From assembly GCF_039545095.1 (NCBI RefSeq), contig NZ_BAABRS010000001.1:992001-1056000 (forward strand): a DNA stretch of 64,000 nt. The letters are read 5' to 3'. This document shows positions 1-64,000 of the stretch, one piece after another. Source of the DNA: Fodinibius salicampi (GTDB lineage Bacteria > Bacteroidota > Rhodothermia > Balneolales > Balneolaceae). Made by a program: the position numbers and the translations under genes. The notes below the pieces were generated by a model, which saw only the letters and a list, made by a program, of their open reading frames with translations, was not told the DNA's origin and did no database searches. Position 1 is the first letter of the stretch. Every line of letters starts with the position of its first letter.

Positions 1-270
1 GTGGGCCCCGGTATGACATAAATCCTCTCGCTTAAGATATATCTTGGCTTTGCCGTAGTACTCTGTTAATCGGTTGGCATAGGTAAGCTTTGTTGGCCGG
101 CCTACATAATCATTAAGCAAATCAAGATATTCCTGACGGAATTCCTTATCAGCCCAAGCTTCATTATATGCTTCCTCTAAAGTTTCCAGAACGGGAATCA
201 ATATTTCCGGAACAAATTTACCGCCGAAATTACCGTAATAACCTTCTTTTGTTGGCAGATCGTATTTCAT
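1..270 (-). CDS. trpB: Tryptophan synthase beta chain, N-terminal 90 residues (partial)
   Basis: The reading frame starts at an ATG (268-270) and runs off the window edge, so only 90 residues are visible. TrpB is the PLP enzyme that condenses indole with serine to make tryptophan. The N-terminal signature [12 protein letters not shown] and the stretch [13 protein letters not shown] are typical of TrpB1. The window ends at [12 protein letters not shown], just before the expected PLP-binding lysine. It lies 45 nt downstream of trpF and is the last trp gene visible; trpA would be expected next, outside the window. Confidence 0.95.
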
Positions 271-315
271 AGTAATGTTTAACTAATTTTTAACAAATAA
301 CGAATAAATATAAAA

Positions 316-990
316 CTAACTAAAGTCTCCCTTTTCTTGCATATCCCAAATTTCCCGCATTTCATCCATAAAGGATTCTACCTTACTAAAATCTTTTATA
401 CCAGGCTCTTCTTCGAGTCCACTCGAAAGATCCACAGCATAAGGGGAAACAGTTTCACATGCTTTACGAATATTTCTATCATCAAGTCCGCCGGAAAGAA
501 AGAACGGAGCGCGATCAGTGATTTTATTCAGTTTTTTCCAGTCGAAAGTTTCGCCAGTTCCGCCCCATTGCTTCTCGACCTTAGTGTCAAAAAGAAAAAA
601 CTCTGCCACCTCAAGATAGGGCTCCAAACGGGAAATTATATCATCAGCTGTATCCTTCTCTTCGATATGAATAGCTTTAATAACAGGTTTATCAACAAGC
701 TCACAGTATTCCGGATTTTCATTTCCATGCAGCTGGACATAATCAATACCAGTCTGCCTGCTAATCATATTAACGTCATCCAAAGGCTGGTTCACGAACA
801 CTCCCACACATTTGGGGCCCTCTACCCAGTTAATAATAGCACCAGCTTTGGCGGGTGTAACATGTCGTGGACTTCTTTCATAAAAAATAAATCCTACATA
901 ATCAGCCAGCGCCCCAGAAACAAAGCGGGCATCTTCAAGTGTTGTTATTCCACAAATTTTGACTTTTGTTCGTTCCTTATTAGGTGCCAT
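316..990 (-). CDS. trpF: Phosphoribosylanthranilate isomerase
   Basis: This 224-residue TIM-barrel enzyme carries out the Amadori isomerisation of phosphoribosylanthranilate to CdRP in tryptophan synthesis. The N-terminal motif VKICGITTLEDA holds the expected catalytic cysteine (about residue 13). The catalytic aspartate should be the one in FLFDTKVE, and the phosphate-binding region is FLSGGLDDRNI. Its ATG overlaps the trpC stop codon by one base (TAATG), which suggests translational coupling. It is stand-alone here, whereas in E. coli it is fused to TrpC. Confidence 0.96.
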   Translation of the reverse strand: MAPNKERTKVKICGITTLEDARFVSGALADYVGFIFYERSPRHVTPAKAGAIINWVEGPKCVGVFVNQPLDDVNMISRQTGIDYVQLHGNENPEYCELVDKPVIKAIHIEEKDTADDIISRLEPYLEVAEFFLFDTKVEKQWGGTGETFDWKKLNKITDRAPFFLSGGLDDRNIRKACETVSPYAVDLSSGLEEEPGIKDFSKVESFMDEMREIWDMQEKGDFS

Positions 991-1808
991 TATTTACTGT
1001 TCTGTGAGTTTTTTATTAGCTCTTGCACATTATCCTTCAGTTTTTTTACCGCGTCACCCGGATCAGGTTGACGCATAAAATATTCTCCTATCAGTGCTGC
1101 ATGAATATCATTATTAAATAAATAATGTAGATCATCGGCACTGCTCAGACCACTTTCAGAGATCAGGACCGTTTCTTCCGGAGCTTTATTCAGGAGGTCT
1201 ACTCCGCGGTGTAAATCGACCTCAAAGTTTCTTAAATCTCTATTATTAACTCCAAGTATATCAACAAATTCAAAAGGTACACGTTCATAATCCTCTTCCG
1301 AATAGCATTCTACCAGCGCCTGTAATCCAAATTCCTCGGCAGCATGCAATAACTCCTCAAGCTGATGGCCATCCGTTATTGCAACAATTAATAAAACCGC
1401 ATCTGCTCCATAAGATCGCGCTTCCTTAATCTGATATGGTTCTATAATAAAATCTTTGCGCAACAATGGAATAGAAGTTTTATTACGAACACTTTCAAGG
1501 TATTTCAGATCACCTCTGAATGCCGGTTTATCGGTCAAAACAGAAATAGCAGCAGCTCCGCCCTTTTCATACTGATTAGCAATTTTCTCGGGATCAAAGT
1601 CGGGGCGTATGAGCCCTTTAGATGGAGAAGCCTTCTTTATCTCCGCAATAATTGATACCTCATCGGCCTGTTTTAACGCGTCACGAAAATTCCTAACCGG
1701 TTGCTCAAAATATTCAAACGAATCTAAATCATTAAAGCTGACTTTCTTTTTTCTTTTTTTGAGATCAACTGCTGTTTGTTCTACAATTTCATCAAGTATA
1801 GTAGACAT
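990..1808 (-). CDS. trpC: Indole-3-glycerol phosphate synthase
   Basis: This 272-residue TIM barrel closes CdRP to indole-3-glycerol phosphate. Family motifs visible are KKASPSKGLI near residue 60 (substrate-binding lysine), LLRKDFII (catalytic lysine region), LGVNNRDL and ISESGL. Length is normal for the stand-alone enzyme. It begins 4 nt after trpD ends and overlaps trpF by one base, so it is an internal gene of the trp operon. Confidence 0.97.
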   Translation of the reverse strand: MSTILDEIVEQTAVDLKKRKKKVSFNDLDSFEYFEQPVRNFRDALKQADEVSIIAEIKKASPSKGLIRPDFDPEKIANQYEKGGAAAISVLTDKPAFRGDLKYLESVRNKTSIPLLRKDFIIEPYQIKEARSYGADAVLLIVAITDGHQLEELLHAAEEFGLQALVECYSEEDYERVPFEFVDILGVNNRDLRNFEVDLHRGVDLLNKAPEETVLISESGLSSADDLHYLFNNDIHAALIGEYFMRQPDPGDAVKKLKDNVQELIKNSQNSK

Positions 1809-1812
1809 CGGA

Positions 1813-2847
1813 TTACCCTTTCTGTGCTATATCATTAGTAGCTTCAACGAACTTATCCAGTGCTTGCCGTGCCGCTCCTGATTGCAGGCTTTCCTCAGCA
1901 AGCTTCTTCGCCTCTGTAAGATGGTCCACTTTTCCCGAGGCATGGATTCCAAAAGCAGCATTGAGCAGAATAATATCCCGCTGGGCAGCCGTTGCCTCAT
2001 TATCCAATATTGACCGAATAATTTGGGCATTATAATCGGCATCACCTCCAATAACCTCTTCTATATCGGCCCATTCAAAATCAAGAGCACGGGGATCAAA
2101 AGTGGAAGCATCCTTAACCATGCTATTGGTTAGCTCAAAAATTTCGGTCTGGGCACTTAAGCTTACTTCATCCAACCCATCGTGTGAGTTAAGGGTATAA
2201 GCAAACTCCGTATCCAGATTTGCCAAAATTCGGGCGATCTTACGGGCGACCTCTTTGCTATAGGCCCCAATCACCTGCCGCTTTACCCCTGCCGGGTTCA
2301 TAAGTGGCCCCAAAATATTGAAGAAAGTGCGAATACCCAGGACCCTTCGAGCAGACATCACGTGTTTCATCGCCGGATGAAAGTTAGGAGCGAACATAAA
2401 AACGAGTCCAGCTTCATTAAAAACCTGTTCCACCTCTTCCTTTTGGAGGTCAATCACCCCTCCGAGTACTTCAAGCACATCCGCACTCCCACTCTTGCTG
2501 GATACGCTTCTGTTCCCATGTTTTAGCACAGGCACTCCTGCGCCGGCTACCACAAACATGGCCGTTGTAGATATATTAAAAGTTCCAGAACTATCCCCTC
2601 CAGTCCCGCAGAGGTCCACTGCACCGTTAGTTTCTACCTCTGGCTTGACAGCGGCTTCCCTCATAACTCTAACAAAAGCAGTGAGCTCTTCGGTGGTCTC
2701 CCCCTTCATTCTCATAGCCGTTAGGAACGAAGCAATACGCTCGTTTTCTACCTCTCCGGCAATAATTAGTCGAAGAGCTTTTTCTGCCTCCTCAGACGAC
2801 AGATCACCGCGGTAGATTAATTGTTCTAATATATCATTGAAATCCAT
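1813..2847 (-). CDS. trpD: Anthranilate phosphoribosyltransferase
   Basis: This 344-residue enzyme transfers phosphoribose from PRPP to anthranilate. The PRPP-binding glycine-rich motif LCGTGGDSSGTFNIST and the motif KHGNRSVSSKSGSADVLE are both intact, and the length matches the family. TrpD is not fused to the TrpG glutaminase as it is in enterics. It starts 45 nt after trpG ends. No internal terminator is visible in that gap, so it is probably transcribed with the rest of the trp operon. Confidence 0.97.
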   Translation of the reverse strand: MDFNDILEQLIYRGDLSSEEAEKALRLIIAGEVENERIASFLTAMRMKGETTEELTAFVRVMREAAVKPEVETNGAVDLCGTGGDSSGTFNISTTAMFVVAGAGVPVLKHGNRSVSSKSGSADVLEVLGGVIDLQKEEVEQVFNEAGLVFMFAPNFHPAMKHVMSARRVLGIRTFFNILGPLMNPAGVKRQVIGAYSKEVARKIARILANLDTEFAYTLNSHDGLDEVSLSAQTEIFELTNSMVKDASTFDPRALDFEWADIEEVIGGDADYNAQIIRSILDNEATAAQRDIILLNAAFGIHASGKVDHLTEAKKLAEESLQSGAARQALDKFVEATNDIAQKG

Positions 2848-2892
2848 ATCCTAATGGTATTATTATAATTACAACTATTATATAAATTAATT

Positions 2893-3477
2893 TTATACTA
2901 AATTATGTTTTATCGTCTGTCGATACCAATTCTTAACGATAGCCGGCCCCTCAACGGTAAGCACACTTTCCGGATGAAATTGGATTCCTTCAATCGGAAA
3001 TTCTTTATGTCTAATTCCCATTAGCACTCCCTCGTCACTTCGAGCGGTAATTTCCAGTATATCCGGTATTTGATCCGGATCAAGTATCAGTGAATGATAG
3101 CGAGTAGCGATAAAATTATCGGGAATATCCCGGAAAATAGATTTGCCGTCGTGTGTTATGGGAGAAGTTTTTCCATGCATCAACTTGGGAGCATGAATAA
3201 CACGACCTCCAAACACCTCTCCTATAGCCTGGAGTCCCAGGCAAACTCCCAAAATCGGGACCTTATGGCCCAATTGTTCAATAATGGGTTCGGTGATTCC
3301 TGCATCAGCCGGACGACCCGGGCCTGGAGAAATTAAGATCCCTGAAGGATTTAATGCCCATACTTCATCCACTGAGAGCGCATCGTTGCGAACGACCTTA
3401 TAATTATCCGTTTCTTGTGCTACGATATCCACCAAATTGTAGGTAAATGAATCGTAGTTATCAATGACTAAAATCAT
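2893..3477 (-). CDS. trpG: Anthranilate synthase glutaminase component (TrpG/PabA type)
   Basis: This 194-residue class I glutamine amidotransferase supplies ammonia to TrpE. The nucleophile elbow GVCLGLQAIGEVFGG contains the catalytic cysteine, and GIQFHPESV holds the His and Glu of the triad. The N-terminal MILVIDNYDSFTYNLV is characteristic. Sequence alone cannot exclude a shared role with aminodeoxychorismate synthase (PabA), but its place in the trp operon argues for anthranilate synthase. The ATG is 13 nt from the trpS stop. Confidence 0.95.
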   Translation of the reverse strand: MILVIDNYDSFTYNLVDIVAQETDNYKVVRNDALSVDEVWALNPSGILISPGPGRPADAGITEPIIEQLGHKVPILGVCLGLQAIGEVFGGRVIHAPKLMHGKTSPITHDGKSIFRDIPDNFIATRYHSLILDPDQIPDILEITARSDEGVLMGIRHKEFPIEGIQFHPESVLTVEGPAIVKNWYRQTIKHNLV

Positions 3478-3490
3478 GGGTTCAAACTCC

Positions 3491-4486
3491 TTAGCTTTTC
3501 AGTGAATATTGGTGGGATTTAAATAATCCCGTTACTTCTCGAATCGGTTCCATCACGGTTTCAGCCCTTTTTCGAGCTTTCTCGCCTCCTTCTTGTAAAA
3601 TATCGTGAACCCGATCCAAGTCTTGGGACAATTCTTTTCTTCGCTCACGCGCTTCGGCAAAGTATTCTTCAATCATTGCTAAAAGCTCCTTCTTGGCATG
3701 ACCATATCCATACCCTCCTGCGCGATATTTTTCGGCTATTTCCTTTTGCTTCTCCTCATCCGCAAAAAGTTTTATAAGAGCGAATACATTGCAGTTCTCC
3801 GGATCTTTTGGTTCATCCAGGGGTGTTGAGTCCGTTTTAATAGACATTACCTTCTTTTTAAGGGTTTTACCCTCATCAAAAATATTAATCGTATTGCCAT
3901 AGGATTTACTCATCTTTCGTCCATCGACTCCCGGTACAATTGCTACGGATTCAACAATATGCTCTTCTGGAAGTTTTAGATAATCATTGCCATAATTATG
4001 ATTGAATTTCCCAGCCAAATCGCGACAAATTTCGATATTTTGTTTTTGATCTTGTCCCACAGGTACCAAATCCGAATGATAAATTAGGATATCCGCCGCT
4101 TGCAGAATCGGATAGGTAAATAATCCAATATTCGGGCTCAGCCCTTGTCCGACTTTATCCTTATAGGCCACCCCTTTCTCCATTAAACTCACCGGACAAA
4201 AAGTGCCTAAAATCCAAGCCAGTTCAGCGACTTGTGGTACATCACTTTGAACAAAGAACGTACACTTTTCGGGATCCAGTCCCAGTGCCAAATAATCCAA
4301 GGCTACATCAATAGTATTCTGGCGTATTTGTTCGCCATCATTAATGGAAGTCAGAGAATGATAATTAGCAATAAAATAAAATGCATCTCCCTGTTCCTGC
4401 ATTTGAATATGCTGGCGAAGTGCTCCAAAATAATTTCCTAAATGTAGTTTACCGGATGATTGGATACCGGATAAAATCGTCTTCAT
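3491..4486 (-). CDS. trpS: Tryptophanyl-tRNA synthetase inside the trp operon
   Basis: This class I aminoacyl-tRNA synthetase charges tRNA-Trp. It has the HIGH-like motif SGKLHLGN close to the N-terminus and an intact KMSKS motif in GRKMSKSYGNTI. The reading frame can extend upstream to a TTG at 4513, but I prefer the ATG at 4486: it gives the family-typical start MKTILSGIQSSGKLHLGN, and there is no good ribosome site at the TTG. The gene lies between trpE and trpG with short gaps and no internal terminator, so it should share the trp attenuator. No other trpS is visible in the window. Confidence 0.95.
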   Translation of the reverse strand: MKTILSGIQSSGKLHLGNYFGALRQHIQMQEQGDAFYFIANYHSLTSINDGEQIRQNTIDVALDYLALGLDPEKCTFFVQSDVPQVAELAWILGTFCPVSLMEKGVAYKDKVGQGLSPNIGLFTYPILQAADILIYHSDLVPVGQDQKQNIEICRDLAGKFNHNYGNDYLKLPEEHIVESVAIVPGVDGRKMSKSYGNTINIFDEGKTLKKKVMSIKTDSTPLDEPKDPENCNVFALIKLFADEEKQKEIAEKYRAGGYGYGHAKKELLAMIEEYFAEARERRKELSQDLDRVHDILQEGGEKARKRAETVMEPIREVTGLFKSHQYSLKS

Positions 4487-4531
4487 TTGATCGCTATCAG
4501 TTTTAAGTTGCAATTTATAACTGTTTAATGA

Positions 4532-6007
4532 TTATTCACTACCGGTAATCGTTAGTGCAACACTCAGCGCTTCAACAAGTGCACCGGCTTTATTCTTAGT
4601 TTCTATATACTCCTTCCCAGGATCACTGTCAGCTACAATCCCAGCCCCGGCCTGTATATAAACATTAGAATCCGTTACCAACATGGTACGAATAACTATA
4701 CAGGTATCCATATTACCAGAAAAATCAAAATATCCTACTGCTCCCGCATAGGGACCTCTTTTGGTAGGTTCCAGCTCATCAATAATTTCCATTGCCCGGA
4801 TTTTCGGAGCTCCGCTTACGGTTCCGGCCGGAAAGCATTGCATTAAAGCATCAACCGCTGTCTGATGCTCCGCGAGTTGTCCCTTAACATCCGATACAAT
4901 GTGCATAACATGGGAATAACGCTCAATAACCTGCTCGCGGACGGGTCGTACCGTACCCGGCTGGCAAACCCGGGACAAATCATTACGTCCAAGATCCACT
5001 AACATCACATGCTCAGCAATCTCCTTGGGATCGTTCTTTAGATCCTCTTCTAGAGCCAAGTCCTCTTCATCTGTTTCTCCCCTTGGGCGCGTACCCGCTA
5101 TGGGTAGCAGCTGCGCTGTTTCATCCTGAACGCGTACCAAAACTTCCGGAGAAGAGCCAACCAAAGCAAAGTCTTCAAAATCCAAGTAAAAGAGATAGGG
5201 CGAAGGATTTACCATCCGCAGCGCCCGGTAAAGCATAAAGCGATCCCCCTCAAAATCTGTTTCAAAACGCTGGGACAGCACTACCTGGAAAATATCTCCT
5301 TCATATATATACTCCTTAGCACGTTTAACCATACCCTCAAATTCATCCCGGTCAATATTGCTCGTCAGGTTTTCAGGATTGATAGAAAAAGAGTTCGTTT
5401 CAGGTAACGGCTGATAAACGAGCTCTTCCAACTCATCCAATCTTTTCTGCGCCTGTTTATAGCGCTTCTTGACGTCTACGTCTGCTGTATCATCTATAAA
5501 AACAGTTTTGATGATAATAATCTGCTGCTTGACATGATCAAAGGCGAACACCTCGTCGTAAAAAGCCCATATTGCTTCCGGGATTTCCATTTCCGAAGGT
5601 GGAGTATTTGGCAGGTGTTCTATTTCCCGCACAGTATCATAAGAAGAAAAACCTACAGCCCCGCCTGTTAGCCGGGGAAGTTCGGGAATTTCAGGTTCAG
5701 TATGACGAGTCGTTAATTCTTTTAAGGCCTCAAAGTAAGTTTGATCAAGCTGCTCAACATTTCCTTCTTTTTGAAGCGTTACTTCATCCTTCTCATATCG
5801 CAAGATCTGATAAGGATTTCGCCCCAAAAAGGAATACCTTGCTAACTGTTCCCCTCCTTCTACCGATTCCAACAGGAAGGGAATTTTAGCCTTTTCCCTA
5901 AGTTTCAGGAATAACGATACAGGGGTCATAACATCAGCCATTAGCCGCCGGTAAACCGGTACAGCCGTATATTTCTTTGCTAAATTCTCAAATTTTTCAA
6001 ATTTCAT
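4532..6007 (-). CDS. trpE: Anthranilate synthase component I
   Basis: This 491-residue chorismate-utilising enzyme makes anthranilate, the committed step of tryptophan synthesis. The N-terminal domain carries the feedback-inhibition region [18 protein letters not shown] (the conserved LLES plus RYS). The C-terminal catalytic domain has [28 protein letters not shown] and the end block [11 protein letters not shown]. The presence of the tryptophan-binding residues suggests enzyme-level feedback as well as the attenuator upstream. An AGAGGA ribosome site lies about 8 nt before the ATG. It is the first enzyme gene of the operon. Confidence 0.97.
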
Positions 6008-6042
6008 AAATGATATTCCTCTGAATAAAACACTCTTTTAAT

Positions 6043-6077
6043 AAAAAAACCCACTCCAGTTTCCTGCAGTGGGTTTT
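6043..6077 (-). terminator. Attenuator terminator hairpin (3:4 stem) before trpE
   Basis: Read on the minus strand, AAAACCCACT (6077-6068) pairs perfectly with AGTGGGTTTT (6055-6046). An inner CAG/CTG stem is capped by a GAAA tetraloop, and a run of seven T follows the GGG. This is a canonical intrinsic terminator placed 36 nt before the trpE start and after the trpL stop. Its 5' arm can instead pair with the leader-peptide coding region, as described in the attenuator entry. Confidence 0.92.
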
Positions 6078-6151
6078 CTAAAAACTTTAAATAAAAATCT
6101 AATTTATAGCTCAGCCACTGCCTGTATTTTTTTCACTACAGGCCACCACCA
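6043..6151 (-). promoter_or_regulatory. Trp operon transcription attenuator with alternative pairings
   Basis: Four segments can be drawn on the minus strand. Segment 1, GCCTGTA (6143-6137), directly follows the Trp codons and pairs with TACAGGC of segment 2 (6126-6120). Segment 2 also contains GCAGTGG (6121-6115), which is complementary to CCACTGC of segment 3 (6072-6066). Segment 3 pairs with segment 4 to make the terminator. A ribosome stalled at the Trp codons (6151-6143) would mask segment 1, allow the 2:3 antiterminator and permit transcription. A ribosome that reaches the stop codon would mask segment 2 and allow termination. Pairings are read directly from the sequence; the mechanism is inferred from the classical trp attenuator. 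Confidence 0.88.
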
Positions 6152-6181
6152 ATTAATGCTATTTTGAACAGATTTTTTCAC
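6104..6181 (-). CDS. trpL: Trp operon leader peptide with three tandem Trp codons
   Basis: A short frame starting at GTG (6181) encodes 25 residues, MKKSVQNSINWWWPVVKKIQ followed by AVAEL, and ends at TAA (6106-6104). Three consecutive TGG codons sit at 6151-6143, just before the first arm of the attenuator. The stop codon falls beyond segment 2, as the attenuation mechanism needs. No strong Shine-Dalgarno is visible. The frame is also open from an upstream GTG at 6229, which would give 41 residues. A start at 6181 is preferred only because a possible promoter lies between the two. Confidence 0.85.
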   Translation of the reverse strand: MKKSVQNSINWWWPVVKKIQAVAEL

Positions 6182-6193
6182 GACGAGTTGAAG

Positions 6194-6222
6194 ATAATAG
6201 CCTGCTTTACTAAAAGCAAAAA
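6194..6222 (-). promoter_or_regulatory. Possible trp operon promoter
   Basis: On the minus strand TTTTTG (6222-6217) is separated by 17 nt from TATTAT (6199-6194). This would start transcription close to 6187 and leave only a few bases before the trpL GTG at 6181. It is a match by eye to a sigma-70-like pattern in AT-rich DNA. Transcription from further upstream, through the pssA tail, is equally possible because no terminator is seen after pssA. Confidence 0.35.
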
Positions 6223-6263
6223 AGATCACTATTCTATTTTAAAATTAATTTGACTCTGGATAA

Positions 6264-7070
6264 TTAATACTCTCCATTCTGAAAAGCCTCCTTGTAAAAT
6301 ACAATCCCCCCGATTATAAGTCCTTTAATAATGAAGGCCGAAAATACAATCATCAGTCCCACTTCCTGTAATAAAAGAATAAGAACTCCATAAAAAAGAA
6401 ACAGGGCCAATTTTCCTTTATGCTTTTTAATGGATTGTTTATCAAAGCTTGGAATTTTATCAAATGGAATGGTGCTAACCATTAAAAATGATAGCAGAAC
6501 AATAAGGGGAACTAATACTGAGTTGAGACCATACTTTAAATCTGAAAATAACTCAGGCCGATTGTAGAAAGTAAGGTAAAAAGCCGCAATCATAATAGCT
6601 TGAGCCGGTATCGGCAGTCCTTTGAAAAAATCGGTTCGACTTTCCTGGGCGTCCACGTTATATCTTGCCAGGCGAACAGCCCCGCAAAGTGGTGGAAGCG
6701 CACTTAAAATAATCCCGACAAAGGGCATTTCTGACAGACCGAACGTATAAAGTAAAAAACCGGGCGCCACGCCAAAAGACACTACATCGCTGATAGAATC
6801 AAGTTCAATACCAAATTGACTGGTTGCATTGGAAAGGCGAGCCATAAATCCATCCAGCGCATCAAAAAGTCCTGCAATCACAATAAGCCAGGCTCCAAAA
6901 AATAATCGCCCTTCGGATATACTGATAATCGCCAGAAAGCCGCAAAAAAGGTTCATGAGCGTAAAAAAGCTGGGAACTACAATCCGTGGAATCTGCTTCC
7001 GGGGCCCCTTTTTCTTCTTTTGCTTCCTACGCCGTCGAAACCGTTTCCACTTCTGTATTGGATATTTCAT
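6264..7070 (-). CDS. pssA: CDP-diacylglycerol-serine O-phosphatidyltransferase
   Basis: This 268-residue membrane enzyme makes phosphatidylserine from CDP-diacylglycerol and serine. The CDP-alcohol phosphotransferase motif is complete: DG, AR, G, D and D all lie in DALDGFMARLSNATSQFG and the following ELDSISD. The N-terminus has a very basic cytoplasmic stretch (RFRRRRKQKKKKGPRK) before the first membrane segment, and about seven to eight hydrophobic segments follow. It starts one base after psd ends, so psd and pssA form a phosphatidylethanolamine synthesis pair. Confidence 0.95.
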   Translation of the reverse strand: MKYPIQKWKRFRRRRKQKKKKGPRKQIPRIVVPSFFTLMNLFCGFLAIISISEGRLFFGAWLIVIAGLFDALDGFMARLSNATSQFGIELDSISDVVSFGVAPGFLLYTFGLSEMPFVGIILSALPPLCGAVRLARYNVDAQESRTDFFKGLPIPAQAIMIAAFYLTFYNRPELFSDLKYGLNSVLVPLIVLLSFLMVSTIPFDKIPSFDKQSIKKHKGKLALFLFYGVLILLLQEVGLMIVFSAFIIKGLIIGGIVFYKEAFQNGEY

Positions 7071-7071
7071 T

Positions 7072-7722
7072 TCACAAATTAATCGTAGCTAAAATTGTTT
7101 TGCCAGCCACTGCCCGGTCACCTTCAGAAATATTGACCTCTGCACTGGCGGGGACAAGTATATCCATTCTGGATCCAAATTTCATCATCCCAAATCTTTC
7201 ACCCGCAACTATATCTTCACCCTGTTTAATATGGTAAACGATTCGACGGGCCATAAAGCCGGTTATTTGCCTGAAAAATATCTTTGTACCACTTTTATGA
7301 CGTACCCCAAAATCTGCCCGCTCATTTAGCTCGGAGGCCCGGTGGTCCCAAGCCATCAAATACTGACCGGGATGATATTCCAAATACTCCAGCTTTCCAG
7401 TGACAGGTACGCGGTTAACATGAACATCCAAAGGAGAAAGAAAAATACTGATCTGTTTTGCCGGCCCTTTTATATATCGGTCTTCTTCAACGTCCTGTAT
7501 AAGCACCACATTCCCATCAGCGGGAGAAATAACGATGTTTTCGCCCTTTGTAATATCTCGATCAGGATCGCGGAAAAAAAAGAGAATAAAGGCAACCAGT
7601 AAACCGGCGATTGCATAGATAACATACGAAAACCAATGATCCAAATAGTACGCCCCGGCACTTAGCAGCAATGCAAAGAGTACCGCTATAAATATGGATA
7701 AATATCCCTCGCGTGCGAACAT
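7072..7722 (-). CDS. psd: Phosphatidylserine decarboxylase (short, self-cleaving type)
   Basis: This 216-residue proenzyme converts phosphatidylserine to phosphatidylethanolamine. It has two N-terminal membrane segments, then motifs VISPADGNV and SPLDVHVNRVP. The C-terminal KFGSRMDILVP holds the Gly-Ser cleavage site, where the serine becomes the pyruvoyl cofactor. The length matches the short PSD-A type found in many bacteria. It lies 9 nt downstream of rseP and immediately upstream of pssA. Confidence 0.94.
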   Translation of the reverse strand: MFAREGYLSIFIAVLFALLLSAGAYYLDHWFSYVIYAIAGLLVAFILFFFRDPDRDITKGENIVISPADGNVVLIQDVEEDRYIKGPAKQISIFLSPLDVHVNRVPVTGKLEYLEYHPGQYLMAWDHRASELNERADFGVRHKSGTKIFFRQITGFMARRIVYHIKQGEDIVAGERFGMMKFGSRMDILVPASAEVNISEGDRAVAGKTILATINL

Positions 7723-7731
7723 AAAAAAGGT

Positions 7732-9069
7732 TTAGCCGAACTGTCGGATTATATCATTAAATGTAACGAAAATGAAAAGAGCAATAATAAGCAGGAACCC
7801 GATCTGCTGAAGCCACATCCGTACTTTAGGCGAGGGTTCGCGCCGGGTAATTCCTTCATAGATAAGAAACATCAGATGTCCTCCGTCGAGTACCGGTATA
7901 GGAAGAATATTCATGATAGCCAGTGTGACACTCAGGAAAGCGGTAATATTCCAGAAACCAACCCAGCCCCCTCTGTCAGTGGCTTCTTTTGTAATATTTG
8001 CTATTGCAACCGGTCCGCCGAGACTTTCCCGTACGGCTATGTCGCCGGAAAACATTTTGCTAAATCCCTGAACGATACCTACTACCGTTGCATTGGAGCG
8101 CTCAACACCTACACCCATCGATTCGAAGAATCCATATTCGAAACGTTCAATGGCAAAAAGGCTATCCGGATTAGGCGCATAAATTCCCAGTTTATTATTG
8201 GCATCAGTAGTAAGTTCGTACGACAACTCTTCGCCTTGCCTGTTAATCGTCAGCGATATGGAATCTTCTGTTGAGCTTATGAGCTCAACGGCCTGTACCC
8301 AGTAATCAACCGGCTGGCTGTTAATGGAAGTAATTTCATCTCCAGCCTTCAAACCGGCCTTTTCAGCGGGACTTCCGGACTGTACGTTACTTATTTTACT
8401 CGGTAAAGCATTAGCCAGGCTAATCAATCCCTGTTGACCAATATCATCGAGCAGGCTATCTGCCACTGTTACCGTTGCTTCCCGCCCATCCCGTTCTACA
8501 ATATATTGGAGGGTTGAAGAAGTCATAACTTCAGGAGCTATAAGATCATTAAAATATGATACTCGCTCTCCGTTAACTCCTACAAGTCTGTCGCCTGTCT
8601 GAAACCCCACCTGCGATGCAAGAGAACCTTCGGCCACATAAATTTCATTGACACTATCAAGTTGAACCTTGGTTTCCCCATTACTAAATGCCAAGCCGCC
8701 ATATATAATTGCAGCCAAAATCATATTAAAAATAACACCCGCTGTAATAACAACGATACGCTGCCACACAGGTTTGCTGCGAAACTCCCAGGGTTTAGGT
8801 TCCTCATCGAGGTGTTCGGTATCCATACTCTCATCAATCATGCCAGATATTTTTACATATCCTCCCAATGGAGTCGCCCCGATGCAATAATCAGTTTCTC
8901 CTTTTTTAAAACCAAAGATACGGGGAGGAAATCCCAATGAGAAACGCTCAACACGCATCCCAAAAAACTTCGCCGCTAAAAAATGTCCCAGCTCATGAAA
9001 AAATACCAGTATAAGAAGAGCTGCAGCAAAAATTGCAAGTGTTGATAATAAACCTAAAATCCATTCCAT
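7732..9069 (-). CDS. rseP: RIP metalloprotease RseP (site-2 protease)
   Basis: This 445-residue inner-membrane zinc protease cleaves membrane-spanning anti-sigma factors. The zinc motif HELGH is at residues 25-29 in the first membrane segment, and the third ligand region NILPIPVLDGGH is near residue 390. Two PDZ domains lie between them (roughly residues 125-205 and 215-290). It starts 18 nt after dxr ends, an order (dxr-rseP) common in bacteria. The actual substrate here is unknown. Confidence 0.95.
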   Translation of the reverse strand: MEWILGLLSTLAIFAAALLILVFFHELGHFLAAKFFGMRVERFSLGFPPRIFGFKKGETDYCIGATPLGGYVKISGMIDESMDTEHLDEEPKPWEFRSKPVWQRIVVITAGVIFNMILAAIIYGGLAFSNGETKVQLDSVNEIYVAEGSLASQVGFQTGDRLVGVNGERVSYFNDLIAPEVMTSSTLQYIVERDGREATVTVADSLLDDIGQQGLISLANALPSKISNVQSGSPAEKAGLKAGDEITSINSQPVDYWVQAVELISSTEDSISLTINRQGEELSYELTTDANNKLGIYAPNPDSLFAIERFEYGFFESMGVGVERSNATVVGIVQGFSKMFSGDIAVRESLGGPVAIANITKEATDRGGWVGFWNITAFLSVTLAIMNILPIPVLDGGHLMFLIYEGITRREPSPKVRMWLQQIGFLLIIALFIFVTFNDIIRQFG

Positions 9070-9087
9070 GAATTGTATCTGTACTAT

Positions 9088-10236
9088 TTAAAAGGTTAAA
9101 GCCAACTTTCTGGCTTCTTTATCAATTTTCTTTAAGGACTCTAACGTAAAAGGTCCGGAATTGTTGAGTCGTACAAGGGATGATTCTATAATATCTGCTA
9201 TTTGAATATACGAAATTTCCTCTTTGAGGAACCGACTGACCGCCACCTCATTTGCCGCATTTAAAATGGCCGGGGCAAATCCACCGTCGCGGCCGGCCTC
9301 AAGGGCTAATCTCAAGCATGGAAAACGATCATAATCCACGGGCTCAAAGTTAAGCTGAAAAGCCTCTCCCCAATCAAGTCGGGGGACATGCAATTCTTCC
9401 CGGTCAGGATAGGTGAAGGCATACATAATGGGTACTTTCATTGTCGGGGGACCAAGTTGGGCCTTACTAGAACCGTCATTAAAGGTTACTACTGAATGTA
9501 TTATACTTTCCGGATGCACCACAGCCTCAATCCGTTCATAGGGTATATCAAACAGCCAATGTGCCTCGATAATTTCCAGTCCCTTATTCATCATAGTAGC
9601 GGAATCGACGGTTATTTTGGCGCCCATTGACCAGTTTGGGTGATTAAGGGCATCATCAACCGTTATACCTTCCATCTGTTTTTTATTCCAGGTTCGGAAT
9701 GGGCCTCCGCTGGCGGTAATGATCAGATTCTCCACTTCATCAATAGGTTCTCCTAGCAAGCACTGTAGCATAGCGCTATGTTCAGAATCCACAGGGATAA
9801 GTTGCCCCTTACTTTCTCCTACAATTTTATTTATTAAAGCTCCCCCCACTACCAGCGATTCTTTGTTGGCAAGCGCTACTTTGTTTCCCGCTTTAAGTGC
9901 TTCAAGGGTCGGTTCGAATCCCGCGTAGCCCACCAAACTGTTTAATACAATATCAGCTTTCTCCAAAGTAGCAAGATTCAACAGTTCTTCTTTGCCGCTT
10001 AACAGCGTGGTATCGGTCTCAGATATTGCCTCATTAAGTACAGAAAAGTGTTTTTTATTGGCAATAAGCCCAAATTCAGGCTCAAACTCTTTTATCTGTT
10101 TAGCCATTTTCTCCCAGCTGTTATTACAGCTGAGAGCCAACAGGTTAAACCTATCGGGATGCTCACGGATGATATCCAGCGCTTGCACACCGATGGAACC
10201 GGTAGAACCAAGTATGACAATGTTTTTGGGATTCAA
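9088..10236 (-). CDS. dxr: 1-deoxy-D-xylulose-5-phosphate reductoisomerase
   Basis: This 382-residue NADPH enzyme makes 2-C-methyl-D-erythritol 4-phosphate in the MEP isoprenoid pathway. The nucleotide-binding start IVILGSTGSIGVQALDII and the substrate/metal region VDSEHSAMLQCL are intact, with LIITASGGPFRTW following. The start is a TTG (10236): there is an in-frame stop a few codons upstream and no ATG near the Rossmann motif. Length is normal. It heads a run dxr-rseP-psd-pssA. Confidence 0.96.
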   Translation of the reverse strand: MNPKNIVILGSTGSIGVQALDIIREHPDRFNLLALSCNNSWEKMAKQIKEFEPEFGLIANKKHFSVLNEAISETDTTLLSGKEELLNLATLEKADIVLNSLVGYAGFEPTLEALKAGNKVALANKESLVVGGALINKIVGESKGQLIPVDSEHSAMLQCLLGEPIDEVENLIITASGGPFRTWNKKQMEGITVDDALNHPNWSMGAKITVDSATMMNKGLEIIEAHWLFDIPYERIEAVVHPESIIHSVVTFNDGSSKAQLGPPTMKVPIMYAFTYPDREELHVPRLDWGEAFQLNFEPVDYDRFPCLRLALEAGRDGGFAPAILNAANEVAVSRFLKEEISYIQIADIIESSLVRLNNSGPFTLESLKKIDKEARKLALTF

Positions 10237-10336
10237 CGGCTTTCAATTCAATTAGAAAAACATTTGAAAATAGAGAAAAACAGATACAAGTCGGAATCAA
10301 ATCTGCATCTTAATAACCGCTTTCTGTAGTACAATC

Positions 10337-11236
10337 TCAATAACAATATTTTTGTGCGATTCCATACATCTGTGCATGTGCTTCTACAGTCTCTTTTAAC
10401 GTTGGAGCATATCCTCCGGATAATAACAATACCAAAGGCACATCATGGCTTTTAACTTTTCTGATAACAAGTTCGTCACGTCTTTTTAATCCGTCTATAC
10501 TTAGCGATAAACGACCCAGCTGGTCGGTTTCAAGAGGATCTATTCCTCCCAAATAAAATGTTAAATCTGGATGAAACTGAGTAAATATCTTATGTAGGGC
10601 TTCCCCCAATACCTGGAGGTAATCTTTGTCTTCGGTTCCATCCGGTAGTCCTATATCCAGAGACGAAGGTGGCTTTTTAAACGGGTAGTTGTTGGCCCCA
10701 TGGATTGAAAAAGTAAACACCTCTGCATTATTTTTAAATATTTCAGCGGTTCCATTTCCTTGGTGAACATCGCAGTCTATTATTAAAATATTAGAGGCCC
10801 ACATAGACTGCTGCAATACTTTAACGGCTACTGCCACATCATTAAACACACAAAATCCTTCACCAAAATCAGGCATGGCATGATGTGTTCCTCCAGCCAA
10901 ATTCCCAGCCATCCCATCCTCAAGAGCCATTAAAGCAGCATTAATTGTTCCCTGTACCGCCAGTCGAGAACGCAATGCTAACCTCCGGGACCAAGGCAAA
11001 CCCAAGCGCCGACTTTTCTTGCGATCAAGTGTTCCTTCCAGGATCCCCTTCGCGTAATTGTTGGTATGTACCGTAAGGAGGTTGGTCATATCCACCGGAG
11101 ATGGAGCGACAATATTACCGGGAGCAATAATCTCTTCATCCAACAGGTACCTATGTAGACCCGTAAACTTTCCCATTGGGAAAATATGATCATCCGGAAT
11201 TGGTGCGTAATAAGAAGGTGCGTAAGATACTCTCAA
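10337..11236 (-). CDS. Histone-deacetylase-family (AcuC/HDAC-like) hydrolase
   Basis: This 299-residue zinc amidohydrolase of the arginase/deacetylase fold probably removes acetyl groups from an unknown small molecule or protein. The motifs GGTHHAMPDFGEGFCVFND (active-site His-His) and IDCDVHQGNGTAE (zinc ligands) are intact. The start is a TTG at 11236 preceded by AAAGGA at a spacing of about 8 nt, a good ribosome site. It lies 12 nt after pgeF. Bacterial members are often called histone deacetylase family proteins without a proven substrate. Confidence 0.9.
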   Translation of the reverse strand: MRVSYAPSYYAPIPDDHIFPMGKFTGLHRYLLDEEIIAPGNIVAPSPVDMTNLLTVHTNNYAKGILEGTLDRKKSRRLGLPWSRRLALRSRLAVQGTINAALMALEDGMAGNLAGGTHHAMPDFGEGFCVFNDVAVAVKVLQQSMWASNILIIDCDVHQGNGTAEIFKNNAEVFTFSIHGANNYPFKKPPSSLDIGLPDGTEDKDYLQVLGEALHKIFTQFHPDLTFYLGGIDPLETDQLGRLSLSIDGLKRRDELVIRKVKSHDVPLVLLLSGGYAPTLKETVEAHAQMYGIAQKYCY

Positions 11237-11248
11237 ATTCTCGATCCT

Positions 11249-12013
11249 TTATCGTTTTAACCGGATTAGCGCCATCATACGTCCGCTGTTATCTCCTTCT
11301 CTGCGGTAGGAATAAAAATGATCTTCATCTTCGATCGTGCATTCTTCGCGAACTTCGATCTGAGCTGTTCCCATTCCTTCCTCCCTGAGCTGATGTACTA
11401 AAAACCGTTTCAAATCAACATGGGGTTTCGAAAATTGATTATAATCAACGAATTCTGTTGGAAATTGTTCCGCCACTTCAGTTCCCACCTCAAAATTTTC
11501 AAGAGCTAAGCAGGGACTTATAAACGCCTTTAGTACTTGAATTTCAGCTCCTTCTCGTCGCATTATTTGTAATCCTTTGGGAACAATTTTGGCGACAGCT
11601 CCTCTCCATCCTGCATGGAAGGCACCTACTACGTAATTGATCGGATCCCAAAGTAATACGGCAGCGCAATCCGCTACCTGTATGGCCAGCGTTAAGCCTG
11701 GTAATGTTGTAATTAAGCCATCTGTGGCACTGTATGTCCCCCCTTCATTTACCACCTGAACCCGATTACTGTGGACTTGGTCGGCATAAGCAACCCACTC
11801 CTCATCGATGTTTAAAGAAGCAAGTAATGCCAAGCGGTTTTTCAGAATTGCTGATTCATCATCAGACGTATTAAAACCTAAATTGAGGCCTTTAATATGG
11901 CTGTCAGGAGCTTGATAGGCACTGTTTTTGAGTGTAAACCATGCCTCAACCGCATCATCTTTTTTTATGACTTCAGGAATAATGAAAGAAAAATCACTCT
12001 TCAAGTTTCCCAT
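11249..12013 (-). CDS. pgeF: Peptidoglycan editing factor / purine nucleoside phosphorylase PgeF (YfiH, laccase domain)
   Basis: This 254-residue protein of the YfiH/DUF152 family has members reported to cleave purine nucleosides and to remove misincorporated residues from peptidoglycan precursors. Conserved metal-site sequences are visible: QVHSNRV, VADCAAVLLWDP, GAFHAGWRGAVAKIV and CLALENFEVGTEV. Its ATG overlaps the 3' end of aroE by 20 nt, so the two are probably translated from one message. Confidence 0.9.
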   Translation of the reverse strand: MGNLKSDFSFIIPEVIKKDDAVEAWFTLKNSAYQAPDSHIKGLNLGFNTSDDESAILKNRLALLASLNIDEEWVAYADQVHSNRVQVVNEGGTYSATDGLITTLPGLTLAIQVADCAAVLLWDPINYVVGAFHAGWRGAVAKIVPKGLQIMRREGAEIQVLKAFISPCLALENFEVGTEVAEQFPTEFVDYNQFSKPHVDLKRFLVHQLREEGMGTAQIEVREECTIEDEDHFYSYRREGDNSGRMMALIRLKR

Positions 12014-12854
12014 ATAATCTTTCGCGAATTATATCCAATGGAAATGAATTACCGGTCCAATATTCAAATGAGCGACTACCCTGTTCTATTAACATTTCGA
12101 GTCCCCCAATGGTTTCTGCACCTGCGGTTTCCGCCTGCTTTAGAAATGTTGTTTTAAGAGGATTATAGACAATATCATAACAAATAGAATCCTGCAGGTA
12201 TTGCTGTTCTCCCGCTCCAACTGGAGATGATTCTACCCGGGGGGCCATTCCAAGTGGAGTAGCATTGACAATCAAAATAGCATCTTCGCCATAAGCATTC
12301 CACTCGGGATATGAAATTATTTGTACGTTCTCAAAGGAGTTAAAAGAATTAATCCTGGCGGGCTTTCTTGAAACAAGATATATCTCCTCCATCCCTACTC
12401 GACTCAGTGCCGTAACAAGAGCCCTTGAGGCCCCGCCTGTTCCAAAAATGATAGACCTCCCTCCCATAATATCATCCAGATAATCTTCTAGTGGAGCTAA
12501 AAAACCGCTTACATCCGTATTATATCCTTTAAGCCTGTAATCCTTCTTTACGATAGTATTCACCGCCCCTACTGCTCTGGCAGCCGAATCAATCTCATCT
12601 AAATATTCGGCTATTTTTTGCTTATAGGGAATGGTTATATTTGCCCCTTTTAACGTATCCTTGTTTAGGTAAGAAGCAAGTATGCTCAGTTCATTACTCT
12701 GGAGTTCAACTGCATGATAGCGCTCCTCCATATCATAATATTCCAGAGCTAAGTTATGCATTAAGGGAGAAAGGCTGTGCTCAACAGGATTTCCAAACAA
12801 AACATAATGTGGACGAGTTACTTCTTGACTCTCGAGAAAAGACGTCAGATTCAT
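11994..12854 (-). CDS. aroE: Shikimate dehydrogenase
   Basis: AroE reduces 3-dehydroshikimate with NADPH in the shikimate pathway. Substrate-binding GNPVEHSLSPLMHN and GANITIPYKQKI (catalytic lysine) are present, followed by the nucleotide-binding GTGGASRAL and NATPLGM. The frame is open to 12917, but that far start lies inside the terminator of the upstream gene. The ATG at 12854 gives the expected N-terminus, MNLTSFLESQEVTRPHYVLF, and 286 residues. It overlaps pgeF by 20 nt. Confidence 0.94.
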   Translation of the reverse strand: MNLTSFLESQEVTRPHYVLFGNPVEHSLSPLMHNLALEYYDMEERYHAVELQSNELSILASYLNKDTLKGANITIPYKQKIAEYLDEIDSAARAVGAVNTIVKKDYRLKGYNTDVSGFLAPLEDYLDDIMGGRSIIFGTGGASRALVTALSRVGMEEIYLVSRKPARINSFNSFENVQIISYPEWNAYGEDAILIVNATPLGMAPRVESSPVGAGEQQYLQDSICYDIVYNPLKTTFLKQAETAGAETIGGLEMLIEQGSRSFEYWTGNSFPLDIIRERLYGKLEE

Positions 12855-12885
12855 ACAGATAAAAAGTAAAAGGAGATTATCGGAC

Positions 12886-12918
12886 AAAAAAAATGCGCAC
12901 TCTAATAAAGTGCGCATT
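12886..12918 (-). terminator. Intrinsic terminator after the START-like gene
   Basis: On the minus strand AATGCGCAC (12918-12910) pairs perfectly with GTGCGCATT (12900-12892) across a 9-nt loop. A run of T follows (12893-12886). It separates the START-like gene at 12942 from aroE. Confidence 0.9.
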
Positions 12919-12941
12919 GATATTAAGAATATAAATCTTGC

Positions 12942-13439
12942 TTATGCGGCTGCTTCCTCTTCTTCCGCTTCGTCAGCAGCTTCTATTTCTTCAAGAGTAT
13001 CATCCGCATTTTGTTTAAAAGTATCAGCTTCAGCTTCTTCCTTGAACCGCTGCAAATCTTTTTTCATTTGTGCCGGAAGCGCCTGAATAAATTCGGCTAG
13101 TTCTTCTTCGGGCTCTCCAAAAAATGTTCGATAGTCTAGGCTAAAATCGACGCGCGTACGTTCTCCATTGTCTAGAGGAGTAAACCGAATAGTTCCGGTT
13201 TGATTTAGATTGCCGTTAATAGTAATCCATGCGAATCGGGTATTTCGTAGATTGTCAATGATATTAGTTGTCCATTGATAATCCTTTCCTCCCATTTGAG
13301 TTGCGAACTCAAAAGTCTGAGAATTCACTTTATTTACATGATCGATACGTTCAAAGAAGTGCGGAAAGTAAGTTGGATCACTTAAGTATTCGTAGACTTT
13401 GGCCAGTGGCAGATCAACATCAATTCTTTCGTGCGCCAT
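12942..13439 (-). CDS. START-like (SRPBCC) domain protein
   Basis: This 165-residue cytoplasmic protein has the look of the START-like/AHSA1 lipid- or ligand-binding fold of Bacteroidota-type bacteria. Visible landmarks are VDLPLAKVYEYLSDPTYFPHFF at the start, then alternating beta strands, and a long C-terminal helix LAEFIQALPAQMKKDLQRF. It ends in a very acidic tail rich in Glu and Ala. Ligand and role are unknown. It is followed by its own terminator, so it is a single-gene transcript or the last gene of one. Confidence 0.7.
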   Translation of the reverse strand: MAHERIDVDLPLAKVYEYLSDPTYFPHFFERIDHVNKVNSQTFEFATQMGGKDYQWTTNIIDNLRNTRFAWITINGNLNQTGTIRFTPLDNGERTRVDFSLDYRTFFGEPEEELAEFIQALPAQMKKDLQRFKEEAEADTFKQNADDTLEEIEAADEAEEEEAAA

Positions 13440-13652
13440 AATTTATATACTTCGAAATTGGTTAAAGTTACTAATTGAAAACGATGAAAAAGTGATTTTT
13501 CCAGTTCGTAAGTAGGATTTACCCACAATGCAATAAAATTACGCATTTTTTGCCTAATCAGCAATTAATTTCGGGCTCAATTTAAAACTGATTTTTTAAT
13601 TCTTAACCGTATGTTCCTTCCGTTTTCCATTCCCCTTTTTACTATAAATCTA

Positions 13653-14273
13653 CTACCTGTTTTCACCTCCTTTAAAAAAGGTCTCCACATGAGTCCAGAT
13701 TTGTTCCCCGACCTTATGGGCGGGCTGTGTTGCATCCACAGTATAGAACCTTTCTTCTTGTTTAGATAAGCTGTTAAATCCTTTAATTACTTTTTCAAAA
13801 AAGAAATCTCCTGCCTGCTCCATGCGATCTTTCTCCTTATCTTTCATCCTTTTTTTAGCTTCATCCAGTGAAACTTTCATATAAATCGTCAGGTCTGGTG
13901 CGCGTTTATGGCTGGCAATGCTATTTAATCGGTGAATCTCCTCTAAAGATACTGACGCTCTTCCATAACCCTGGTAAGCGGTAGTAGAATCATAAAACCG
14001 GTCTAAGATAACGATACACCCTTCCTCCAAGGCTGGCAAAACTTTTTCTGCGACTAACTGGGATCGCGCAGACGAAAAAAGCAACAATTCCGTAACAGGA
14101 TCAATATCATAATTAGGATTTAATAAGATATTGCGAACTTTTTCAGATACCTCCGTTCCTCCGGGATCCCGAAAAACTTTTACCTCTGCCCCCTCCCGCT
14201 CAAAAGCTTTTTTTAGATTAGCTATCTGGGTTGATTTGCCGCTCCCGTCTATTCCTTCAAATGTTATAAACAC
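13653..14273 (-). CDS. tmk: Thymidylate kinase
   Basis: This 206-residue kinase phosphorylates dTMP to dTDP. It has the P-loop FEGIDGSGKSTQ at residues 4-15, the DR(F/Y) motif ILDRFYDSTTAYQGYGR and the lid region RMKDKEKDRMEQ. The start is GTG at 14273. The 3' end contains a GGAGGTG stretch, but no gene follows closely. Downstream is a 213-nt gap before the START-like gene in which I see no feature. Confidence 0.95.
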   Translation of the reverse strand: MFITFEGIDGSGKSTQIANLKKAFEREGAEVKVFRDPGGTEVSEKVRNILLNPNYDIDPVTELLLFSSARSQLVAEKVLPALEEGCIVILDRFYDSTTAYQGYGRASVSLEEIHRLNSIASHKRAPDLTIYMKVSLDEAKKRMKDKEKDRMEQAGDFFFEKVIKGFNSLSKQEERFYTVDATQPAHKVGEQIWTHVETFFKGGENR

Positions 14274-14350
14274 CTACTAAATGAACTTATTTTATGGTTG
14301 TCATCCTGTCAAACCTTAAGATCAGGAATTTCAATGGTGCAGACAAATTC

Positions 14351-15049
14351 TTAAAAATCGAATTGACTATCCATTTCAGGTGGTTCTTTGTCCAACACTA
14401 TGGCCAAAGCAATATAAATCAGCAATGACATCCCAGACCCCGCGAAGAGTGTAATGACAAAAAGGAGCCGCACCACGGTACTGCTAATCCCAAAGTACTT
14501 AGCCAATCCTCCGCATACACCGGCGATCTTCTTATCGGAACGAGATTTATATAATTTTTTAGACTGCCGGAAAGCATATCGATCAAACCGATACTTTTCT
14601 TCAGAATATCCTTTCTGCGACTTCTTTTCCCCTAAATCATTATCTAGTGTAAAGTCTTTTTTCTCCTCTTTATCAAAATTAAAATCGTACTCCTTAGCTC
14701 TCTTCTGCTTTCGTTTTTTCTCCTTTTGTGCCTGCTTTACTTTTTTTCGATCACCTACAAAATAACCAAAACCAACCAAGGTCACCAATACTCCTCCAAT
14801 AAGCGGCAAGGCATTAATAAACCCGGAAAGATCGGGCCCCCAGCTTAATCCAATCAGCTGTATTACATACATCATACCCACAAAAAACATTGCAAGTCCC
14901 GCGATTGTAGCAAAATTCCAGATATTGGTTTTTTCCTTTTCCTCTTCCTCGAGAAATTCCTCCATCGTTTGATGCAGCTTCCGCTCATCAATATCCATAA
15001 AGGAATCAATTGATTGTGTAGCTGATTGTTGTCTTGTTTTTGCTGTCAT
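14351..15049 (-). CDS. PspC-domain membrane protein with N-terminal membrane pair
   Basis: This 232-residue protein has two hydrophobic segments near residues 45-70 and 78-95, a long highly basic and charged linker (about residues 100-165), and then a C-terminal PspC domain. That domain has the signature DKKIAGVCGGLAKYFGI followed by a membrane segment. PspC domains are linked to envelope stress responses; here the domain is C-terminal rather than N-terminal. The ATG has a near-perfect Shine-Dalgarno, AAGGAGGTG, 7 nt upstream, unlike most neighbours. Confidence 0.85.
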   Translation of the reverse strand: MTAKTRQQSATQSIDSFMDIDERKLHQTMEEFLEEEEKEKTNIWNFATIAGLAMFFVGMMYVIQLIGLSWGPDLSGFINALPLIGGVLVTLVGFGYFVGDRKKVKQAQKEKKRKQKRAKEYDFNFDKEEKKDFTLDNDLGEKKSQKGYSEEKYRFDRYAFRQSKKLYKSRSDKKIAGVCGGLAKYFGISSTVVRLLFVITLFAGSGMSLLIYIALAIVLDKEPPEMDSQFDF

Positions 15050-15185
15050 AATTTTTCACCTCCTTTTCTCCTAATACGAAGATAAGGAAACTTTGTTACA
15101 TCCGATTGATACAGATTCCTACATTCATTATTTGTTTTAAAATAAAAAAGTGAGATGTGAAAATCTTATTGAAATAATCGTACGA

Positions 15186-15703
15186 CTAATGATATTCCCA
15201 CTGCGGGCCGGAATTGGCTGTCTTCATCAATGGCCACATACCCTCCGGAGATAATTGGATCGTGGGACTGAGCGCAAATGAATATCCGGCTATAAGACCG
15301 CTAACCGAAGTATTACCATATTGTCGGCCACCAAACATCAAATCATTAGACATTCCGCCCAATCCCAGGTATGCTGAATTGACGGGCTGTCCTCCAAGAG
15401 ATTGTTTTTTAAAGTAACAAAACATTCTTAGGCCACCCGCCGGATATACGCTAAAGTATCGCCTGGATCCCCTCTCCAGACCTATCCTATCATTGGTTCT
15501 ATTTTAACGCTTTGGTTAATCCATAAAGCTGGAAATGTAAGGGCCCCTCCATAAGTAAAGGTCATAACACTACCGCTGGCAGTTACGGACATAGGAGGAA
15601 AATATCTGTCGGAAGTGGAACGAGTTATATCTTGGGCACTGCCTGCCGACCAGAAAAACAGCACAATAAATGCGGTACTTACTAATTGTTTTAGTTGTAA
15701 CAT
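15186..15703 (-). pseudogene. Secreted outer-membrane-type beta-barrel gene, frameshifted by a 5-bp duplication
   Basis: The first part (15703-15482) encodes a signal peptide ending near AGSAQ and about 50 residues of alternating strands, then stops. The second part is in a different frame and stays open from before the first stop to 15186, with a barrel-like end (GYSFALSPTIQLSPEG). At the junction the plus strand reads CCTATCCTAT (15481-15490). Deleting one CCTAT unit joins the frames as IEPMIGLERGSRRYFSVYPA and gives a single 170-residue product. The family is not identified; a small outer-membrane beta-barrel is the best guess. It may be a true pseudogene, a switchable gene or a sequence error. 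Confidence 0.7.
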
Positions 15704-15817
15704 CCTGTTGATTTATAGTTTTAAACTATTATTAAGTAATAGGGTTTTTCTCCAACAATGAATAAATAATCTTTTCTAAGCTACGGCTATCCACAAAAAA
15801 ATCAAAGAATACCCGGG

Positions 15818-16411
15818 CTATCTTCTAATAATCCGTTTTTCCGTAATAATTTTATCCAGGGCAATATCAAAAGGTTCAATTGGTAGTTCATCAACCATAT
15901 TTTGTTCAAAACAAAGCCCTATTTTCGGACATGTAATATCCTCCAGGAAACGATCATAGAATCCTCCTCCGTAGCCAATGCGGTAACCCTGTTCATCTCC
16001 CCCCACCATGGGAACAATAACCAACTCTATTTTTTCAATTGGACACTCTTCGCCACCTTCCGGTTCCAGTACGCCCCATTTATTAGGCTTTAGTTCATTA
16101 TATGACTCCAAGTAGAAATGACGCAGATTTCCAGCCTTAAATTGGGTGACCGGTACGACCATTTTTTTTTGTTCATTCAATATCTCTAGGATTAACGAAT
16201 GGGTATTGACCTCTCGTCGGTCATTCATGGAAACGTAGGCGTGAATAATTCGAGCCGTCTTATACTCACGTTGATCTTTTAGCTTTGAAATAATCTTATC
16301 CGACCATTCCCTGAAATTGGCATCCGAAATATCCCTTCTATTTTTTCTAAGTTCTTCCCGGATAATCTCCTTCCTTTCTCTTTTATCCATATTGCTGCTG
16401 TCATTGCACAT
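15818..16411 (-). CDS. 5-formyltetrahydrofolate cyclo-ligase
   Basis: This 197-residue enzyme uses ATP to convert 5-formyl-THF to 5,10-methenyl-THF. The family signature near residue 145 is intact in GYRIGYGGGFYDRFL, and the basic N-terminal helix KREIIREELRKNRRDIS-like region is typical. Two starts are possible: the ATG at 16411, which overlaps the 3' end of bshC by 11 nt, and an in-frame ATG at 16390. The overlap indicates cotranscription with bshC. Confidence 0.9.
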   Translation of the reverse strand: MCNDSSNMDKRERKEIIREELRKNRRDISDANFREWSDKIISKLKDQREYKTARIIHAYVSMNDRREVNTHSLILEILNEQKKMVVPVTQFKAGNLRHFYLESYNELKPNKWGVLEPEGGEECPIEKIELVIVPMVGGDEQGYRIGYGGGFYDRFLEDITCPKIGLCFEQNMVDELPIEPFDIALDKIITEKRIIRR

Positions 16412-18026
16412 AAATCAATTTATGCTGACTAAAGTCCTCTCCATCTTCAAGCTGAGCAAGCAGTTCATCCCATATATCGAGACCAAATTTGTTCATGAAA
16501 TAAATTGTAGCTATGGATCGCTCCTGAAGACTTCCCTCCGGAAAGAGATGTTTATGGATTTTTCGGATACGCTTTAATTGTGTCTCTTCCTGTTGCTTTA
16601 CCGCGCGGTATACTTTCCCTTTTAGCTTATCCAGTTCGCCAAAATATACTGCGGTTGCTTTACCTGCTGCTCCGTCAAGGGTAGCATCCACTTCAGCTAC
16701 TTCCTTTCTTTTGGGCTTAGCTATAGACTCAACCTTCTCCTTCCAGTCCGAAAAAACAGCTTCAATATTTATTTGATCGGATTGTTCTACATAAGCCGAC
16801 TCCAAATCTTCAATGCGCTGAGAATAATCATGGAATGCAAACGGCAGCTCGTCAAAGATGCGATCTATCGCAGGCCCCATAATAGTAGCACTTATACGAG
16901 GGAAGATAACCGGCATTTCCATGTCAAAGCAGGAATAGAGTCCCTTCATTTGGCCATAATAAGCAATCTCCCCCGGACCTGCTACATAACCCAGTGTTGG
17001 GAGCAGCCTATCCTGTACCAAGGGACGCAAAAAAACATTGGGAGAATATTGCTCCGGATGCTCTTCTATATCTTTAAGCAATTCTTCGGTCGTCCATTCC
17101 CATCCGTTTTCGATGGACCAGTGATTTTCATCCGCCCTGTTAATTTTTATACGTTGCCCGTTTTCTTCCAAATAGAAAAGATTAGAATCATATAGGGTTA
17201 CTTGCTGGTGGAAAGCCTCCCCTATTTCTTCGGTTTTCTTTTGGAGGCAATGCTTTATCCCTTCCACATCCGAAATCGACCGTTTCAGCGTACCTGAGAC
17301 CAACGATTTTACCTCACTATGATTACTACCAGCCAGCACCACCCCATGTTTTGAAAAAAGACGACTTATCAAATGCCCAAATGCCTGACCAAAAGTCCTT
17401 CCTGACTCATAGCAGGTGTCCAATAACTCCCACAGATCAGATGAAAAGTCAGTTTCAACTAGGGCAGATTGCACCTCTTCTTTGAAAGCTGCCAGTTCGC
17501 CGTCGGGAAGGGTAATATTCGCAACCGGTGGCAAGGGCTGAGAGCGCGAGGGTAAGGAGCAGCTTTGAAACTGGTCCCTGTTTAACAAATTTAGCTTGCT
17601 TACCTCATCATAATCATGATCTTCATCTGCGAGCCAGAATACTGGGATAACAGGGCGATCAAGCATATCCTCCATCTGCCGGGATAAATGGATAGTACTA
17701 ATTGTTTTTAAAACCGTATATAAAGGTCCTCCATAGATACCCATCTGCTGGCCGGTAACAATAACAAGCGCATCCTCCTCTTCCAATCGCCGGATATTCT
17801 CTTTCGCCCGTTCATCTAAATCAAAGGGGATATTAAAATGCTCAAGTATTTCAACGAGCCGCTGACGGTCGCCATCAAATTGAAAATCCTTAACATGTTC
17901 CTTTATCGCTTCCTCATCAAAAGGATTCGTCTGATAAAAGGAATTCAGTTTCGAAAAATCAGAAACATATGTTTGAAATAGCTGGGAAAACGGCAGCTGT
18001 CGGAATGAATAATTTTTCTTCTGCAA
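16401..18026 (-). CDS. bshC: Putative cysteine ligase BshC (bacillithiol synthesis)
   Basis: This 541-residue protein matches BshC, which is thought to add cysteine to GlcN-malate as the last step of bacillithiol synthesis. Typical blocks are ALVIVTGQQMGIYGGPLYT, VPVFWLADEDHDYDE-like sequence near residue 150, and RPLVQDRLLPTLGYVAGPGE. The length matches the family. The start is a TTG just after the upstream nuclease gene. The presence of bshC suggests bacillithiol is the low-molecular-weight thiol; bshA and bshB are not in the window. Confidence 0.9.
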   Translation of the reverse strand: MQKKNYSFRQLPFSQLFQTYVSDFSKLNSFYQTNPFDEEAIKEHVKDFQFDGDRQRLVEILEHFNIPFDLDERAKENIRRLEEEDALVIVTGQQMGIYGGPLYTVLKTISTIHLSRQMEDMLDRPVIPVFWLADEDHDYDEVSKLNLLNRDQFQSCSLPSRSQPLPPVANITLPDGELAAFKEEVQSALVETDFSSDLWELLDTCYESGRTFGQAFGHLISRLFSKHGVVLAGSNHSEVKSLVSGTLKRSISDVEGIKHCLQKKTEEIGEAFHQQVTLYDSNLFYLEENGQRIKINRADENHWSIENGWEWTTEELLKDIEEHPEQYSPNVFLRPLVQDRLLPTLGYVAGPGEIAYYGQMKGLYSCFDMEMPVIFPRISATIMGPAIDRIFDELPFAFHDYSQRIEDLESAYVEQSDQINIEAVFSDWKEKVESIAKPKRKEVAEVDATLDGAAGKATAVYFGELDKLKGKVYRAVKQQEETQLKRIRKIHKHLFPEGSLQERSIATIYFMNKFGLDIWDELLAQLEDGEDFSQHKLIYVQ

Positions 18027-18031
18027 TGACT

Positions 18032-18604
18032 CTAGCTTTTTAACTTCTGAATTTCATCCCGTATGCGGGCCGCCTTTTCATAATTTTCGGTATCAATAGC
18101 AGTTTGGAGTTCATTCTCAAGCTTTTCAAGCTTGCTCATCTCTCCCCCCGATTCTTTTCCCTGGGATGTTGCCGTAAGATCTCCCTCACCCTCTGATTCG
18201 GAAACAATGCCTGCCTCATCGAGGACCTCACTATTTACAAAGATTGAAGCACCAAAACGAACAGCCAAAGCAATGGCATCACTGGGACGGGCATCCTGTT
18301 CACGTTCTTCACCGTTATCGTCATAAATAATTTTAGCGAAAAAAGTCCCCTCGCTTAAGTCATTTATAAAAACCTGATTTATATTGGCTCCAAACGCCTG
18401 CACCATATTTTTCAAAAGATCATGCGTCATTGGCCGCGGCGGCTTGATGTGTTCCAATTCCAATGCTATGGCCTGTGCCTCAAACGTACCTATAATAATA
18501 GGTAAACGACGATTACCCTCGATCTCATTTAATATTAACGCATAGGCTCCTCCACTACTGGGACTGGTTGAGAGCCCTAAAATATCCATTTTTATCTTAT
18601 CCAA
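18032..18604 (-). CDS. Bifunctional nuclease domain protein with C-terminal UVR motif
   Basis: This 190-residue protein has an N-terminal DUF151/bifunctional nuclease domain (about residues 5-130: LPIIIGTFEAQAIALELE, ARPSDAIALAVRFGASIFV). A C-terminal UvrB/UvrC motif, ELQTAIDTENYEKAARIRDE, follows. The combination is common in Bacteroidota-type genomes; the in vivo role is not established. I keep the TTG start at 18604 because relatives carry a few residues before ILGLS; an ATG at 18589 is the alternative. A Bacteroidetes-type promoter lies 34 nt upstream. Confidence 0.88.
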   Translation of the reverse strand: MDKIKMDILGLSTSPSSGGAYALILNEIEGNRRLPIIIGTFEAQAIALELEHIKPPRPMTHDLLKNMVQAFGANINQVFINDLSEGTFFAKIIYDDNGEEREQDARPSDAIALAVRFGASIFVNSEVLDEAGIVSESEGEGDLTATSQGKESGGEMSKLEKLENELQTAIDTENYEKAARIRDEIQKLKS

Positions 18605-18637
18605 AGCTGTAATACTTATCTTTTGAAATTAAGGATT

Positions 18638-18668
18638 CAAATTTACTGATTTTTTATGTACCCGTAAA
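18638..18668 (-). promoter_or_regulatory. Bacteroidetes-type promoter for the bifunctional nuclease gene
   Basis: On the minus strand a TTTA (18668-18665) is followed after 19 nt by TAAATTTG (18645-18638), matching the TAnnTTTG -7 box of Bacteroidetes primary-sigma promoters. Transcription would start about 27 nt before the TTG at 18604. The -33 element lies inside a perfect 7-bp inverted repeat, CCGTAAA-CTT-TTTACGG (18662-18678 on the plus strand), which could be an operator. Confidence 0.5.
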
Positions 18669-18748
18669 CTTTTTACGGTGCTTTATTAAACGTATAATAT
18701 CAAACTTTTGTTCAAAAAATAGATTCTTTATAAAAAACCTCGATTATT

Positions 18749-19123
18749 ATGACTAAGGATGTACAATCTCCAAAAGTTGCCTCTATCAAATGGGGTAAAA
18801 TTTCTTTGGAAAACGGAACTACTTATAAAGATGCAAAATTATTTCCAGGCGGCTCCCGCACGTGGGACTGGAATGAAACCGGCACCCATCACACTCCTGG
18901 AATACAACCGGCAGATGTAAAAGAATTACTGGACCATGATGCCGAAGTGGTGATTCTTTCACAGGGATTTAATGAACGATTACAGGTTTGTGATGAAACC
19001 CAAGAGTTTCTATCCGAACAAGAAGTTACATACCATATACTACAAACCGAAAAAGCAATACAGAAGTACAACGAGCTATGCGACGGTTACGGCGTTGGAG
19101 CTCTTATCCATTCCACCTGTTAG
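18749..19123 (+). CDS. Mth938-like (AAMDC/NDUFAF3-type fold) domain protein
   Basis: This 124-residue protein has the core of the Mth938 family: SIKWGKISLENGTTYKDAKL, then the loop GIQPADVKELL, VVILSQGFNERLQV, and a final helix before GVGALIHSTC. Family members include a mitochondrial complex I assembly factor, NDUFAF3. It is therefore notable, though perhaps coincidental, that this gene lies just upstream of the nuo operon. The bacterial function is unknown. It is divergent from the bifunctional nuclease gene. Confidence 0.8.
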   Translation: MTKDVQSPKVASIKWGKISLENGTTYKDAKLFPGGSRTWDWNETGTHHTPGIQPADVKELLDHDAEVVILSQGFNERLQVCDETQEFLSEQEVTYHILQTEKAIQKYNELCDGYGVGALIHSTC

Positions 19124-19249
19124 AAGTATTAGTGGCCAAACACCCTATTGCAGGCGAAACTACTGTTTATATCTATTTTAAATAACAACACCTCAGAAAA
19201 CTTAGTGTGTTTTGAACATCAGAAATCCTATATTCCCCACCTTATTTTA

Positions 19250-19278
19250 TTGACATTATGGGCGTTGGCTACTAATTT
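19250..19278 (+). promoter_or_regulatory. Possible promoter of the nuo operon
   Basis: A TTGACA (19250-19255) is spaced 17 nt from TAATTT (19273-19278), about 30 nt before the nuoA ATG. The -35 match to the sigma-70 consensus is perfect and the spacing is ideal. It was found by eye only. Confidence 0.45.
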
Positions 19279-19308
19279 CTGACTGACAATTTTAACCGAT
19301 TTTGACTG

Positions 19309-19686
19309 ATGCTAAATAACTATCTTCCAATCATCATATTAGGCGGTATTGCCATTGTTTTGGCTATTCTGCTAATGAGTCTATCCCGGCTATTGGGCCC
19401 CTTCCGTCCGAACACTAATAAGCTCAATCCCTATGAAAGTGGAATGGATCCTGTGGGTGAAGCAAGAGACCGTTACTCAATCAGTTTTTATTTGGTAGCA
19501 ATGGAATTCATTGTCTTTGATCTTGAAGTTGTCTTTATATATCCCTGGGCTGTTCGATATCTTGATTACGGTTTAGGAACACTCGTAGCAATGATTATAT
19601 TTATCGTAACACTTTTTATCGGTCTGCTTTATACCGTAAAAGTCGGCACCCTCGATTGGGATGCAAAACAAGGAATGTTTAACTAA
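19309..19686 (+). CDS. nuoA: NADH-quinone oxidoreductase subunit A
   Basis: This 125-residue membrane subunit of complex I has three membrane segments. The conserved block KLNPYESGMDPVGEARDRYS holds the ESG motif, and YLVAMEFIVFDLEVVFIYPW is the second conserved segment. It is the first gene of a nuoABCDEFGH run and lies 16 nt before nuoB. Inner membrane location, at the quinone-site end of the membrane arm. Confidence 0.96.
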   Translation: MLNNYLPIIILGGIAIVLAILLMSLSRLLGPFRPNTNKLNPYESGMDPVGEARDRYSISFYLVAMEFIVFDLEVVFIYPWAVRYLDYGLGTLVAMIIFIVTLFIGLLYTVKVGTLDWDAKQGMFN

Positions 19687-19702
19687 TTAGACCTGTAGAT
19701 TT

Positions 19703-20185
19703 ATGGGTATAGAAAGTTCTCTTGGTGACGGTTATTTCACCACAAAAGTTGATGCTTTAACAAATTGGGCACGCTCGAATGCGGCTTGGCCAATGCCTAT
19801 GGGGCTGGCATGCTGTGCCATCGAAATGATGGCATTTGCCGGACCCAAATACGATGCGGCTCGTTTTGGTTCGGAAGTGATGCGTTTTTCTCCCCGCCAA
19901 AGTGATGTGATGATCGTGGCCGGATGGGTAAATTATAAGATGGCCCATGCTATCCGGCGAATTTGGGACCAAATGCCTGATCCCAAATGGTGTATTGCCA
20001 TGGGAGCTTGTGCTTCAACCGGAGGAATGCACCGATGTTACGGGGTTGTTCAAGGTTGTGATAACTTTTTGCCTGTCGATGCTTATGTGTCAGGCTGCCC
20101 TCCCCGTCCCGATGCCCTCTTGCATGCCCTTATGAAAATCCAGGATAAAATTCGCACAGAACACTCTGTAATGCTTGATACCTAA
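19703..20185 (+). CDS. nuoB: NADH-quinone oxidoreductase subunit B
   Basis: This 160-residue subunit carries the N2 4Fe-4S cluster, the final electron donor to quinone. Ligands are visible as the tandem cysteines in [11 protein letters not shown], the cysteine in [10 protein letters not shown] and the one in [12 protein letters not shown]. Length is normal for a minimal NuoB. The stop codon is one base before the chosen nuoC ATG. Confidence 0.96.
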
Positions 20186-20186
20186 T

Positions 20187-20699
20187 ATGGATTTAGAATT
20201 ATCAGATACACTAAAAAAAGTAATAGACGGACTTTCCGATCAGTTTTCGGATTCGTTCATCGAAGTTTACCAGTCAACCGGCGATACCTTTGTACGAGTT
20301 GAAGCGGATGCAGTGGTAGATATTTGTAAATATCTAAAATCTACGCATCATTTTATTTACTTGAATGACCTTTTTGGCACTGACCGGTTTACCTCTGAAG
20401 AGCGATTTGAGGTGGTATACAATTTAATTTCTCTTCGCGATCGTGAACGCCTTTTCCTTAAAGTGCGTCTACCCGAAGAAGATCCACGATTAGAATCCGT
20501 TGCTGATATATGGAAATCAGCAAGCTGGATGGAGCGAGAAGTCTATGATATGTTCGGAGTTCACTTCGATAACCATCCGGATTTCCGACGCATATTTATG
20601 CCCGAAGATTATGAATATCATCCCATGCGTAAAGAATTTCCATTGTTAGGCATACCGGGATCGATTGAACTGCCAAGTACAACGCCAGATACCGAGTAG
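20187..20699 (+). CDS. nuoC: NADH-quinone oxidoreductase subunit C
   Basis: This 170-residue peripheral-arm subunit scaffolds NuoB and NuoD. The family signature ASWMEREVYDMFGVHFDNHPDFRRI is present in two blocks around residues 110-135, and the end RKEFPLLG is typical. The frame extends to an ATG at 20175 inside nuoB, but the ATG at 20187 avoids the overlap and gives the start MDLELSDTL. NuoC is separate from NuoD here, unlike the fused NuoCD of E. coli. Confidence 0.94.
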   Translation: MDLELSDTLKKVIDGLSDQFSDSFIEVYQSTGDTFVRVEADAVVDICKYLKSTHHFIYLNDLFGTDRFTSEERFEVVYNLISLRDRERLFLKVRLPEEDPRLESVADIWKSASWMEREVYDMFGVHFDNHPDFRRIFMPEDYEYHPMRKEFPLLGIPGSIELPSTTPDTE

Positions 20700-20705
20700 T
20701 CTTTT

Positions 20706-21995
20706 ATGAAAACCAAGAATATTTCAGATCAAGTTGATCCCAAGTTTTTTAAAGAGCATCAAAAGAAGCTCTATCAATCTCTTGAGGATAAGCATACAAC
20801 GATTGAAATGCAGGATGATGACCCATTGAACACCGAAATGGTGCTTAATATGGGTCCCCAGCATCCTGCTACCCACGGTGTGCTTCGTCTTATTCTTCAG
20901 CTTAACGGAGAGCTTATCCAAAAAGCCAAAGTGGACATTGGATATCTCCACCGGGGAGTAGAAAAGATTGCAGAGAACAAAACATATCAGGAATTCATGC
21001 CTTATACCGATCGCATGGATTATCTCTCCCCTTATAGTAACAATGTTGCCCTTTGTACGGCCGTTGAAAAAATCGCTGATGTTGAGGTGCCCGAGCGCGC
21101 TCATTATATACGGATGATTGGTTGTGAATTGGCTCGTATTTCTTCGCATCTCCTTTGGCTGGGTACCATGGTTATGGATGCCGGTGCTGTATCGTTCTTT
21201 ATATGGACGTTTCGTGAACGCGAAAAATTATACGACATTTTTGACCATATTGGCGGACACCGATTTACTATCTCGCATGCACGTATAGGTGGAGTTGCTA
21301 ATGATCTTACCGATGATGCAATGTCGCTCATCAAGGAATTTGTTAATGACTTTCCACAAGAACTGGAGGATTTTCATAATCTGCTTGATCGTAACCGTAT
21401 TTTCTTCGATCGTAATCGGGAGGTGGGTGTTTTAACTCCTGAACGGGCACTAGAAATCGGAGCAACCGGCCCTACCCTTCGTGCTTCGGGCTACGCATAT
21501 GATATACGTGACTTTGCTCCCTATGCTCGCTATGACGACGTAGATTTCGAGATTCCTACACGAATGGAAGGTGATAATTTGGCTCGCTACTACGTACGTA
21601 TGGAAGAAATGCAGCAGAGTATCCGCATTATCCAGCAGTGCCTGGATAAATTACCCAAAGGGCCTGTCCGTACAGATAATGCCAAGCAGGCATACCCCTC
21701 CAAAGATGAAGTATATTACTCCATGGAGGGAATGATTCATGACTTTATGATGACTGATATTGGAATTTGTCCGCCTGAAGGGGCCGAAAGTTACCATGCT
21801 GTAGAAGGACCGAAAGGAGAGCTGGGATATTTTATCCAAAGTGATGGCACCGGACACCCCTGGCGCCTTAAAATAAACTCTCCGTCTTTTAAAAACCTAC
21901 AGGCACTCGAAGATATGCTGGACGGAGAAATGGTTGCCGATACGGTAGTTATAATCGGTGGTGTTGACCCCGTAATGGGCGAAGCAGATAAATAA
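20706..21995 (+). CDS. nuoD: NADH-quinone oxidoreductase subunit D
   Basis: This 429-residue 49-kDa-type subunit forms the quinone cavity with NuoB. The motifs LNMGPQHPATHGVLRL and IGYLHRGVEKIAE are near the N-terminus, and the C-terminus is GEMVADTVVIIGGVDPVMGE. An extra N-terminal stretch of about 45 residues precedes the conserved core. It starts 6 nt after nuoC. Confidence 0.96.
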   Translation: MKTKNISDQVDPKFFKEHQKKLYQSLEDKHTTIEMQDDDPLNTEMVLNMGPQHPATHGVLRLILQLNGELIQKAKVDIGYLHRGVEKIAENKTYQEFMPYTDRMDYLSPYSNNVALCTAVEKIADVEVPERAHYIRMIGCELARISSHLLWLGTMVMDAGAVSFFIWTFREREKLYDIFDHIGGHRFTISHARIGGVANDLTDDAMSLIKEFVNDFPQELEDFHNLLDRNRIFFDRNREVGVLTPERALEIGATGPTLRASGYAYDIRDFAPYARYDDVDFEIPTRMEGDNLARYYVRMEEMQQSIRIIQQCLDKLPKGPVRTDNAKQAYPSKDEVYYSMEGMIHDFMMTDIGICPPEGAESYHAVEGPKGELGYFIQSDGTGHPWRLKINSPSFKNLQALEDMLDGEMVADTVVIIGGVDPVMGEADK

Positions 21996-22082
21996 AAAAC
22001 TAACACAAGTAACAAGGTAGAGCATCGTATTTAACTAATCGCTGCTCATATCTTTAACTTAAAACTTTAGACTGATAGTTTA

Positions 22083-22634
22083 ATGGCTGAATTGTCATTT
22101 ACAGAAGAAGAGCTACAGGAAATTGAACGCATCAAAGCCAAGTTTCCTACCGTTAAAGCAGCAACTTTGCGTGTATTATGGGTTGCCCAAAATAAATACG
22201 GCCACGTAGAACCGGAAGTACAAAGCTTAGTAGCGGAAACACTGGATCTTCCCAAGTCTCATGTAGCAGGTGTCGCCAGTTTCTATACCCAATACTATAA
22301 AGAGAAAAAAGGGAAATTTGTGCTGGATGTTTGCACCTGTTTAAGCTGCCAACTTTGTGGAGGATATGATATCCTGCATCATCTCGAAGAAAAATTAGAT
22401 ATTGAAGCAGGTGAAACTACGGATGATGGCCTGTTTACCGTAAATGAGGTTGAATGTCTCGGCGCCTGTGGATATGCTCCAATGCTGCAATTAACAAACG
22501 ATGTGTATGTTAATAACCTCACCAAAGAAAAAGTTGATACCCTCATTGAAAATTTGAAGAACGGCAAAAAGCCCGAGTTTGAATCAATGGCAATGCCGGA
22601 ACTGGAAAAACGAAATCAAGCTGCTTCAGAATAA
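22083..22634 (+). CDS. nuoE: NADH-quinone oxidoreductase subunit E
   Basis: This 183-residue thioredoxin-like subunit carries the N1a 2Fe-2S cluster. Ligands are the first and last cysteines of VCTCLSCQLCGG and the two in VECLGACGYAPM. The region has two extra cysteines compared with a typical Cx4C motif. Its stop overlaps the nuoF ATG by one base (TAATG). A gap of 87 nt after nuoD holds nothing recognisable. Confidence 0.95.
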   Translation: MAELSFTEEELQEIERIKAKFPTVKAATLRVLWVAQNKYGHVEPEVQSLVAETLDLPKSHVAGVASFYTQYYKEKKGKFVLDVCTCLSCQLCGGYDILHHLEEKLDIEAGETTDDGLFTVNEVECLGACGYAPMLQLTNDVYVNNLTKEKVDTLIENLKNGKKPEFESMAMPELEKRNQAASE

Positions 22635-23923
22635 TGGCTCAAGACTGGAAATCATACGAACCACTGTTAATTCCCGATATTCCTAATCTGCAGGAAATTG
22701 ATGTCTACGAAGACAATGACGGATATAAAGCATGGAAAAAAGTTTTAAGTGATCAGAATAAGTGGTCCCGGAATAATGTGATTAATGAAGTAAAGGCAGC
22801 CAATATTCGTGGTCGTGGCGGCGCCGGTTTTAACGCCGGGCTGAAATGGAGTTTTATGCCCGAACCAGATGGAGGCCCGCGCTACCTGGCCTGCAATGGT
22901 GATGAATCGGAACCCGGTACTTTTAAAGATCGGAAGATCTTTGAATACAATCCCCATTTATTTATCGAAGGGGCTCTTATTGCGGGATATGCGATGAAGG
23001 TGGATGTTATCTATGTTTACATCCGCGGGGAGTACATTTCATGGGTACACCAGTTGCAAAAGGCCGTTGATGATGCCTATGAAAAAGGATATTTAGGCGA
23101 AAATATTTTAGGTACTGACGTTTCCATGGAGATGGAACTCACGTACGGAGCCGGTGCCTATATTTGTGGTGAAGAAACGGCTATGCTGGAATCTCTGGAA
23201 GGCAAGCGGGGTTATCCGCGGACCAAGCCCCCCTTTCCGGCTCAAAAAGGTCTCTGGAATCGACCAACCACTATTAACAATATCGAAACTCTGGCCAACG
23301 TACCCCTGATTATTAATAATGGAGCCGACTGGTACGGAAATATTGGTTCAGAAGAACATCCCGGTCCTATTCTGTATGGAATTTCAGGACATGTGAATCG
23401 TCCTGGTGTATATGAATATCCTTCGGGCGTTCCTGTCCTGGATCTTATTAATGAAGTGGCTGGGGGCATTCGGGGAGGGAAAGAACTTAAAGCTATTATT
23501 CCCGGAGGATCTTCCACTCCCCCCCTACGAGCAGATCAACTTGAGGGTGTAACCATGAACTCAGATTCGCTAAAGGATGCCGGTTCTATGATGGGAACAG
23601 CAGGTATGGTAGTCATGGATGAAGATACAGATATGGTAGAAGTACTTTGGAGAATTGCACACTTCTACAAGCATGAGTCTTGTGGCCAATGCACCCCTTG
23701 TCGCGAGGGTACCGGCTGGCTTGAAAAAGTATTGATTAAAATAAAAAACGGGGAGGGAGAAATGAAAGATCTCGACTTACTCCTCGATGTGGGTAACCAA
23801 ATGGAGGGTCGCACAATCTGTGCCCTGGCGGATGCCGCAGTTTGGCCGGTGCGCCACACTATAAATCGTTTTCGAGACGAATTTGAAGCACGTTGCAAGA
23901 AATCAGCGCACGCAGTGGCCTGA
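22634..23923 (+). CDS. nuoF: NADH-quinone oxidoreductase subunit F
   Basis: This 429-residue subunit binds NADH, FMN and the N3 4Fe-4S cluster. The FMN/NADH site IRGRGGAGFNAGLKWSFMP is near residue 60, YGAGAYICGEETAMLESLEG is in the middle, and cluster ligands are in ESCGQCTPCREGTGW plus the later cysteine in RTICALADAA. It is translationally coupled to nuoE. Confidence 0.97.
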   Translation: MAQDWKSYEPLLIPDIPNLQEIDVYEDNDGYKAWKKVLSDQNKWSRNNVINEVKAANIRGRGGAGFNAGLKWSFMPEPDGGPRYLACNGDESEPGTFKDRKIFEYNPHLFIEGALIAGYAMKVDVIYVYIRGEYISWVHQLQKAVDDAYEKGYLGENILGTDVSMEMELTYGAGAYICGEETAMLESLEGKRGYPRTKPPFPAQKGLWNRPTTINNIETLANVPLIINNGADWYGNIGSEEHPGPILYGISGHVNRPGVYEYPSGVPVLDLINEVAGGIRGGKELKAIIPGGSSTPPLRADQLEGVTMNSDSLKDAGSMMGTAGMVVMDEDTDMVEVLWRIAHFYKHESCGQCTPCREGTGWLEKVLIKIKNGEGEMKDLDLLLDVGNQMEGRTICALADAAVWPVRHTINRFRDEFEARCKKSAHAVA

Positions 23924-24012
23924 TTGATTGTGTTATTTAAAAATAAAAGTAGAAATTTTGATATTGCGGACATCTTTAAACGGGTGTCTCTAAACAATAA
24001 ATATAAAAAACG

Positions 24013-25749
24013 ATGCCTGAAGTATTTATAGACGGTAAACGTTACGAATATGAAGGAGACCATATGCTGCTCCAGTTCATTCTGGACCAGGGATTGGAGG
24101 TTCCTTTTTTCTGTTATCATCCCTCTATGTCAATACCGGCAAATTGCCGGCAATGTATGGTGAAAGTAGGGACTCCTGTTAAAGATCGTGAAACAGGTGA
24201 ATACGAGCTCGATGAAAATGGGAAGCGTAAAATCCGGTGGTTTCCTAAACCTCAAACATCCTGCTCTACCCCACTGCAGGATGGAATGGTTGTCCATACC
24301 CAGGAAACGTCCGAAGAGATTGAACGTGCTCAAAAAGATAATCTGGAGTTTATTTTAATAAACCATCCACTTGACTGCCCCATTTGCGATCAGGCCGGGG
24401 AATGCCCACTACAAATACAGACCTATAAATATGGACCTGAAGGCAGTCGTTTTGAAGTTAAAAAAGTGCATCGTCCCAAACGTGTTCAGCTTGGGCCTCG
24501 TGTTGTACTGGATGCGGAACGCTGCATTAACTGTACACGATGTGTCCGTTTTACGGAAGAAATTAGCGAAACTAATCAGCTTACGATTGTAAAACGCGGT
24601 GCTGATAACTATCCCATGACTGGTCCAGGGGAAGAGTTTGATGATCCATATTCCCTCAATACCGTTGATATTTGCCCTGTAGGCGCCTTGACATCAGCAG
24701 ATTTCCGATTTAAGGCTCGTGTGTGGGAAATGAATCAGACCCCAAGTATTGATATTACAAACGGTAAAGGATGCAATATCGATTTATGGACGCGTGATAA
24801 TGAGGTACTGCGTATTACTCCGCGTCAAAATCCAGAAGTGAACGATTATTGGATGCCCGACGCTGGTCGTGAAGCATACGAACAATTTAATGAGAATCGG
24901 GTTTCTCGACCCTCTATAAAACTGGATGGTAATAACCATTCCAATACTTCATGGAATAATGCTGTTGAAACCTTTGCTGAGGCCATAGAAGCACATGATC
25001 CAAAAGATTTTGCGGTCATCGGCTCTCCACATGCCTCGGTAGAAGAAAACTATGCATTCAACAAATTCTTTAACTTACTGGGAAGCCCAAATGCTATCTT
25101 CACCCCTCACATTATTCCTGGTTATGGTGACGATTTTCTTATCACCGACGATCAGGCTCCCAATACCAATGGATGTCGCCTGATTAATCTTGATGAAGTA
25201 GATGAAAACGGAATTAAGACAGCCATAAAGGAAGCAGAAATTGTTGTCATCTTATCTGATGATTTAGTGGGAAGAGAAGTATTAACGGCCGAAGATTTTT
25301 CTGATACCTATACCATTTCACTGGCAACCAATAAGACAGATACCACAAAAGCTTCTGACTTGGTCATTCCAATTACGTGCATAGCAGAACATGCGGCTAG
25401 CTATGTGAATATCAATGGCCGAATTCAACGTTCATATCCGGCAAAAGAAACAAAATATACCAACAGACGTCTTAACCTTGAAATGTCTGAAGGACGCCTT
25501 GACCGCTACGGTACCGATTTCGATAACTGGGTGAGTGAAGATAATAAAGTGGACTGTCTGCCACTCTGGGAATTCTTAAATCATCTGGGAGATCGACTTG
25601 GACTTGAATTCAATTTTGAGCACTCCCGTTCTGTTTTCAGTGAGTTAAGTGACCATTTTGAAGCACTTGAAAACGTTAGTTACCAAAAAATGGATGAAGA
25701 ACAAGGTGTTCAGCTTCCCATTGAAAATACTGAAGTAAAACAAGCTTAA
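24013..25749 (+). CDS. nuoG: NADH-quinone oxidoreductase subunit G (compact form)
   Basis: This 578-residue Fe-S subunit has an N-terminal 2Fe-2S ferredoxin domain (cysteines in VPFFCYHP, ANCRQCMV and TSCSTPL). A His-Cys3 motif HPLDCPICDQAGECPLQ and a 4Fe-4S set in RCINCTRCVRF and DICPVGAL follow. The rest is a reduced molybdopterin-oxidoreductase-like domain. It is shorter than the roughly 800-900 residues of many NuoG proteins, and the missing part is in the C-terminal domain. Gap to nuoH is 12 nt. Confidence 0.95.
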   Translation: MPEVFIDGKRYEYEGDHMLLQFILDQGLEVPFFCYHPSMSIPANCRQCMVKVGTPVKDRETGEYELDENGKRKIRWFPKPQTSCSTPLQDGMVVHTQETSEEIERAQKDNLEFILINHPLDCPICDQAGECPLQIQTYKYGPEGSRFEVKKVHRPKRVQLGPRVVLDAERCINCTRCVRFTEEISETNQLTIVKRGADNYPMTGPGEEFDDPYSLNTVDICPVGALTSADFRFKARVWEMNQTPSIDITNGKGCNIDLWTRDNEVLRITPRQNPEVNDYWMPDAGREAYEQFNENRVSRPSIKLDGNNHSNTSWNNAVETFAEAIEAHDPKDFAVIGSPHASVEENYAFNKFFNLLGSPNAIFTPHIIPGYGDDFLITDDQAPNTNGCRLINLDEVDENGIKTAIKEAEIVVILSDDLVGREVLTAEDFSDTYTISLATNKTDTTKASDLVIPITCIAEHAASYVNINGRIQRSYPAKETKYTNRRLNLEMSEGRLDRYGTDFDNWVSEDNKVDCLPLWEFLNHLGDRLGLEFNFEHSRSVFSELSDHFEALENVSYQKMDEEQGVQLPIENTEVKQA

Positions 25750-25761
25750 TAACACTATTAC

Positions 25762-26772
25762 ATGGAGCCTGTAACTACTACATCATATATTGTTTTAGGA
25801 ATTGCGCTATTTATGCTGCTTAATTCGGCAGCTATAGCCGTTTATGCGGAACGACGCGTTTCGGCTTTTATTCAAAACCGATTGGGCCCTAATCGGGTGG
25901 GACCGCTGGGACTGTTTCAGCCTTTGGCTGATGTTGTAAAGCTTTTGCTAAAGGAAGATGTGACTCCGGCCAAGGGTTTTAAAACCATTCATGCCATTGC
26001 CCCGATGATTCCGGTGGTAACCGCCCTGATGACCATTGCGGTTATTCCTTTCGGAGATGGGCTATACGTAACGGATATCAACGCAGGAGTACTTTACCTG
26101 CTAGCTGTAAATTCACTGGGAGTCTACGGTGTTACACTTGGGGGCTGGGCTTCCAACAGTAAATACTCTCTTCTTGGAGGGTTACGGGCCGCTGCCCAAA
26201 TGATCAGCTACGAATTGCCCATGGGAATGGCAATCGCCTCTTGCATTCTCTTTACCGGTTCCCTTAGCTTGATTGATGTAGTTGATTCCCAGGAAGCATG
26301 GTGGAATTTATTTAGAAACCCTATTGCCGCGGTCATATTCATTGTAGCCGCTTTTGCCGAAGCCAACAGAACTCCCTTCGATTTGGTTGAGGCAGAGCAG
26401 GAACTTGTTGGTGGATTCCATACCGAATACAGCGGCATGAAATTTGGTATGTTCTTTCTGGCCGAATACATGCACGTAGTCATTGGCAGTATGCTTATCA
26501 CTACCTTTTTCTTTGGCGGCTACCACCTGCCCTTTGCCCAGTATTGGCTGCCCGAAATGGGCGCAACCGCAAAGGCGGTACTGGATGTTTCAGTATTTAC
26601 ACTCAAAACAGTGTTCTGGGTGTTTACTTTCATTTGGGTACGGTGGACTATTCCTCGATTTAAGTATAACCAAGTGATGAAGCTGGGATGGAAACGTATG
26701 CTGCCTATCAGCATTATTAATTTTATTGTCTTGGCAATTATCGTTTATGGATGGCATCACTACGTTGCTTAA
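25762..26772 (+). CDS. nuoH: NADH-quinone oxidoreductase subunit H
   Basis: This 336-residue membrane subunit connects the peripheral arm to the proton-pumping arm and lines the quinone channel. It has about eight membrane segments and the family motifs ERRVSAFIQNRLGPNRVGP and FAEANRTPFDLVEAEQELV. It is the last nuo gene here; a strong terminator follows 22 nt later. NuoI to NuoN are therefore not in this operon. Confidence 0.96.
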   Translation: MEPVTTTSYIVLGIALFMLLNSAAIAVYAERRVSAFIQNRLGPNRVGPLGLFQPLADVVKLLLKEDVTPAKGFKTIHAIAPMIPVVTALMTIAVIPFGDGLYVTDINAGVLYLLAVNSLGVYGVTLGGWASNSKYSLLGGLRAAAQMISYELPMGMAIASCILFTGSLSLIDVVDSQEAWWNLFRNPIAAVIFIVAAFAEANRTPFDLVEAEQELVGGFHTEYSGMKFGMFFLAEYMHVVIGSMLITTFFFGGYHLPFAQYWLPEMGATAKAVLDVSVFTLKTVFWVFTFIWVRWTIPRFKYNQVMKLGWKRMLPISIINFIVLAIIVYGWHHYVA

Positions 26773-26794
26773 TAGCAAATAAATAGATAATCTA

Positions 26795-26828
26795 GGGAAG
26801 GGATTGACTGCAATTCCTTCCCTTTTTT
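26795..26828 (+). terminator. Intrinsic terminator ending the nuo operon
   Basis: GGGAAGGGATTG pairs with CAATTCCTTCCC (12 bp with one G-T) around a 4-nt ACTG loop, followed by six T. It sits 22 nt after the nuoH stop and 110 nt before mtaB. Confidence 0.94.
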
Positions 26829-26938
26829 ATTGGAAAAAAAGTAATCCAAATATATCACTAATCGAATTTTGCCACTTCATTTTGTAAGTTAAGGGAGCAA
26901 AAAGATTATAGAGATAAGATTTTAGTTTACCGGATATC

Positions 26939-28273
26939 ATGAAAAAAGCAGCCTTTAAAACCCTCGGATGTAAGCTGAACTATTCAGAAACCATGCGGAT
27001 TCAACAAGATTTTGAAGAAGAGGGCTATAACATTGCTGATTTTGACCAGAAGGCCGATATCTATGTCATTAACACCTGCTCTGTGACACAGAGTGCAAAC
27101 AGTACCTGCCGAAGAACGGTGCGTAAAGCTTTGCGTAGAAATCCGGAAGCCTTTGTTGCTGTGATCGGTTGCTACGCACAGTTAGAACCAGATGAGATTG
27201 CTGAAATTGACGGTGTGGATGCCGTTCTGGGCGCTAAAAATAAATTTAAGCTTCTTGATCTCTTTGATACCTTTGAAAAAAGAAATGAACCTATTGTTTA
27301 TAATTCCGATGTAAACCAAGCCGTCGATTTTCATAATGCTTTTTCTGCGGATGACCGAACTCGAGCATTTCTGAAAGTTCAGGATGGCTGCAGTTATAAA
27401 TGCTCTTTTTGTACGATCCCAATGGCACGGGGCGAAAGCAGAAGTCCTAAGATTAACTCCGTAGTACAAAATGCCAAGTTATTGGTCGATGAAGGATTTA
27501 AGGAAGTCGTTATTACGGGAGTAAATGCCGGAGATTTTGGCCGCGGTACTGATGAAGACTTCTTCATGCTGTTGCAAGCACTTGACCAGGTTAGTGGACT
27601 TGAACGCATTAGGTTTTCTTCGGTGGAGCCAAATTTAATGCATGAGGAATTGATTCATTTTTCTGCGGAGTCAAATAAAATTCAGCCTCATTTCCATATG
27701 CCACTGCAAAGTGGAAGTGATAAAATGCTGGGACTTATGCGTCGACGTTACCAATCAGACCTTTACCGAGAACGCGTTCAGCTCATCAAAAAGTTAATGC
27801 CCGATGCCGCTATCGGCGTAGATGTAATTACAGGCCACCCGGGCGAAACCGATGAACTTTTTGAGGAATCTTTTGACTTTATCGAATCACTACCTGTTTC
27901 CTACCTGCATGTATTTACCTATTCTGAACGCCCCAATACCCATGCTCTTAATATTGAACCCAATGTACAGGACAGTGTGCGAAAAGAGCGTACCCATAAG
28001 CTACGGCGCCTTTCGGAGAAAAAAAGATATAACTTTGATACTTCCTTTTCAGGAGAAAAGCGAAAAGTTCTTTTCGAAGGTTCCAATCATAATGGGGCTA
28101 TGCTGGGTTGGACTGATAACTATATCCGGGTGGGAATTCCTTATAATCCACGGTATGAAAACAAGGTTTTACCCGTACACCTTGGGGCCCGTTCACGCGA
28201 AGGATACCTCCTTGGCGAGCTCACTAAAGATGCTAAAGAAGAGCAGCAGGTAATCGCAGAACTTGTAGGTTAA
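26939..28273 (+). CDS. mtaB: tRNA (t6A37) methylthiotransferase MtaB
   Basis: This 444-residue radical SAM enzyme converts t6A37 to ms2t6A37 in tRNA. The N-terminal UPF0004 domain starts KTLGCKLNYSET with its cluster cysteines (also NTCSVTQ and IGCYAQ). The radical SAM motif CSYKCSFC is near residue 150, and a TRAM-like C-terminus follows. KLNYSET after the first cysteine points to MtaB rather than MiaB. It is followed 11 nt later by the uracil-DNA glycosylase gene. Confidence 0.93.
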   Translation: MKKAAFKTLGCKLNYSETMRIQQDFEEEGYNIADFDQKADIYVINTCSVTQSANSTCRRTVRKALRRNPEAFVAVIGCYAQLEPDEIAEIDGVDAVLGAKNKFKLLDLFDTFEKRNEPIVYNSDVNQAVDFHNAFSADDRTRAFLKVQDGCSYKCSFCTIPMARGESRSPKINSVVQNAKLLVDEGFKEVVITGVNAGDFGRGTDEDFFMLLQALDQVSGLERIRFSSVEPNLMHEELIHFSAESNKIQPHFHMPLQSGSDKMLGLMRRRYQSDLYRERVQLIKKLMPDAAIGVDVITGHPGETDELFEESFDFIESLPVSYLHVFTYSERPNTHALNIEPNVQDSVRKERTHKLRRLSEKKRYNFDTSFSGEKRKVLFEGSNHNGAMLGWTDNYIRVGIPYNPRYENKVLPVHLGARSREGYLLGELTKDAKEEQQVIAELVG

Positions 28274-28284
28274 TTAACGAACTA

Positions 28285-29106
28285 ATGGCTAATTCTAAAT
28301 CCAAACAAATTATTGAAGAGGTTCTTCATTTTTTAGAAACTGAGCGCAGCCTCTATGGTGATTTTGAAGTCTCTCAGAATGATTCTGATGCAAAGGAACA
28401 GGAGAAAGAAGCTAAAGCCAATTCCTTTTCTAATGAAACTGACATCAATATAACTTCTGAACCTTCACCTGATACAAATGCCCCTGCTCAAAAAAAGGCT
28501 AAAGATAGTTCGAAAAGCATTTATGAGCAGATAGATCAATGTAGTACACTGAAGGAGTTGGAAGATCTTTGCCGAAAAGCAAATGTACTTAAAACAGATT
28601 TAGATGATACACAATTGGTTTTTGGGGTCGGCAATCCTGATGCGGACCTTATGCTTATCGGTGAGGCCCCTGGTGCGGAAGAAGATCGACTGGGAGAACC
28701 GTTTGTAGGCAAAGCCGGACAATTGCTTAACAAAATTCTCCATGCAATCGACTTTGATCGTGAAGAAGTATATATAGCAAATATTTTAAAACACCGCCCC
28801 CCGAATAATAGAAATCCGAAACCTGAAGAACGCAAGCGTAGTCTTCCCTTTTTGCTTAAACAGATAGACCTGATCAATCCAAAGTTAATCCTGGCTCTGG
28901 GAAAAGTATCCGCACAAACCCTCCTGGGCAATGATCAGTCCCTGACAAAGATGCGGGGCAAATTTCACTCTTTCGGAGATAAATATCAGCTTATGGCTAC
29001 TTATCATCCCGCTGCCTTATTGCGACATAAGAAGTGGAAGCGCCCAACCTGGGAAGATGTACAACGGCTCCGTAAAAAGTATGACGAACTCAATGGCGAA
29101 CCCTAA
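28285..29106 (+). CDS. Family-4-type uracil-DNA glycosylase lacking most Fe-S ligands
   Basis: The C-terminal 170 residues match family-4 (Fe-S) uracil-DNA glycosylases. These have motif 1 [20 protein letters not shown] (residues 125-144) and motif 2 [10 protein letters not shown] (residues 239-248). About 100 N-terminal residues are a charged, low-complexity extension. Four cysteines normally hold a 4Fe-4S cluster. Here the last two positions are His170 (NILKHRPP) and Ser186 (RKRSLPFL), with the usual 16-residue spacing, and at most Cys96 remains of the first pair. The glycosylase fold seems retained without the cluster. Confidence 0.85.
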
Positions 29107-29243
29107 TTTTAATACTTTTAATACGATTAGCACTTCGTTAAAAGCAGTGGATTTATTATACTTTATGATCCCTTAAAGGCCGAAATAATCTTCGTTAATC
29201 TTCTCCTTAAAATAATATTTAATTCAACAGTTTTTTACTTCGG

Positions 29244-30761
29244 ATGGCATCAGAAGGGTCAAACTTTAATAACAACGACGCTCAGATTATGGATCAGGAA
29301 GGGAGAGTCCCCCCACAGGCAGTAGAAGTTGAAGAAGCTGTCTTGGGGTCAATGCTTATCGAACATGAGGCTGCAACGGTAGCCCTGCAAATGTTATCAG
29401 CTCGAGATTTTTATAAACCAGCCCACCAGCACATTTTTGAAGTCCTTCATGATTTGTATGAACGGGATAATCCCCTTGACCTTTTAACTGTTGAAAATGA
29501 ATTGCGGGATAAAGGGCTGCTGGATACATGTGGAGGTGCAGGTTATTTATCAGAGCTTACCCGTTCCGTAAGCTCAGCTGCCAATGTCGATTATCATGCA
29601 CAGATCATAGCTGAAAAGGCAACCAAAAGGAACCTTATTCTGGGATGTACTGATATTATCAAGGAAGCATATGACAGCTCCTCTGATCCTTATGATGTGC
29701 TCGATAAAGCAGAACAACGTATTTTTGATCTTGCAAACTCCAAACAGCGGGCTCAGGCTCAACCTATTGGAGATGTGTTAAAAGATACGCTTTCTCATCT
29801 TGAAGATATTCGGGGCCAATCTGCCGGTATTACTGGGGTTCCTACCGGTACAGATATAGATAAAAAAACAGCCGGATGGCAAAATGGAGATCTCATTATT
29901 ATTGCAGCACGCCCTTCTATGGGTAAAACTGCCTATGTACTAACAACTGCCCGTAATGCAGCCCTTCACCAAAATCCTGATTTGAGAACCAAGGTCGCAA
30001 TTTTTAGCCTTGAGATGTCTAATCAATCTCTCGTGCAACGCTTGCTAACTATGGAGGGGCGCATAAACGCTCAGTCTGCCCGGTCGGGAAGACTGGAAGA
30101 TGAAGAGTTTAAACGTTTGATTGATGCGGCGGGTCGACTTTTTACCGCTAATATATTTGTAGATGACACCCCGGGACTCAGTATCATGGAGCTTCGTACG
30201 AAATGCCGAAGACTTAAAAGCGAGCATGATATTGGCCTCATTGTAGTGGATTACCTTCAACTAATGACTGCTTCTGGTAAAGACTTCGGTACACGGGAGC
30301 AGGAAATTGCATCTATATCACGTGGACTCAAAGCTCTGGCAAAAGAACTCAATGTTCCTGTGGTAGCCCTTTCACAGTTAAGTCGTGCAGTCGAACAGCG
30401 CGGTGGTGATAAGCGTCCACAGCTTAGTGATTTGCGTGAATCGGGATCTATCGAACAGGATGCCGATGTGGTTTGTTTCTTATACCGCCCGGAATACTAT
30501 GGAATCAAAACAACTCCTGAAGGACAATCAACAACCGGACTTGCTGAGATAATAATAGGTAAGCAACGGAATGGACCTACAGGTACTGTTCCCCTCTACT
30601 TTGTAGAAGAGTATGCCCGATTTGAAAATTTGACTGCTGCCGAACCCAGTCCATTTGAAGAAGGCGGTAACAACGAAACAAATAATAGCAGTAGCGAAAG
30701 CAGTGGTCCTCCCCCTATGGGACATAACCCAGGTGGTGATGGAGACAAAGCACCATTTTAA
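29244..30761 (+). CDS. dnaB: Replicative DNA helicase DnaB
   Basis: This 505-residue hexameric helicase unwinds DNA at the replication fork. The N-terminal domain starts at VPPQAVEVEEAVLGSMLIE. The RecA-like domain has the Walker A motif ARPSMGKTAYVLTTA, FSLEMSNQSLVQRLL, Walker B LIVVDYLQLMT and the arginine-finger region GKQRNGPTG. The C-terminus is a disordered Ser/Asn/Gly/Pro tail of about 35 residues. No intein is present. It is preceded by a 137-nt gap without a clear promoter. Confidence 0.96.
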   Translation: MASEGSNFNNNDAQIMDQEGRVPPQAVEVEEAVLGSMLIEHEAATVALQMLSARDFYKPAHQHIFEVLHDLYERDNPLDLLTVENELRDKGLLDTCGGAGYLSELTRSVSSAANVDYHAQIIAEKATKRNLILGCTDIIKEAYDSSSDPYDVLDKAEQRIFDLANSKQRAQAQPIGDVLKDTLSHLEDIRGQSAGITGVPTGTDIDKKTAGWQNGDLIIIAARPSMGKTAYVLTTARNAALHQNPDLRTKVAIFSLEMSNQSLVQRLLTMEGRINAQSARSGRLEDEEFKRLIDAAGRLFTANIFVDDTPGLSIMELRTKCRRLKSEHDIGLIVVDYLQLMTASGKDFGTREQEIASISRGLKALAKELNVPVVALSQLSRAVEQRGGDKRPQLSDLRESGSIEQDADVVCFLYRPEYYGIKTTPEGQSTTGLAEIIIGKQRNGPTGTVPLYFVEEYARFENLTAAEPSPFEEGGNNETNNSSSESSGPPPMGHNPGGDGDKAPF

Positions 30762-31004
30762 ACTCTTCCTTCTATTTCCACAAATTCTATAACTTATCAG
30801 TAATTAATACGGCTTCTCTAACAGCTCGCATTTCTGAATAAGTTCCCCTAAAAATATTTAATTATTTTTTTTTAATATTAGTTAGAAATTACTAATTTAC
30901 TTTCAGGTTTAAAACAAACCCAAACAATCAGCGATTTTTCGTTGGTTCAAAGGATAGAAGAAAATAAATATCTTCTTCCTTCACTTTAACAAAAGGTGTT
31001 AGAT

Positions 31005-31283
31005 ATGGGGACATCCAGATTTGCAGCTCTTACTTTTTACTCGATAGCTATTCTTACTGCTTCTGTATTGGTTATCGGATTTTTTCTATTGCTGGATTGG
31101 CCTTTAATGGCTGAAATTCCGATAGGTATAGTGAGCTTTATATATCTTGTTGTATTTTCACGCTATCTTTTTAATAACTGGGAAAGCATTAAATCTGTTG
31201 TGATGAATGGCGCAACTGATCATGTTGGGTCATCACTATTCGACAACCAGTATTCTTCCAGTGAAGAAAACCATTTGTCCTGA
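31005..31283 (+). CDS. Small two-segment membrane protein, unknown function
   Basis: This 92-residue protein has two hydrophobic segments (about residues 8-30 and 35-54) and a polar C-terminus. It resembles no family I recognise. The ATG at 31005 is preferred over an in-frame GTG at 30996 because AAAAGG lies 8 nt before it. It stands alone after dnaB with a 243-nt gap containing no clear feature, and converges on the WecA-type gene. Confidence 0.6.
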   Translation: MGTSRFAALTFYSIAILTASVLVIGFFLLLDWPLMAEIPIGIVSFIYLVVFSRYLFNNWESIKSVVMNGATDHVGSSLFDNQYSSSEENHLS

Positions 31284-31314
31284 TATTTAATTAACTATGG
31301 TTAAATAGTAAGAA

Positions 31315-31389
31315 TAGCCTTTATACCTGTTCCCCCCCTCTCTCTTTAACCAAGTAGTGAACCTACTTCACAGCCACAAGTAAAGGCTA
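31315..31389. repeat. Nested inverted repeat between convergent genes
   Basis: TAGCCTTTA (31315-31323) is the exact complement of TAAAGGCTA (31381-31389). A second hairpin, AAGTAG-TGAAC-CTACTT (31352-31368), lies inside the loop, next to a C-rich run. It occupies the whole convergent gap between the small membrane gene and the transferase gene. It may act as a two-way terminator or an RNA 3' structure; no long T-run is present. Confidence 0.5.
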
Positions 31390-31390
31390 C

Positions 31391-32569
31391 TCACTCCTTT
31401 ATGAATTCTGCAAGCTTCTTGAAGCCAATAGTTCGTTTCTTATTACTATTTAAAGCTTCCGTTTCAGAGGATAAATCATCGGATTTAACAAGATTTTTAT
31501 CTTTATAAATACCAAATAAGTGTTTAAATATTAATTTTATACTTGGCAACATAACAGAGCCCAATATTAATGTAATACATAGTAGCATACTGGGTTCCAG
31601 GTTTTGCGTCATATAAATTAATCCGATAATAACCGTATTCGCTATCCAGAGACTTATTGAAGCATAATGCTGTGGAATATTTGATTCAATCAATTTGTGA
31701 TGAATATGATTATGGTCCGCTATAAAAGGAGAATGTCCTGACAATAATCGTATAACTGATACTCTGAGTGTATCTACTACGGGTATTATCATAACAGCAA
31801 CGGCCATTACGGTTGCATTTTCTATATACCATCCACTCTCTGTAATAGTTTGGTTAAGACTGATAAACTGTAAAGATAAAAATGCCAGTATAAAACCTAC
31901 TGCCATTGCACCGGTATCCCCCATAAATATTTTTGCCGGATGAAAGTTAAATATCAGAAAACCAATAAGAGCTCCGGAAAGAACAAAGGAAAGCATTCCC
32001 AAGGAATGGAAACCAGCACCAAAAAACCATATTCCCAGAAACACTGATGCTACAAGTCCCACTCCTCCTGCAAGACCATCAATTCCATCTATCAAATTAT
32101 AAGAATTGATTAGTGCGACAATAATAACGACAGAAAGACATACTCCTACAATCCAAGATAACTCATAAACTCCAAACAGTCCGTTTAGGTTATCAATATA
32201 TATTTTCCCCCCGAGTACTATTTCAACAGCGGCTAAAAGCTGAACAATAAACTTTTTAGCTGGCGAAATAACCAGGATATCGTCTTTTATACCGATCAGA
32301 AACAACATAAAAAGGGAGGCAACAAAAAAAGGATAGGAGGTTAAATTGGTAGCTCCACCCCAAACCGAAAAAGAAATGAGAAAAGCTGCAAATATTCCTA
32401 TTCCTCCTAATGTTGGTATCATGCCCGAATGAAATTTTCGTACATCATCCGGTTCGTCAATAAGATTTTTCAACCCCGCAATCTGAATAATAACCGGCAT
32501 CGAAATATAACTAATCAGCAATGATGTAAGTACTGCTGGAAAAACCCACACTAAACTTTCAGACCCCAT
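31391..32569 (-). CDS. Undecaprenyl-phosphate sugar-1-phosphate transferase (WecA/TagO family)
   Basis: This 392-residue membrane enzyme of the MraY/WecA family attaches a GlcNAc-1-phosphate-type sugar to undecaprenyl phosphate, starting surface glycan synthesis. It has about ten or eleven membrane segments. Motifs are DEPDDVRKFHSGMIPTLGG, GIKDDI, NLIDGIDGLAGGVG, FMGDTGAMAVGF and the histidine-rich loop DHNHIHHKLI. The last points to WecA/TagO rather than MraY. The exact sugar is not determined. No glycosyltransferase cluster is adjacent. Confidence 0.9.
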   Translation of the reverse strand: MGSESLVWVFPAVLTSLLISYISMPVIIQIAGLKNLIDEPDDVRKFHSGMIPTLGGIGIFAAFLISFSVWGGATNLTSYPFFVASLFMLFLIGIKDDILVISPAKKFIVQLLAAVEIVLGGKIYIDNLNGLFGVYELSWIVGVCLSVVIIVALINSYNLIDGIDGLAGGVGLVASVFLGIWFFGAGFHSLGMLSFVLSGALIGFLIFNFHPAKIFMGDTGAMAVGFILAFLSLQFISLNQTITESGWYIENATVMAVAVMIIPVVDTLRVSVIRLLSGHSPFIADHNHIHHKLIESNIPQHYASISLWIANTVIIGLIYMTQNLEPSMLLCITLILGSVMLPSIKLIFKHLFGIYKDKNLVKSDDLSSETEALNSNKKRTIGFKKLAEFIKE

Positions 32570-32868
32570 AACTTTTCCCTCAAGTTACTCTCTATAGCCA
32601 GACGGCTTTTTTTAACCCGACTAAACTATATTTTTATTTATAAAATTGTAAATCTTTTATAGGTGCTAAACCTAATCTCTTAATAAGGAAATAACCCTTA
32701 AAGTCTCTTCAGATAGATACAAATTATTCCATCCTTTTTACAGTTAAAATTATTTAATCTATCCCCCTTTCCCACTTATTCCAGAATTAAATAATTACAA
32801 CAATAAAGTATAACTTTTACCTAAAAAATCTTCTTAAAGGTGTACAGTGAGCATATTAGCTGTTCTAT
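32570..32868. other. 299-nt AT-rich intergenic region with no recognised feature
   Basis: This gap separates plsC (ending at 32869) from the start of the WecA-type gene (32569), both on the minus strand. I see no open frame of useful length, no tRNA and no strong hairpin with a T-run on the minus strand. It probably contains the promoter of the transferase gene, but I cannot place it. Confidence 0.6.
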
Positions 32869-33627
32869 TCACGATAAATTATCTACTTCCTCTATCGATT
32901 TATTGCGCCACTCACCAAGCTGTTTAGCAATTCTATTGCGCACGGTCTCTCTAAGCTTATCTACCTCATCAGCGGTCTTTCCTTGAGTAAGAACCGGATC
33001 CATAATTTTCAGCTTTATGTGCTTAGCCTCACCAAATTTCCAACTGCGCTTTGGAAGCGTATTTTGGGTTCCATCAATTACCATTGGCAAAATAGGAACC
33101 CCTTCTCTGACAGCCAGTGCAAAAGCGCCCTTGGCAAACCTGTTTAATTTACCATTTCTTGAGCGTGTTCCTTCCGGAAAAAAGAAAACGGAACATTTGT
33201 TATTTAAATAATGACGTGCCTGAAGAAAAGTTTTCACTCTCCGGTCTTTTGCACGGCGATCTACCGAAATATCTCCAGCCAACTTCATCATCCAACCAAC
33301 AACAGGAGTATCAAAAAGTTCCTTCTTTGCCACCCACTTCATCTCCCATGGTAAATTCGAAATGAGGGGAATGTCTGCCTGTGATAAATGATTACAGACC
33401 ATAATATAAGGTTCCCGATCATCGATATCTGTTCGGCCACTGATAGTAATTGCCCAATTAGGATTAATCTTAGATATGGCCTTTCCCAACTTTCTAAATA
33501 GCTTCCCCGTCTTATAAAAAGCCTTATCCCGATCAAATAGCCGGCGGATAGCCAACATAGGAAGCCATATTAGCAATAACAGCGCTACCCCTAACCAGAT
33601 AAGGGCTGATTTTATGCTATCCCCCAT
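32869..33627 (-). CDS. plsC: 1-acyl-sn-glycerol-3-phosphate acyltransferase (PlsC family)
   Basis: This acyltransferase of about 252 residues adds the second fatty acid to lysophosphatidic acid. It has one N-terminal membrane segment, the catalytic NHLSQAD (the HX4D motif) near residue 80, and FFPEGTRSRNGKLNRFAKGA (the glycerol-phosphate-binding motif). An in-frame GTG lies one codon upstream (33630); I use the ATG. It begins 3 nt after the helicase stop, so it is probably cotranscribed with it. Confidence 0.92.
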   Translation of the reverse strand: MGDSIKSALIWLGVALLLLIWLPMLAIRRLFDRDKAFYKTGKLFRKLGKAISKINPNWAITISGRTDIDDREPYIMVCNHLSQADIPLISNLPWEMKWVAKKELFDTPVVGWMMKLAGDISVDRRAKDRRVKTFLQARHYLNNKCSVFFFPEGTRSRNGKLNRFAKGAFALAVREGVPILPMVIDGTQNTLPKRSWKFGEAKHIKLKIMDPVLTQGKTADEVDKLRETVRNRIAKQLGEWRNKSIEEVDNLS

Positions 33628-33630
33628 CAC

Positions 33631-35175
33631 TTAAAATATTTTTGGAATAAGACTCTTTATTACCCCCCAAAATCCTTTGGCCGGTCGCAATTTTCTTCGA
33701 TTTCGAACAACTGCACGTTCAATAACTTCCGGCTGATATATATCCTTGTTACTGACCTCAATCTTCTCTTGATAAAGATCTTCAGACTCATCAGCTTCCT
33801 CTAATGCAGCTTTCTTATCTTGTCTTGTGGATTTTTTTTCAACTTTCTTTTTATCCGATGATCGGTCCTTTTTAGTTCCAGAATGAGTTTGTTGCTTACT
33901 CTTTTCTTCATCACCAGATTCACTTTGAGTGACAGGCTCTTTTTCTTTCTGGGGAGATCTTTTATCTTTAGTAGTGGTCTGCTCTCTTTTCTTACTCTCT
34001 GAAGTTTTCTCCCTTTTTTGTCTCTTTTCTCTACTTTGTCTGTCGTTTCCTTGTGATTCATTCTTTTCTTCTGGAAGCTCCTTAACAGAAAGTTGATCCC
34101 CCACAACTTCCTTAATGGAATGATAGTATTTTTTATCCTTATTACTTACAAAAGTAATTGCGGTCCCGGACTTATCATAGCGCCCCGTTCGACCAATTCG
34201 ATGAATATAGTCTTCCGGATTATTGGGCACATCAAAATTTACAATAAGGGATACATCGTCAATATCTATACCTCTTGAAAGTACATCAGTTGCCACCATT
34301 ACCGGATGACTTCTATTTTTAAAGAGGCGCAGCGCCTCATTCCTTTCTTTTTGATCGCGATCGCCATGCATGCTTACGGCATCCACGCCCCGCTTTTTAA
34401 GCATCCGCTCGACCTCATCTGTACCGCGTTTCGTGGCACAAAAGACAATAGCCGTTTCATACTTATCCGCATCAAAAAGCTTTTCAAATAGCTTCAATTT
34501 CTGTTTGGGATGCACAAAATAAATCTGTTGATCTACGCTCTCCGCCGGTTTGGATACTTCAAATTCCACCTCCGCCGGATTTTTCATCACTTGGTCAACT
34601 ACTTTCTGCACCTCTTCCACCATGGTAGCGGAAAAAAGCATTGTTTGACGTTCTTCGGGCAGTTTTTTTACGATCTTCATAACATCAGGAAGAAATCCCA
34701 TGTCGAGCATACGATCGGCCTCATCCAAGACCAGATAATTGAGATGACTGAAATCAAGGTCCAATACCTTCATTTGGTCAATAAGTCGTCCGGGAGTCGC
34801 TACAATAATATCCACTCCGGCCCGTATTGCCTTAACCTGTGTACCGTAATCACTCCCCCCCGTAACTGTTGCAGAACTCACGCCTGTATGGTATCCCAGC
34901 GCAAATATTTGTTCTTCAATCTGCTGGGCCAGCTCCCGGGTAGGAGATAAAATTAGCGCTTGTGTATGTTCAGACGGATTCTCCATGATTCGCTGTATTA
35001 AGGGAATCACAAAGGCCCCCGTCTTCCCTGTTCCGGTTTGAGCTGCTCCGATAACATCTCTACCATTTAAAATTAAAGGTATGCACTCTTCCTGAATAGG
35101 TGTTGGGTCTGTATAATTAAGATCTTGTAACCCGAGACTCAACTTTTCATTTAGTGTAAATTGCTCGAAACTCAA
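33631..35175 (-). CDS. rhlE: DEAD-box RNA helicase, RhlE-type, with long charged tail
   Basis: The core helicase (about residues 1-375) has the Q motif with PTPIQEECIPLIL, motif I AQTGTGKTGAF, PTRELAQQ, DEAD in VLDEADRMLDMGF, SAT and HRIGRTGRYDKSG. A tail of about 130 residues is made of Lys/Glu/Ser/Gln repeats, followed by a short conserved-looking C-terminus. The frame is open to a TTG at 35235, but a second TTG at 35175 gives the canonical start SFEQFTLNEKL and has CAGG about 7 nt upstream. Its likely role is RNA remodelling or ribosome assembly. Confidence 0.88.
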   Translation of the reverse strand: MSFEQFTLNEKLSLGLQDLNYTDPTPIQEECIPLILNGRDVIGAAQTGTGKTGAFVIPLIQRIMENPSEHTQALILSPTRELAQQIEEQIFALGYHTGVSSATVTGGSDYGTQVKAIRAGVDIIVATPGRLIDQMKVLDLDFSHLNYLVLDEADRMLDMGFLPDVMKIVKKLPEERQTMLFSATMVEEVQKVVDQVMKNPAEVEFEVSKPAESVDQQIYFVHPKQKLKLFEKLFDADKYETAIVFCATKRGTDEVERMLKKRGVDAVSMHGDRDQKERNEALRLFKNRSHPVMVATDVLSRGIDIDDVSLIVNFDVPNNPEDYIHRIGRTGRYDKSGTAITFVSNKDKKYYHSIKEVVGDQLSVKELPEEKNESQGNDRQSREKRQKREKTSESKKREQTTTKDKRSPQKEKEPVTQSESGDEEKSKQQTHSGTKKDRSSDKKKVEKKSTRQDKKAALEEADESEDLYQEKIEVSNKDIYQPEVIERAVVRNRRKLRPAKGFWGVIKSLIPKIF

Positions 35176-35344
35176 AAGTATACCTGTAGCTTTATTGTAA
35201 TTTATGAAATGCTTACGGCTCTTGACCGAACTCAAAGATACGATTTTATATTTAATTCACTTAACTTGATCCGTAAATTTTTTATAAGATGAAAATTTGG
35301 ATACCTTTGGAACTTAACTGCAAATTTAAAATTCAATAGTTACA

Positions 35345-36097
35345 ATGATATCAACAAAACTATCTACCTTTTTCTCAATACTTTTCATAGTTCCGGCCTT
35401 ACTTTTTAGCGGATGCAGTTCGGAATCAGATACCGTATCATCTGATGTGTCCCTTGAAACTAATATCGATAGCGTAAGCTATAGCCTTGGCTATCAAATC
35501 GCATCAATGTCTTTGAAAAATCAGGGGATGACAGATATTAAGGCAAATAAATTTGCAGGTGGACTAAAAGCCGCACTTGAAGATAAGGAATCTGCCCTCT
35601 CGCAATCTGAGATGCAACAAATTGTGCAGTCTTATCAAATGAAGGCCCAACAAAGAGCACAAGAAGAACAGAAAAAAGAAGCAGCCGAAAACCAACAGAA
35701 AGGAGAAGAATTTCTGGCAGAAAACAGAAATAACGAAGGCGTGCAGGTTACCGATTCCGGACTTCAATATAAAGTAATGGAAGAAGGTTCCGGAGAATCA
35801 CCCACCGCTTCCGATGAAGTTAAGGTTCACTACCGGGGAACCCTGTTAGATGGGACCGAGTTTGACAGTTCCTATGATGGTGATCCGGTACAGTTTCCTC
35901 TCAACCAAGTTATTCCAGGATGGACTGAAGGCGTTCAATTAATGCAGGAAGGGGCTAAATATAAGTTCTGGATTCCCGGCGAGCTTGGCTATGGATCAAA
36001 TCCACGACCCGGCGGGCCAATCGGACCTAATGAAACGCTTACTTTTGAAGTTGAATTACTGGAGGTAAATCCTGAAGATTCTTCAGCAGCAAATTAA
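35345..36097 (+). CDS. FKBP-type peptidyl-prolyl isomerase, lipoprotein
   Basis: This 250-residue protein starts with a lipoprotein signal (LLFSGCSS, Cys at about residue 24). An FKBP N-terminal dimerisation-type helical domain (VSYSLGYQIASMSLKNQG through a Gln/Glu-rich long helix) follows, then the FKBP domain (DEVKVHYRGTLLDGTEFDSS, GWTEGVQLMQEGAKYKFWIP). This is the Mip/FkpA architecture: a periplasmic fold-assisting prolyl isomerase. It is divergent from the helicase gene and followed by a strong terminator. Confidence 0.93.
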   Translation: MISTKLSTFFSILFIVPALLFSGCSSESDTVSSDVSLETNIDSVSYSLGYQIASMSLKNQGMTDIKANKFAGGLKAALEDKESALSQSEMQQIVQSYQMKAQQRAQEEQKKEAAENQQKGEEFLAENRNNEGVQVTDSGLQYKVMEEGSGESPTASDEVKVHYRGTLLDGTEFDSSYDGDPVQFPLNQVIPGWTEGVQLMQEGAKYKFWIPGELGYGSNPRPGGPIGPNETLTFEVELLEVNPEDSSAAN

Positions 36098-36117
36098 TTC
36101 TTAATGAAAGAGATACT

Positions 36118-36157
36118 AAAAGGCATGGCGGTTAAACCAACCCCATGCCTTTTTTTC
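36118..36157. terminator. Bidirectional intrinsic terminator
   Basis: AAAAGGCATGG pairs with CCATGCCTTTT around a short loop that itself can form GGTT-AA-ACC-like pairing. Seven T follow on the plus strand. It serves the FKBP gene on the plus strand and lies just before the 3' end of ppa on the minus strand, where a shorter T-run is also present. Confidence 0.9.
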
Positions 36158-36161
36158 TCTC

Positions 36162-36857
36162 TTATTTTAATTCTTGGCGGAGAATTTTAAGCAATTCTCG
36201 TTTGGCCATGTTAAATTCATTGTTATAATCCACTCTGCTAAAATTAATAACCTCTTTTGCTCCCTTCCTGCCATAAATATCAGTAATTTTACACTTCCGT
36301 TTCTCATTTCCAAATGGACTCTCCTTATAGGTAAGAAAATAATGCGACAATCGTTCCACCAAGTGCTCCGGGGCCTCTGAAATATCACGTATATGCCCAA
36401 ACGAAGCATCTCCCTGCAGAACCGCAATTACTTTGTCATCGGCCTCCTCCCCATCTATCATACGGAGTCCTCCTATTGGGATAGCATCTAAGATTAAATT
36501 ACCATGGGGTAAATTACGTTCGGTCAACACACAGATATCCAGAGGGTCTCCATCGCCTTCAATATTATCATATCCTGAATTCTCCATACAATAGCGTCCA
36601 ACTTCTTCGGCACATAAGGTTTGGGGCACAAAACCATAGGGAACGGGACAGATGTTTGAAAACCGTTGCGGCCTATCTACTTTAAGATATCCGCTTTCTT
36701 TATCAAGCTCATATTTCATCGTATCCCCGGGAACAATCTCAATAAAAACTTTGATTACGTTTGGTGCCTCGTCCCCAATATTAATCCCATGCCAGGGATG
36801 GGGCTTGGAGAATAACTTCATTTTACCTAGCAAACGTCGCAGCTGATCGCTTTCCAT
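36162..36857 (-). CDS. ppa: Inorganic pyrophosphatase, family I
   Basis: This 231-residue soluble enzyme hydrolyses pyrophosphate. The signature DGDPLDICVL is intact, and KYELDKESGYLKVDR, PVPYGFVPQTLC and DDKVIAVLQGD are family blocks. It is longer than the roughly 175 residues of the E. coli enzyme, with an extended N-terminus, an insertion before the signature (CMENSGYDNIEG) and a longer C-terminal helix. Monocistronic between two terminators. Confidence 0.92.
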   Translation of the reverse strand: MESDQLRRLLGKMKLFSKPHPWHGINIGDEAPNVIKVFIEIVPGDTMKYELDKESGYLKVDRPQRFSNICPVPYGFVPQTLCAEEVGRYCMENSGYDNIEGDGDPLDICVLTERNLPHGNLILDAIPIGGLRMIDGEEADDKVIAVLQGDASFGHIRDISEAPEHLVERLSHYFLTYKESPFGNEKRKCKITDIYGRKGAKEVINFSRVDYNNEFNMAKRELLKILRQELK

Positions 36858-36953
36858 TGAACAAATCCTTTTAAAAAATTATATAAGATTAATGAATGAA
36901 GGTACTAATTTTTTTGTGATCAATCACTACCTTATACAAGGGATTAAAAATAG

Positions 36954-36984
36954 AAAAGGAGTCGACGGTTAATCGACTCCTTTT
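36954..36984 (-). terminator. Intrinsic terminator after the alanine-rich lipoprotein gene
   Basis: A perfect 12-bp stem, AAAAGGAGTCGA with TCGACTCCTTTT, surrounds a 7-nt loop. On the minus strand it is followed by a T-rich stretch (CTATTTTTAAT). It lies 33 nt beyond the stop of the lipoprotein gene at 37017. Confidence 0.9.
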
Positions 36985-37016
36985 CCAACAATAAATTATC
37001 CCAATATGTGAACAGG

Positions 37017-38348
37017 TTAATTTTCGATGTTAATGAGAATCATAATGTCAGAAACTAATTGGGCTTCCGCATCTGTGCCGGCGGTAAATAAATTACTAAC
37101 CAGCGTTTCTACTGCTGAATAGAAAGTGGAATACGCATCTACGATGGCATCCGTATTAGCGCTGGCTCCAATACTCGCCACTAATGTAGCTTTGATACCG
37201 CCGGTACTATTAATTTGGCTATTAATACCAACAATTGTTTCTGCATTAGCGGAAAACTCCTGTTCAAGTACATCAACAATTTTATGATTATAAGAAGCAA
37301 ACAGGCTCTGAATTTCGCTTGCTCCTGCAGTAGCTTTACTCCGTACATCCGCACGCAACTGGGTACCGGCCTGTGCTGCTGCCTCTACAGAAGATTCTGC
37401 AATTTCGGCTGCTTCCATCCGAGCTTGTACCGCTTTATCAACAGCAATAGCAACAATAACTGCAGAGTTTGCCCTTACTTCTGATTGTGCTGAGCTGGAC
37501 AATTCAGTAGTATTTTTAATAATCAGGTTGCTCGCTCCTTCTTTAGCCTTCGCATATGCATTTGCATTAATACCTGCCTCAGTATGGGCCGAAGCAACTG
37601 CTTGGGTATAGGTATTATAAGCATCGGCTTTAGCAGATTGACTGGATGATGCATATAAGGAAGCATGAAGATTTGCAAGCGCTTCCGCTTTTGCATTTTT
37701 GATTTCCATCATCTGCTCTTCAGTAATTTCTATCGACTGATTAGCAAAAAACGTTGCCCGGGCCTCTGCCTCTTTAGCCAGTGCAACAGCAAATTCAGCA
37801 GCTGCTTCAGAGTTAGCTTGAATTTCAGCCGCCGCTTCAGAACCGATATAGGTCTCAATATCAGCTTTGGATACTAATCCGGTTTCTCCCCTGGCAACTA
37901 CTTGCTGATAAACGCTTGCTTCACCACTGGACTCAATAGTAATAGGCTTAAGATCTATAGAAGAACCATTTTTAAGTTCTCCATACAGGCATGCCTTCCA
38001 TTGCTGGCCTTCCTTTTCGGCCACTACAATAATATCGCCGGAAGCATCTGTTACAGCGTCGGCATCTACCTGGAGAGTAAATTCCCCTTCTGCATTGGTT
38101 TCGGCGCTTGCGTTTTGAATTGCTTCCAAACTACCATCCGCAGTTACCCGAGCCATAGTAACTGTCGCTCCTTCAACTGCTGTTGATTGATAGCCAGAAC
38201 TCTTTGCTTTTTGACCCTCGTTACTTTCGACACGTCCGTTTACCGTTGCCTCGTCGCTATCTGAGGATGTCGAAAGATCACTGCAGGCAAACCCTAATAA
38301 TGATATTGTGAGTACAATAATAGTATTTTGTATCTGTCTGTAACGCAT
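37017..38348 (-). CDS. Alanine-rich predicted lipoprotein of unknown function
   Basis: This 443-residue protein has a lipoprotein signal (LLGFACSD, Cys near residue 22) and a Ser/Asp-rich linker. A beta-rich domain of about 100 residues follows, resembling carboxypeptidase regulatory-like domains (VEGATVTMARV, NAEGEFTLQVDADA). The last 290 residues are strongly helical and extremely rich in Ala, Ser, Glu and Asn, with almost no Pro or Trp. I do not recognise the family. The helical part could be a long coiled coil or helical bundle reaching across the periplasm or on the surface. It is monocistronic with its own terminator. Confidence 0.65.
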   Translation of the reverse strand: MRYRQIQNTIIVLTISLLGFACSDLSTSSDSDEATVNGRVESNEGQKAKSSGYQSTAVEGATVTMARVTADGSLEAIQNASAETNAEGEFTLQVDADAVTDASGDIIVVAEKEGQQWKACLYGELKNGSSIDLKPITIESSGEASVYQQVVARGETGLVSKADIETYIGSEAAAEIQANSEAAAEFAVALAKEAEARATFFANQSIEITEEQMMEIKNAKAEALANLHASLYASSSQSAKADAYNTYTQAVASAHTEAGINANAYAKAKEGASNLIIKNTTELSSSAQSEVRANSAVIVAIAVDKAVQARMEAAEIAESSVEAAAQAGTQLRADVRSKATAGASEIQSLFASYNHKIVDVLEQEFSANAETIVGINSQINSTGGIKATLVASIGASANTDAIVDAYSTFYSAVETLVSNLFTAGTDAEAQLVSDIMILINIEN

Positions 38349-38688
38349 AACAATAACTGATTTATTAATGTTAATTTGCTGTTTGTATTAAAGTGGGTAA
38401 GCAAAAAACTTGTTCCAATTTTTGAGGAAAAAATCATAAACACTCGCTACTTAAGGCCTATAATTCCTTTTCTAAAGGTTATAAAGGGGATATAGCGGAA
38501 ACTTTTCTGGGAAAGGAAAATTCTCTTAAAATAGAAGAAGCCGGCTTTCAACCGGCTTCTTCTTGTACGTTGGCTTTTCGGGGTACAAATCAATGGTTAC
38601 AATAGGTAACCAGGGATCAGTATGTTCACTAGTAGATACTCGGATCATAAAGTTTTGTTCCAAATAATTTTATTTTTTTTAAATAAAA
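38349..38688. other. 340-nt intergenic region with a terminator and a likely promoter region
   Basis: The region separates recD from the start of the alanine-rich lipoprotein gene. It holds the inverted-repeat terminator at 38534-38562. The rest is AT-rich and presumably contains the lipoprotein gene promoter, which I cannot place. No open frame or RNA gene is evident. Confidence 0.6.
38534..38562 (-). terminator. Terminator hairpin after the recCBD operon
   Basis: GAAGAAGCCGG (38534-38544) pairs perfectly with CCGGCTTCTTC (38552-38562) across a 7-nt loop. On the minus strand TATTTTAAGAG follows. It lies about 125 nt beyond the recD stop; the T-run is weak but the stem is strong. Confidence 0.75.
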
Positions 38689-40536
38689 TTATTTGCCCCC
38701 CCACAAATAGTCTGCGAGGCCTGAATTGCGACGTAATTTTTGTTCAATTCCCTTTTTCAATACTGCCTTTTTCCCAAGTATAGAAATCCTTGATCGGGCG
38801 CGGGTAATGGCAGTATAAATTAACTCTCTGCTTACTACTTTTGACATCATATTCGGAAGTACAAAAAAAACTTCATCAAACTCTGATCCCTGACTTTTAT
38901 GAACGGTCAAAGCAAACGCAGTCTTATGCTCGGGCAAACGTTCGGGGGATACAGAACGAACAGAACCCTCACCACGAAAATGGACCTTTAATGCTCCTTC
39001 CTCATCTGGCATACATAGACCAATATCACCATTAAACAGATCCAATAAATAGTCATTTTTATTTATGATAACCGGTTTACCCGGATACCACTCTTGGTAT
39101 TTTGGAACAAGCCTTTCTCCCTGTAATATTTTCTCTGCAATACTATTTAAATGGGTTACCCCACCCGGACCTCTCCGGTGAGCAGTAAGTATTCGAAATT
39201 CATTAATCTGGTCAAGCGCTTTACCCCTTGAATTACAATCATTTACCGAATTAAAGTATTCAACTATTTTTTTCTCCAACATAGATTCCAGATCTAATCG
39301 GCCATCTACCTGGAAAAAAGAAAGATCTTCGTAACCTAAAAACTCTAGAACTGATAAAAATTGTTCTGCGTCCCCTTTATTAACAGCGCTTGCTAACTGA
39401 GCTATCCCACTCTGCTCCTCAAAACGATAGCTCTTAGTCAATAAAGTAATATTATCAATAAGTGGTGTAGGATGATCAGTAGAAAATTCGGAAGGGACCT
39501 TCAATCCCAGTGTTGACAGCCACTGTATACTCATTTCCGAAAACTTATTATTGGAGATATTACAAATATCTCCCAATACAGAACCCGCCTCTACTGATGC
39601 AAGCTGATCTTTATCTCCGAGTAAAATAAGCTGTGCATCCTCGAGCAGGGCCTCTACCAATTTGCTCATCAGGGCCTGATCTACCATCGAGGCCTCATCC
39701 ACTATCACCAGATCGTAAGGCACTGGATTATCCGCATTATGCCGGAACTGAGAACTATATCGACGTGCTCCCAATAACTGATGAAGCGTTTGGGCTTTCT
39801 CCGGGATACTATCCCGGAGCTCGTTAGAAACATCCAATCCCTCTTTAGCGCTAAGAATTGAATCTTTAAGTCGAGCAGCTGCTTTCCCCGTTGGAGCAGA
39901 CAATGCTATATTGGGCGGGGTCTTGCCTTTTTTCTGGTACTGTTCCAAGATCAACGCTAGTACGCGAACTACGGTCGAGGTTTTCCCCGTTCCGGGTCCG
40001 CCCGATATAATAGATAGTTTATTATAAACCGAGGTGGCAGCAGCGACCTGCTGCCAATCAATAGTATTGGGAGAATGAGTAAACAGTCTATTCAATCCAT
40101 CCCGCAACAGGTCTTTATCAATTCCCGGCACCTGCTGATTGCTTTTCTTAATCAGCTCTTCGCCCAACGTATGCTCATAATGCCACAACTTGTGCATATA
40201 CAGCCGGTTGGAATCATCTAAAATCAACGGCCTGTAATCTCCAGGGGTACCCACTGCGGTACTTTTCTTCAATTCGTGGAGCCATGGGTCCAGTTCCGGA
40301 AGTTTGATTCCATCTCCTTCTCCTCCTTCTTTAAACACTTGTTGATCCGCATATTCATTCAGTGGCAGACATATATCGCCCTGACGATACAAATAACTGA
40401 CCACACAAGCTGACTTAAGAACACATTCTGAAATATTTGGATGTTGATCACAAAGAAAACGACATAATTCCATATCAATGGGGCGAATAATATCCTCCCG
40501 ACGAAGCTGTTCTAACTTGTTCAGTAGATTATCCAT
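38689..40536 (-). CDS. recD: Exodeoxyribonuclease V alpha subunit
   Basis: RecD is the 5'-3' helicase of RecBCD. Motif I is ISGGPGTGKTSTVVRVLAL, motif II VIVDEASMVDQALMSK, and the C-terminal ALTVHKSQGSEFDEVFFVLP and IYTAITRAR are intact. The open frame reaches 40623, but the ATG at 40536 gives 615 residues starting MDNLLNKLEQL. That start overlaps the recB stop by 8 nt (ATGGATAA), as expected for a coupled operon. Confidence 0.93.
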   Translation of the reverse strand: MDNLLNKLEQLRREDIIRPIDMELCRFLCDQHPNISECVLKSACVVSYLYRQGDICLPLNEYADQQVFKEGGEGDGIKLPELDPWLHELKKSTAVGTPGDYRPLILDDSNRLYMHKLWHYEHTLGEELIKKSNQQVPGIDKDLLRDGLNRLFTHSPNTIDWQQVAAATSVYNKLSIISGGPGTGKTSTVVRVLALILEQYQKKGKTPPNIALSAPTGKAAARLKDSILSAKEGLDVSNELRDSIPEKAQTLHQLLGARRYSSQFRHNADNPVPYDLVIVDEASMVDQALMSKLVEALLEDAQLILLGDKDQLASVEAGSVLGDICNISNNKFSEMSIQWLSTLGLKVPSEFSTDHPTPLIDNITLLTKSYRFEEQSGIAQLASAVNKGDAEQFLSVLEFLGYEDLSFFQVDGRLDLESMLEKKIVEYFNSVNDCNSRGKALDQINEFRILTAHRRGPGGVTHLNSIAEKILQGERLVPKYQEWYPGKPVIINKNDYLLDLFNGDIGLCMPDEEGALKVHFRGEGSVRSVSPERLPEHKTAFALTVHKSQGSEFDEVFFVLPNMMSKVVSRELIYTAITRARSRISILGKKAVLKKGIEQKLRRNSGLADYLWGGK

Positions 40537-43500
40537 TGAGCTGCCCTTTAATGTATTCATCCAATTCTTTGATGATCTTTTCATCAGGACAATCAAAAAA
40601 TATACCTTCCCGTCCCTTTTCATTTATTCCCCGTACAAAGAGGTAAAAAGCCCCTCCGAAATGATTCTCATACGAATAATTTGGCAGTTGCTTATTCAAG
40701 AATCGATGCAAAGCAACGGTATATATGTGATATTGTAGGTCATAGGATGCCTCACGCATTTCGTGCTTCAGTTCCTCCAACTGGTAATCACTGATCGAGT
40801 CTCCCAGGTAATTGGTCTTATAATCCAGTAGATAATATTTACCGTTGAATTCAAAAGTCAAATCAATAAATCCCTTCAAAAATCCCGATTCAGCCTCTCC
40901 CCTGTTTCCCCATTCAGGGATTGCTCCATTCCGGATAATTGATAACAACCTCTGGGTTTCAATATGATTATTCTGATAATAAAACTCCATTTCCGGGATC
41001 TGTCTGTCCTTAATTGTCGATAAGCTAAGGCCTTTTCTATCTGGGTGCAGAGACTTTTGTAATACTAAATCGAGCATTCTGGAAACGGTACTTTTCCAAG
41101 ATTCATTAATTCCATTTAGCTGTAACTGGTTTAAAATAACCTCATCCTTATCTCCATCCTTGGAAAAATAGTTCTCGAAAATATTGTGTATGCAGGTTCC
41201 CGGCTGCGGACCTTTTGGAAAGGTAAATATTGTCTGCTTTTCGGCTTTCTGAATAGTTCGTTCGTCGAGCTCTTCATAATCCATAAATTGATCGTAATCC
41301 GGTACATTGGGATCCTCTTCTTCCATCCAGCTGCTCAGTGACGAAAAACTGGATACCTGGTAGCTTGTTCGCAACGGGGTAGTACGTTCAAAAGAACGGA
41401 TATGGTATTCCGGCTTCTCATCTGTGATACCTGGGAACTCAAGTTGATTATTTTTGGATTGTTTCGGTTCGCGTTTCAGGGTAAAAAGATTAGGATATTC
41501 ATCACATATATCTTCGATAGCTTCATGCATCGCATCACCGGACCAATCCACAGATTCATCAAAGCCTACCTTTTCCCGCAACAATGCCTCCGGTTGTCCA
41601 GGGTCCTGCAACAAATAACCGAGTGATGAAAACTCCGAGGCTTTGGCAAACTCCCATGTCAGGTATAAGCAATGTTCCGCTCTGGTCATCGCAACATACG
41701 CCAGGCGAAGACTCTCAGCCAGCTCCTCGCGGTGGTCATAAAACCGCTTTTGGGGACGATCAGGATCTGACTTTCCGCTTAAATCCAAATAAGAAACCTC
41801 ATTATTCTCCGGATGGTGATATACCAGCGGCTGTCCTTTGTCTTGAATATGAGGCCCATGCCACAGGAATGGACAAAAAACAATGGGATATTGCAGTCCC
41901 TTGCTTTTGTGCATCGTCACAATTTTGACAAGCTCCTCATCACTTTCCAGGCGCATTTGCTCCTCTTCGCGCTTATTATTGCTGTTATCCTGCCTTTTCC
42001 GGGCCAACCAATGCAGCAAGCTACGGGTACCTTCCCTGTTATCCTGTGACTCTTCCTGAAGCAGCTCTCCCAGGTGAAGTAAGTTAGTGAGTCTGCGCTC
42101 ACCATTTGAATACTTAATTACATGATCGGCAATATTCAGCTCATCCAGCAGCGACCGAAACATCGCAGAAAATCCCTGATCTTGCCACATCCTATGCCAA
42201 TCACTAAACTGTTGGAGTACGATAGTCCAATGCTTATCATCTTCTTCAATGCTAAATAGCTCATCGGCAGAATACCTGGTAAGAGGCAAGGACAGGGCCG
42301 TTTTAATCCGCGTTTCATTCGCAGGATCTGCCACCGCTTTCAAGAGCTGTTCCAGCTGGCCAGCCTCATCACTTTCAAAGACACTTTTTTCACTGTGCTG
42401 GACGCTCTTAATATCGAGCTCCCCGAGGGCTTCGGCAATCAAGTCGGCCTGTTTATGCTTTCTAACCAACACCGCAATATCTTTCGCTTTGACCGGTCTG
42501 TCGCCAAGTATAATCTTATTTTTTTTTCCATCTTCAAGTAAACGCTGAATCTCTTTTGCGGTATCCCGAGTCGCATTTCCCCTGGCCTCTCTTTTATTCA
42601 GTGAGTCCTGTCCCGGCTCCGATAATCGCCTGAAACGAATGGGGGGACGTTTCGTCCCATACTCAATCAGGGCATTATATTTTTGCTCAGGCCATCCCCA
42701 TGTTACCTTCTGATATTTAATGTCATCCACCACAAAAGGGATGTCCTGCCCGCCCCAAAAGGCATTCAGCCCCTTTAAAAGATCAGGAGTTGACCGGAAA
42801 TTCCGATCCAACAGGTATCGTTTCTCCACCGGAGCATCCTTACGTGCTTTGATATAGGAGTATACATCAGCTCCCCTGAAACTGTAGATAGACTGCTTGG
42901 GATCACCAATCATAAACAGTACCCTATCGGAATCCTTATAAACTGTACGAAAAATATCGTACTGATTGGGATCGGTATCTTGAAATTCATCCACCATGGC
43001 TATGGGATACTTTTGCCGAAGCTTAGCGGCCAATTGTTGCCCTTTTCTCTGGTCCAAAAGAGCATTGCGCAGATGTAAAAGCAAATCGTCATAAGAGAGT
43101 ACCTGCAACTCTTCTTTCTTTTGGCTGAGTTCTCCGCGCAAATATGTCAGCAGTTCTTTTTTAAAGATTACCTCGAAATCTTTTACCGATTCCTTGATCT
43201 CTTTATATTCATCAATAAGCTTAAAAAAGATATGCTGTGGAGATTTTTTGCCCTGCTCCCGGGGCTTTTTCTTGAGACTTTTATCAATTTTACTTTGCTG
43301 AAAACGATAAAACTGGGTGAAGGTCTCAAATGGGGGAACATCAGATTCCAGAAACCCATCCATCAAGCCGAACCACTTGTTTAGCGCACTTTCAGTATAG
43401 TAACTCAGATCACCTGAATTTAACAGGTCAAAAATTTCCTTTCTTTGGTCATTCCACTCAGACTGAAGCTGTTCATATATCTCCCAAAGTTCCTCCAGCT

Positions 43501-44149
43501 GCTCTTCAATTTGATAGCTCTCTGTCTTCTCAGGAAGCACCTGCAAATACGGTTTGCCGATATAGGATCCCAGTTCATGGGCTAAGGTGTCGGGCCCCAC
43601 ATTATTATCGATAAAAAGTTTTAGGAGCGGTTGCTTTTTAGGATGTTCTGAAACCTCGGCTACCCACTGTCGCCAGTAGTCGTCTACTGCTTCCTGTACA
43701 ATCTCAGAATCGTCACCAATCATCTCTGCATCGTACATGGCTCCACTTTCAAACGCCTGTTCCTGCAGGGCCTGATAACAAAACCCATGGATAGTATACA
43801 CCGAGGCTTCATCGAACATGCGAACAGCCTTCTCCAGCTTTTCCACTGCTTTTGGAGGATGGTCAACCTCATCCAAAAGCTTCTCCAAGAAATCATCAGA
43901 CTCCTTGTCCATTTTTCCGGACTTAAGCACCTCAATAGAGTCCCGAATACGCTTTAGCAGCCGATCTTTAAGCTCCTTTGTAGCCGCCTCGGTATAGGTT
44001 ACAACCAATATTTTTCCAACAGAAATATCCTGTTCAATAAGTGCACGGATATAGAGCGAGGTAATATTATAGGTCTTACCTGTTCCTGCACTGGCTTCTA
44101 CAAGGTTGACCCCAGAGAACTCAATAGCAAATGGCTCCAGTAGTTCCAT
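40529..44149 (-). CDS. recB: Exodeoxyribonuclease V beta subunit
   Basis: This 1206-residue protein has UvrD-type helicase motifs (LVEASAGTGKTYNI near residue 20, VDEFQDTDPNQYDIF, LRLAYVAMTRAEHCLYL). A C-terminal nuclease domain has the active-site sequence KYYLLDYKTNYLGD. It is the 3'-5' helicase and only nuclease of RecBCD, which processes double-strand breaks. The frame extends 6 codons further to an ATG at 44167 within recC; I use the ATG at 44149, which has GAGGG about 9 nt upstream. Confidence 0.94.
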   Translation of the reverse strand: MELLEPFAIEFSGVNLVEASAGTGKTYNITSLYIRALIEQDISVGKILVVTYTEAATKELKDRLLKRIRDSIEVLKSGKMDKESDDFLEKLLDEVDHPPKAVEKLEKAVRMFDEASVYTIHGFCYQALQEQAFESGAMYDAEMIGDDSEIVQEAVDDYWRQWVAEVSEHPKKQPLLKLFIDNNVGPDTLAHELGSYIGKPYLQVLPEKTESYQIEEQLEELWEIYEQLQSEWNDQRKEIFDLLNSGDLSYYTESALNKWFGLMDGFLESDVPPFETFTQFYRFQQSKIDKSLKKKPREQGKKSPQHIFFKLIDEYKEIKESVKDFEVIFKKELLTYLRGELSQKKEELQVLSYDDLLLHLRNALLDQRKGQQLAAKLRQKYPIAMVDEFQDTDPNQYDIFRTVYKDSDRVLFMIGDPKQSIYSFRGADVYSYIKARKDAPVEKRYLLDRNFRSTPDLLKGLNAFWGGQDIPFVVDDIKYQKVTWGWPEQKYNALIEYGTKRPPIRFRRLSEPGQDSLNKREARGNATRDTAKEIQRLLEDGKKNKIILGDRPVKAKDIAVLVRKHKQADLIAEALGELDIKSVQHSEKSVFESDEAGQLEQLLKAVADPANETRIKTALSLPLTRYSADELFSIEEDDKHWTIVLQQFSDWHRMWQDQGFSAMFRSLLDELNIADHVIKYSNGERRLTNLLHLGELLQEESQDNREGTRSLLHWLARKRQDNSNNKREEEQMRLESDEELVKIVTMHKSKGLQYPIVFCPFLWHGPHIQDKGQPLVYHHPENNEVSYLDLSGKSDPDRPQKRFYDHREELAESLRLAYVAMTRAEHCLYLTWEFAKASEFSSLGYLLQDPGQPEALLREKVGFDESVDWSGDAMHEAIEDICDEYPNLFTLKREPKQSKNNQLEFPGITDEKPEYHIRSFERTTPLRTSYQVSSFSSLSSWMEEEDPNVPDYDQFMDYEELDERTIQKAEKQTIFTFPKGPQPGTCIHNIFENYFSKDGDKDEVILNQLQLNGINESWKSTVSRMLDLVLQKSLHPDRKGLSLSTIKDRQIPEMEFYYQNNHIETQRLLSIIRNGAIPEWGNRGEAESGFLKGFIDLTFEFNGKYYLLDYKTNYLGDSISDYQLEELKHEMREASYDLQYHIYTVALHRFLNKQLPNYSYENHFGGAFYLFVRGINEKGREGIFFDCPDEKIIKELDEYIKGQLNG

Positions 44150-44150
44150 T

Positions 44151-47100
44151 TTAGCCGCCCTCTTCATTTAAAGCCTCAAAAAAAGGTGTCCAAAACTGAA
44201 GCGCGGTCTCCGTAAATTCGTCATCAAATTGATTTTTCCGCGACGTAATCAATTGATTGTAGGCATCATCCCCCTCTCCCGGGCGGGAATAATACGGCGT
44301 ATTTATAGCTTCCCATTCCTTTTTAGCCTTTTCTATCCCCACTTCAATATTTTTTCCGTTTTTAGCTACGTTCTCAGCAAAGGCATAAGAGGAATCACAA
44401 TAAAGCTGCAACGGTTTTTGCAATCCCCGCCAATACCAACTCAAAAGTTCACCTAAAATCATTTCAGCATTTTCTACAGGAGACAAGCGATACTCTTCAA
44501 ATGATCCGCCATCCCATGCAAATAATAAGCTCTGTCCGGAATGGGTCTGGGATTTAAATTTCTGAAACAATAAATGCCGAATCCACCAATCAATTTTATC
44601 CTTGGGACGAGCTTTGCCAAATCGATAGGTCATCTGAGCATCTTCAAATACATTGGAGAGAGTCCCGATAATGCGAAAATCGTTGATCGAAAGAACCACT
44701 TCTATATCATCCAGTTGTTGTAATTCAAGGTACTGGCGAATTTCATGGCCAAATGCCCTAACTTCTGCGGCCTTCTGCTGATACGCCTGCTCCCCGCTCC
44801 AGCCCTCGGGCAAGATGTCTCTGGATTTCATGACCTCTTCATAGGATTCAAGCGATTCATTTTTAAGGAAGCGTTCCAGCAATTCCTGGCCAATTTTATA
44901 TCCATCTAACTTATCCAAAGAAAACGGTTCCCGATCATCGGTCAGCACATCTTCTTCCCGCAGATAGATGCCGAGTCTGTTACGCAGTATAAATTTTGCC
45001 GGATGCTGAAAAAAGGTGACCAAATCGCTAATAGATAGCTGCTTCCATTCCTCATCGGGCTCGGGTAACTCAGTTCCAAAGAATGCTTTTGTCATTGATT
45101 CCGACAAATTACGACAGATCTCAAGTTGTGACTGAGAGTAGCTAAAATAATTTTCATCCCTAAAATAATGAGAGCTAAAGGCTTGCAAACGATGACCTTG
45201 TACGATCGATTGAGAATCCAATCCATAATACTCTTCCAGATAATCCAAAAATTCCTGTAGAATCACCGATGGAGGGAAGTTGGAATCCTGCCTGTTACTC
45301 TGGCCCACATAGCTGAGGTAAAGACATGTCCGGGCCGACAACAAATTTTCCAAAAACAGATACCGGTCTTCATCTGCCTGTTTGGGATCGCCGATTTCCG
45401 GATCCAAGTGCATTAAATCAAATTCGATTGGGATTTTTGACCGCGGGAATGCTCCTTCATTCATCCCGATGATGCCGATTACCTCAAAAGGGATACTGCG
45501 CATTGGCATCAGGGAACTGAATGTGATCCCACGACCCAGACGTCCCCCGCCCGTGGATGAATCCTGCAGATTTTCTCCTATCCATCTCCGTACAATAGCG
45601 AATGGAACGTTATGATTATAACCGGCCAACGAGGTTTGGTCGGACAATTCATTTACTGCTTTGCGTATTTTGGATATCTCCCAAAAATAGTCGCGATTGT
45701 CAGGCAAAAACTGATCTGCGATTTTATTCAGTTCCTGCTTCCATCCATCCGGCGATATCGACTTATTTGCCAGCCTGTTAACTTTGAACAATTGATTCAG
45801 AAAATACGATAGTTTTCCAGCCAACTCAGCATCGTCCGAGGTCTCAACTTCATCATAGGCATAAATGTCTTCGTATAAGCTATCTTCAACGGGATGCATT
45901 ATATAACCCAACAGCACCCGGCGGAGTCCCCTCTGCCAGGTAAAATGATCGCTCCCGGGAAGGTTCAGGTCCTCTTTACTTTTCCCATCAATACCCCAAC
46001 GGACACGATTATCAGCAATCCACTGCTCAAGCCTGTTCAGCTCGTCATCTGAAAAATCAAATGCATCTCGAATGGCCTTGCTGTCCATCAGATCCATTAC
46101 GTCAGTAACCTTAAAGCGGCTCTCACATAACTCCATAATCTGTAAAAAAGCCTTGATGGCAGGCTGTTCTTTTCCAACGCTCTTATCAGCAATAGCATAC
46201 GGAATCTCCGGCTGGCCCTCATCCGGTGTTGAAAACACTGCCTCAATTATGGGGGCATACCCTTCAATATTTGGGGTCATGATAAGAATCTCATTGGGAC
46301 TTAACTCCGGATTTTCATCCAAAAGAGCCAAAATTTGATCATACAGCACCTCCACTTCCCGCATTGGGCTGTGGCAATTATGTACCTGAATGGATTGATC
46401 TACCCGAGGTACATTTAACTTACGCCCTTTTAATGCATTGTCTGATCTAAGATCACTTTGGATAGCTGAAAAAACTGAGGGAGTTGGGTCATCTTCGATA
46501 TTATTCACAAATTGATAATCCGTATCAGAATATCCGGAAAAGAGAGACATAAACTTGGTCCCCTCACTTCCCAGCGACTGCAGCAATGGATTTTGGAAAC
46601 GATCACTGTCTTTGATTTTGGGATCTACGGAGAGTTGATAAAAATGGACCTTTGTAAGTTTCGATACCTTCACCATCGTTTCGATAAAGGCCGGTGAAGC
46701 GGAAGAAACACCGAAGACCGAAATGCGATCGGGTAATTTGTCTGCCGGCAGTCTATCCTCATGAATGGCTTTCCAAAGATTTTGCTGCAATTCTGCCCGG
46801 TGAAGATATGTTCCGTCGTGATGATCTTTCCAATGAGTTATTAACCTTCTCCATAATCGAGACTGCCATTTTTCAGCATCTACATTTTGGGTATATAGCT
46901 TTCTCTTCTCCCAGTCCAATATCATTTGTGGCCGATAAATCAAATACTGGTCAAAGACATCAGCAATCTTAGACGCCAGCTTCCAGCTGCGCATTGAGCG
47001 CTGTACAGGATCTTCTTCATTTATATAGTGACGCAAGTTCTCAAATTCGGCCAAAAAAGTCTCTTCCTCGAAAAGTTCCATTAACGTCCATGTCATCGGA

Positions 47101-47369
47101 CCGCGATCAGAAGGTAACACATCAGGAATATTATCATCCTGAAGGCGAATGAGGCTCCAGATCCGTTCGGAAGGAAATTCGAATTTAAGGTTGGCTGCAA
47201 TTCCGTCTTCCTGTTCAGCCATCCTGAGCGTGATCCATTGCCCCATACCATTGTTCGGTACCACAAATATTTCTTCATCCAGCGGATTTTGAGGAGGATT
47301 TTCATCAAGCTCCTTAAAAAGCTGATCAGCTAAGTTTTCTAATTCAGTACCGAAAAAATATTTGAGCAT
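44151..47369 (-). CDS. recC: Exodeoxyribonuclease V gamma subunit
   Basis: This 1072-residue protein is the inactive helicase-like subunit of RecBCD, which reads DNA for Chi recognition. Typical RecC blocks are FVVPNNGMGQWITLRMAEQ-like sequence near residue 35, RISVFGVSSASPAFIETM, LMPMRSIPFEVIGIIGMNEG and PRSKIPIEFDLM. It is the first gene of recC-recB-recD and sets the operon order. It starts 127 nt from the DUF1499 gene with no terminator visible in between. Confidence 0.92.
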   Translation of the reverse strand: MLKYFFGTELENLADQLFKELDENPPQNPLDEEIFVVPNNGMGQWITLRMAEQEDGIAANLKFEFPSERIWSLIRLQDDNIPDVLPSDRGPMTWTLMELFEEETFLAEFENLRHYINEEDPVQRSMRSWKLASKIADVFDQYLIYRPQMILDWEKRKLYTQNVDAEKWQSRLWRRLITHWKDHHDGTYLHRAELQQNLWKAIHEDRLPADKLPDRISVFGVSSASPAFIETMVKVSKLTKVHFYQLSVDPKIKDSDRFQNPLLQSLGSEGTKFMSLFSGYSDTDYQFVNNIEDDPTPSVFSAIQSDLRSDNALKGRKLNVPRVDQSIQVHNCHSPMREVEVLYDQILALLDENPELSPNEILIMTPNIEGYAPIIEAVFSTPDEGQPEIPYAIADKSVGKEQPAIKAFLQIMELCESRFKVTDVMDLMDSKAIRDAFDFSDDELNRLEQWIADNRVRWGIDGKSKEDLNLPGSDHFTWQRGLRRVLLGYIMHPVEDSLYEDIYAYDEVETSDDAELAGKLSYFLNQLFKVNRLANKSISPDGWKQELNKIADQFLPDNRDYFWEISKIRKAVNELSDQTSLAGYNHNVPFAIVRRWIGENLQDSSTGGGRLGRGITFSSLMPMRSIPFEVIGIIGMNEGAFPRSKIPIEFDLMHLDPEIGDPKQADEDRYLFLENLLSARTCLYLSYVGQSNRQDSNFPPSVILQEFLDYLEEYYGLDSQSIVQGHRLQAFSSHYFRDENYFSYSQSQLEICRNLSESMTKAFFGTELPEPDEEWKQLSISDLVTFFQHPAKFILRNRLGIYLREEDVLTDDREPFSLDKLDGYKIGQELLERFLKNESLESYEEVMKSRDILPEGWSGEQAYQQKAAEVRAFGHEIRQYLELQQLDDIEVVLSINDFRIIGTLSNVFEDAQMTYRFGKARPKDKIDWWIRHLLFQKFKSQTHSGQSLLFAWDGGSFEEYRLSPVENAEMILGELLSWYWRGLQKPLQLYCDSSYAFAENVAKNGKNIEVGIEKAKKEWEAINTPYYSRPGEGDDAYNQLITSRKNQFDDEFTETALQFWTPFFEALNEEGG

Positions 47370-47496
47370 TAAGTCTCGCTTGAACGGATCACTAATGTAG
47401 TTTCAAAGATTATCAAAAACCGAAAAAAGCATACAAAAGTAAACATTCACATCTAAGGAATTTGAATGATCTACTTTCAATATGATTCCATATATA

Positions 47497-48246
47497 TCAT
47501 TGATTTTCTACTGCCTCAAGGTATTCTTGTATACGGTGGGCATTTACCCCTATATCGCCCCGCCCTATTCTGGAAACAGAACGGACATCAATTTTACTGC
47601 GCTCTGCCGTTTCTGCGGTATCCACACGGATAACTACATCATCTATAAAGCCGAACCAGGGCAACCTGTCAAATGCCTCAATCATACCGGCTTCTTTATC
47701 CACTGTCACAATCTCTTCCCAAGGCATCTCCTGGGCGGCAGCCAGGGCACGATCAAAAGCCACAGAATAACCTACATCTAAATACAGGGTTTCAATATTG
47801 GGATAATGCTCGCGCTGTGTTTGTGCTTTTTCCTGATCACCATAGGTTGTGTCATTAGGCGCATCTGCCCGCAAAGGTACAATAGCGCGAAACTCAGGTG
47901 GATTTTCAATATCGGTGGTGATATCGTGTATGGGGGGATACTTCTGCGCTTCCATATACCAGTAGCCCACCGTACCCATTACCGCAAGGCTGAGAATGAG
48001 ACCCAGAGCCACAAATCCTGCTCCTTTTTTATTCGGGCTATTTCTTCGCGCAAAACCAAATACAATAGCCAGAGAAAAAGCGATAAGCCCTACTATGGTG
48101 CTGCCCGGCAATAACCAGGTAAACGAGGTTCCCAGTCCCCACCAATCCCACTGATATCCGTATCCCGCAAGAAGCAAAGTGATGATAGCAATTATTCCAA
48201 ATCCTGCACTAGCTAATGCCCATTTAGATGTTTTTTCCTGATCCAT
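47497..48246 (-). CDS. DUF1499 domain membrane protein
   Basis: This 249-residue protein has three N-terminal membrane segments (about residues 12-30, 42-63 and 80-98). A DUF1499 domain follows, recognisable by PPIHDITTDIENPPEFRAIV near residue 110 and IDDVVIRVDTAETAERSKID towards the end. The C-terminus ends GVNAHRIQEYLEAVEN, as in relatives. The function of this family is not known. It is likely an inner membrane protein with a periplasmic domain. Confidence 0.85.
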   Translation of the reverse strand: MDQEKTSKWALASAGFGIIAIITLLLAGYGYQWDWWGLGTSFTWLLPGSTIVGLIAFSLAIVFGFARRNSPNKKGAGFVALGLILSLAVMGTVGYWYMEAQKYPPIHDITTDIENPPEFRAIVPLRADAPNDTTYGDQEKAQTQREHYPNIETLYLDVGYSVAFDRALAAAQEMPWEEIVTVDKEAGMIEAFDRLPWFGFIDDVVIRVDTAETAERSKIDVRSVSRIGRGDIGVNAHRIQEYLEAVENQ

Positions 48247-48366
48247 AATACCCTGTCCTTACCTTAAATTATATTTTATATGAGATAGTTTTATATCTGC
48301 ATCCCAAGATACCAGAAATATAGATAGTCATCCGATATTATCAAGCATTATAAGCTATCTCCATCC

Positions 48367-49263
48367 CTAAGCTCTCAAACGCTTTTTCTTGAACTGTATT
48401 AATACAACGGCAGCAAGTACCAACAAAATTCCGAATATCTGAAAGTAGGTCAACACTTCCTGAAACATACATACGCCGAGGAGTGTTGCTACCACCGGTT
48501 CAATAGTCGCTGCTATAGAAGCACGCCCGCTTTCAATCATTGACAAGCCCATGGTATAAAGAAAATAAGCCAAAGCCGTAGGAAAAAAGCCAAGACCCAA
48601 AATGTTTAGCCAGATATACGCAGAGGATAGCTGTTCAGCAGTAATAGTCATTCCGATGGTTGGTAACATCACTATCGAGGCAAAAACAAAAGTATAGGTA
48701 ATAACAGTCAAAGGATGGTATGTCCTGAGAGCATATTTGCCAAAAATACTATACAGCGCATAGCCAAAGCCCGCCCCCAATCCCACTATGATTCCATACC
48801 AGGAAATATGCTTAGATCCTATTGGAATCACTTTTATAGCGAGTGTGCATCCCAATAGTGTTAAAATCAAAGCACCTATTTTACGAGCAGTTAACGGTTC
48901 CCGAAAGAAAAATCGAGATAGAACAACCACAAAAGCGGGTCCCGTATACAGCAAAATAACTGCTATAGAAAGCGAAACTTCACGGATGGCAGTGAAATAA
49001 CACCAATTAAAAAATACAATACTGAAGATGCCCGTACCTATAAAGTATAACGAATCTTCCAGGTTAATCTGTAACAACCGGGAGTTAGTAATAGCCAAGA
49101 ATAAAATAAGAATCACAGTAGCACTTATAACCCGAAGGCATACAATCTGGAAAATAGTAAATCCCGATTCAGATAACTCGTTCACAAATATCCCAATAAT
49201 CCCCCATAATGCGGCACCAAACAATATGTAAATATAGGCTAGGCGGTTCTTACTTAAAATCAA
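48367..49263 (-). CDS. EamA-family (DMT) transporter
   Basis: This 298-residue inner membrane protein has about ten membrane segments in two homologous EamA halves (GAALWGIIGIFVNELSESGF in the first, ISWYGIIVGLGAGFGYALYS in the second). DMT transporters export amino acids or other metabolites; the substrate cannot be told. The start is a TTG at 49263. It is divergent from the E1 gene with an 83-nt gap. Confidence 0.9.
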   Translation of the reverse strand: MILSKNRLAYIYILFGAALWGIIGIFVNELSESGFTIFQIVCLRVISATVILILFLAITNSRLLQINLEDSLYFIGTGIFSIVFFNWCYFTAIREVSLSIAVILLYTGPAFVVVLSRFFFREPLTARKIGALILTLLGCTLAIKVIPIGSKHISWYGIIVGLGAGFGYALYSIFGKYALRTYHPLTVITYTFVFASIVMLPTIGMTITAEQLSSAYIWLNILGLGFFPTALAYFLYTMGLSMIESGRASIAATIEPVVATLLGVCMFQEVLTYFQIFGILLVLAAVVLIQFKKKRLRA

Positions 49264-49346
49264 AAGGATATTCTTAGTTGCAATTTATCATCAACTACAA
49301 GATGTTAGCAATCTGTTTCATATAAATCGAATATTACGCCCCATAA

Positions 49347-51332
49347 ATGATCCGTCCTACAAAAGATATAACCAAAGAGTCAGCTCATTTACTTTACAAG
49401 CAATTATTGCTTCCACGGCGTATCGAAGAACGAATGCTGAACCTCCTGCGGCAAAATAAAATCAGCAAATGGTTTTCCGGTATGGGACAGGAAGCCATCT
49501 CTGTTGGCGCTACATACGCACTCGATGATAAGGATTATCTATTACCCATGCATCGGAACCTGGGACTTTTCACTACCCGGGGCGTAGACCTGTATAAATT
49601 ATTCTGCCAATGGCTGGGAAAAGCCGATGGCTATACCGGCGGACGTGACCGTTCTTTTCATTTTGGAATACCCGAAAAACGTATAGTAGGCATGATATCA
49701 CATTTAGCGGCCACTATGCCTGTTGCAGACGGATTGGCGCTCGCTTCAAAGTTACGTGATGATCGTTTTGTTGCCTGTAGTTTCTGTGGGGATGGAGCTA
49801 CCAGCGAGGGAGAATTCCACGAAGCACTCAATTTAGCCGGTGTGTGGAAACTTCCGGTTATTTTTATAATAGAAAACAATGGCTATGGCCTTTCCACTCC
49901 TACCAGTGAGCAATATGCCTGTGAAGATTTGGTGGATCGGGCCCGGGGCTACGGTTTGGGTGGTATGAAGATAGACGGCAATAATATTTTTGAAGTTATT
50001 GAGGCAGTAACAAAAGCAAAAAAATATGCCTTGAACGGCCATCCGGTACTTATTGAAGCCAATACCTTTCGCATGCGGGGGCATGAGGAGGCTTCGGGCA
50101 CTTTCTACGTGCCCGACGAAAAGTTTGAAAAATGGGCAGAAAAAGACCCCATCGATCGTTTCGAAGAATGGCTCAAATCAGAAGGATTAATTTCAGGAGA
50201 GGAGGAACTAGAAGCCATTCGGGAAGAAGTGAATCAACAATTTCTCCCTCATCTGGATAAGGCTCTTAAGGCCGAAGATCCTGTTTTTGACCGACAAAAA
50301 GAAGAGCAAAGACTATTTGCGCCCTCTGTTCTTCCCCAATACCCGAAAGCGGTTACATCTACTTCCGAAAAACGCTTTGTGGATGCCATACAATTTTCCC
50401 TGAAGCAAGCTTTTGATGAAGATGATCGCTTTCTCATTATGGGACAGGATATTGCAGAGTACGGAGGAGTTTTTAAGGTAACAGAAGGGTTTTTAGATCA
50501 ATTTGGAAAGGAGCGGGTTCGAAACACCCCCATCATTGAAGCCGGAGCACTGGGCGCTGCAGTAGGACTGGCTTTGGAAGGATTCAAGCCGGTAATTGAG
50601 ATGCAATTTGCTGATTTTATTTCCTGTGGATTTAATCAAATAATCAATAATATTTCAAAGGGTCAGTACCGCTGGATGCCTCCACTCAATATAACCATTC
50701 GTGCACCTCACGGCGCAGGAGTTGGCGCAGGTCCTTATCATTCCCAATCACCCGAAGGATGGTTTATGCAACATCCAGGACTTAAAATAGTGGTTCCCTC
50801 TACAGTAGAAGATGCCCAAAACCTGCTCTATAGCGCCCTATTTGATCCTAATCCGGTACTCTTTTTTGAACATAAAAAACTCTATCGGAGCATTCGAAAT
50901 ATTACTCCCGACCGATGTACACCTGAGGAACTAGGGAATGCAAAAATCTACCGGAAGGGATCCGATGCCACTATCATTACCTATGGGATGGGAGTCCATT
51001 GGGCACAAGAATTAGCAGAAGATTACACTGCCAAAGGATTGGAACTCGAAATTGTAGACCTTCGTTGCCTGGCTCCACTGGACTTTAAAACTATAAAGCA
51101 ATCTGTCTCAAAAACGAACAGAGTATTGCTTCTACAGGAACCCTCCACTACACTGGGACCTATGAGCGAGCTCTCATCACTCATCTCCGAAAACTGTTTT
51201 AAACAGCTCGATGCCCCGGTTTTGCGCTGTTCTTCTCTGGATATACCCGTGCCATTCAGTCCGAAGTTAGAAAAGGAATATTTAGCGGATGCCCGTTTAA
51301 AGGAGAAGTTAGATGAGCTACTGGCCTATTAA
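49347..51332 (+). CDS. 2-oxoacid dehydrogenase E1, alpha-beta fusion
   Basis: This 661-residue thiamine-diphosphate enzyme joins E1 alpha (about residues 1-320) and E1 beta (about 340-661) in one chain. The ThDP motif [15 protein letters not shown]...NNGYG is in the alpha half, and [17 protein letters not shown] and IEMQFADFI are in the beta half. It decarboxylates a 2-oxoacid, probably branched-chain (2-oxoisovalerate type), for transfer to a lipoyl E2. No E2 or E3 gene is near. Its stop overlaps the stop of the DUF1080 gene tail to tail. Confidence 0.92.
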
Positions 51333-52072
51333 TCAGCAAGGGGAGCCGTTTGTTCCTTTGAGATCACTCCACCGGGCAACTCCATTATATCGATCTTTCT
51401 AAAATGCACTTCCGAACCTTCTGATTCGGGACAAATGTATCCTTTCTTGCGTTTGGTTGAACGTATTCCATTGACAAACTTGCCATTAACGGCCAGCTTC
51501 AGCGTACCATCGACACAAACAACAATATATCGATTCCATTCTCCCGTACCGTTCACTCTGTTCTCCAGGGCATAACTTCGGCCCTCAATTTCAGAAGGAT
51601 TATCAGGAATCGTTCCCTCAAGATTCATTGCCGGGAAAAGATGACCGTGTACATATTCAATAGGACGATCATTGATCTCGGCCCACTGAACATCCAGCAT
51701 TTGCACTTCCATACCCTTAGGATAGGGCTGATCTTTGTAAGGCTTACCATCAGCCCAAACAAACACTCCGGAATTTCCGCCGGGCTCCATATGACGCCAT
51801 TCTATATCAAGAATAAAATTCTGATACATCTTTTCTGTACGCATCACTCCAATGGGCTGCCCAGTACACTTTAGAATTCCTTCTTCCACCCACCACGTGT
51901 CGGCAGAGGTATTCACATCCTTAAATCCACTTAAATCCTTTCCGTTAAAAAGTGGTTTAAAAGAAAGCACCTCCTCCCCAGCTGAATGCTCTTTATCTGA
52001 ACTTTGCGACAGTGGATTCCCAAAAAATGCGGCTCCCAACAATGCCTGCCTTGCAAAAGTGCGTCGATCCAT
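51329..52072 (-). CDS. Tat-exported DUF1080 protein (3-keto-glycoside hydrolase-like)
   Basis: This 247-residue protein has a Tat-like signal ([17 protein letters not shown]) and a DUF1080 jelly-roll domain ([46 protein letters not shown]). DUF1080 members have been shown to be hydrolases of 3-keto-glycosides/disaccharides. It lies 4 nt after the Tat-exported Gfo/Idh gene, so the two are almost certainly cotranscribed. The suggested reaction here is inference from the family and neighbour. Confidence 0.85.
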
Positions 52073-52076
52073 GATA

Positions 52077-53444
52077 TCAGGAATAGCGTTGTACAGGAGC
52101 AGGTGCGGATCCTACTACAGGTGGATTTTCCGGCACTCCGCTAACGGGACCAAATTCATATTTTCCGGGGCCCAACCTAAGATCGGAATTAACCACTTGC
52201 TCCCAGGTAATTTCCTTACCGGTATAAGCGGCCATTCTGCCCATCAATGCCATTCTTGTCGAATTAATCTGGATTTCCGAGTCATTAATATAGTTCCCGG
52301 TGCGAATTGCTGTCACCAGCTCTATATGTTCCTGAACATACGGGTTATTTACATACCAATCGGATTCTTCATTGTCATCTTCGGGATACGGATACTCCCA
52401 GATAACTTCTCCCTGGTGATTGTATAATGTACCAGTTGCATCGGCATAACCTTTAGTTCCGGTTATATGCTGTACTTTATCATTGTCACAATCATTAATC
52501 TGTCGGGTAGCACAATGAACGCGTCGTCCATCTTCATATTCATAGGCCACACTAAAGTGGTCAAACTTATTACCCGAAACTTCTTGAGCCCGTCCCCCAT
52601 AACCAACTGCCTTGGAAGGGAATTCTCCAATGTGCCAGTTCATAACATCTAGTTCATGGATAAACTGTTCCACAAAATGATCGCCGGAGAGCCATGTATA
52701 ATTCTGCCAGTTTCGAATCATGTATTCCATTTCACTCCACTGATCCTGGCGCTCGACCCACCAAATAGCCCCTCCGTTCCGCAAAATATTGGCACCAATT
52801 ACGTCTCCTATTGCGCCATCGGCAACACGCCGCTGTGTTTCGATAAAATCTTTCTGATATCGGCGAATGGTTCCACTAACCATGCACAGGTTTTTCTCCT
52901 TTGCCTTTTCGGTCGTCTCCATCATTGCTCGGGCACCAACCGGATCAACGGCTACAGGTTTCTCCTGAAATACGTGCTTTCCGGCATCAATGGCTGCGGC
53001 TACATGTTGAGGACGAAAATGCGGAGGCGTGGCGAAAATAACCACATCAACATCAGAATCTATGACTCCTTTGTAATTATCGAAGCCGGTATAACAGTTT
53101 TCATCGGGTATCTCTACATCACGGGCTTTACCTAAAAGTTCACGACATTTTTGGAGCTGATCCTCAAATATATCTCCCAATGCAACTATCTCAAGATTAG
53201 GACCAGCATCCAGAAAGTTTACAGCGGCACCACTGCCTCGCCCACCGCAGCCAACTAAGCCTGCTTTAAGAGGTTCTCCATCCGGCGCCTGATTCCTTAG
53301 TGATAGTGGAGTGCCTTCCTTTAGCTCAGCAACGGCATCTGAGGTAGCACAGTTTGTTAGAAGTCCGGCTGCACCAAAAGCTCCTACTGTACTCCATGCT
53401 GCAGTTGATAAAAACTCACGGCGACTTTGCTTTTTCTTATCCAT
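52077..53444 (-). CDS. Tat-exported Gfo/Idh/MocA-family oxidoreductase
   Basis: This 455-residue protein has a twin-arginine signal ([18 protein letters not shown]) that ends in a possible lipobox (GLLTNCA). It then has an NAD(P)-binding Rossmann domain ([20 protein letters not shown]), the catalytic-region EKP motif ([12 protein letters not shown]) and a C-terminal alpha/beta domain. Such enzymes oxidise or reduce sugars, sometimes with tightly bound NAD in the periplasm. With the DUF1080 gene it forms a two-gene unit. Substrate unknown. Confidence 0.87.
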
Positions 53445-53570
53445 AAATTAAGTATCCCAGTCTATATCTATAGGTTAACAATGTTTGTATTCTTTAATGT
53501 AAGAAAGCCTTGCTAGTAACAACAGTTAAACTGCTAATGAAGACAGTCCGAAATTGTAATTAATATCTTT

Positions 53571-53596
53571 TTAATCATAACTTCAACAATGATTAA
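53571..53596. promoter_or_regulatory. Inverted repeat TTAATCAT-N10-ATGATTAA
   Basis: A perfect 8-bp inverted repeat with a 10-nt spacer in the divergent Gfo/Idh intergenic region, about 130 nt from the start of the minus-strand gene. It has the size of a dimeric regulator site. No regulator gene lies adjacent. Confidence 0.4.
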
Positions 53597-53618
53597 TAAT
53601 GAAGTGAAGAAATAAATA

Positions 53619-53637
53619 TTTATCAAACATTGATAAA
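53619..53637. promoter_or_regulatory. Inverted repeat TTTATCAA-ACA-TTGATAAA
   Basis: A perfect 8-bp inverted repeat with a 3-nt spacer, 22 nt from the other repeat. It partly overlaps the palindrome ATAAATATTTAT (53612-53623). It is operator-like in size and symmetry, but the DNA is AT-rich so chance is possible. Confidence 0.45.
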
Positions 53638-53837
53638 CAAAAGTTTAGCTTTTCTTTTCATTATTTATTTGCCATTAGATTATGTAGCACATCGTATTTT
53701 TTTTAGATTAGGATGAATGGCTCTTTTGGAATATGTCGTTTCCATTTCATACACTCATTTGTCTGGGGGTAGCCGCTTTTACAAGTATTTTCAATGTGAA
53801 CAACCACAAATTTTAATACAAAAATACCGTTTTAGTA

Positions 53838-54917
53838 ATGAGCAACGATGTTATCAATATTTTAGTAGTTGGATGTGGAAACATGGGTACTTCCCATGCA
53901 CGGGCCTATGACCGACTGAAAGGTGTACAAATTATCGGCTTAGTTAGTAGAGGTCCTGAAAGCAGAAATCGACTTTCCGATGAACTGGGAGGTCTGCCCA
54001 CTTTTGATAACTACGAGGAGGCTCTTGAACAAACAAAACCTGATGCTGTTTCTATCAATACCTATCAGTCTACCCACGCCGACTATGCCATTCAGGCTTT
54101 AGGCCATGGAGCCCATGTTTTTGTGGAAAAACCATTGGCGGAAACTGTTAATGAGGCACAGGCGGTGGTAAAAGCTGCCCAACAAGCTGATAAAAAATTA
54201 CTGGTTGGCTATATTCTGCGCCATCATCCCGGCTGGATCCAATTTGTGGAACAGGGGCAGAAACTAGGAAAACCGCTTGTTATGCGTATGAACCTAAACC
54301 AGCAGAGTACGGGTCCCCAATGGCAGGTTCATAAAAATCTTATGTCTTCAATGTCCCCTATTGTTGATTGTGGCGTACATTATGTAGATATGATGTGCCA
54401 GATGACACAGTCTCTTCCAGTAAGTGTTCATGCTATTGGCGCGCGACTGACAGAAGAAATTGATTCTGACATGTACAACTATGGTCAGCTGCAAGTGACC
54501 TTTAAGGATGGTTCTGTTGGATGGTACGAGTCCGGCTGGGGACCTATGATGAGTGAATCAGCCTATTTTATTAAAGATGCCATTGGACCCAATGGAAGTA
54601 TAAGTGTCCAGAAGAATACCTTTGATGGAAATCGTGGAAAATCGGCTGATATTGAAGAACATACCAAAATAAATAAGCTCCTGGTGCACTATTCGGATAC
54701 CAATGACGAGGGGAACCTTATTAAAGATGATATCGTAATAGAGACTCCTGATGAGCCAACTCACGATGAGCTTTGTTTTTACGAACAAGAATACTTTATC
54801 AAAGCGATCCGGGAAGACCTTGACCTGAATGATCACATGCTGGCCGCAGTGCAAACACTCCAAATAGTTCTTGCATGTGACGAATCGGTTAAGACTGGGA
54901 AGAAAGTAAAATTATAG
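53838..54917 (+). CDS. Gfo/Idh/MocA-family oxidoreductase, cytoplasmic
   Basis: This 359-residue protein without a signal peptide has the Rossmann motif INILVVGCGNMGTSHARAYD, the EKP motif (GAHVFVEKPLAETVNEA) and a catalytic-histidine region PIVDCGVHYVDMMCQM. It probably oxidises or reduces a sugar or polyol with NAD(P). It is divergent from the exported Gfo/Idh gene, and the two share about the same fold but not the export signal. Substrate unknown. Confidence 0.9.
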   Translation: MSNDVINILVVGCGNMGTSHARAYDRLKGVQIIGLVSRGPESRNRLSDELGGLPTFDNYEEALEQTKPDAVSINTYQSTHADYAIQALGHGAHVFVEKPLAETVNEAQAVVKAAQQADKKLLVGYILRHHPGWIQFVEQGQKLGKPLVMRMNLNQQSTGPQWQVHKNLMSSMSPIVDCGVHYVDMMCQMTQSLPVSVHAIGARLTEEIDSDMYNYGQLQVTFKDGSVGWYESGWGPMMSESAYFIKDAIGPNGSISVQKNTFDGNRGKSADIEEHTKINKLLVHYSDTNDEGNLIKDDIVIETPDEPTHDELCFYEQEYFIKAIREDLDLNDHMLAAVQTLQIVLACDESVKTGKKVKL

Positions 54918-55158
54918 ATTATCTGTCTTCTTAAAACATCCTATTGTATGGTTACACTACCTTTCTATAGATAGACTCTAAATGAGCCTTCTATCATCAA
55001 TAATTATTTCCTAACAGGAAGATGTTGTTAATTTACTACAATAGGATCTATATGGAACACTTATATCTACGGTCAGGTTAACATTAAATGTAGCATCAAG
55101 TTTTTAATTTCTTGTACAACCAATATAAATTGTACCAATTTTCTGATTTAGAAATACG

Positions 55159-56049
55159 ATGAGAAAAACCAGATGGTTTTGTAGCCTGCTTAAACAGGCA
55201 TTGGTAGAGCTACAAAAAAATGATCCCCTAAGGTTAAGTTCTTCTACCGCTTTTTTTGCGATGTTTTCGCTGATCCCCATCATCGTACTTTTGTTAGAGT
55301 TTTTGGGCATTGCCATTCAGATACAACCATTGAAAGAGGAAATTTTTAATACCTTGCAGGAAATCCTTGGGGGAGAAGCGGCAAACTATTTAGCCGATAC
55401 ACTGGCTAATATTCAGAATATGCAGGAGGGCTTTTTTACTACTGCTGGATTACTCATTTTTCTTGTTTTTATAGTAACCACATTGTTTAATGTTGTTCAC
55501 AATTCATTTAATCAAATTCTTAAGGTCAAATTAAAAGATCCTAGTCTCCATTTTTTCTTAAAAAACAGGGGACTATTCTTAGTCATCATTTTTGTGGGTG
55601 GAATGTTATTACTCGCCAGCTTTATTATCGATGTCATCATCAACTTTGCAGGAAATCATATTTTTTACCTTATAAATATCCATTCCACAATTGTATTTAT
55701 ACTGGATATGATTTTTTCAATGGCCTTATTTACTACCTGGCTGGCCATCGTGTACAAGTATTTACCTGACATGAAATTACCCTGGCGACCCGTCTGGATA
55801 GGATCATTCATTACTACCGTATTAGCTTTTATCGGACAATTTATTTTGGGCAAGATCATTGCTATGGGAAATTTGAATAGCATTTACGGATCTTCTGCCT
55901 CCACTATTTTAGTCTTGTTATTTATTTTCTATGCTTCCTTTCTCCTTTATTACGGTATTTGCTTGATAAAAATTTATGCAGAAGAGAACAATTATGATCT
56001 TGAATCCATAAAATATGCCGTTCAATACGAAATAAAAGAAATCGAATAA
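55159..56049 (+). CDS. YihY/BrkB-family membrane protein
   Basis: This 296-residue inner membrane protein has about six membrane segments. The N-terminal block DPLRLSSSTAFFAMFSLIPI and the later YKYLPDMKLPWRPVWIGSFI are characteristic of the YihY/virulence factor BrkB family (formerly annotated as RNase BN). A transport role is suspected but not established. A 241-nt gap precedes it, in which I see no gene. Confidence 0.88.
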   Translation: MRKTRWFCSLLKQALVELQKNDPLRLSSSTAFFAMFSLIPIIVLLLEFLGIAIQIQPLKEEIFNTLQEILGGEAANYLADTLANIQNMQEGFFTTAGLLIFLVFIVTTLFNVVHNSFNQILKVKLKDPSLHFFLKNRGLFLVIIFVGGMLLLASFIIDVIINFAGNHIFYLINIHSTIVFILDMIFSMALFTTWLAIVYKYLPDMKLPWRPVWIGSFITTVLAFIGQFILGKIIAMGNLNSIYGSSASTILVLLFIFYASFLLYYGICLIKIYAEENNYDLESIKYAVQYEIKEIE

Positions 56050-56082
56050 TCTACGGCCTTTAAAAAAGATCGATTTTATTCT

Positions 56083-56805
56083 TTAAATCGGGGGTACCCG
56101 TCCATGCTGAGGTTTTACTAAAATTTCCTCAACAATCGTTCGGGTGGAAAGTTGGGTAAGATTCAGGATAATTTTTGCCACATCATCCGGATCAATAAGC
56201 AGGTCGCGATCAATGAGGGATCCCTCCCATGAGGTCGATTGTGTCTGACCCAAATTTACAGCAGTCACTCCTACTTCGGTATTCATTAATTCCTGCCGCA
56301 ATGAACGGGTGTATCCCAAGAGAGCATGCTTGGATGCCGAATAGGCTCCACTGTCCTTTAAACCTTCTATGGCACCTACTGAGCATATATTAATAATTAG
56401 GGCATGAGATTTTTCCTTCAGCTTATCCAGAAAGTAATTGGTTATATTGACAGCTGAATATAAGTTCGACTGTATCTGCTCCACAAGCTCTTCATGGGAT
56501 GTTTTTGCCAAAGGTTTTAACAGAAAAGAGCCAGCGTTATTTATCAAAAACTGTGGTTGAGGAAAGTTATCGGGGAACTTCATCTTTTTTACTGCCTTAG
56601 GATTGGAGGCATCACATTTTATGATTTCTACATCATTATCTCCCATCTTGCGACAGAGCGTTTGTGTATCTTTCAGATCTGATTTCGTACGGGCAATAAG
56701 AAGAAGTGCAAAGTCTGTCTCTCTTGCAAAAGCCATAGCAATCCGTCGTCCTATTCCCCGGCTTGCTCCCGTAATTACGACAGAATGAGTTTTCTGATCC
56801 GTCAC
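56083..56805 (-). CDS. Short-chain dehydrogenase/reductase
   Basis: This 240-residue NAD(P)-dependent oxidoreductase has the TGASRGIG cofactor motif at residues 12-19, NNAGS near residue 90 and the catalytic YSASK near residue 155. It is overall close to 3-oxoacyl-reductase-like or sepiapterin-reductase-like enzymes; the substrate is not predictable. The start is GTG, overlapping the queE stop by one base (TAGTG), so it is translated with queE. A pterin substrate would fit but is speculative. Confidence 0.88.
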   Translation of the reverse strand: MTDQKTHSVVITGASRGIGRRIAMAFARETDFALLLIARTKSDLKDTQTLCRKMGDNDVEIIKCDASNPKAVKKMKFPDNFPQPQFLINNAGSFLLKPLAKTSHEELVEQIQSNLYSAVNITNYFLDKLKEKSHALIINICSVGAIEGLKDSGAYSASKHALLGYTRSLRQELMNTEVGVTAVNLGQTQSTSWEGSLIDRDLLIDPDDVAKIILNLTQLSTRTIVEEILVKPQHGRVPPI

Positions 56806-57455
56806 TATCGGACTCCCATAAATTTATGAGTTTGCAAGCTGATTCCCCACTCCGGATTTTCCTTAACATAATCTATAATAAGCTCAACTGCTCCCTCCTT
56901 TTCCCATTCCGGTTGAAGCAGAAGTTGGGTATTCTCCGGGCATTTATCGGCATTTTTCTCAGCCCATTCCAGATCCTTGCTCGTCAATACAACGACCTTT
57001 AATTCATCCACATAGGGAAAAATATCATCGATCGGTTCTTTAAAACGCTTGGGGGAAAGTGTTATCCAGTCCAGGTAACCCGATAACGGAGATGAACCGC
57101 TGGTTTCCATATGAGTTTTAATTCCCGCCCGTTTTAGTTGAAAAGTCAGAGGATCCAAATCGTGTAATAGTGGTTCGCCTCCTGTAATGACGGCAAATTC
57201 TGCCCCGCTTTCCTTCGCACGCTTTACAATATTACCAACCGATTCTCGGGGATGTGCCTCTTCGTCCCAACTTTCCTGTACATCGCACCACCAGCAGTTG
57301 ATGTCGCATCCTGCAGTACGAATAAAATAGGCCGGACGACCGCTATGTGCTCCTTCTCCCTGGATAGTGTAGAAATCCTCCATCAGGGGATATTCAACGT
57401 TCTTCATCTTATCCGAAGCAATTATGGTTTCCAGTTGATCCTGTGACTTAAACAT
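56805..57455 (-). CDS. queE: 7-carboxy-7-deazaguanine synthase
   Basis: This 216-residue radical SAM enzyme forms CDG from carboxytetrahydropterin in queuosine synthesis. The cluster motif CDINCWWC (CX3CX2C) is near residue 50, preceded by the substrate region FYTIQGEGAHSGRPAYFIRT. VITGGEPLLH follows. QueD, the preceding pathway enzyme, lies 1 kb away on the same strand; QueC and QueF are not in the window. Confidence 0.94.
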   Translation of the reverse strand: MFKSQDQLETIIASDKMKNVEYPLMEDFYTIQGEGAHSGRPAYFIRTAGCDINCWWCDVQESWDEEAHPRESVGNIVKRAKESGAEFAVITGGEPLLHDLDPLTFQLKRAGIKTHMETSGSSPLSGYLDWITLSPKRFKEPIDDIFPYVDELKVVVLTSKDLEWAEKNADKCPENTQLLLQPEWEKEGAVELIIDYVKENPEWGISLQTHKFMGVR

Positions 57456-57705
57456 GTAGAAAATTTCTTATTGAATTCACAATACTTCTAAAAATAGCCA
57501 ATATTAAAGATAATAAGAATTATTAAAGCAGATTAATATACATTCCAATACTATTATCCTTTCCTGCTTTTTACTCATATATTTTCAATATTTTTGTTGT
57601 CTTTAAAAAAGATGCTGGCTATCATTAATGAAGTTATAGAACTATTTACTTTGTAAATATGACTATTCATCAGATACTTATAAATTTAAGATATAGTTAA
57701 CCATA

Positions 57706-58437
57706 ATGCGTACCTCCTATCAAAATAATATTCTCGTTGCCTTGCTAGTTGCCGTTGGCATTGCCCTAGCCGGGTGGTTTATTGGGGACGGCTTTATAGA
57801 AGCCAGAAGCGGCGATCGTTATGTGACAGTTAAAGGGGTTTCTGAACGTGATGTTATGGCTGATATGGCTTTGTGGCCTATTCGATACGTAGCCGCCGGA
57901 AATAATCTGAATACAGTGCAACAAAAAATACGCCAGGACCAAAACCGTATTCAAACTTTTTTAGAAGCACATGGTATAGCAGAAGAGGCTATAGAATTAC
58001 AAAACCTCGAAGTAACGGATCGCACGGCCCAATCGTACCAGTCGGGTTCTTATGAAAACCGTTTTATACTCGAACAGACGCTGATGGTTCGATCAGAGAG
58101 CGTCACGAAGATCGAGGATGCCAGCCAAGATATCGGGACGCTGGTTGAAGCGGGGATTATTCTCAATAGCCAATATTCAGGCGGCGGTCCCACCTATCTT
58201 TTTAACGGACTCACCGAGCTTAAACCGGATATGATAGCTGAAGCTACCAAAAACGCACGACAATCGGCCGAACAATTTGCAAGCGATTCAGGGAGTGAGT
58301 TAGATGGTATTCGCAGTGCCAACCAGGGAGTTTTTGTGATACTTGCGCGTGACAAAGCTCCCATGCTTCAGGAAGAAAAACAAATTCGAAAAACAGTACG
58401 CGTAGTTTCTACGATTGAGTATTACCTGGCAGAATAA
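57706..58437 (+). CDS. SIMPL (DUF541) domain protein
   Basis: This 243-residue protein has an N-terminal signal anchor (LVALLVAVGIALAGWFIGDGF-like hydrophobic stretch, about residues 10-29) and then a SIMPL domain (YVTVKGVSERDVMADMALW; ATKNARQSAEQFASDSG). SIMPL proteins are periplasmic or envelope proteins of poorly known role, in some cases linked to oxidative stress. It is a single gene between two minus-strand que genes; the 250-nt region before it has no clear feature. Confidence 0.87.
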   Translation: MRTSYQNNILVALLVAVGIALAGWFIGDGFIEARSGDRYVTVKGVSERDVMADMALWPIRYVAAGNNLNTVQQKIRQDQNRIQTFLEAHGIAEEAIELQNLEVTDRTAQSYQSGSYENRFILEQTLMVRSESVTKIEDASQDIGTLVEAGIILNSQYSGGGPTYLFNGLTELKPDMIAEATKNARQSAEQFASDSGSELDGIRSANQGVFVILARDKAPMLQEEKQIRKTVRVVSTIEYYLAE

Positions 58438-58470
58438 GTTACATGATAAAATAATCAGCAATAATATCGC

Positions 58471-58860
58471 TTATTCCCCTTCATCCGTGTATTCTACCCA
58501 GCAATTCTCAGTTTCCCAGACCGTGACCTTAAGCGTTATACCCTCAGGAATGCGGCTCATCGTCTCTTTATAAATAAACTCTGCAATGCGCTCAGCTGTG
58601 GGGTTAACCGGAATCTCTTCATTCAATACTGAATGATCAAGTCCCCCTTTTTCAGATCCTTTGGCCGCCCATTTCAACTCTTTAAAATCACAGACCATAT
58701 CATCCGTATTCAAATACTTTGAGGGATTGAGCTTATTGGATTCAGCGGAAATATGCACTTTATAACTGTGTCCATGCAGACGTCCGCACTTACCATCATA
58801 TCCCTCAATTCGGTGGGCAGCATCAAATTTAAAGGTTGTATGTAGCGTCCATGTAGGCAT
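58471..58860 (-). CDS. queD: 6-carboxy-5,6,7,8-tetrahydropterin synthase
   Basis: This 129-residue T-fold enzyme makes carboxytetrahydropterin from dihydroneopterin triphosphate. The zinc histidines and catalytic cysteine are in FDAAHRIEGYDGKCGRLHGH, and GLDHSVLNE and VWETENCWVEY complete the family pattern. Together with queE it gives the window two steps of preQ0/queuosine synthesis. It ends 33 nt from the stop of the convergent SIMPL gene. Confidence 0.93.
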   Translation of the reverse strand: MPTWTLHTTFKFDAAHRIEGYDGKCGRLHGHSYKVHISAESNKLNPSKYLNTDDMVCDFKELKWAAKGSEKGGLDHSVLNEEIPVNPTAERIAEFIYKETMSRIPEGITLKVTVWETENCWVEYTDEGE

Positions 58861-58883
58861 TTACGATTATGATTATCTAATAT

Positions 58884-58920
58884 TAAAAAAAGAAAGGCTT
58901 GCCAGTTATCCTGACAAGCC
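58884..58920 (-). terminator. Intrinsic terminator after the thioredoxin-fold gene
   Basis: On the minus strand GGCTTGTCAG (58920-58911) pairs with CTGGCAAGCC (58905-58896) with one mismatch and a 5-nt loop. A T-rich run follows (58895-58884). It ends the minus-strand run that includes the genes at 59015 and 59647, upstream of queD. Confidence 0.85.
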
Positions 58921-59014
58921 CTTAAAAATAATGAAATATTAGGAGAATTAGGAATCAGTCATGCCCTGTACAATACGCCAGTTGTAATGTTAGACTCAAA
59001 TCCAATATCATATT

Positions 59015-59641
59015 TTACTCTGGCCACTTTATGGTACAGCCCAATGCTTTGGTAGTCTTCGGATCAATTTCATTCCCTGCCACCAAATTTTCAATAGCAT
59101 TTTTCAAAAAAGTCTTTTCAACATCCTCTGCTGATTTTGCATTATCATCAATGGCCCCGGTATAAACCAATTCCATATCGCTGTTGAATAAGAATATATC
59201 CGGAGTACGAGTAGCACCAAATGCCTCTGCCAACTTAGCCTGTTTATCCAATGCATAATAAAACTGATAATTGCTTGACTCAGCCCGTTCCTTCATATCC
59301 TCCATTGACTCTCCTTCATCACGGATAGCCGCATTTGGATTCAGCGCGATAACCCCAATACCATTACCTTCAGCAAGCTCAGCAATAGGATTATAACGAT
59401 CCTCCCACGCCTTTACCCATGGGCAGGTATTACAAGAGAAGTTCACCAATAATCCATTTTCTCCTGCAACCTCTGCAAGGGTAAGTGTTTCACCGGATAC
59501 ATCGGTAACCTCCACATCCGTAAGTGGAGCTTTGGCTCCGATTTCCAATCGCTCAGCCGGATTATTTTCCACCGGCAAAAAAGCCAGCAGTCCAATAGTA
59601 AGTACTATAGAAAGTATATAAGCTGTTTTATTTATATCCAT
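59015..59641 (-). CDS. Thioredoxin-fold redoxin with CxxC, membrane-anchored or secreted
   Basis: This 208-residue protein starts with a signal-like hydrophobic stretch (AYILSIVLTIGLLAFLPV) and has a redoxin fold. The active-site-like motif is FSCNTCPWVKAWEDRY, and the conserved end is LGCTIKWPE. The TCPW motif and the C-terminal GCTIKW identify the PRX-like thioredoxin family protein group. It probably works in periplasmic thiol or peroxide handling. It lies 5 nt after the TlpA-like gene. Confidence 0.85.
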   Translation of the reverse strand: MDINKTAYILSIVLTIGLLAFLPVENNPAERLEIGAKAPLTDVEVTDVSGETLTLAEVAGENGLLVNFSCNTCPWVKAWEDRYNPIAELAEGNGIGVIALNPNAAIRDEGESMEDMKERAESSNYQFYYALDKQAKLAEAFGATRTPDIFLFNSDMELVYTGAIDDNAKSAEDVEKTFLKNAIENLVAGNEIDPKTTKALGCTIKWPE

Positions 59642-59646
59642 GATAA

Positions 59647-60174
59647 TCAGTTGTTTAGTGCTTTTTTGATATTAGTTTTGAACTTCTCATACTCTGCTCC
59701 CTGTTCCCAACTTGCAATCACATGACCATCTTTATCTAAAATCTTAGTGAAAGGTAAAGCCCCGCTCCAATTCTCAGATAATGCCTCGATAAAAGGTTGA
59801 TCTTTGCCCGTTTTAAAATAGGTCATCCAATCTACCTCCTGTTCTTTCAGGAATTTTATTGCACGTTCTCTATTGTCCGGAAAATCAGCCGAAATAAATA
59901 TAACCTGGACTTCATCCTGATACTCGCGCTGCAGTTCAACGATATGTGGAAATTCCTCAATGCAGGGCGCACACCAAGTTGCCCATACATTAATCAATAC
60001 GGCCTTTTCGTCCTCGTAAGAATTGATAATCTCCTGTAACTCCTCCCTCGCTACATCCTTCAGTAAAGGTTCTGAATCTGAAGTGGTAGTCTGGGCAATC
60101 CCAACAACAACAGTTGCAAAAATTACAAATCCTACCATCAATATACTTTTAAAAGCTACAGAATTTCTTATCAT
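59647..60174 (-). CDS. TlpA-family thiol:disulfide oxidoreductase
   Basis: This 175-residue protein has an N-terminal signal (LMVGFVIFATVVVGIAQ) and a thioredoxin fold with LINVWATWCAPCIEEFPHIV (CxxC). The motif EQEVDWMTYFKT and the end region ILDKDGHVI fit TlpA/ResA-type proteins that reduce periplasmic disulfides, often for cytochrome c maturation. No cytochrome genes are adjacent. It starts 6 nt after the ATL gene. Confidence 0.9.
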   Translation of the reverse strand: MIRNSVAFKSILMVGFVIFATVVVGIAQTTTSDSEPLLKDVAREELQEIINSYEDEKAVLINVWATWCAPCIEEFPHIVELQREYQDEVQVIFISADFPDNRERAIKFLKEQEVDWMTYFKTGKDQPFIEALSENWSGALPFTKILDKDGHVIASWEQGAEYEKFKTNIKKALNN

Positions 60175-60180
60175 GCTATA

Positions 60181-60498
60181 CTAAATATTTTGTTCATTAG
60201 GATCCCACAAATGTTTTTCTATATCAATCTGGTAGTCATCTACAAATGTAACTCCTTCCTGCTTTAAACGTTCCCGCATCGTATCATCCGGAAAATGAGC
60301 ACGTCCCGTTAGCTCGCCATACCTATTAACAACACGATGTGCAGGAATATTCGTTTCAGAAACGTTATTGAGCGCATATCCCACCATTCGAGCACCCGAT
60401 GCAATCCCCAAATAACGGGCAATAATTCCATAAGTTGAAACTCTACCCCTCGGAATTTGAGCAACTACCGAGTATACGCGCTCATAATAATCATCCAT
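60181..60498 (-). CDS. Alkyltransferase-like protein (ATL)
   Basis: This 105-residue protein matches the DNA-binding domain of O6-alkylguanine alkyltransferases: IPRGRVSTYGIIARYLG, then GARMVGYALNN. Where active enzymes have PCHR, this one has PAHRVV, so the alkyl-accepting cysteine is absent. This is the hallmark of ATL proteins, which bind O6-alkylguanine lesions and hand them to nucleotide excision repair. It starts 3 nt after the DUF2520 gene. Confidence 0.9.
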   Translation of the reverse strand: MDDYYERVYSVVAQIPRGRVSTYGIIARYLGIASGARMVGYALNNVSETNIPAHRVVNRYGELTGRAHFPDDTMRERLKQEGVTFVDDYQIDIEKHLWDPNEQNI

Positions 60499-60501
60499 AA
60501 A

Positions 60502-61368
60502 TTATTTTAACAAATTAGACAGGTTGATTGCAGTATCCTGACCAAGATGTCCGGCATCCCTAACCATATCCACGGTTCTATTCCCTAAGGTCTTATAAAC
60601 TTCTAGGAGTTCAGGGTTATCCTTCAAAATATCCAAATGTTTTTTAACAGTTGTTATATCACCTCTTTTTATAGGACCGGATAATGCAGCTTCAAAAGAG
60701 GACTGTTTTGCATTATTCAATGATGTTTGAACAAGCGGAAGTAATGCTCTCTTAATATCTTCAGCAGGTAAACCGCTTATTTCAGCTAAAGAAACAGACG
60801 ATTGAAGCAAGGCATGAAGATAATTGGAAGCCATAACGCCGGCAACATGCAGATGCGATTTTTGACTGGCAGTTACCTCCATAGCCTTAGCTCCAAGGCT
60901 CTTGGCTATCTTCCTTAGAAGACCAAAAGACTTCTCATCACCCTGTAGGCTAAAAAAGATATCGCTAAAATCGTCTGTTGTAGAAGAGGAAGTAAAGGTC
61001 TGAAGAGGATGAAAAGACGCCACCGCCCCTCCCTCCTTTCTTAATGGGGAAAGCAGCTCTGCAGATTCACTTCCCGAACAATGAACAAAAGTGTGATCCT
61101 CTACATTGCCGGAAAGTTTTTTTAGTCTGGCCGTTATTTCTGATATGGCTCCATCCGATACTGTAATAAATACTATCTCTCCCAACTCATTAATCCCGGA
61201 AGGAAAACCTCCGGCAATGTCTATATTCAACTTGCGAGCTACAGAATAAGCTGTTTTAGAAGTACGATTATAAACACTTTTTACTTCAACTCCCTTTTCG
61301 ACAAGCGCCCGAACCAGCGTTGTTCCAAGTGCGCCTAATCCTATAATCGTGACGTCTGGTTTTTCCAT
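60502..61368 (-). CDS. Rossmann-like and DUF2520 domain protein
   Basis: This 288-residue protein has an N-terminal NADP-binding motif (VTIIGLGALGTTLVRALVEK) and the middle block SFHPLQTFTSS. Its C-terminal helical DUF2520 domain is seen in HVAGVMASNYLHALLQSSVS. The architecture resembles pyrroline-5-carboxylate reductase and ketopantoate reductase-like folds; the function is not established. It lies 9 nt after the MEMO-like gene. Confidence 0.85.
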   Translation of the reverse strand: MEKPDVTIIGLGALGTTLVRALVEKGVEVKSVYNRTSKTAYSVARKLNIDIAGGFPSGINELGEIVFITVSDGAISEITARLKKLSGNVEDHTFVHCSGSESAELLSPLRKEGGAVASFHPLQTFTSSSTTDDFSDIFFSLQGDEKSFGLLRKIAKSLGAKAMEVTASQKSHLHVAGVMASNYLHALLQSSVSLAEISGLPAEDIKRALLPLVQTSLNNAKQSSFEAALSGPIKRGDITTVKKHLDILKDNPELLEVYKTLGNRTVDMVRDAGHLGQDTAINLSNLLK

Positions 61369-61377
61369 GACTGGCTA

Positions 61378-62142
61378 TTAACTAAAAAACACCTGTTGGC
61401 GATCGGCATAGGCCGTAAGCAAACTACCCTCATAATTCTCATAAATATTTTCAAGAAATGTAAGATCGGCACCCCATTTATTGGCCACAATAATACCAGC
61501 AATAAAAGAGGTTGTTCCTTTTATCTTTGATTCACCACTGTTCAAATAGTTCAGCAAACCGGAGTGATTGTTTTGTGATACCATCTCGGCTACCTTTCTA
61601 AATTCTTTCTTATGAATATTTTCAAGTTCACAACAAAAAACCAATAGAGCATTGCGTGAAGCTAACACCTCCTCCAATACATAAGCCACTTCTTTCACAA
61701 TGGCCGGATTAGTATCTGCAATCTGTACACTAACGGCAGAAATATCTTCCGTTTGTGTTTGGATAAACATCAGTTGTTGAAACAGACTAATATCCTTGTC
61801 AAATGCCTCATCGTGGATGTAAAAATCATCATCCTCATCACAAAACTCATTACGCATATAATCATTCACCGGTACTTTACCGAGGGGCGTCTCAAAATAA
61901 TCATTTGAAGCCATTGGGAGCTTCTTGTCCAGTGATTGATCATGCGATTCTATAACCACAACCGTATCAAAAGCCGAAAAGTCCACACGACTGTATATAT
62001 CGCATACCCTTTTAAAATTATCTTCATTAATCACTTGGGGAGTAAATAAAATTCGAACATCATCTGAAGGCTCTCCATAATTTTTTCGGGCAGTATTGAT
62101 TCCTTCTTCTATCTGTTGTCGGGAATAAGAGGTAATGTTCAT
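61378..62142 (-). CDS. MEMO1-like (AmmeMemoRadiSam system B-type) protein
   Basis: This 254-residue protein has the layout of MEMO1-family domains. VVVIESHDQSLDKKLP stands where the family has a GPSH motif, FETPLGKVPVND matches the TPLG block, and IHDEAFDKDISLFQQLMFIQ the EHSxExxLPF block. A late VFCCELENIHKKEF replaces SSDLSHY. Several metal-site histidines seem replaced, so activity is uncertain. No radical SAM partner is next to it. Assignment is from pattern only. Confidence 0.65.
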   Translation of the reverse strand: MNITSYSRQQIEEGINTARKNYGEPSDDVRILFTPQVINEDNFKRVCDIYSRVDFSAFDTVVVIESHDQSLDKKLPMASNDYFETPLGKVPVNDYMRNEFCDEDDDFYIHDEAFDKDISLFQQLMFIQTQTEDISAVSVQIADTNPAIVKEVAYVLEEVLASRNALLVFCCELENIHKKEFRKVAEMVSQNNHSGLLNYLNSGESKIKGTTSFIAGIIVANKWGADLTFLENIYENYEGSLLTAYADRQQVFFS

Positions 62143-62166
62143 AGAAATTTTAGCTGATCAAATTCA

Positions 62167-62799
62167 TTAAGAATAAAACGCAATGGCTAACCAGTTATTA
62201 TCGAATTGAAAACTACAAACTTTAGCTTGTTTGTCATTATCTAATTTTGCTAAAAAATAATCGCCATCTTTCAGGACCTTAACGTCATTCATATTTAACC
62301 GTAGCCCTTTGCCCAGAAGTTTAATATAGGCTTCTTTAATGGTCCATAACTGGATGGTAGAAACAGTATCCTTTCCATCTTTTTCTTCGGGATGCATTAT
62401 TCTTGTTCTTAGTCCATCGGCCACCTTTCTATCTGTGGGTTCAAGATCAATTCCGATCGGATGTTCCCTGGCAAGACCGCACAATACTTTTTTATTTGTA
62501 TGCGCAATACTAACTTCAAACTGCTCCAAACGGGTTTTAGCAAAAGGATTTCCCCATTCATTTTTCCAAACAAGAAATTCCATCTCAGGCAATTCCCATT
62601 CTTGAGCCAACTTTTTAAATAATAACCGCGAGCTTACAAACTCCCTCCGCCGACTTTCATTTTCTAACTGATTCAATTCTTGCTGTTCTTCCAAATGCAA
62701 CCTATTTAGTTGCTTTGAGGAAGGTTCAGCGATGTCATCAAGACCAAATATAGCTTCAAAAGGCAGAGGAACTTGATCCCGATTAAATATATTTGACAT
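62167..62799 (-). CDS. 4'-phosphopantetheinyl transferase (Sfp-type)
   Basis: This 210-residue enzyme transfers phosphopantetheine from CoA to carrier proteins. The metal-binding motif IGIDLEPTDRK (GxDxE) is near residue 117, and the second motif WTIKEAYIKLLGKGL (WxxKEAxxK) near residue 150. The length and two-lobed structure fit Sfp rather than AcpS. It may serve fatty acid ACP or a biosynthetic cluster elsewhere; none is seen here. It is divergent from lysS. Confidence 0.9.
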   Translation of the reverse strand: MSNIFNRDQVPLPFEAIFGLDDIAEPSSKQLNRLHLEEQQELNQLENESRRREFVSSRLLFKKLAQEWELPEMEFLVWKNEWGNPFAKTRLEQFEVSIAHTNKKVLCGLAREHPIGIDLEPTDRKVADGLRTRIMHPEEKDGKDTVSTIQLWTIKEAYIKLLGKGLRLNMNDVKVLKDGDYFLAKLDNDKQAKVCSFQFDNNWLAIAFYS

Positions 62800-62854
62800 T
62801 CTAATAATGAAAGTTTACTGGCTCACCTTTTCGTTCTTACAGCTTAAAATCGAT

Positions 62855-62909
62855 AAAATTGTGATATTATAAAACTATTCAACCATAACAAGAAAAAACT
62901 CACAATTTT
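62855..62909. repeat. 10-bp perfect inverted repeat between pptase and lysS
   Basis: AAAATTGTGA (62855-62864) is the exact complement of TCACAATTTT (62900-62909), with a 35-nt loop. The second half-site is itself part of the palindrome CACAATTTTGTG (62901-62912). It lies in the divergent promoter region and could be paired half-sites of a regulator or simply AT-rich chance. Confidence 0.4.
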
Positions 62910-62979
62910 GTGGCTAATTCCCTATTTTTAGCGACTTAGCAATACCTCTTTAAACAGAATTAAATTTCATCTTATTCTC

Positions 62980-64000
62980 ATGAGCAATACTGAGTCCTCA
63001 GTAAGTGAACAACACGAAATACGTCTTGAAAAACTAAAAGAGCTGCGGGAAATGGGGGAAAATCCTTATCCCTATGACTTTGAGGTAACACACAAAAGTA
63101 AATATATTCTTGATCATCCCGAATTAATAAAAGAAGATGATCAGGATGAGGACGATGTTGAAACAGTTTCTGTAGCGGGACGTGTAATGACACGTCGAAT
63201 CATGGGAGGATCAACCTTTTTTAACCTGCAGGATTCGGAAGGACAGATTCAGGTTTACATCCGTAAAAATGATGTAGGCAAGGAAAAATACAATGAAGTA
63301 TTTAAACGTTTAACCGACATCGGAGATATTGTCGGAATCAAGGGTCACGTATTTAAAACCGGAACTGGCGAAACCACGGTTTATGCGAAAGAATTTCAGC
63401 TCTTAAGCAAAACTCTCCGCCCTATTCCTCTTCCGAAGGAAGTAGAGGAAGACGGAGAAACCAAGGTGTATGATGCTTTCTCGGATAAAGAACAACGGTA
63501 TCGTCAACGGTACCTGGATCTGATCGTTAATCCTGAAGTTCGTGATGTATTCCAGCAACGAACGGAAATGGTACAGGCCATGCGGAATTTCATGAACGAC
63601 AAAGGCTATATGGAGGTAGAAACGCCCATTTTGCAACCCATATATGGTGGAGCCTCGGCAGAACCATTTGTAACCCATCATAATGCGCTGGATATGAAAC
63701 TATACCTCCGTATCGCCAATGAGTTATATCTCAAGAGGCTGATCGTCGGAGGATATGACGGCGTATATGAATTTTCAAAAGACTTCCGTAATGAGGGACT
63801 TTCTCGGTTCCACAATCCCGAATTCACCCAGGTCGAATTATATGTAGCCTACAAAGATTACAACTGGATGATGGATTTTGTGGAAAAAATGATTGAAAAT
63901 GTGGCCAAGACACTACACGGTTCTGCTACCGTTCAGGTTGGGGACAATGAGATTGACTTCTCCGCCCCCTGGCCTCGCATACCCATGTTCGAAGCTATTG
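62980..64000 (+). CDS. lysS: Lysyl-tRNA synthetase, class II, N-terminal part (partial)
   Basis: The frame opens at ATG 62980 and runs off the window end after 340 codons, with no stop. It has the OB-fold anticodon domain ([20 protein letters not shown]), motif 1 region [14 protein letters not shown] and motif 2 [20 protein letters not shown]. It is the class II enzyme LysS/LysU type, which charges tRNA-Lys. The N-terminus is of normal length. Confidence 0.96.

Follow-up and report, generated by a model that had tools for sequence, protein, structure and literature searches.

A predicted ribosome-mediated attenuator preceding the trpE-trpS operon of Fodinibius salicampi, and candidate Cys/Met counterparts in Balneolales

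The trp operon and its leader region

The window (the whole stretch of DNA that was analysed, 64,000 nt of contig NZ_BAABRS010000001.1, positions 992,001 to 1,056,000) carries a tryptophan operon on its minus strand, in the order trpE-trpS-trpG-trpD-trpC-trpF, with the putative attenuator upstream of trpE. trpE and trpS were identified by Pfam matches. The four ORFs that follow are those we take, by recognition, to be trpG, trpD, trpC and trpF. The features of the locus are listed below from upstream to downstream.

6214..6219, minus strand: -35 element TTGCTT, found with the pattern TTG-N3-N17-TAnnTT
6191..6196, minus strand: -10 element TATCTT (TAnnTT type), found with the same pattern; predicted transcription start near 6184
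6104..6181, minus strand: ORF of the leader peptide, GTG start, 25 aa, VKKSVQNSINWWWPVVKKIQAVAEL followed by the stop codon, containing WWW
6143..6151, minus strand: three tandem Trp codons, TGGTGGTGG, the putative sensor
6137..6143, minus strand: segment 1, GCCTGTA
6120..6126, minus strand: portion of segment 2 that pairs with segment 1, TACAGGC (1:2 pairing test)
6115..6121, minus strand: portion of segment 2 that pairs with segment 3, GCAGTGG (complementarity, covariation, folds)
6066..6072, minus strand: segment 3, CCACTGC, the antiterminator partner (complementarity, covariation)
6043..6077, minus strand: 3:4 terminator, a hairpin at 6077-6046 with a T-run to 6043 (RNAfold, conservation)
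4532..6007, minus strand: trpE, anthranilate synthase component I (PF00425, PF04715)
3491..4513, minus strand: trpS, tryptophanyl-tRNA synthetase (PF00579, class I W and Y)
2893..3477, minus strand: trpG (ORF, conserved gene order)
1813..2847, minus strand: trpD (ORF, conserved gene order)
990..1808, minus strand: trpC (ORF, conserved gene order)
316..990, minus strand: trpF (ORF, conserved gene order)

The leader frame of 25 residues with TGG TGG TGG, first described in an earlier note on this DNA, was found again by reading the sequence and by script. Directly 3' of the Trp codons lies the 1:2 hairpin, GCCTGTA with TACAGGC, also described earlier, which as a single unbroken helix exceeded shuffled sequences in this genome (p 0.003). 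The rising arm of the terminator contains CCACTGC (6072-6066), which is perfectly complementary to GCAGTGG (6121-6115); the two would form the alternative 2:3 stem of 7 bp that the note had proposed. The leader stretch of 171 nt folded with a z-score of -4.45 and none of 200 shuffles was equally stable. A gap of 35 nt separates the terminator from the ATG of trpE at 6007. The 6077-6046 hairpin was absent from the list produced by a simple terminator scan of the window, presumably because of a mismatch in the stem. The call of a 3:4 terminator, which agrees with the earlier claim, therefore rests on RNAfold and conservation. The anatomy of a ribosome-mediated trp attenuator at 6181-6043 on the minus strand is confirmed.

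The trpS gene within the operon was the sole match to tryptophanyl-tRNA synthetase in this genome at E 1e-20. At the same threshold 57 of 58 relatives had one match and one had none. Among 80 named Balneolales loci, trpS followed trpE within 300 nt in 77; the others comprised one with a wider gap, one that was cut off and one without trpS at that place. In the rest of the class, 54 of 59 genomes had trpS downstream of trpE, in the same orientation and no more than 1.7 kb away; a 60th (G113) was left out because it gave no trpE match. The enclosure of trpS in a trp operon with a predicted attenuator is new.

Conservation and alternative pairing

The genome index held 11 further genomes in Fodinibius, and TrpE was 80-83% identical to that of eight named Fodinibius/Aliifodinibius records. 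Regions upstream of trpE were collected from the 58 relatives (partial, weaker matches in G019 and G049 were not used) and from the 80 named loci, three of which were cut at a contig end. After 32 duplicates were dropped, 101 distinct Balneolales regions remained. In 91 of them a terminator was preceded by a short ORF carrying two or more Trp codons (WW or WxW), and in the other 10 it was not; reading from the list, 79 of the 91 leaders had WWW or longer. Three natural variants had the middle Trp codon replaced (L010 of G002, WCW; L013 of G021, WRW; L075, WCW).

A single fixed criterion for leader plus terminator was applied to 80 regions outside the order (L166-L245), which were chosen to spread over genera and are thus a non-random sample. 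The arrangement was present in 29 of 40 regions from elsewhere in the class and in 21 of 40 from the phylum outside that class, against 0 of 80 reverse-complemented and 0 of 240 block-shuffled controls. The rarity in the FCB group that the earlier note had implied is undercut by these 50 regions, and by a Bacteroidetes family of this kind that already exists in Rfam (RF01692, discussed below). A covariance model trained on 59 of the trp leaders matched 108 of 128 Balneolales genomes at E 1e-3. The training genomes match by construction, and the count is an upper bound because at least two of the matches (G264, G287; L298, L299) are ordinary terminators.

A terminator before trpE would by itself fit control of the operon by a T-box, by TRAP or by a riboswitch, with the Trp codons incidental. 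We regard this as extremely improbable. Rfam gave no match at the gathering threshold in the window and no T-box among 18 weak matches (TRAP sites lay outside that search), and the ORF with its Trp codons is conserved and keeps its register with segments 2 and 3.

Alternative pairing was examined in each of the 91 leaders by taking the rising arm of the terminator and seeking the most complementary stretch in the RNA that lies 3' of the Trp codons and 5' of the terminator. Complementarity exceeded that of shuffled sequences at p 0.05 in 77 of the 91 and at p 0.01 in 62, leaving 14 without a significant match. The partners change from lineage to lineage and stay matched: GCAGTGG/CCACTGC, AACAGCGGG/CCCGCTGTT, CTGAAAGCGG/CCGCTTTCAG and CGGCAGTGG/CCGCTGCCG. 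An alignment of 59 leaders, A2, was made by selecting those with a CAG-type segment 2 and dropping one duplicate. Here 97.2% of cells in the terminator helix were paired, and the pairs 129-139, 130-138 and 131-137 had two-sided changes in 20, 22 and 21 of the 59 sequences, respectively. In the 2:3 helix 87.0% of cells were paired, with two-sided changes at three pairs. For both helices, changed cells and the covariation score lay above all shuffles (0 of 500 reached them). Counts of pairs with two-sided changes showed no excess over shuffles (reached by 290 of 500 for the terminator and 255 of 500 for 2:3), nor did the number of further pair types (277 and 196 of 500, respectively). In these alignments the 2:3 and 3:4 helices covary. 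The alignment of relatives that the earlier note had proposed thus bore out the leader frame and the compensatory changes in 2:3 and 3:4, but the 1:2 stem was less conserved, reaching significance (p 0.05) in only 24 of the 91 leaders. An outer helix, formed by early leader codons with a stretch 3' of segment 2 (for example AGCTCATAAAAAT/ATTTTTATGAGCT), was significant in 45 of the 91, with 4-5 expected; in this genome it was not significant alone (p 0.1).

Folds that take the ribosome into account gave the geometry of the switch. When the nucleotides that a ribosome waiting at the first Trp codon would occupy were removed, the best fold contained a 2:3 helix of at least 6 bp in 82 of 91 leaders (13% of shuffles) and of at least 4 bp in 87 of 91 (35% of shuffles). 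Segment 2 had been defined by complementarity, so this test is favoured and is not independent of the 2:3 complementarity test. With the ribosome placed at the stop codon, 60% or more of segment 2 was covered in 89 of 91 leaders and 3:4 formed in all 91. This was so despite differences in where the leader ORF ends: many Balneolaceae have their stop codon 3' of segment 2, and in many genomes of other families it lies inside that segment or ahead of it.

Could the locus be a conserved arrangement with no regulatory role, in which a small protein gene is followed by a constitutive terminator? The case for attenuation is purely comparative, and a leader peptide can act in trans, as is described for peTrpL of S. 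meliloti (PMC7298713). Against this, the sequence of the 2:3 helix changes but its pairing persists, and the residues of the peptide other than the Trp codons vary widely among the 91 leaders. We consider such an arrangement very improbable, and prefer attenuation.

Of the ten regions that have no Trp leader, nine (L032, L033, L105, L108, L111, L114, L117, L118 and L119) show neither Trp codons nor a leader ORF upstream of trpE and keep the promoter described below and a terminator-like hairpin, with a conserved stretch between the two that is common to the nine. These nine look like one clade, presumably marine. The sensor may have been replaced in them, or the arrangement may be a relic.

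Promoter, predicted 5' end and proposed mechanism

In this genome the -35 element, a spacer of 17 nt, the -10 element and nine further nucleotides lead directly to the GTG of the leader ORF. The pattern TTG-N3-N17-TAnnTT ends 5-10 nt 5' of the leader start codon in 86 of the 91 Balneolales leaders, a count that is descriptive since the pattern was read off these same sequences. For comparison, 6 of the 1123 other ATGs in those regions had it; so did 5 of the window's 5771 NTGs, and the trp leader is among these five. With a spacer of 16-18 nt allowed, it was found at 17 of 29 leaders of the class and 9 of 21 of the phylum outside the order. A genome-wide search at ATG starts only, with two forms of the pattern, returned 1 and 13 sites, fewer than the 6 and 31 of the backward control, so there was no enrichment. 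The register of the Flavobacterium TAnnTTTG box, described at -12 to -5 (PMC9723704), would place the TAnnTT hexamer at -12 to -7 and the trp transcription start at about 6184, and would leave a 5' leader of about 0-4 nt across the set. The trp leader mRNA is probably near-leaderless, a view of the start site and of leaderless initiation that follows from the position of the promoter. We regard this predicted near-leaderless arrangement as a new finding.

The attenuator may be real and the message may nevertheless begin further upstream, for instance by read-through from the ORF at 7070-6264, which we take to be a phosphatidyltransferase; the leader would then be preceded by an ordinary 5' leader. 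Only 82 nt lie between that ORF and the leader, and the start site near 6184 is a predicted one. Leaderless messages or very short 5' UTRs are moreover uncommon in the Bacteroidetes that have been studied, at 5.5% and 3.7% in the respective reports (PMC9723704; PMC7366714). We nevertheless think an upstream start unlikely. The -35 and -10 elements keep their 17-nt spacer and their distance from the start codon in nearly all leaders and are rare at other start codons, they persist in nine of the ten regions from which the leader ORF is missing, and the pattern is neither enriched genome-wide nor usual at the Cys leaders described below, where it was found at 1 of 35 (a different ORF was tested at L338).

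We propose, with a probability of about 0.9, that trpE-trpS-trpG-trpD-trpC-trpF is under the control of a ribosome-mediated transcription attenuator of the classical type. RNA polymerase would begin a few bases 5' of the leader start codon, and a ribosome would load on the nearly leaderless 5' end and translate the 25-codon ORF. With ample charged tRNA-Trp the ribosome would reach the stop codon and cover segment 2, so that 3:4 forms and transcription ends at 6043. When charged tRNA-Trp is short, a stall on WWW would block segment 1 and free segment 2 to pair with segment 3, and the operon would be read. Without translation, 1:2 (together with the outer helix in some species) and 3:4 would form and transcription would stop. 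Since the operon includes the sole TrpRS gene found, a switch that senses the charging of tRNA-Trp would raise the charging enzyme along with the pathway. The comparative evidence for the attenuator consists of sequence, conservation, covariation, geometry and operon order; from these we infer the start site, leaderless initiation, stalling, termination and the physiological response.

The earlier reading of trp attenuation is supported and, as far as sequence tells, was right; the mechanism would be the classical one and appears widespread in the phylum. Three points lie beyond that note: the promoter that abuts the leader ORF, trpS in the operon and the possible outer helix.

Cys/Met-rich sibling leaders and known systems

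The trp covariance model gave two further matches in this genome, one of them a Cys locus at 6.4e-8, and a pattern search with the falling arm of the terminator gave eight sites against none in the backward control. Model and pattern search together yielded three more candidate attenuators in this genome (G000), each a Cys/Met-rich leader followed by a terminator.

C2:712028-712155: Cys/Met-rich leader and terminator before rhodanese and sulfite reductase genes
C5:119695-119842: Cys/Met-rich leader and terminator before a luciferase-like monooxygenase gene
C3:509276-509410: Cys/Met-rich leader and terminator before a TonB-dependent receptor gene

The monooxygenase behind the C5 leader is one that we take to be SsuD-like. 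The other four falling-arm sites besides trp were without such a leader.

The sibling peptides are rich in Cys and Met, as in MNTQNQIHNFSMIPTTMCVMCMCCCMCMPRGSGTDMSK. Among 35 secondary matches of the trp model that were fetched from the order, Cys/Met leaders were present in 18 (10 of 15 and 8 of 20), Cys cases being selected for at least three Cys. In the other 17 no Cys leader was seen; these were taken for ordinary terminators and left out of the Cys counts. Together with C3, the 18 make a set of 19 leaders in which Cys accounts for 104 and Met for 110 of 639 residues. Both Cys codons are used (76 TGT, 28 TGC). A 2:3 match at p 0.05 was found in 15 of the 19; the four without one include C3 and C5 of this genome. 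In the 2:3 helix of the Cys leaders 94.1% of cells were paired and two pairs were changed on both sides, which 6 of 500 shuffles reached.

A covariance model built from the 19 Cys leaders matched 47 of 128 Balneolales genomes at 1e-5, some of the matches being trp attenuators; it found the trp attenuator of this genome again at 8.7e-6. In the rest of the class it matched 2 of 60 genomes, weakly. Of 30 loci returned, the 16 outside the training alignment were examined, and all 16 had a leader with at least four Cys and a sulfur-type gene downstream: rhodanese and sulfite reductase at 11, a CitMHS/SLC13-type permease at four and cobA-cysH at one. Gene context is the more independent evidence here because the model contains Cys codons and the Cys-richest ORF was chosen. 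The Cys/Met-leader loci examined in the order came to 35 in total, and no Rfam family matched among the 12 that were scanned.

These results lead us to favour, with some reserve, the view that Balneolales possess a modular framework for attenuation. A single 2:3:4 core (GGYAGTGG / CCCRCTRCC / terminator) would serve two kinds of sensor. On the near-leaderless trp message it would follow Trp codons, ahead of trpE-trpS; elsewhere it would follow Cys/Met codons, upstream of the rhodanese and sulfite reductase genes, of cobA-cysH, of the gene for an SsuD-like monooxygenase and of those for permeases of the CitMHS family (presumably for sulfate). The Cys/Met versions would then form a regulon governed by sulfur-amino-acid attenuation, one that uses intrinsic terminators and belongs to no Rfam family, and the Trp and Cys/Met versions may derive one from the other through exchange of the sensor codons. 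The shared core of the Trp and Cys leaders may be due to shared ancestry or to the requirements that any short attenuator has to satisfy.

Leader-peptide attenuation of trp genes is, our results suggest, widespread in Bacteroidota, and most of the forms scanned fall outside the Rfam families. The phylum is said to have no Shine-Dalgarno sequences (PMC6847099), and the trp leader would be a case in which attenuation depends on leaderless initiation. Charging homeostasis could be tested cleanly at this locus, where the one TrpRS gene found is predicted to be controlled by a sensor of what the enzyme makes. The Cys siblings, if functional, would be an answer to sulfur supply by transcription attenuation outside Actinobacteria. 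With Trp and Cys versions to compare, it becomes possible to ask whether a change of sensor codons alone retargets an attenuator.

The enterobacterial trpL attenuator has tandem Trp codons, alternative 1:2, 2:3 and 3:4 helices and an intrinsic terminator before trpE. The Fodinibius trp leader has in common with it (Rfam Trp_leader, RF00513) the Trp codons, the predicted alternative helices and the terminator, but differs in its predicted near-leaderless promoter and in the presence of trpS in the operon. In the window RF00513 scored 20.7 bits, below its cut-off of 41.

Closer in lineage is Bacteroid-trp, the 'Bacteroidete tryptophan peptide leader RNA' (RF01692; Weinberg 2010, PMC2864571), which has the same gene, a Trp leader peptide and a Bacteroidetes host in common with the Fodinibius locus. 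At its cut-off of 49 bits it had no match in the window and matched none of 26 Balneolales loci scanned (L001 being the region of the window itself). It matched 2 of 26 distinct loci scanned outside the order (L233 of G185 and L239 of G161), so that such leaders are under-covered by Rfam outside Balneolales. Bacteroid-trp has been noted upstream of the trp operon in Flavobacterium psychrophilum (PMC6414381), for which 'strong clues' of leader-peptide attenuation before amino-acid operons are mentioned as well (PMC9723704).

In Sinorhizobium meliloti the trpL leader ORF (rnTrpL) is described as beginning at the 5' end of the RNA with its ATG (PMC7298713). A leader ORF at or near the 5' end is common to both systems, as predicted for Fodinibius; S. 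meliloti differs in being an alphaproteobacterium with a 14-aa peptide and a trpE(G) fusion. Attenuators with WW or WWW leaders are predicted at the trp operons and trpS2 of Streptomyces avermitilis (PMC1262725), and leaderless leader peptides are described in Streptomyces lividans (PMC8079986). Actinobacteria thus have in common with Fodinibius WW/WWW leaders, attenuated aminoacyl-tRNA synthetases and leaderless leaders. Whereas trpS of Streptomyces has its own predicted attenuator, that of Fodinibius is the second gene of the trp operon.

For the candidate Cys siblings, which we regard as new, the precedents found in the literature are from Actinobacteria; the Flavobacterium clues are detailed in a supplement beyond our search, and we make no claim that such leaders are absent from print. 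A Met/Cys leader before metN is reported in the S. lividans paper (PMC8079986), polycysteine leaderless short ORFs are known from mycobacteria (Canestrari 2020, as described in PMC9031893, PMC9094748 and PMC13236596), and leaders of cys operons, without obvious terminators, are described for mycobacteria and several other species (PMC1262725). In both groups Cys codons precede sulfur genes. The Balneolales Cys leaders differ from the actinobacterial ones in having an intrinsic terminator, a 2:3 match in 15 of 19 and a core that resembles the trp attenuator.
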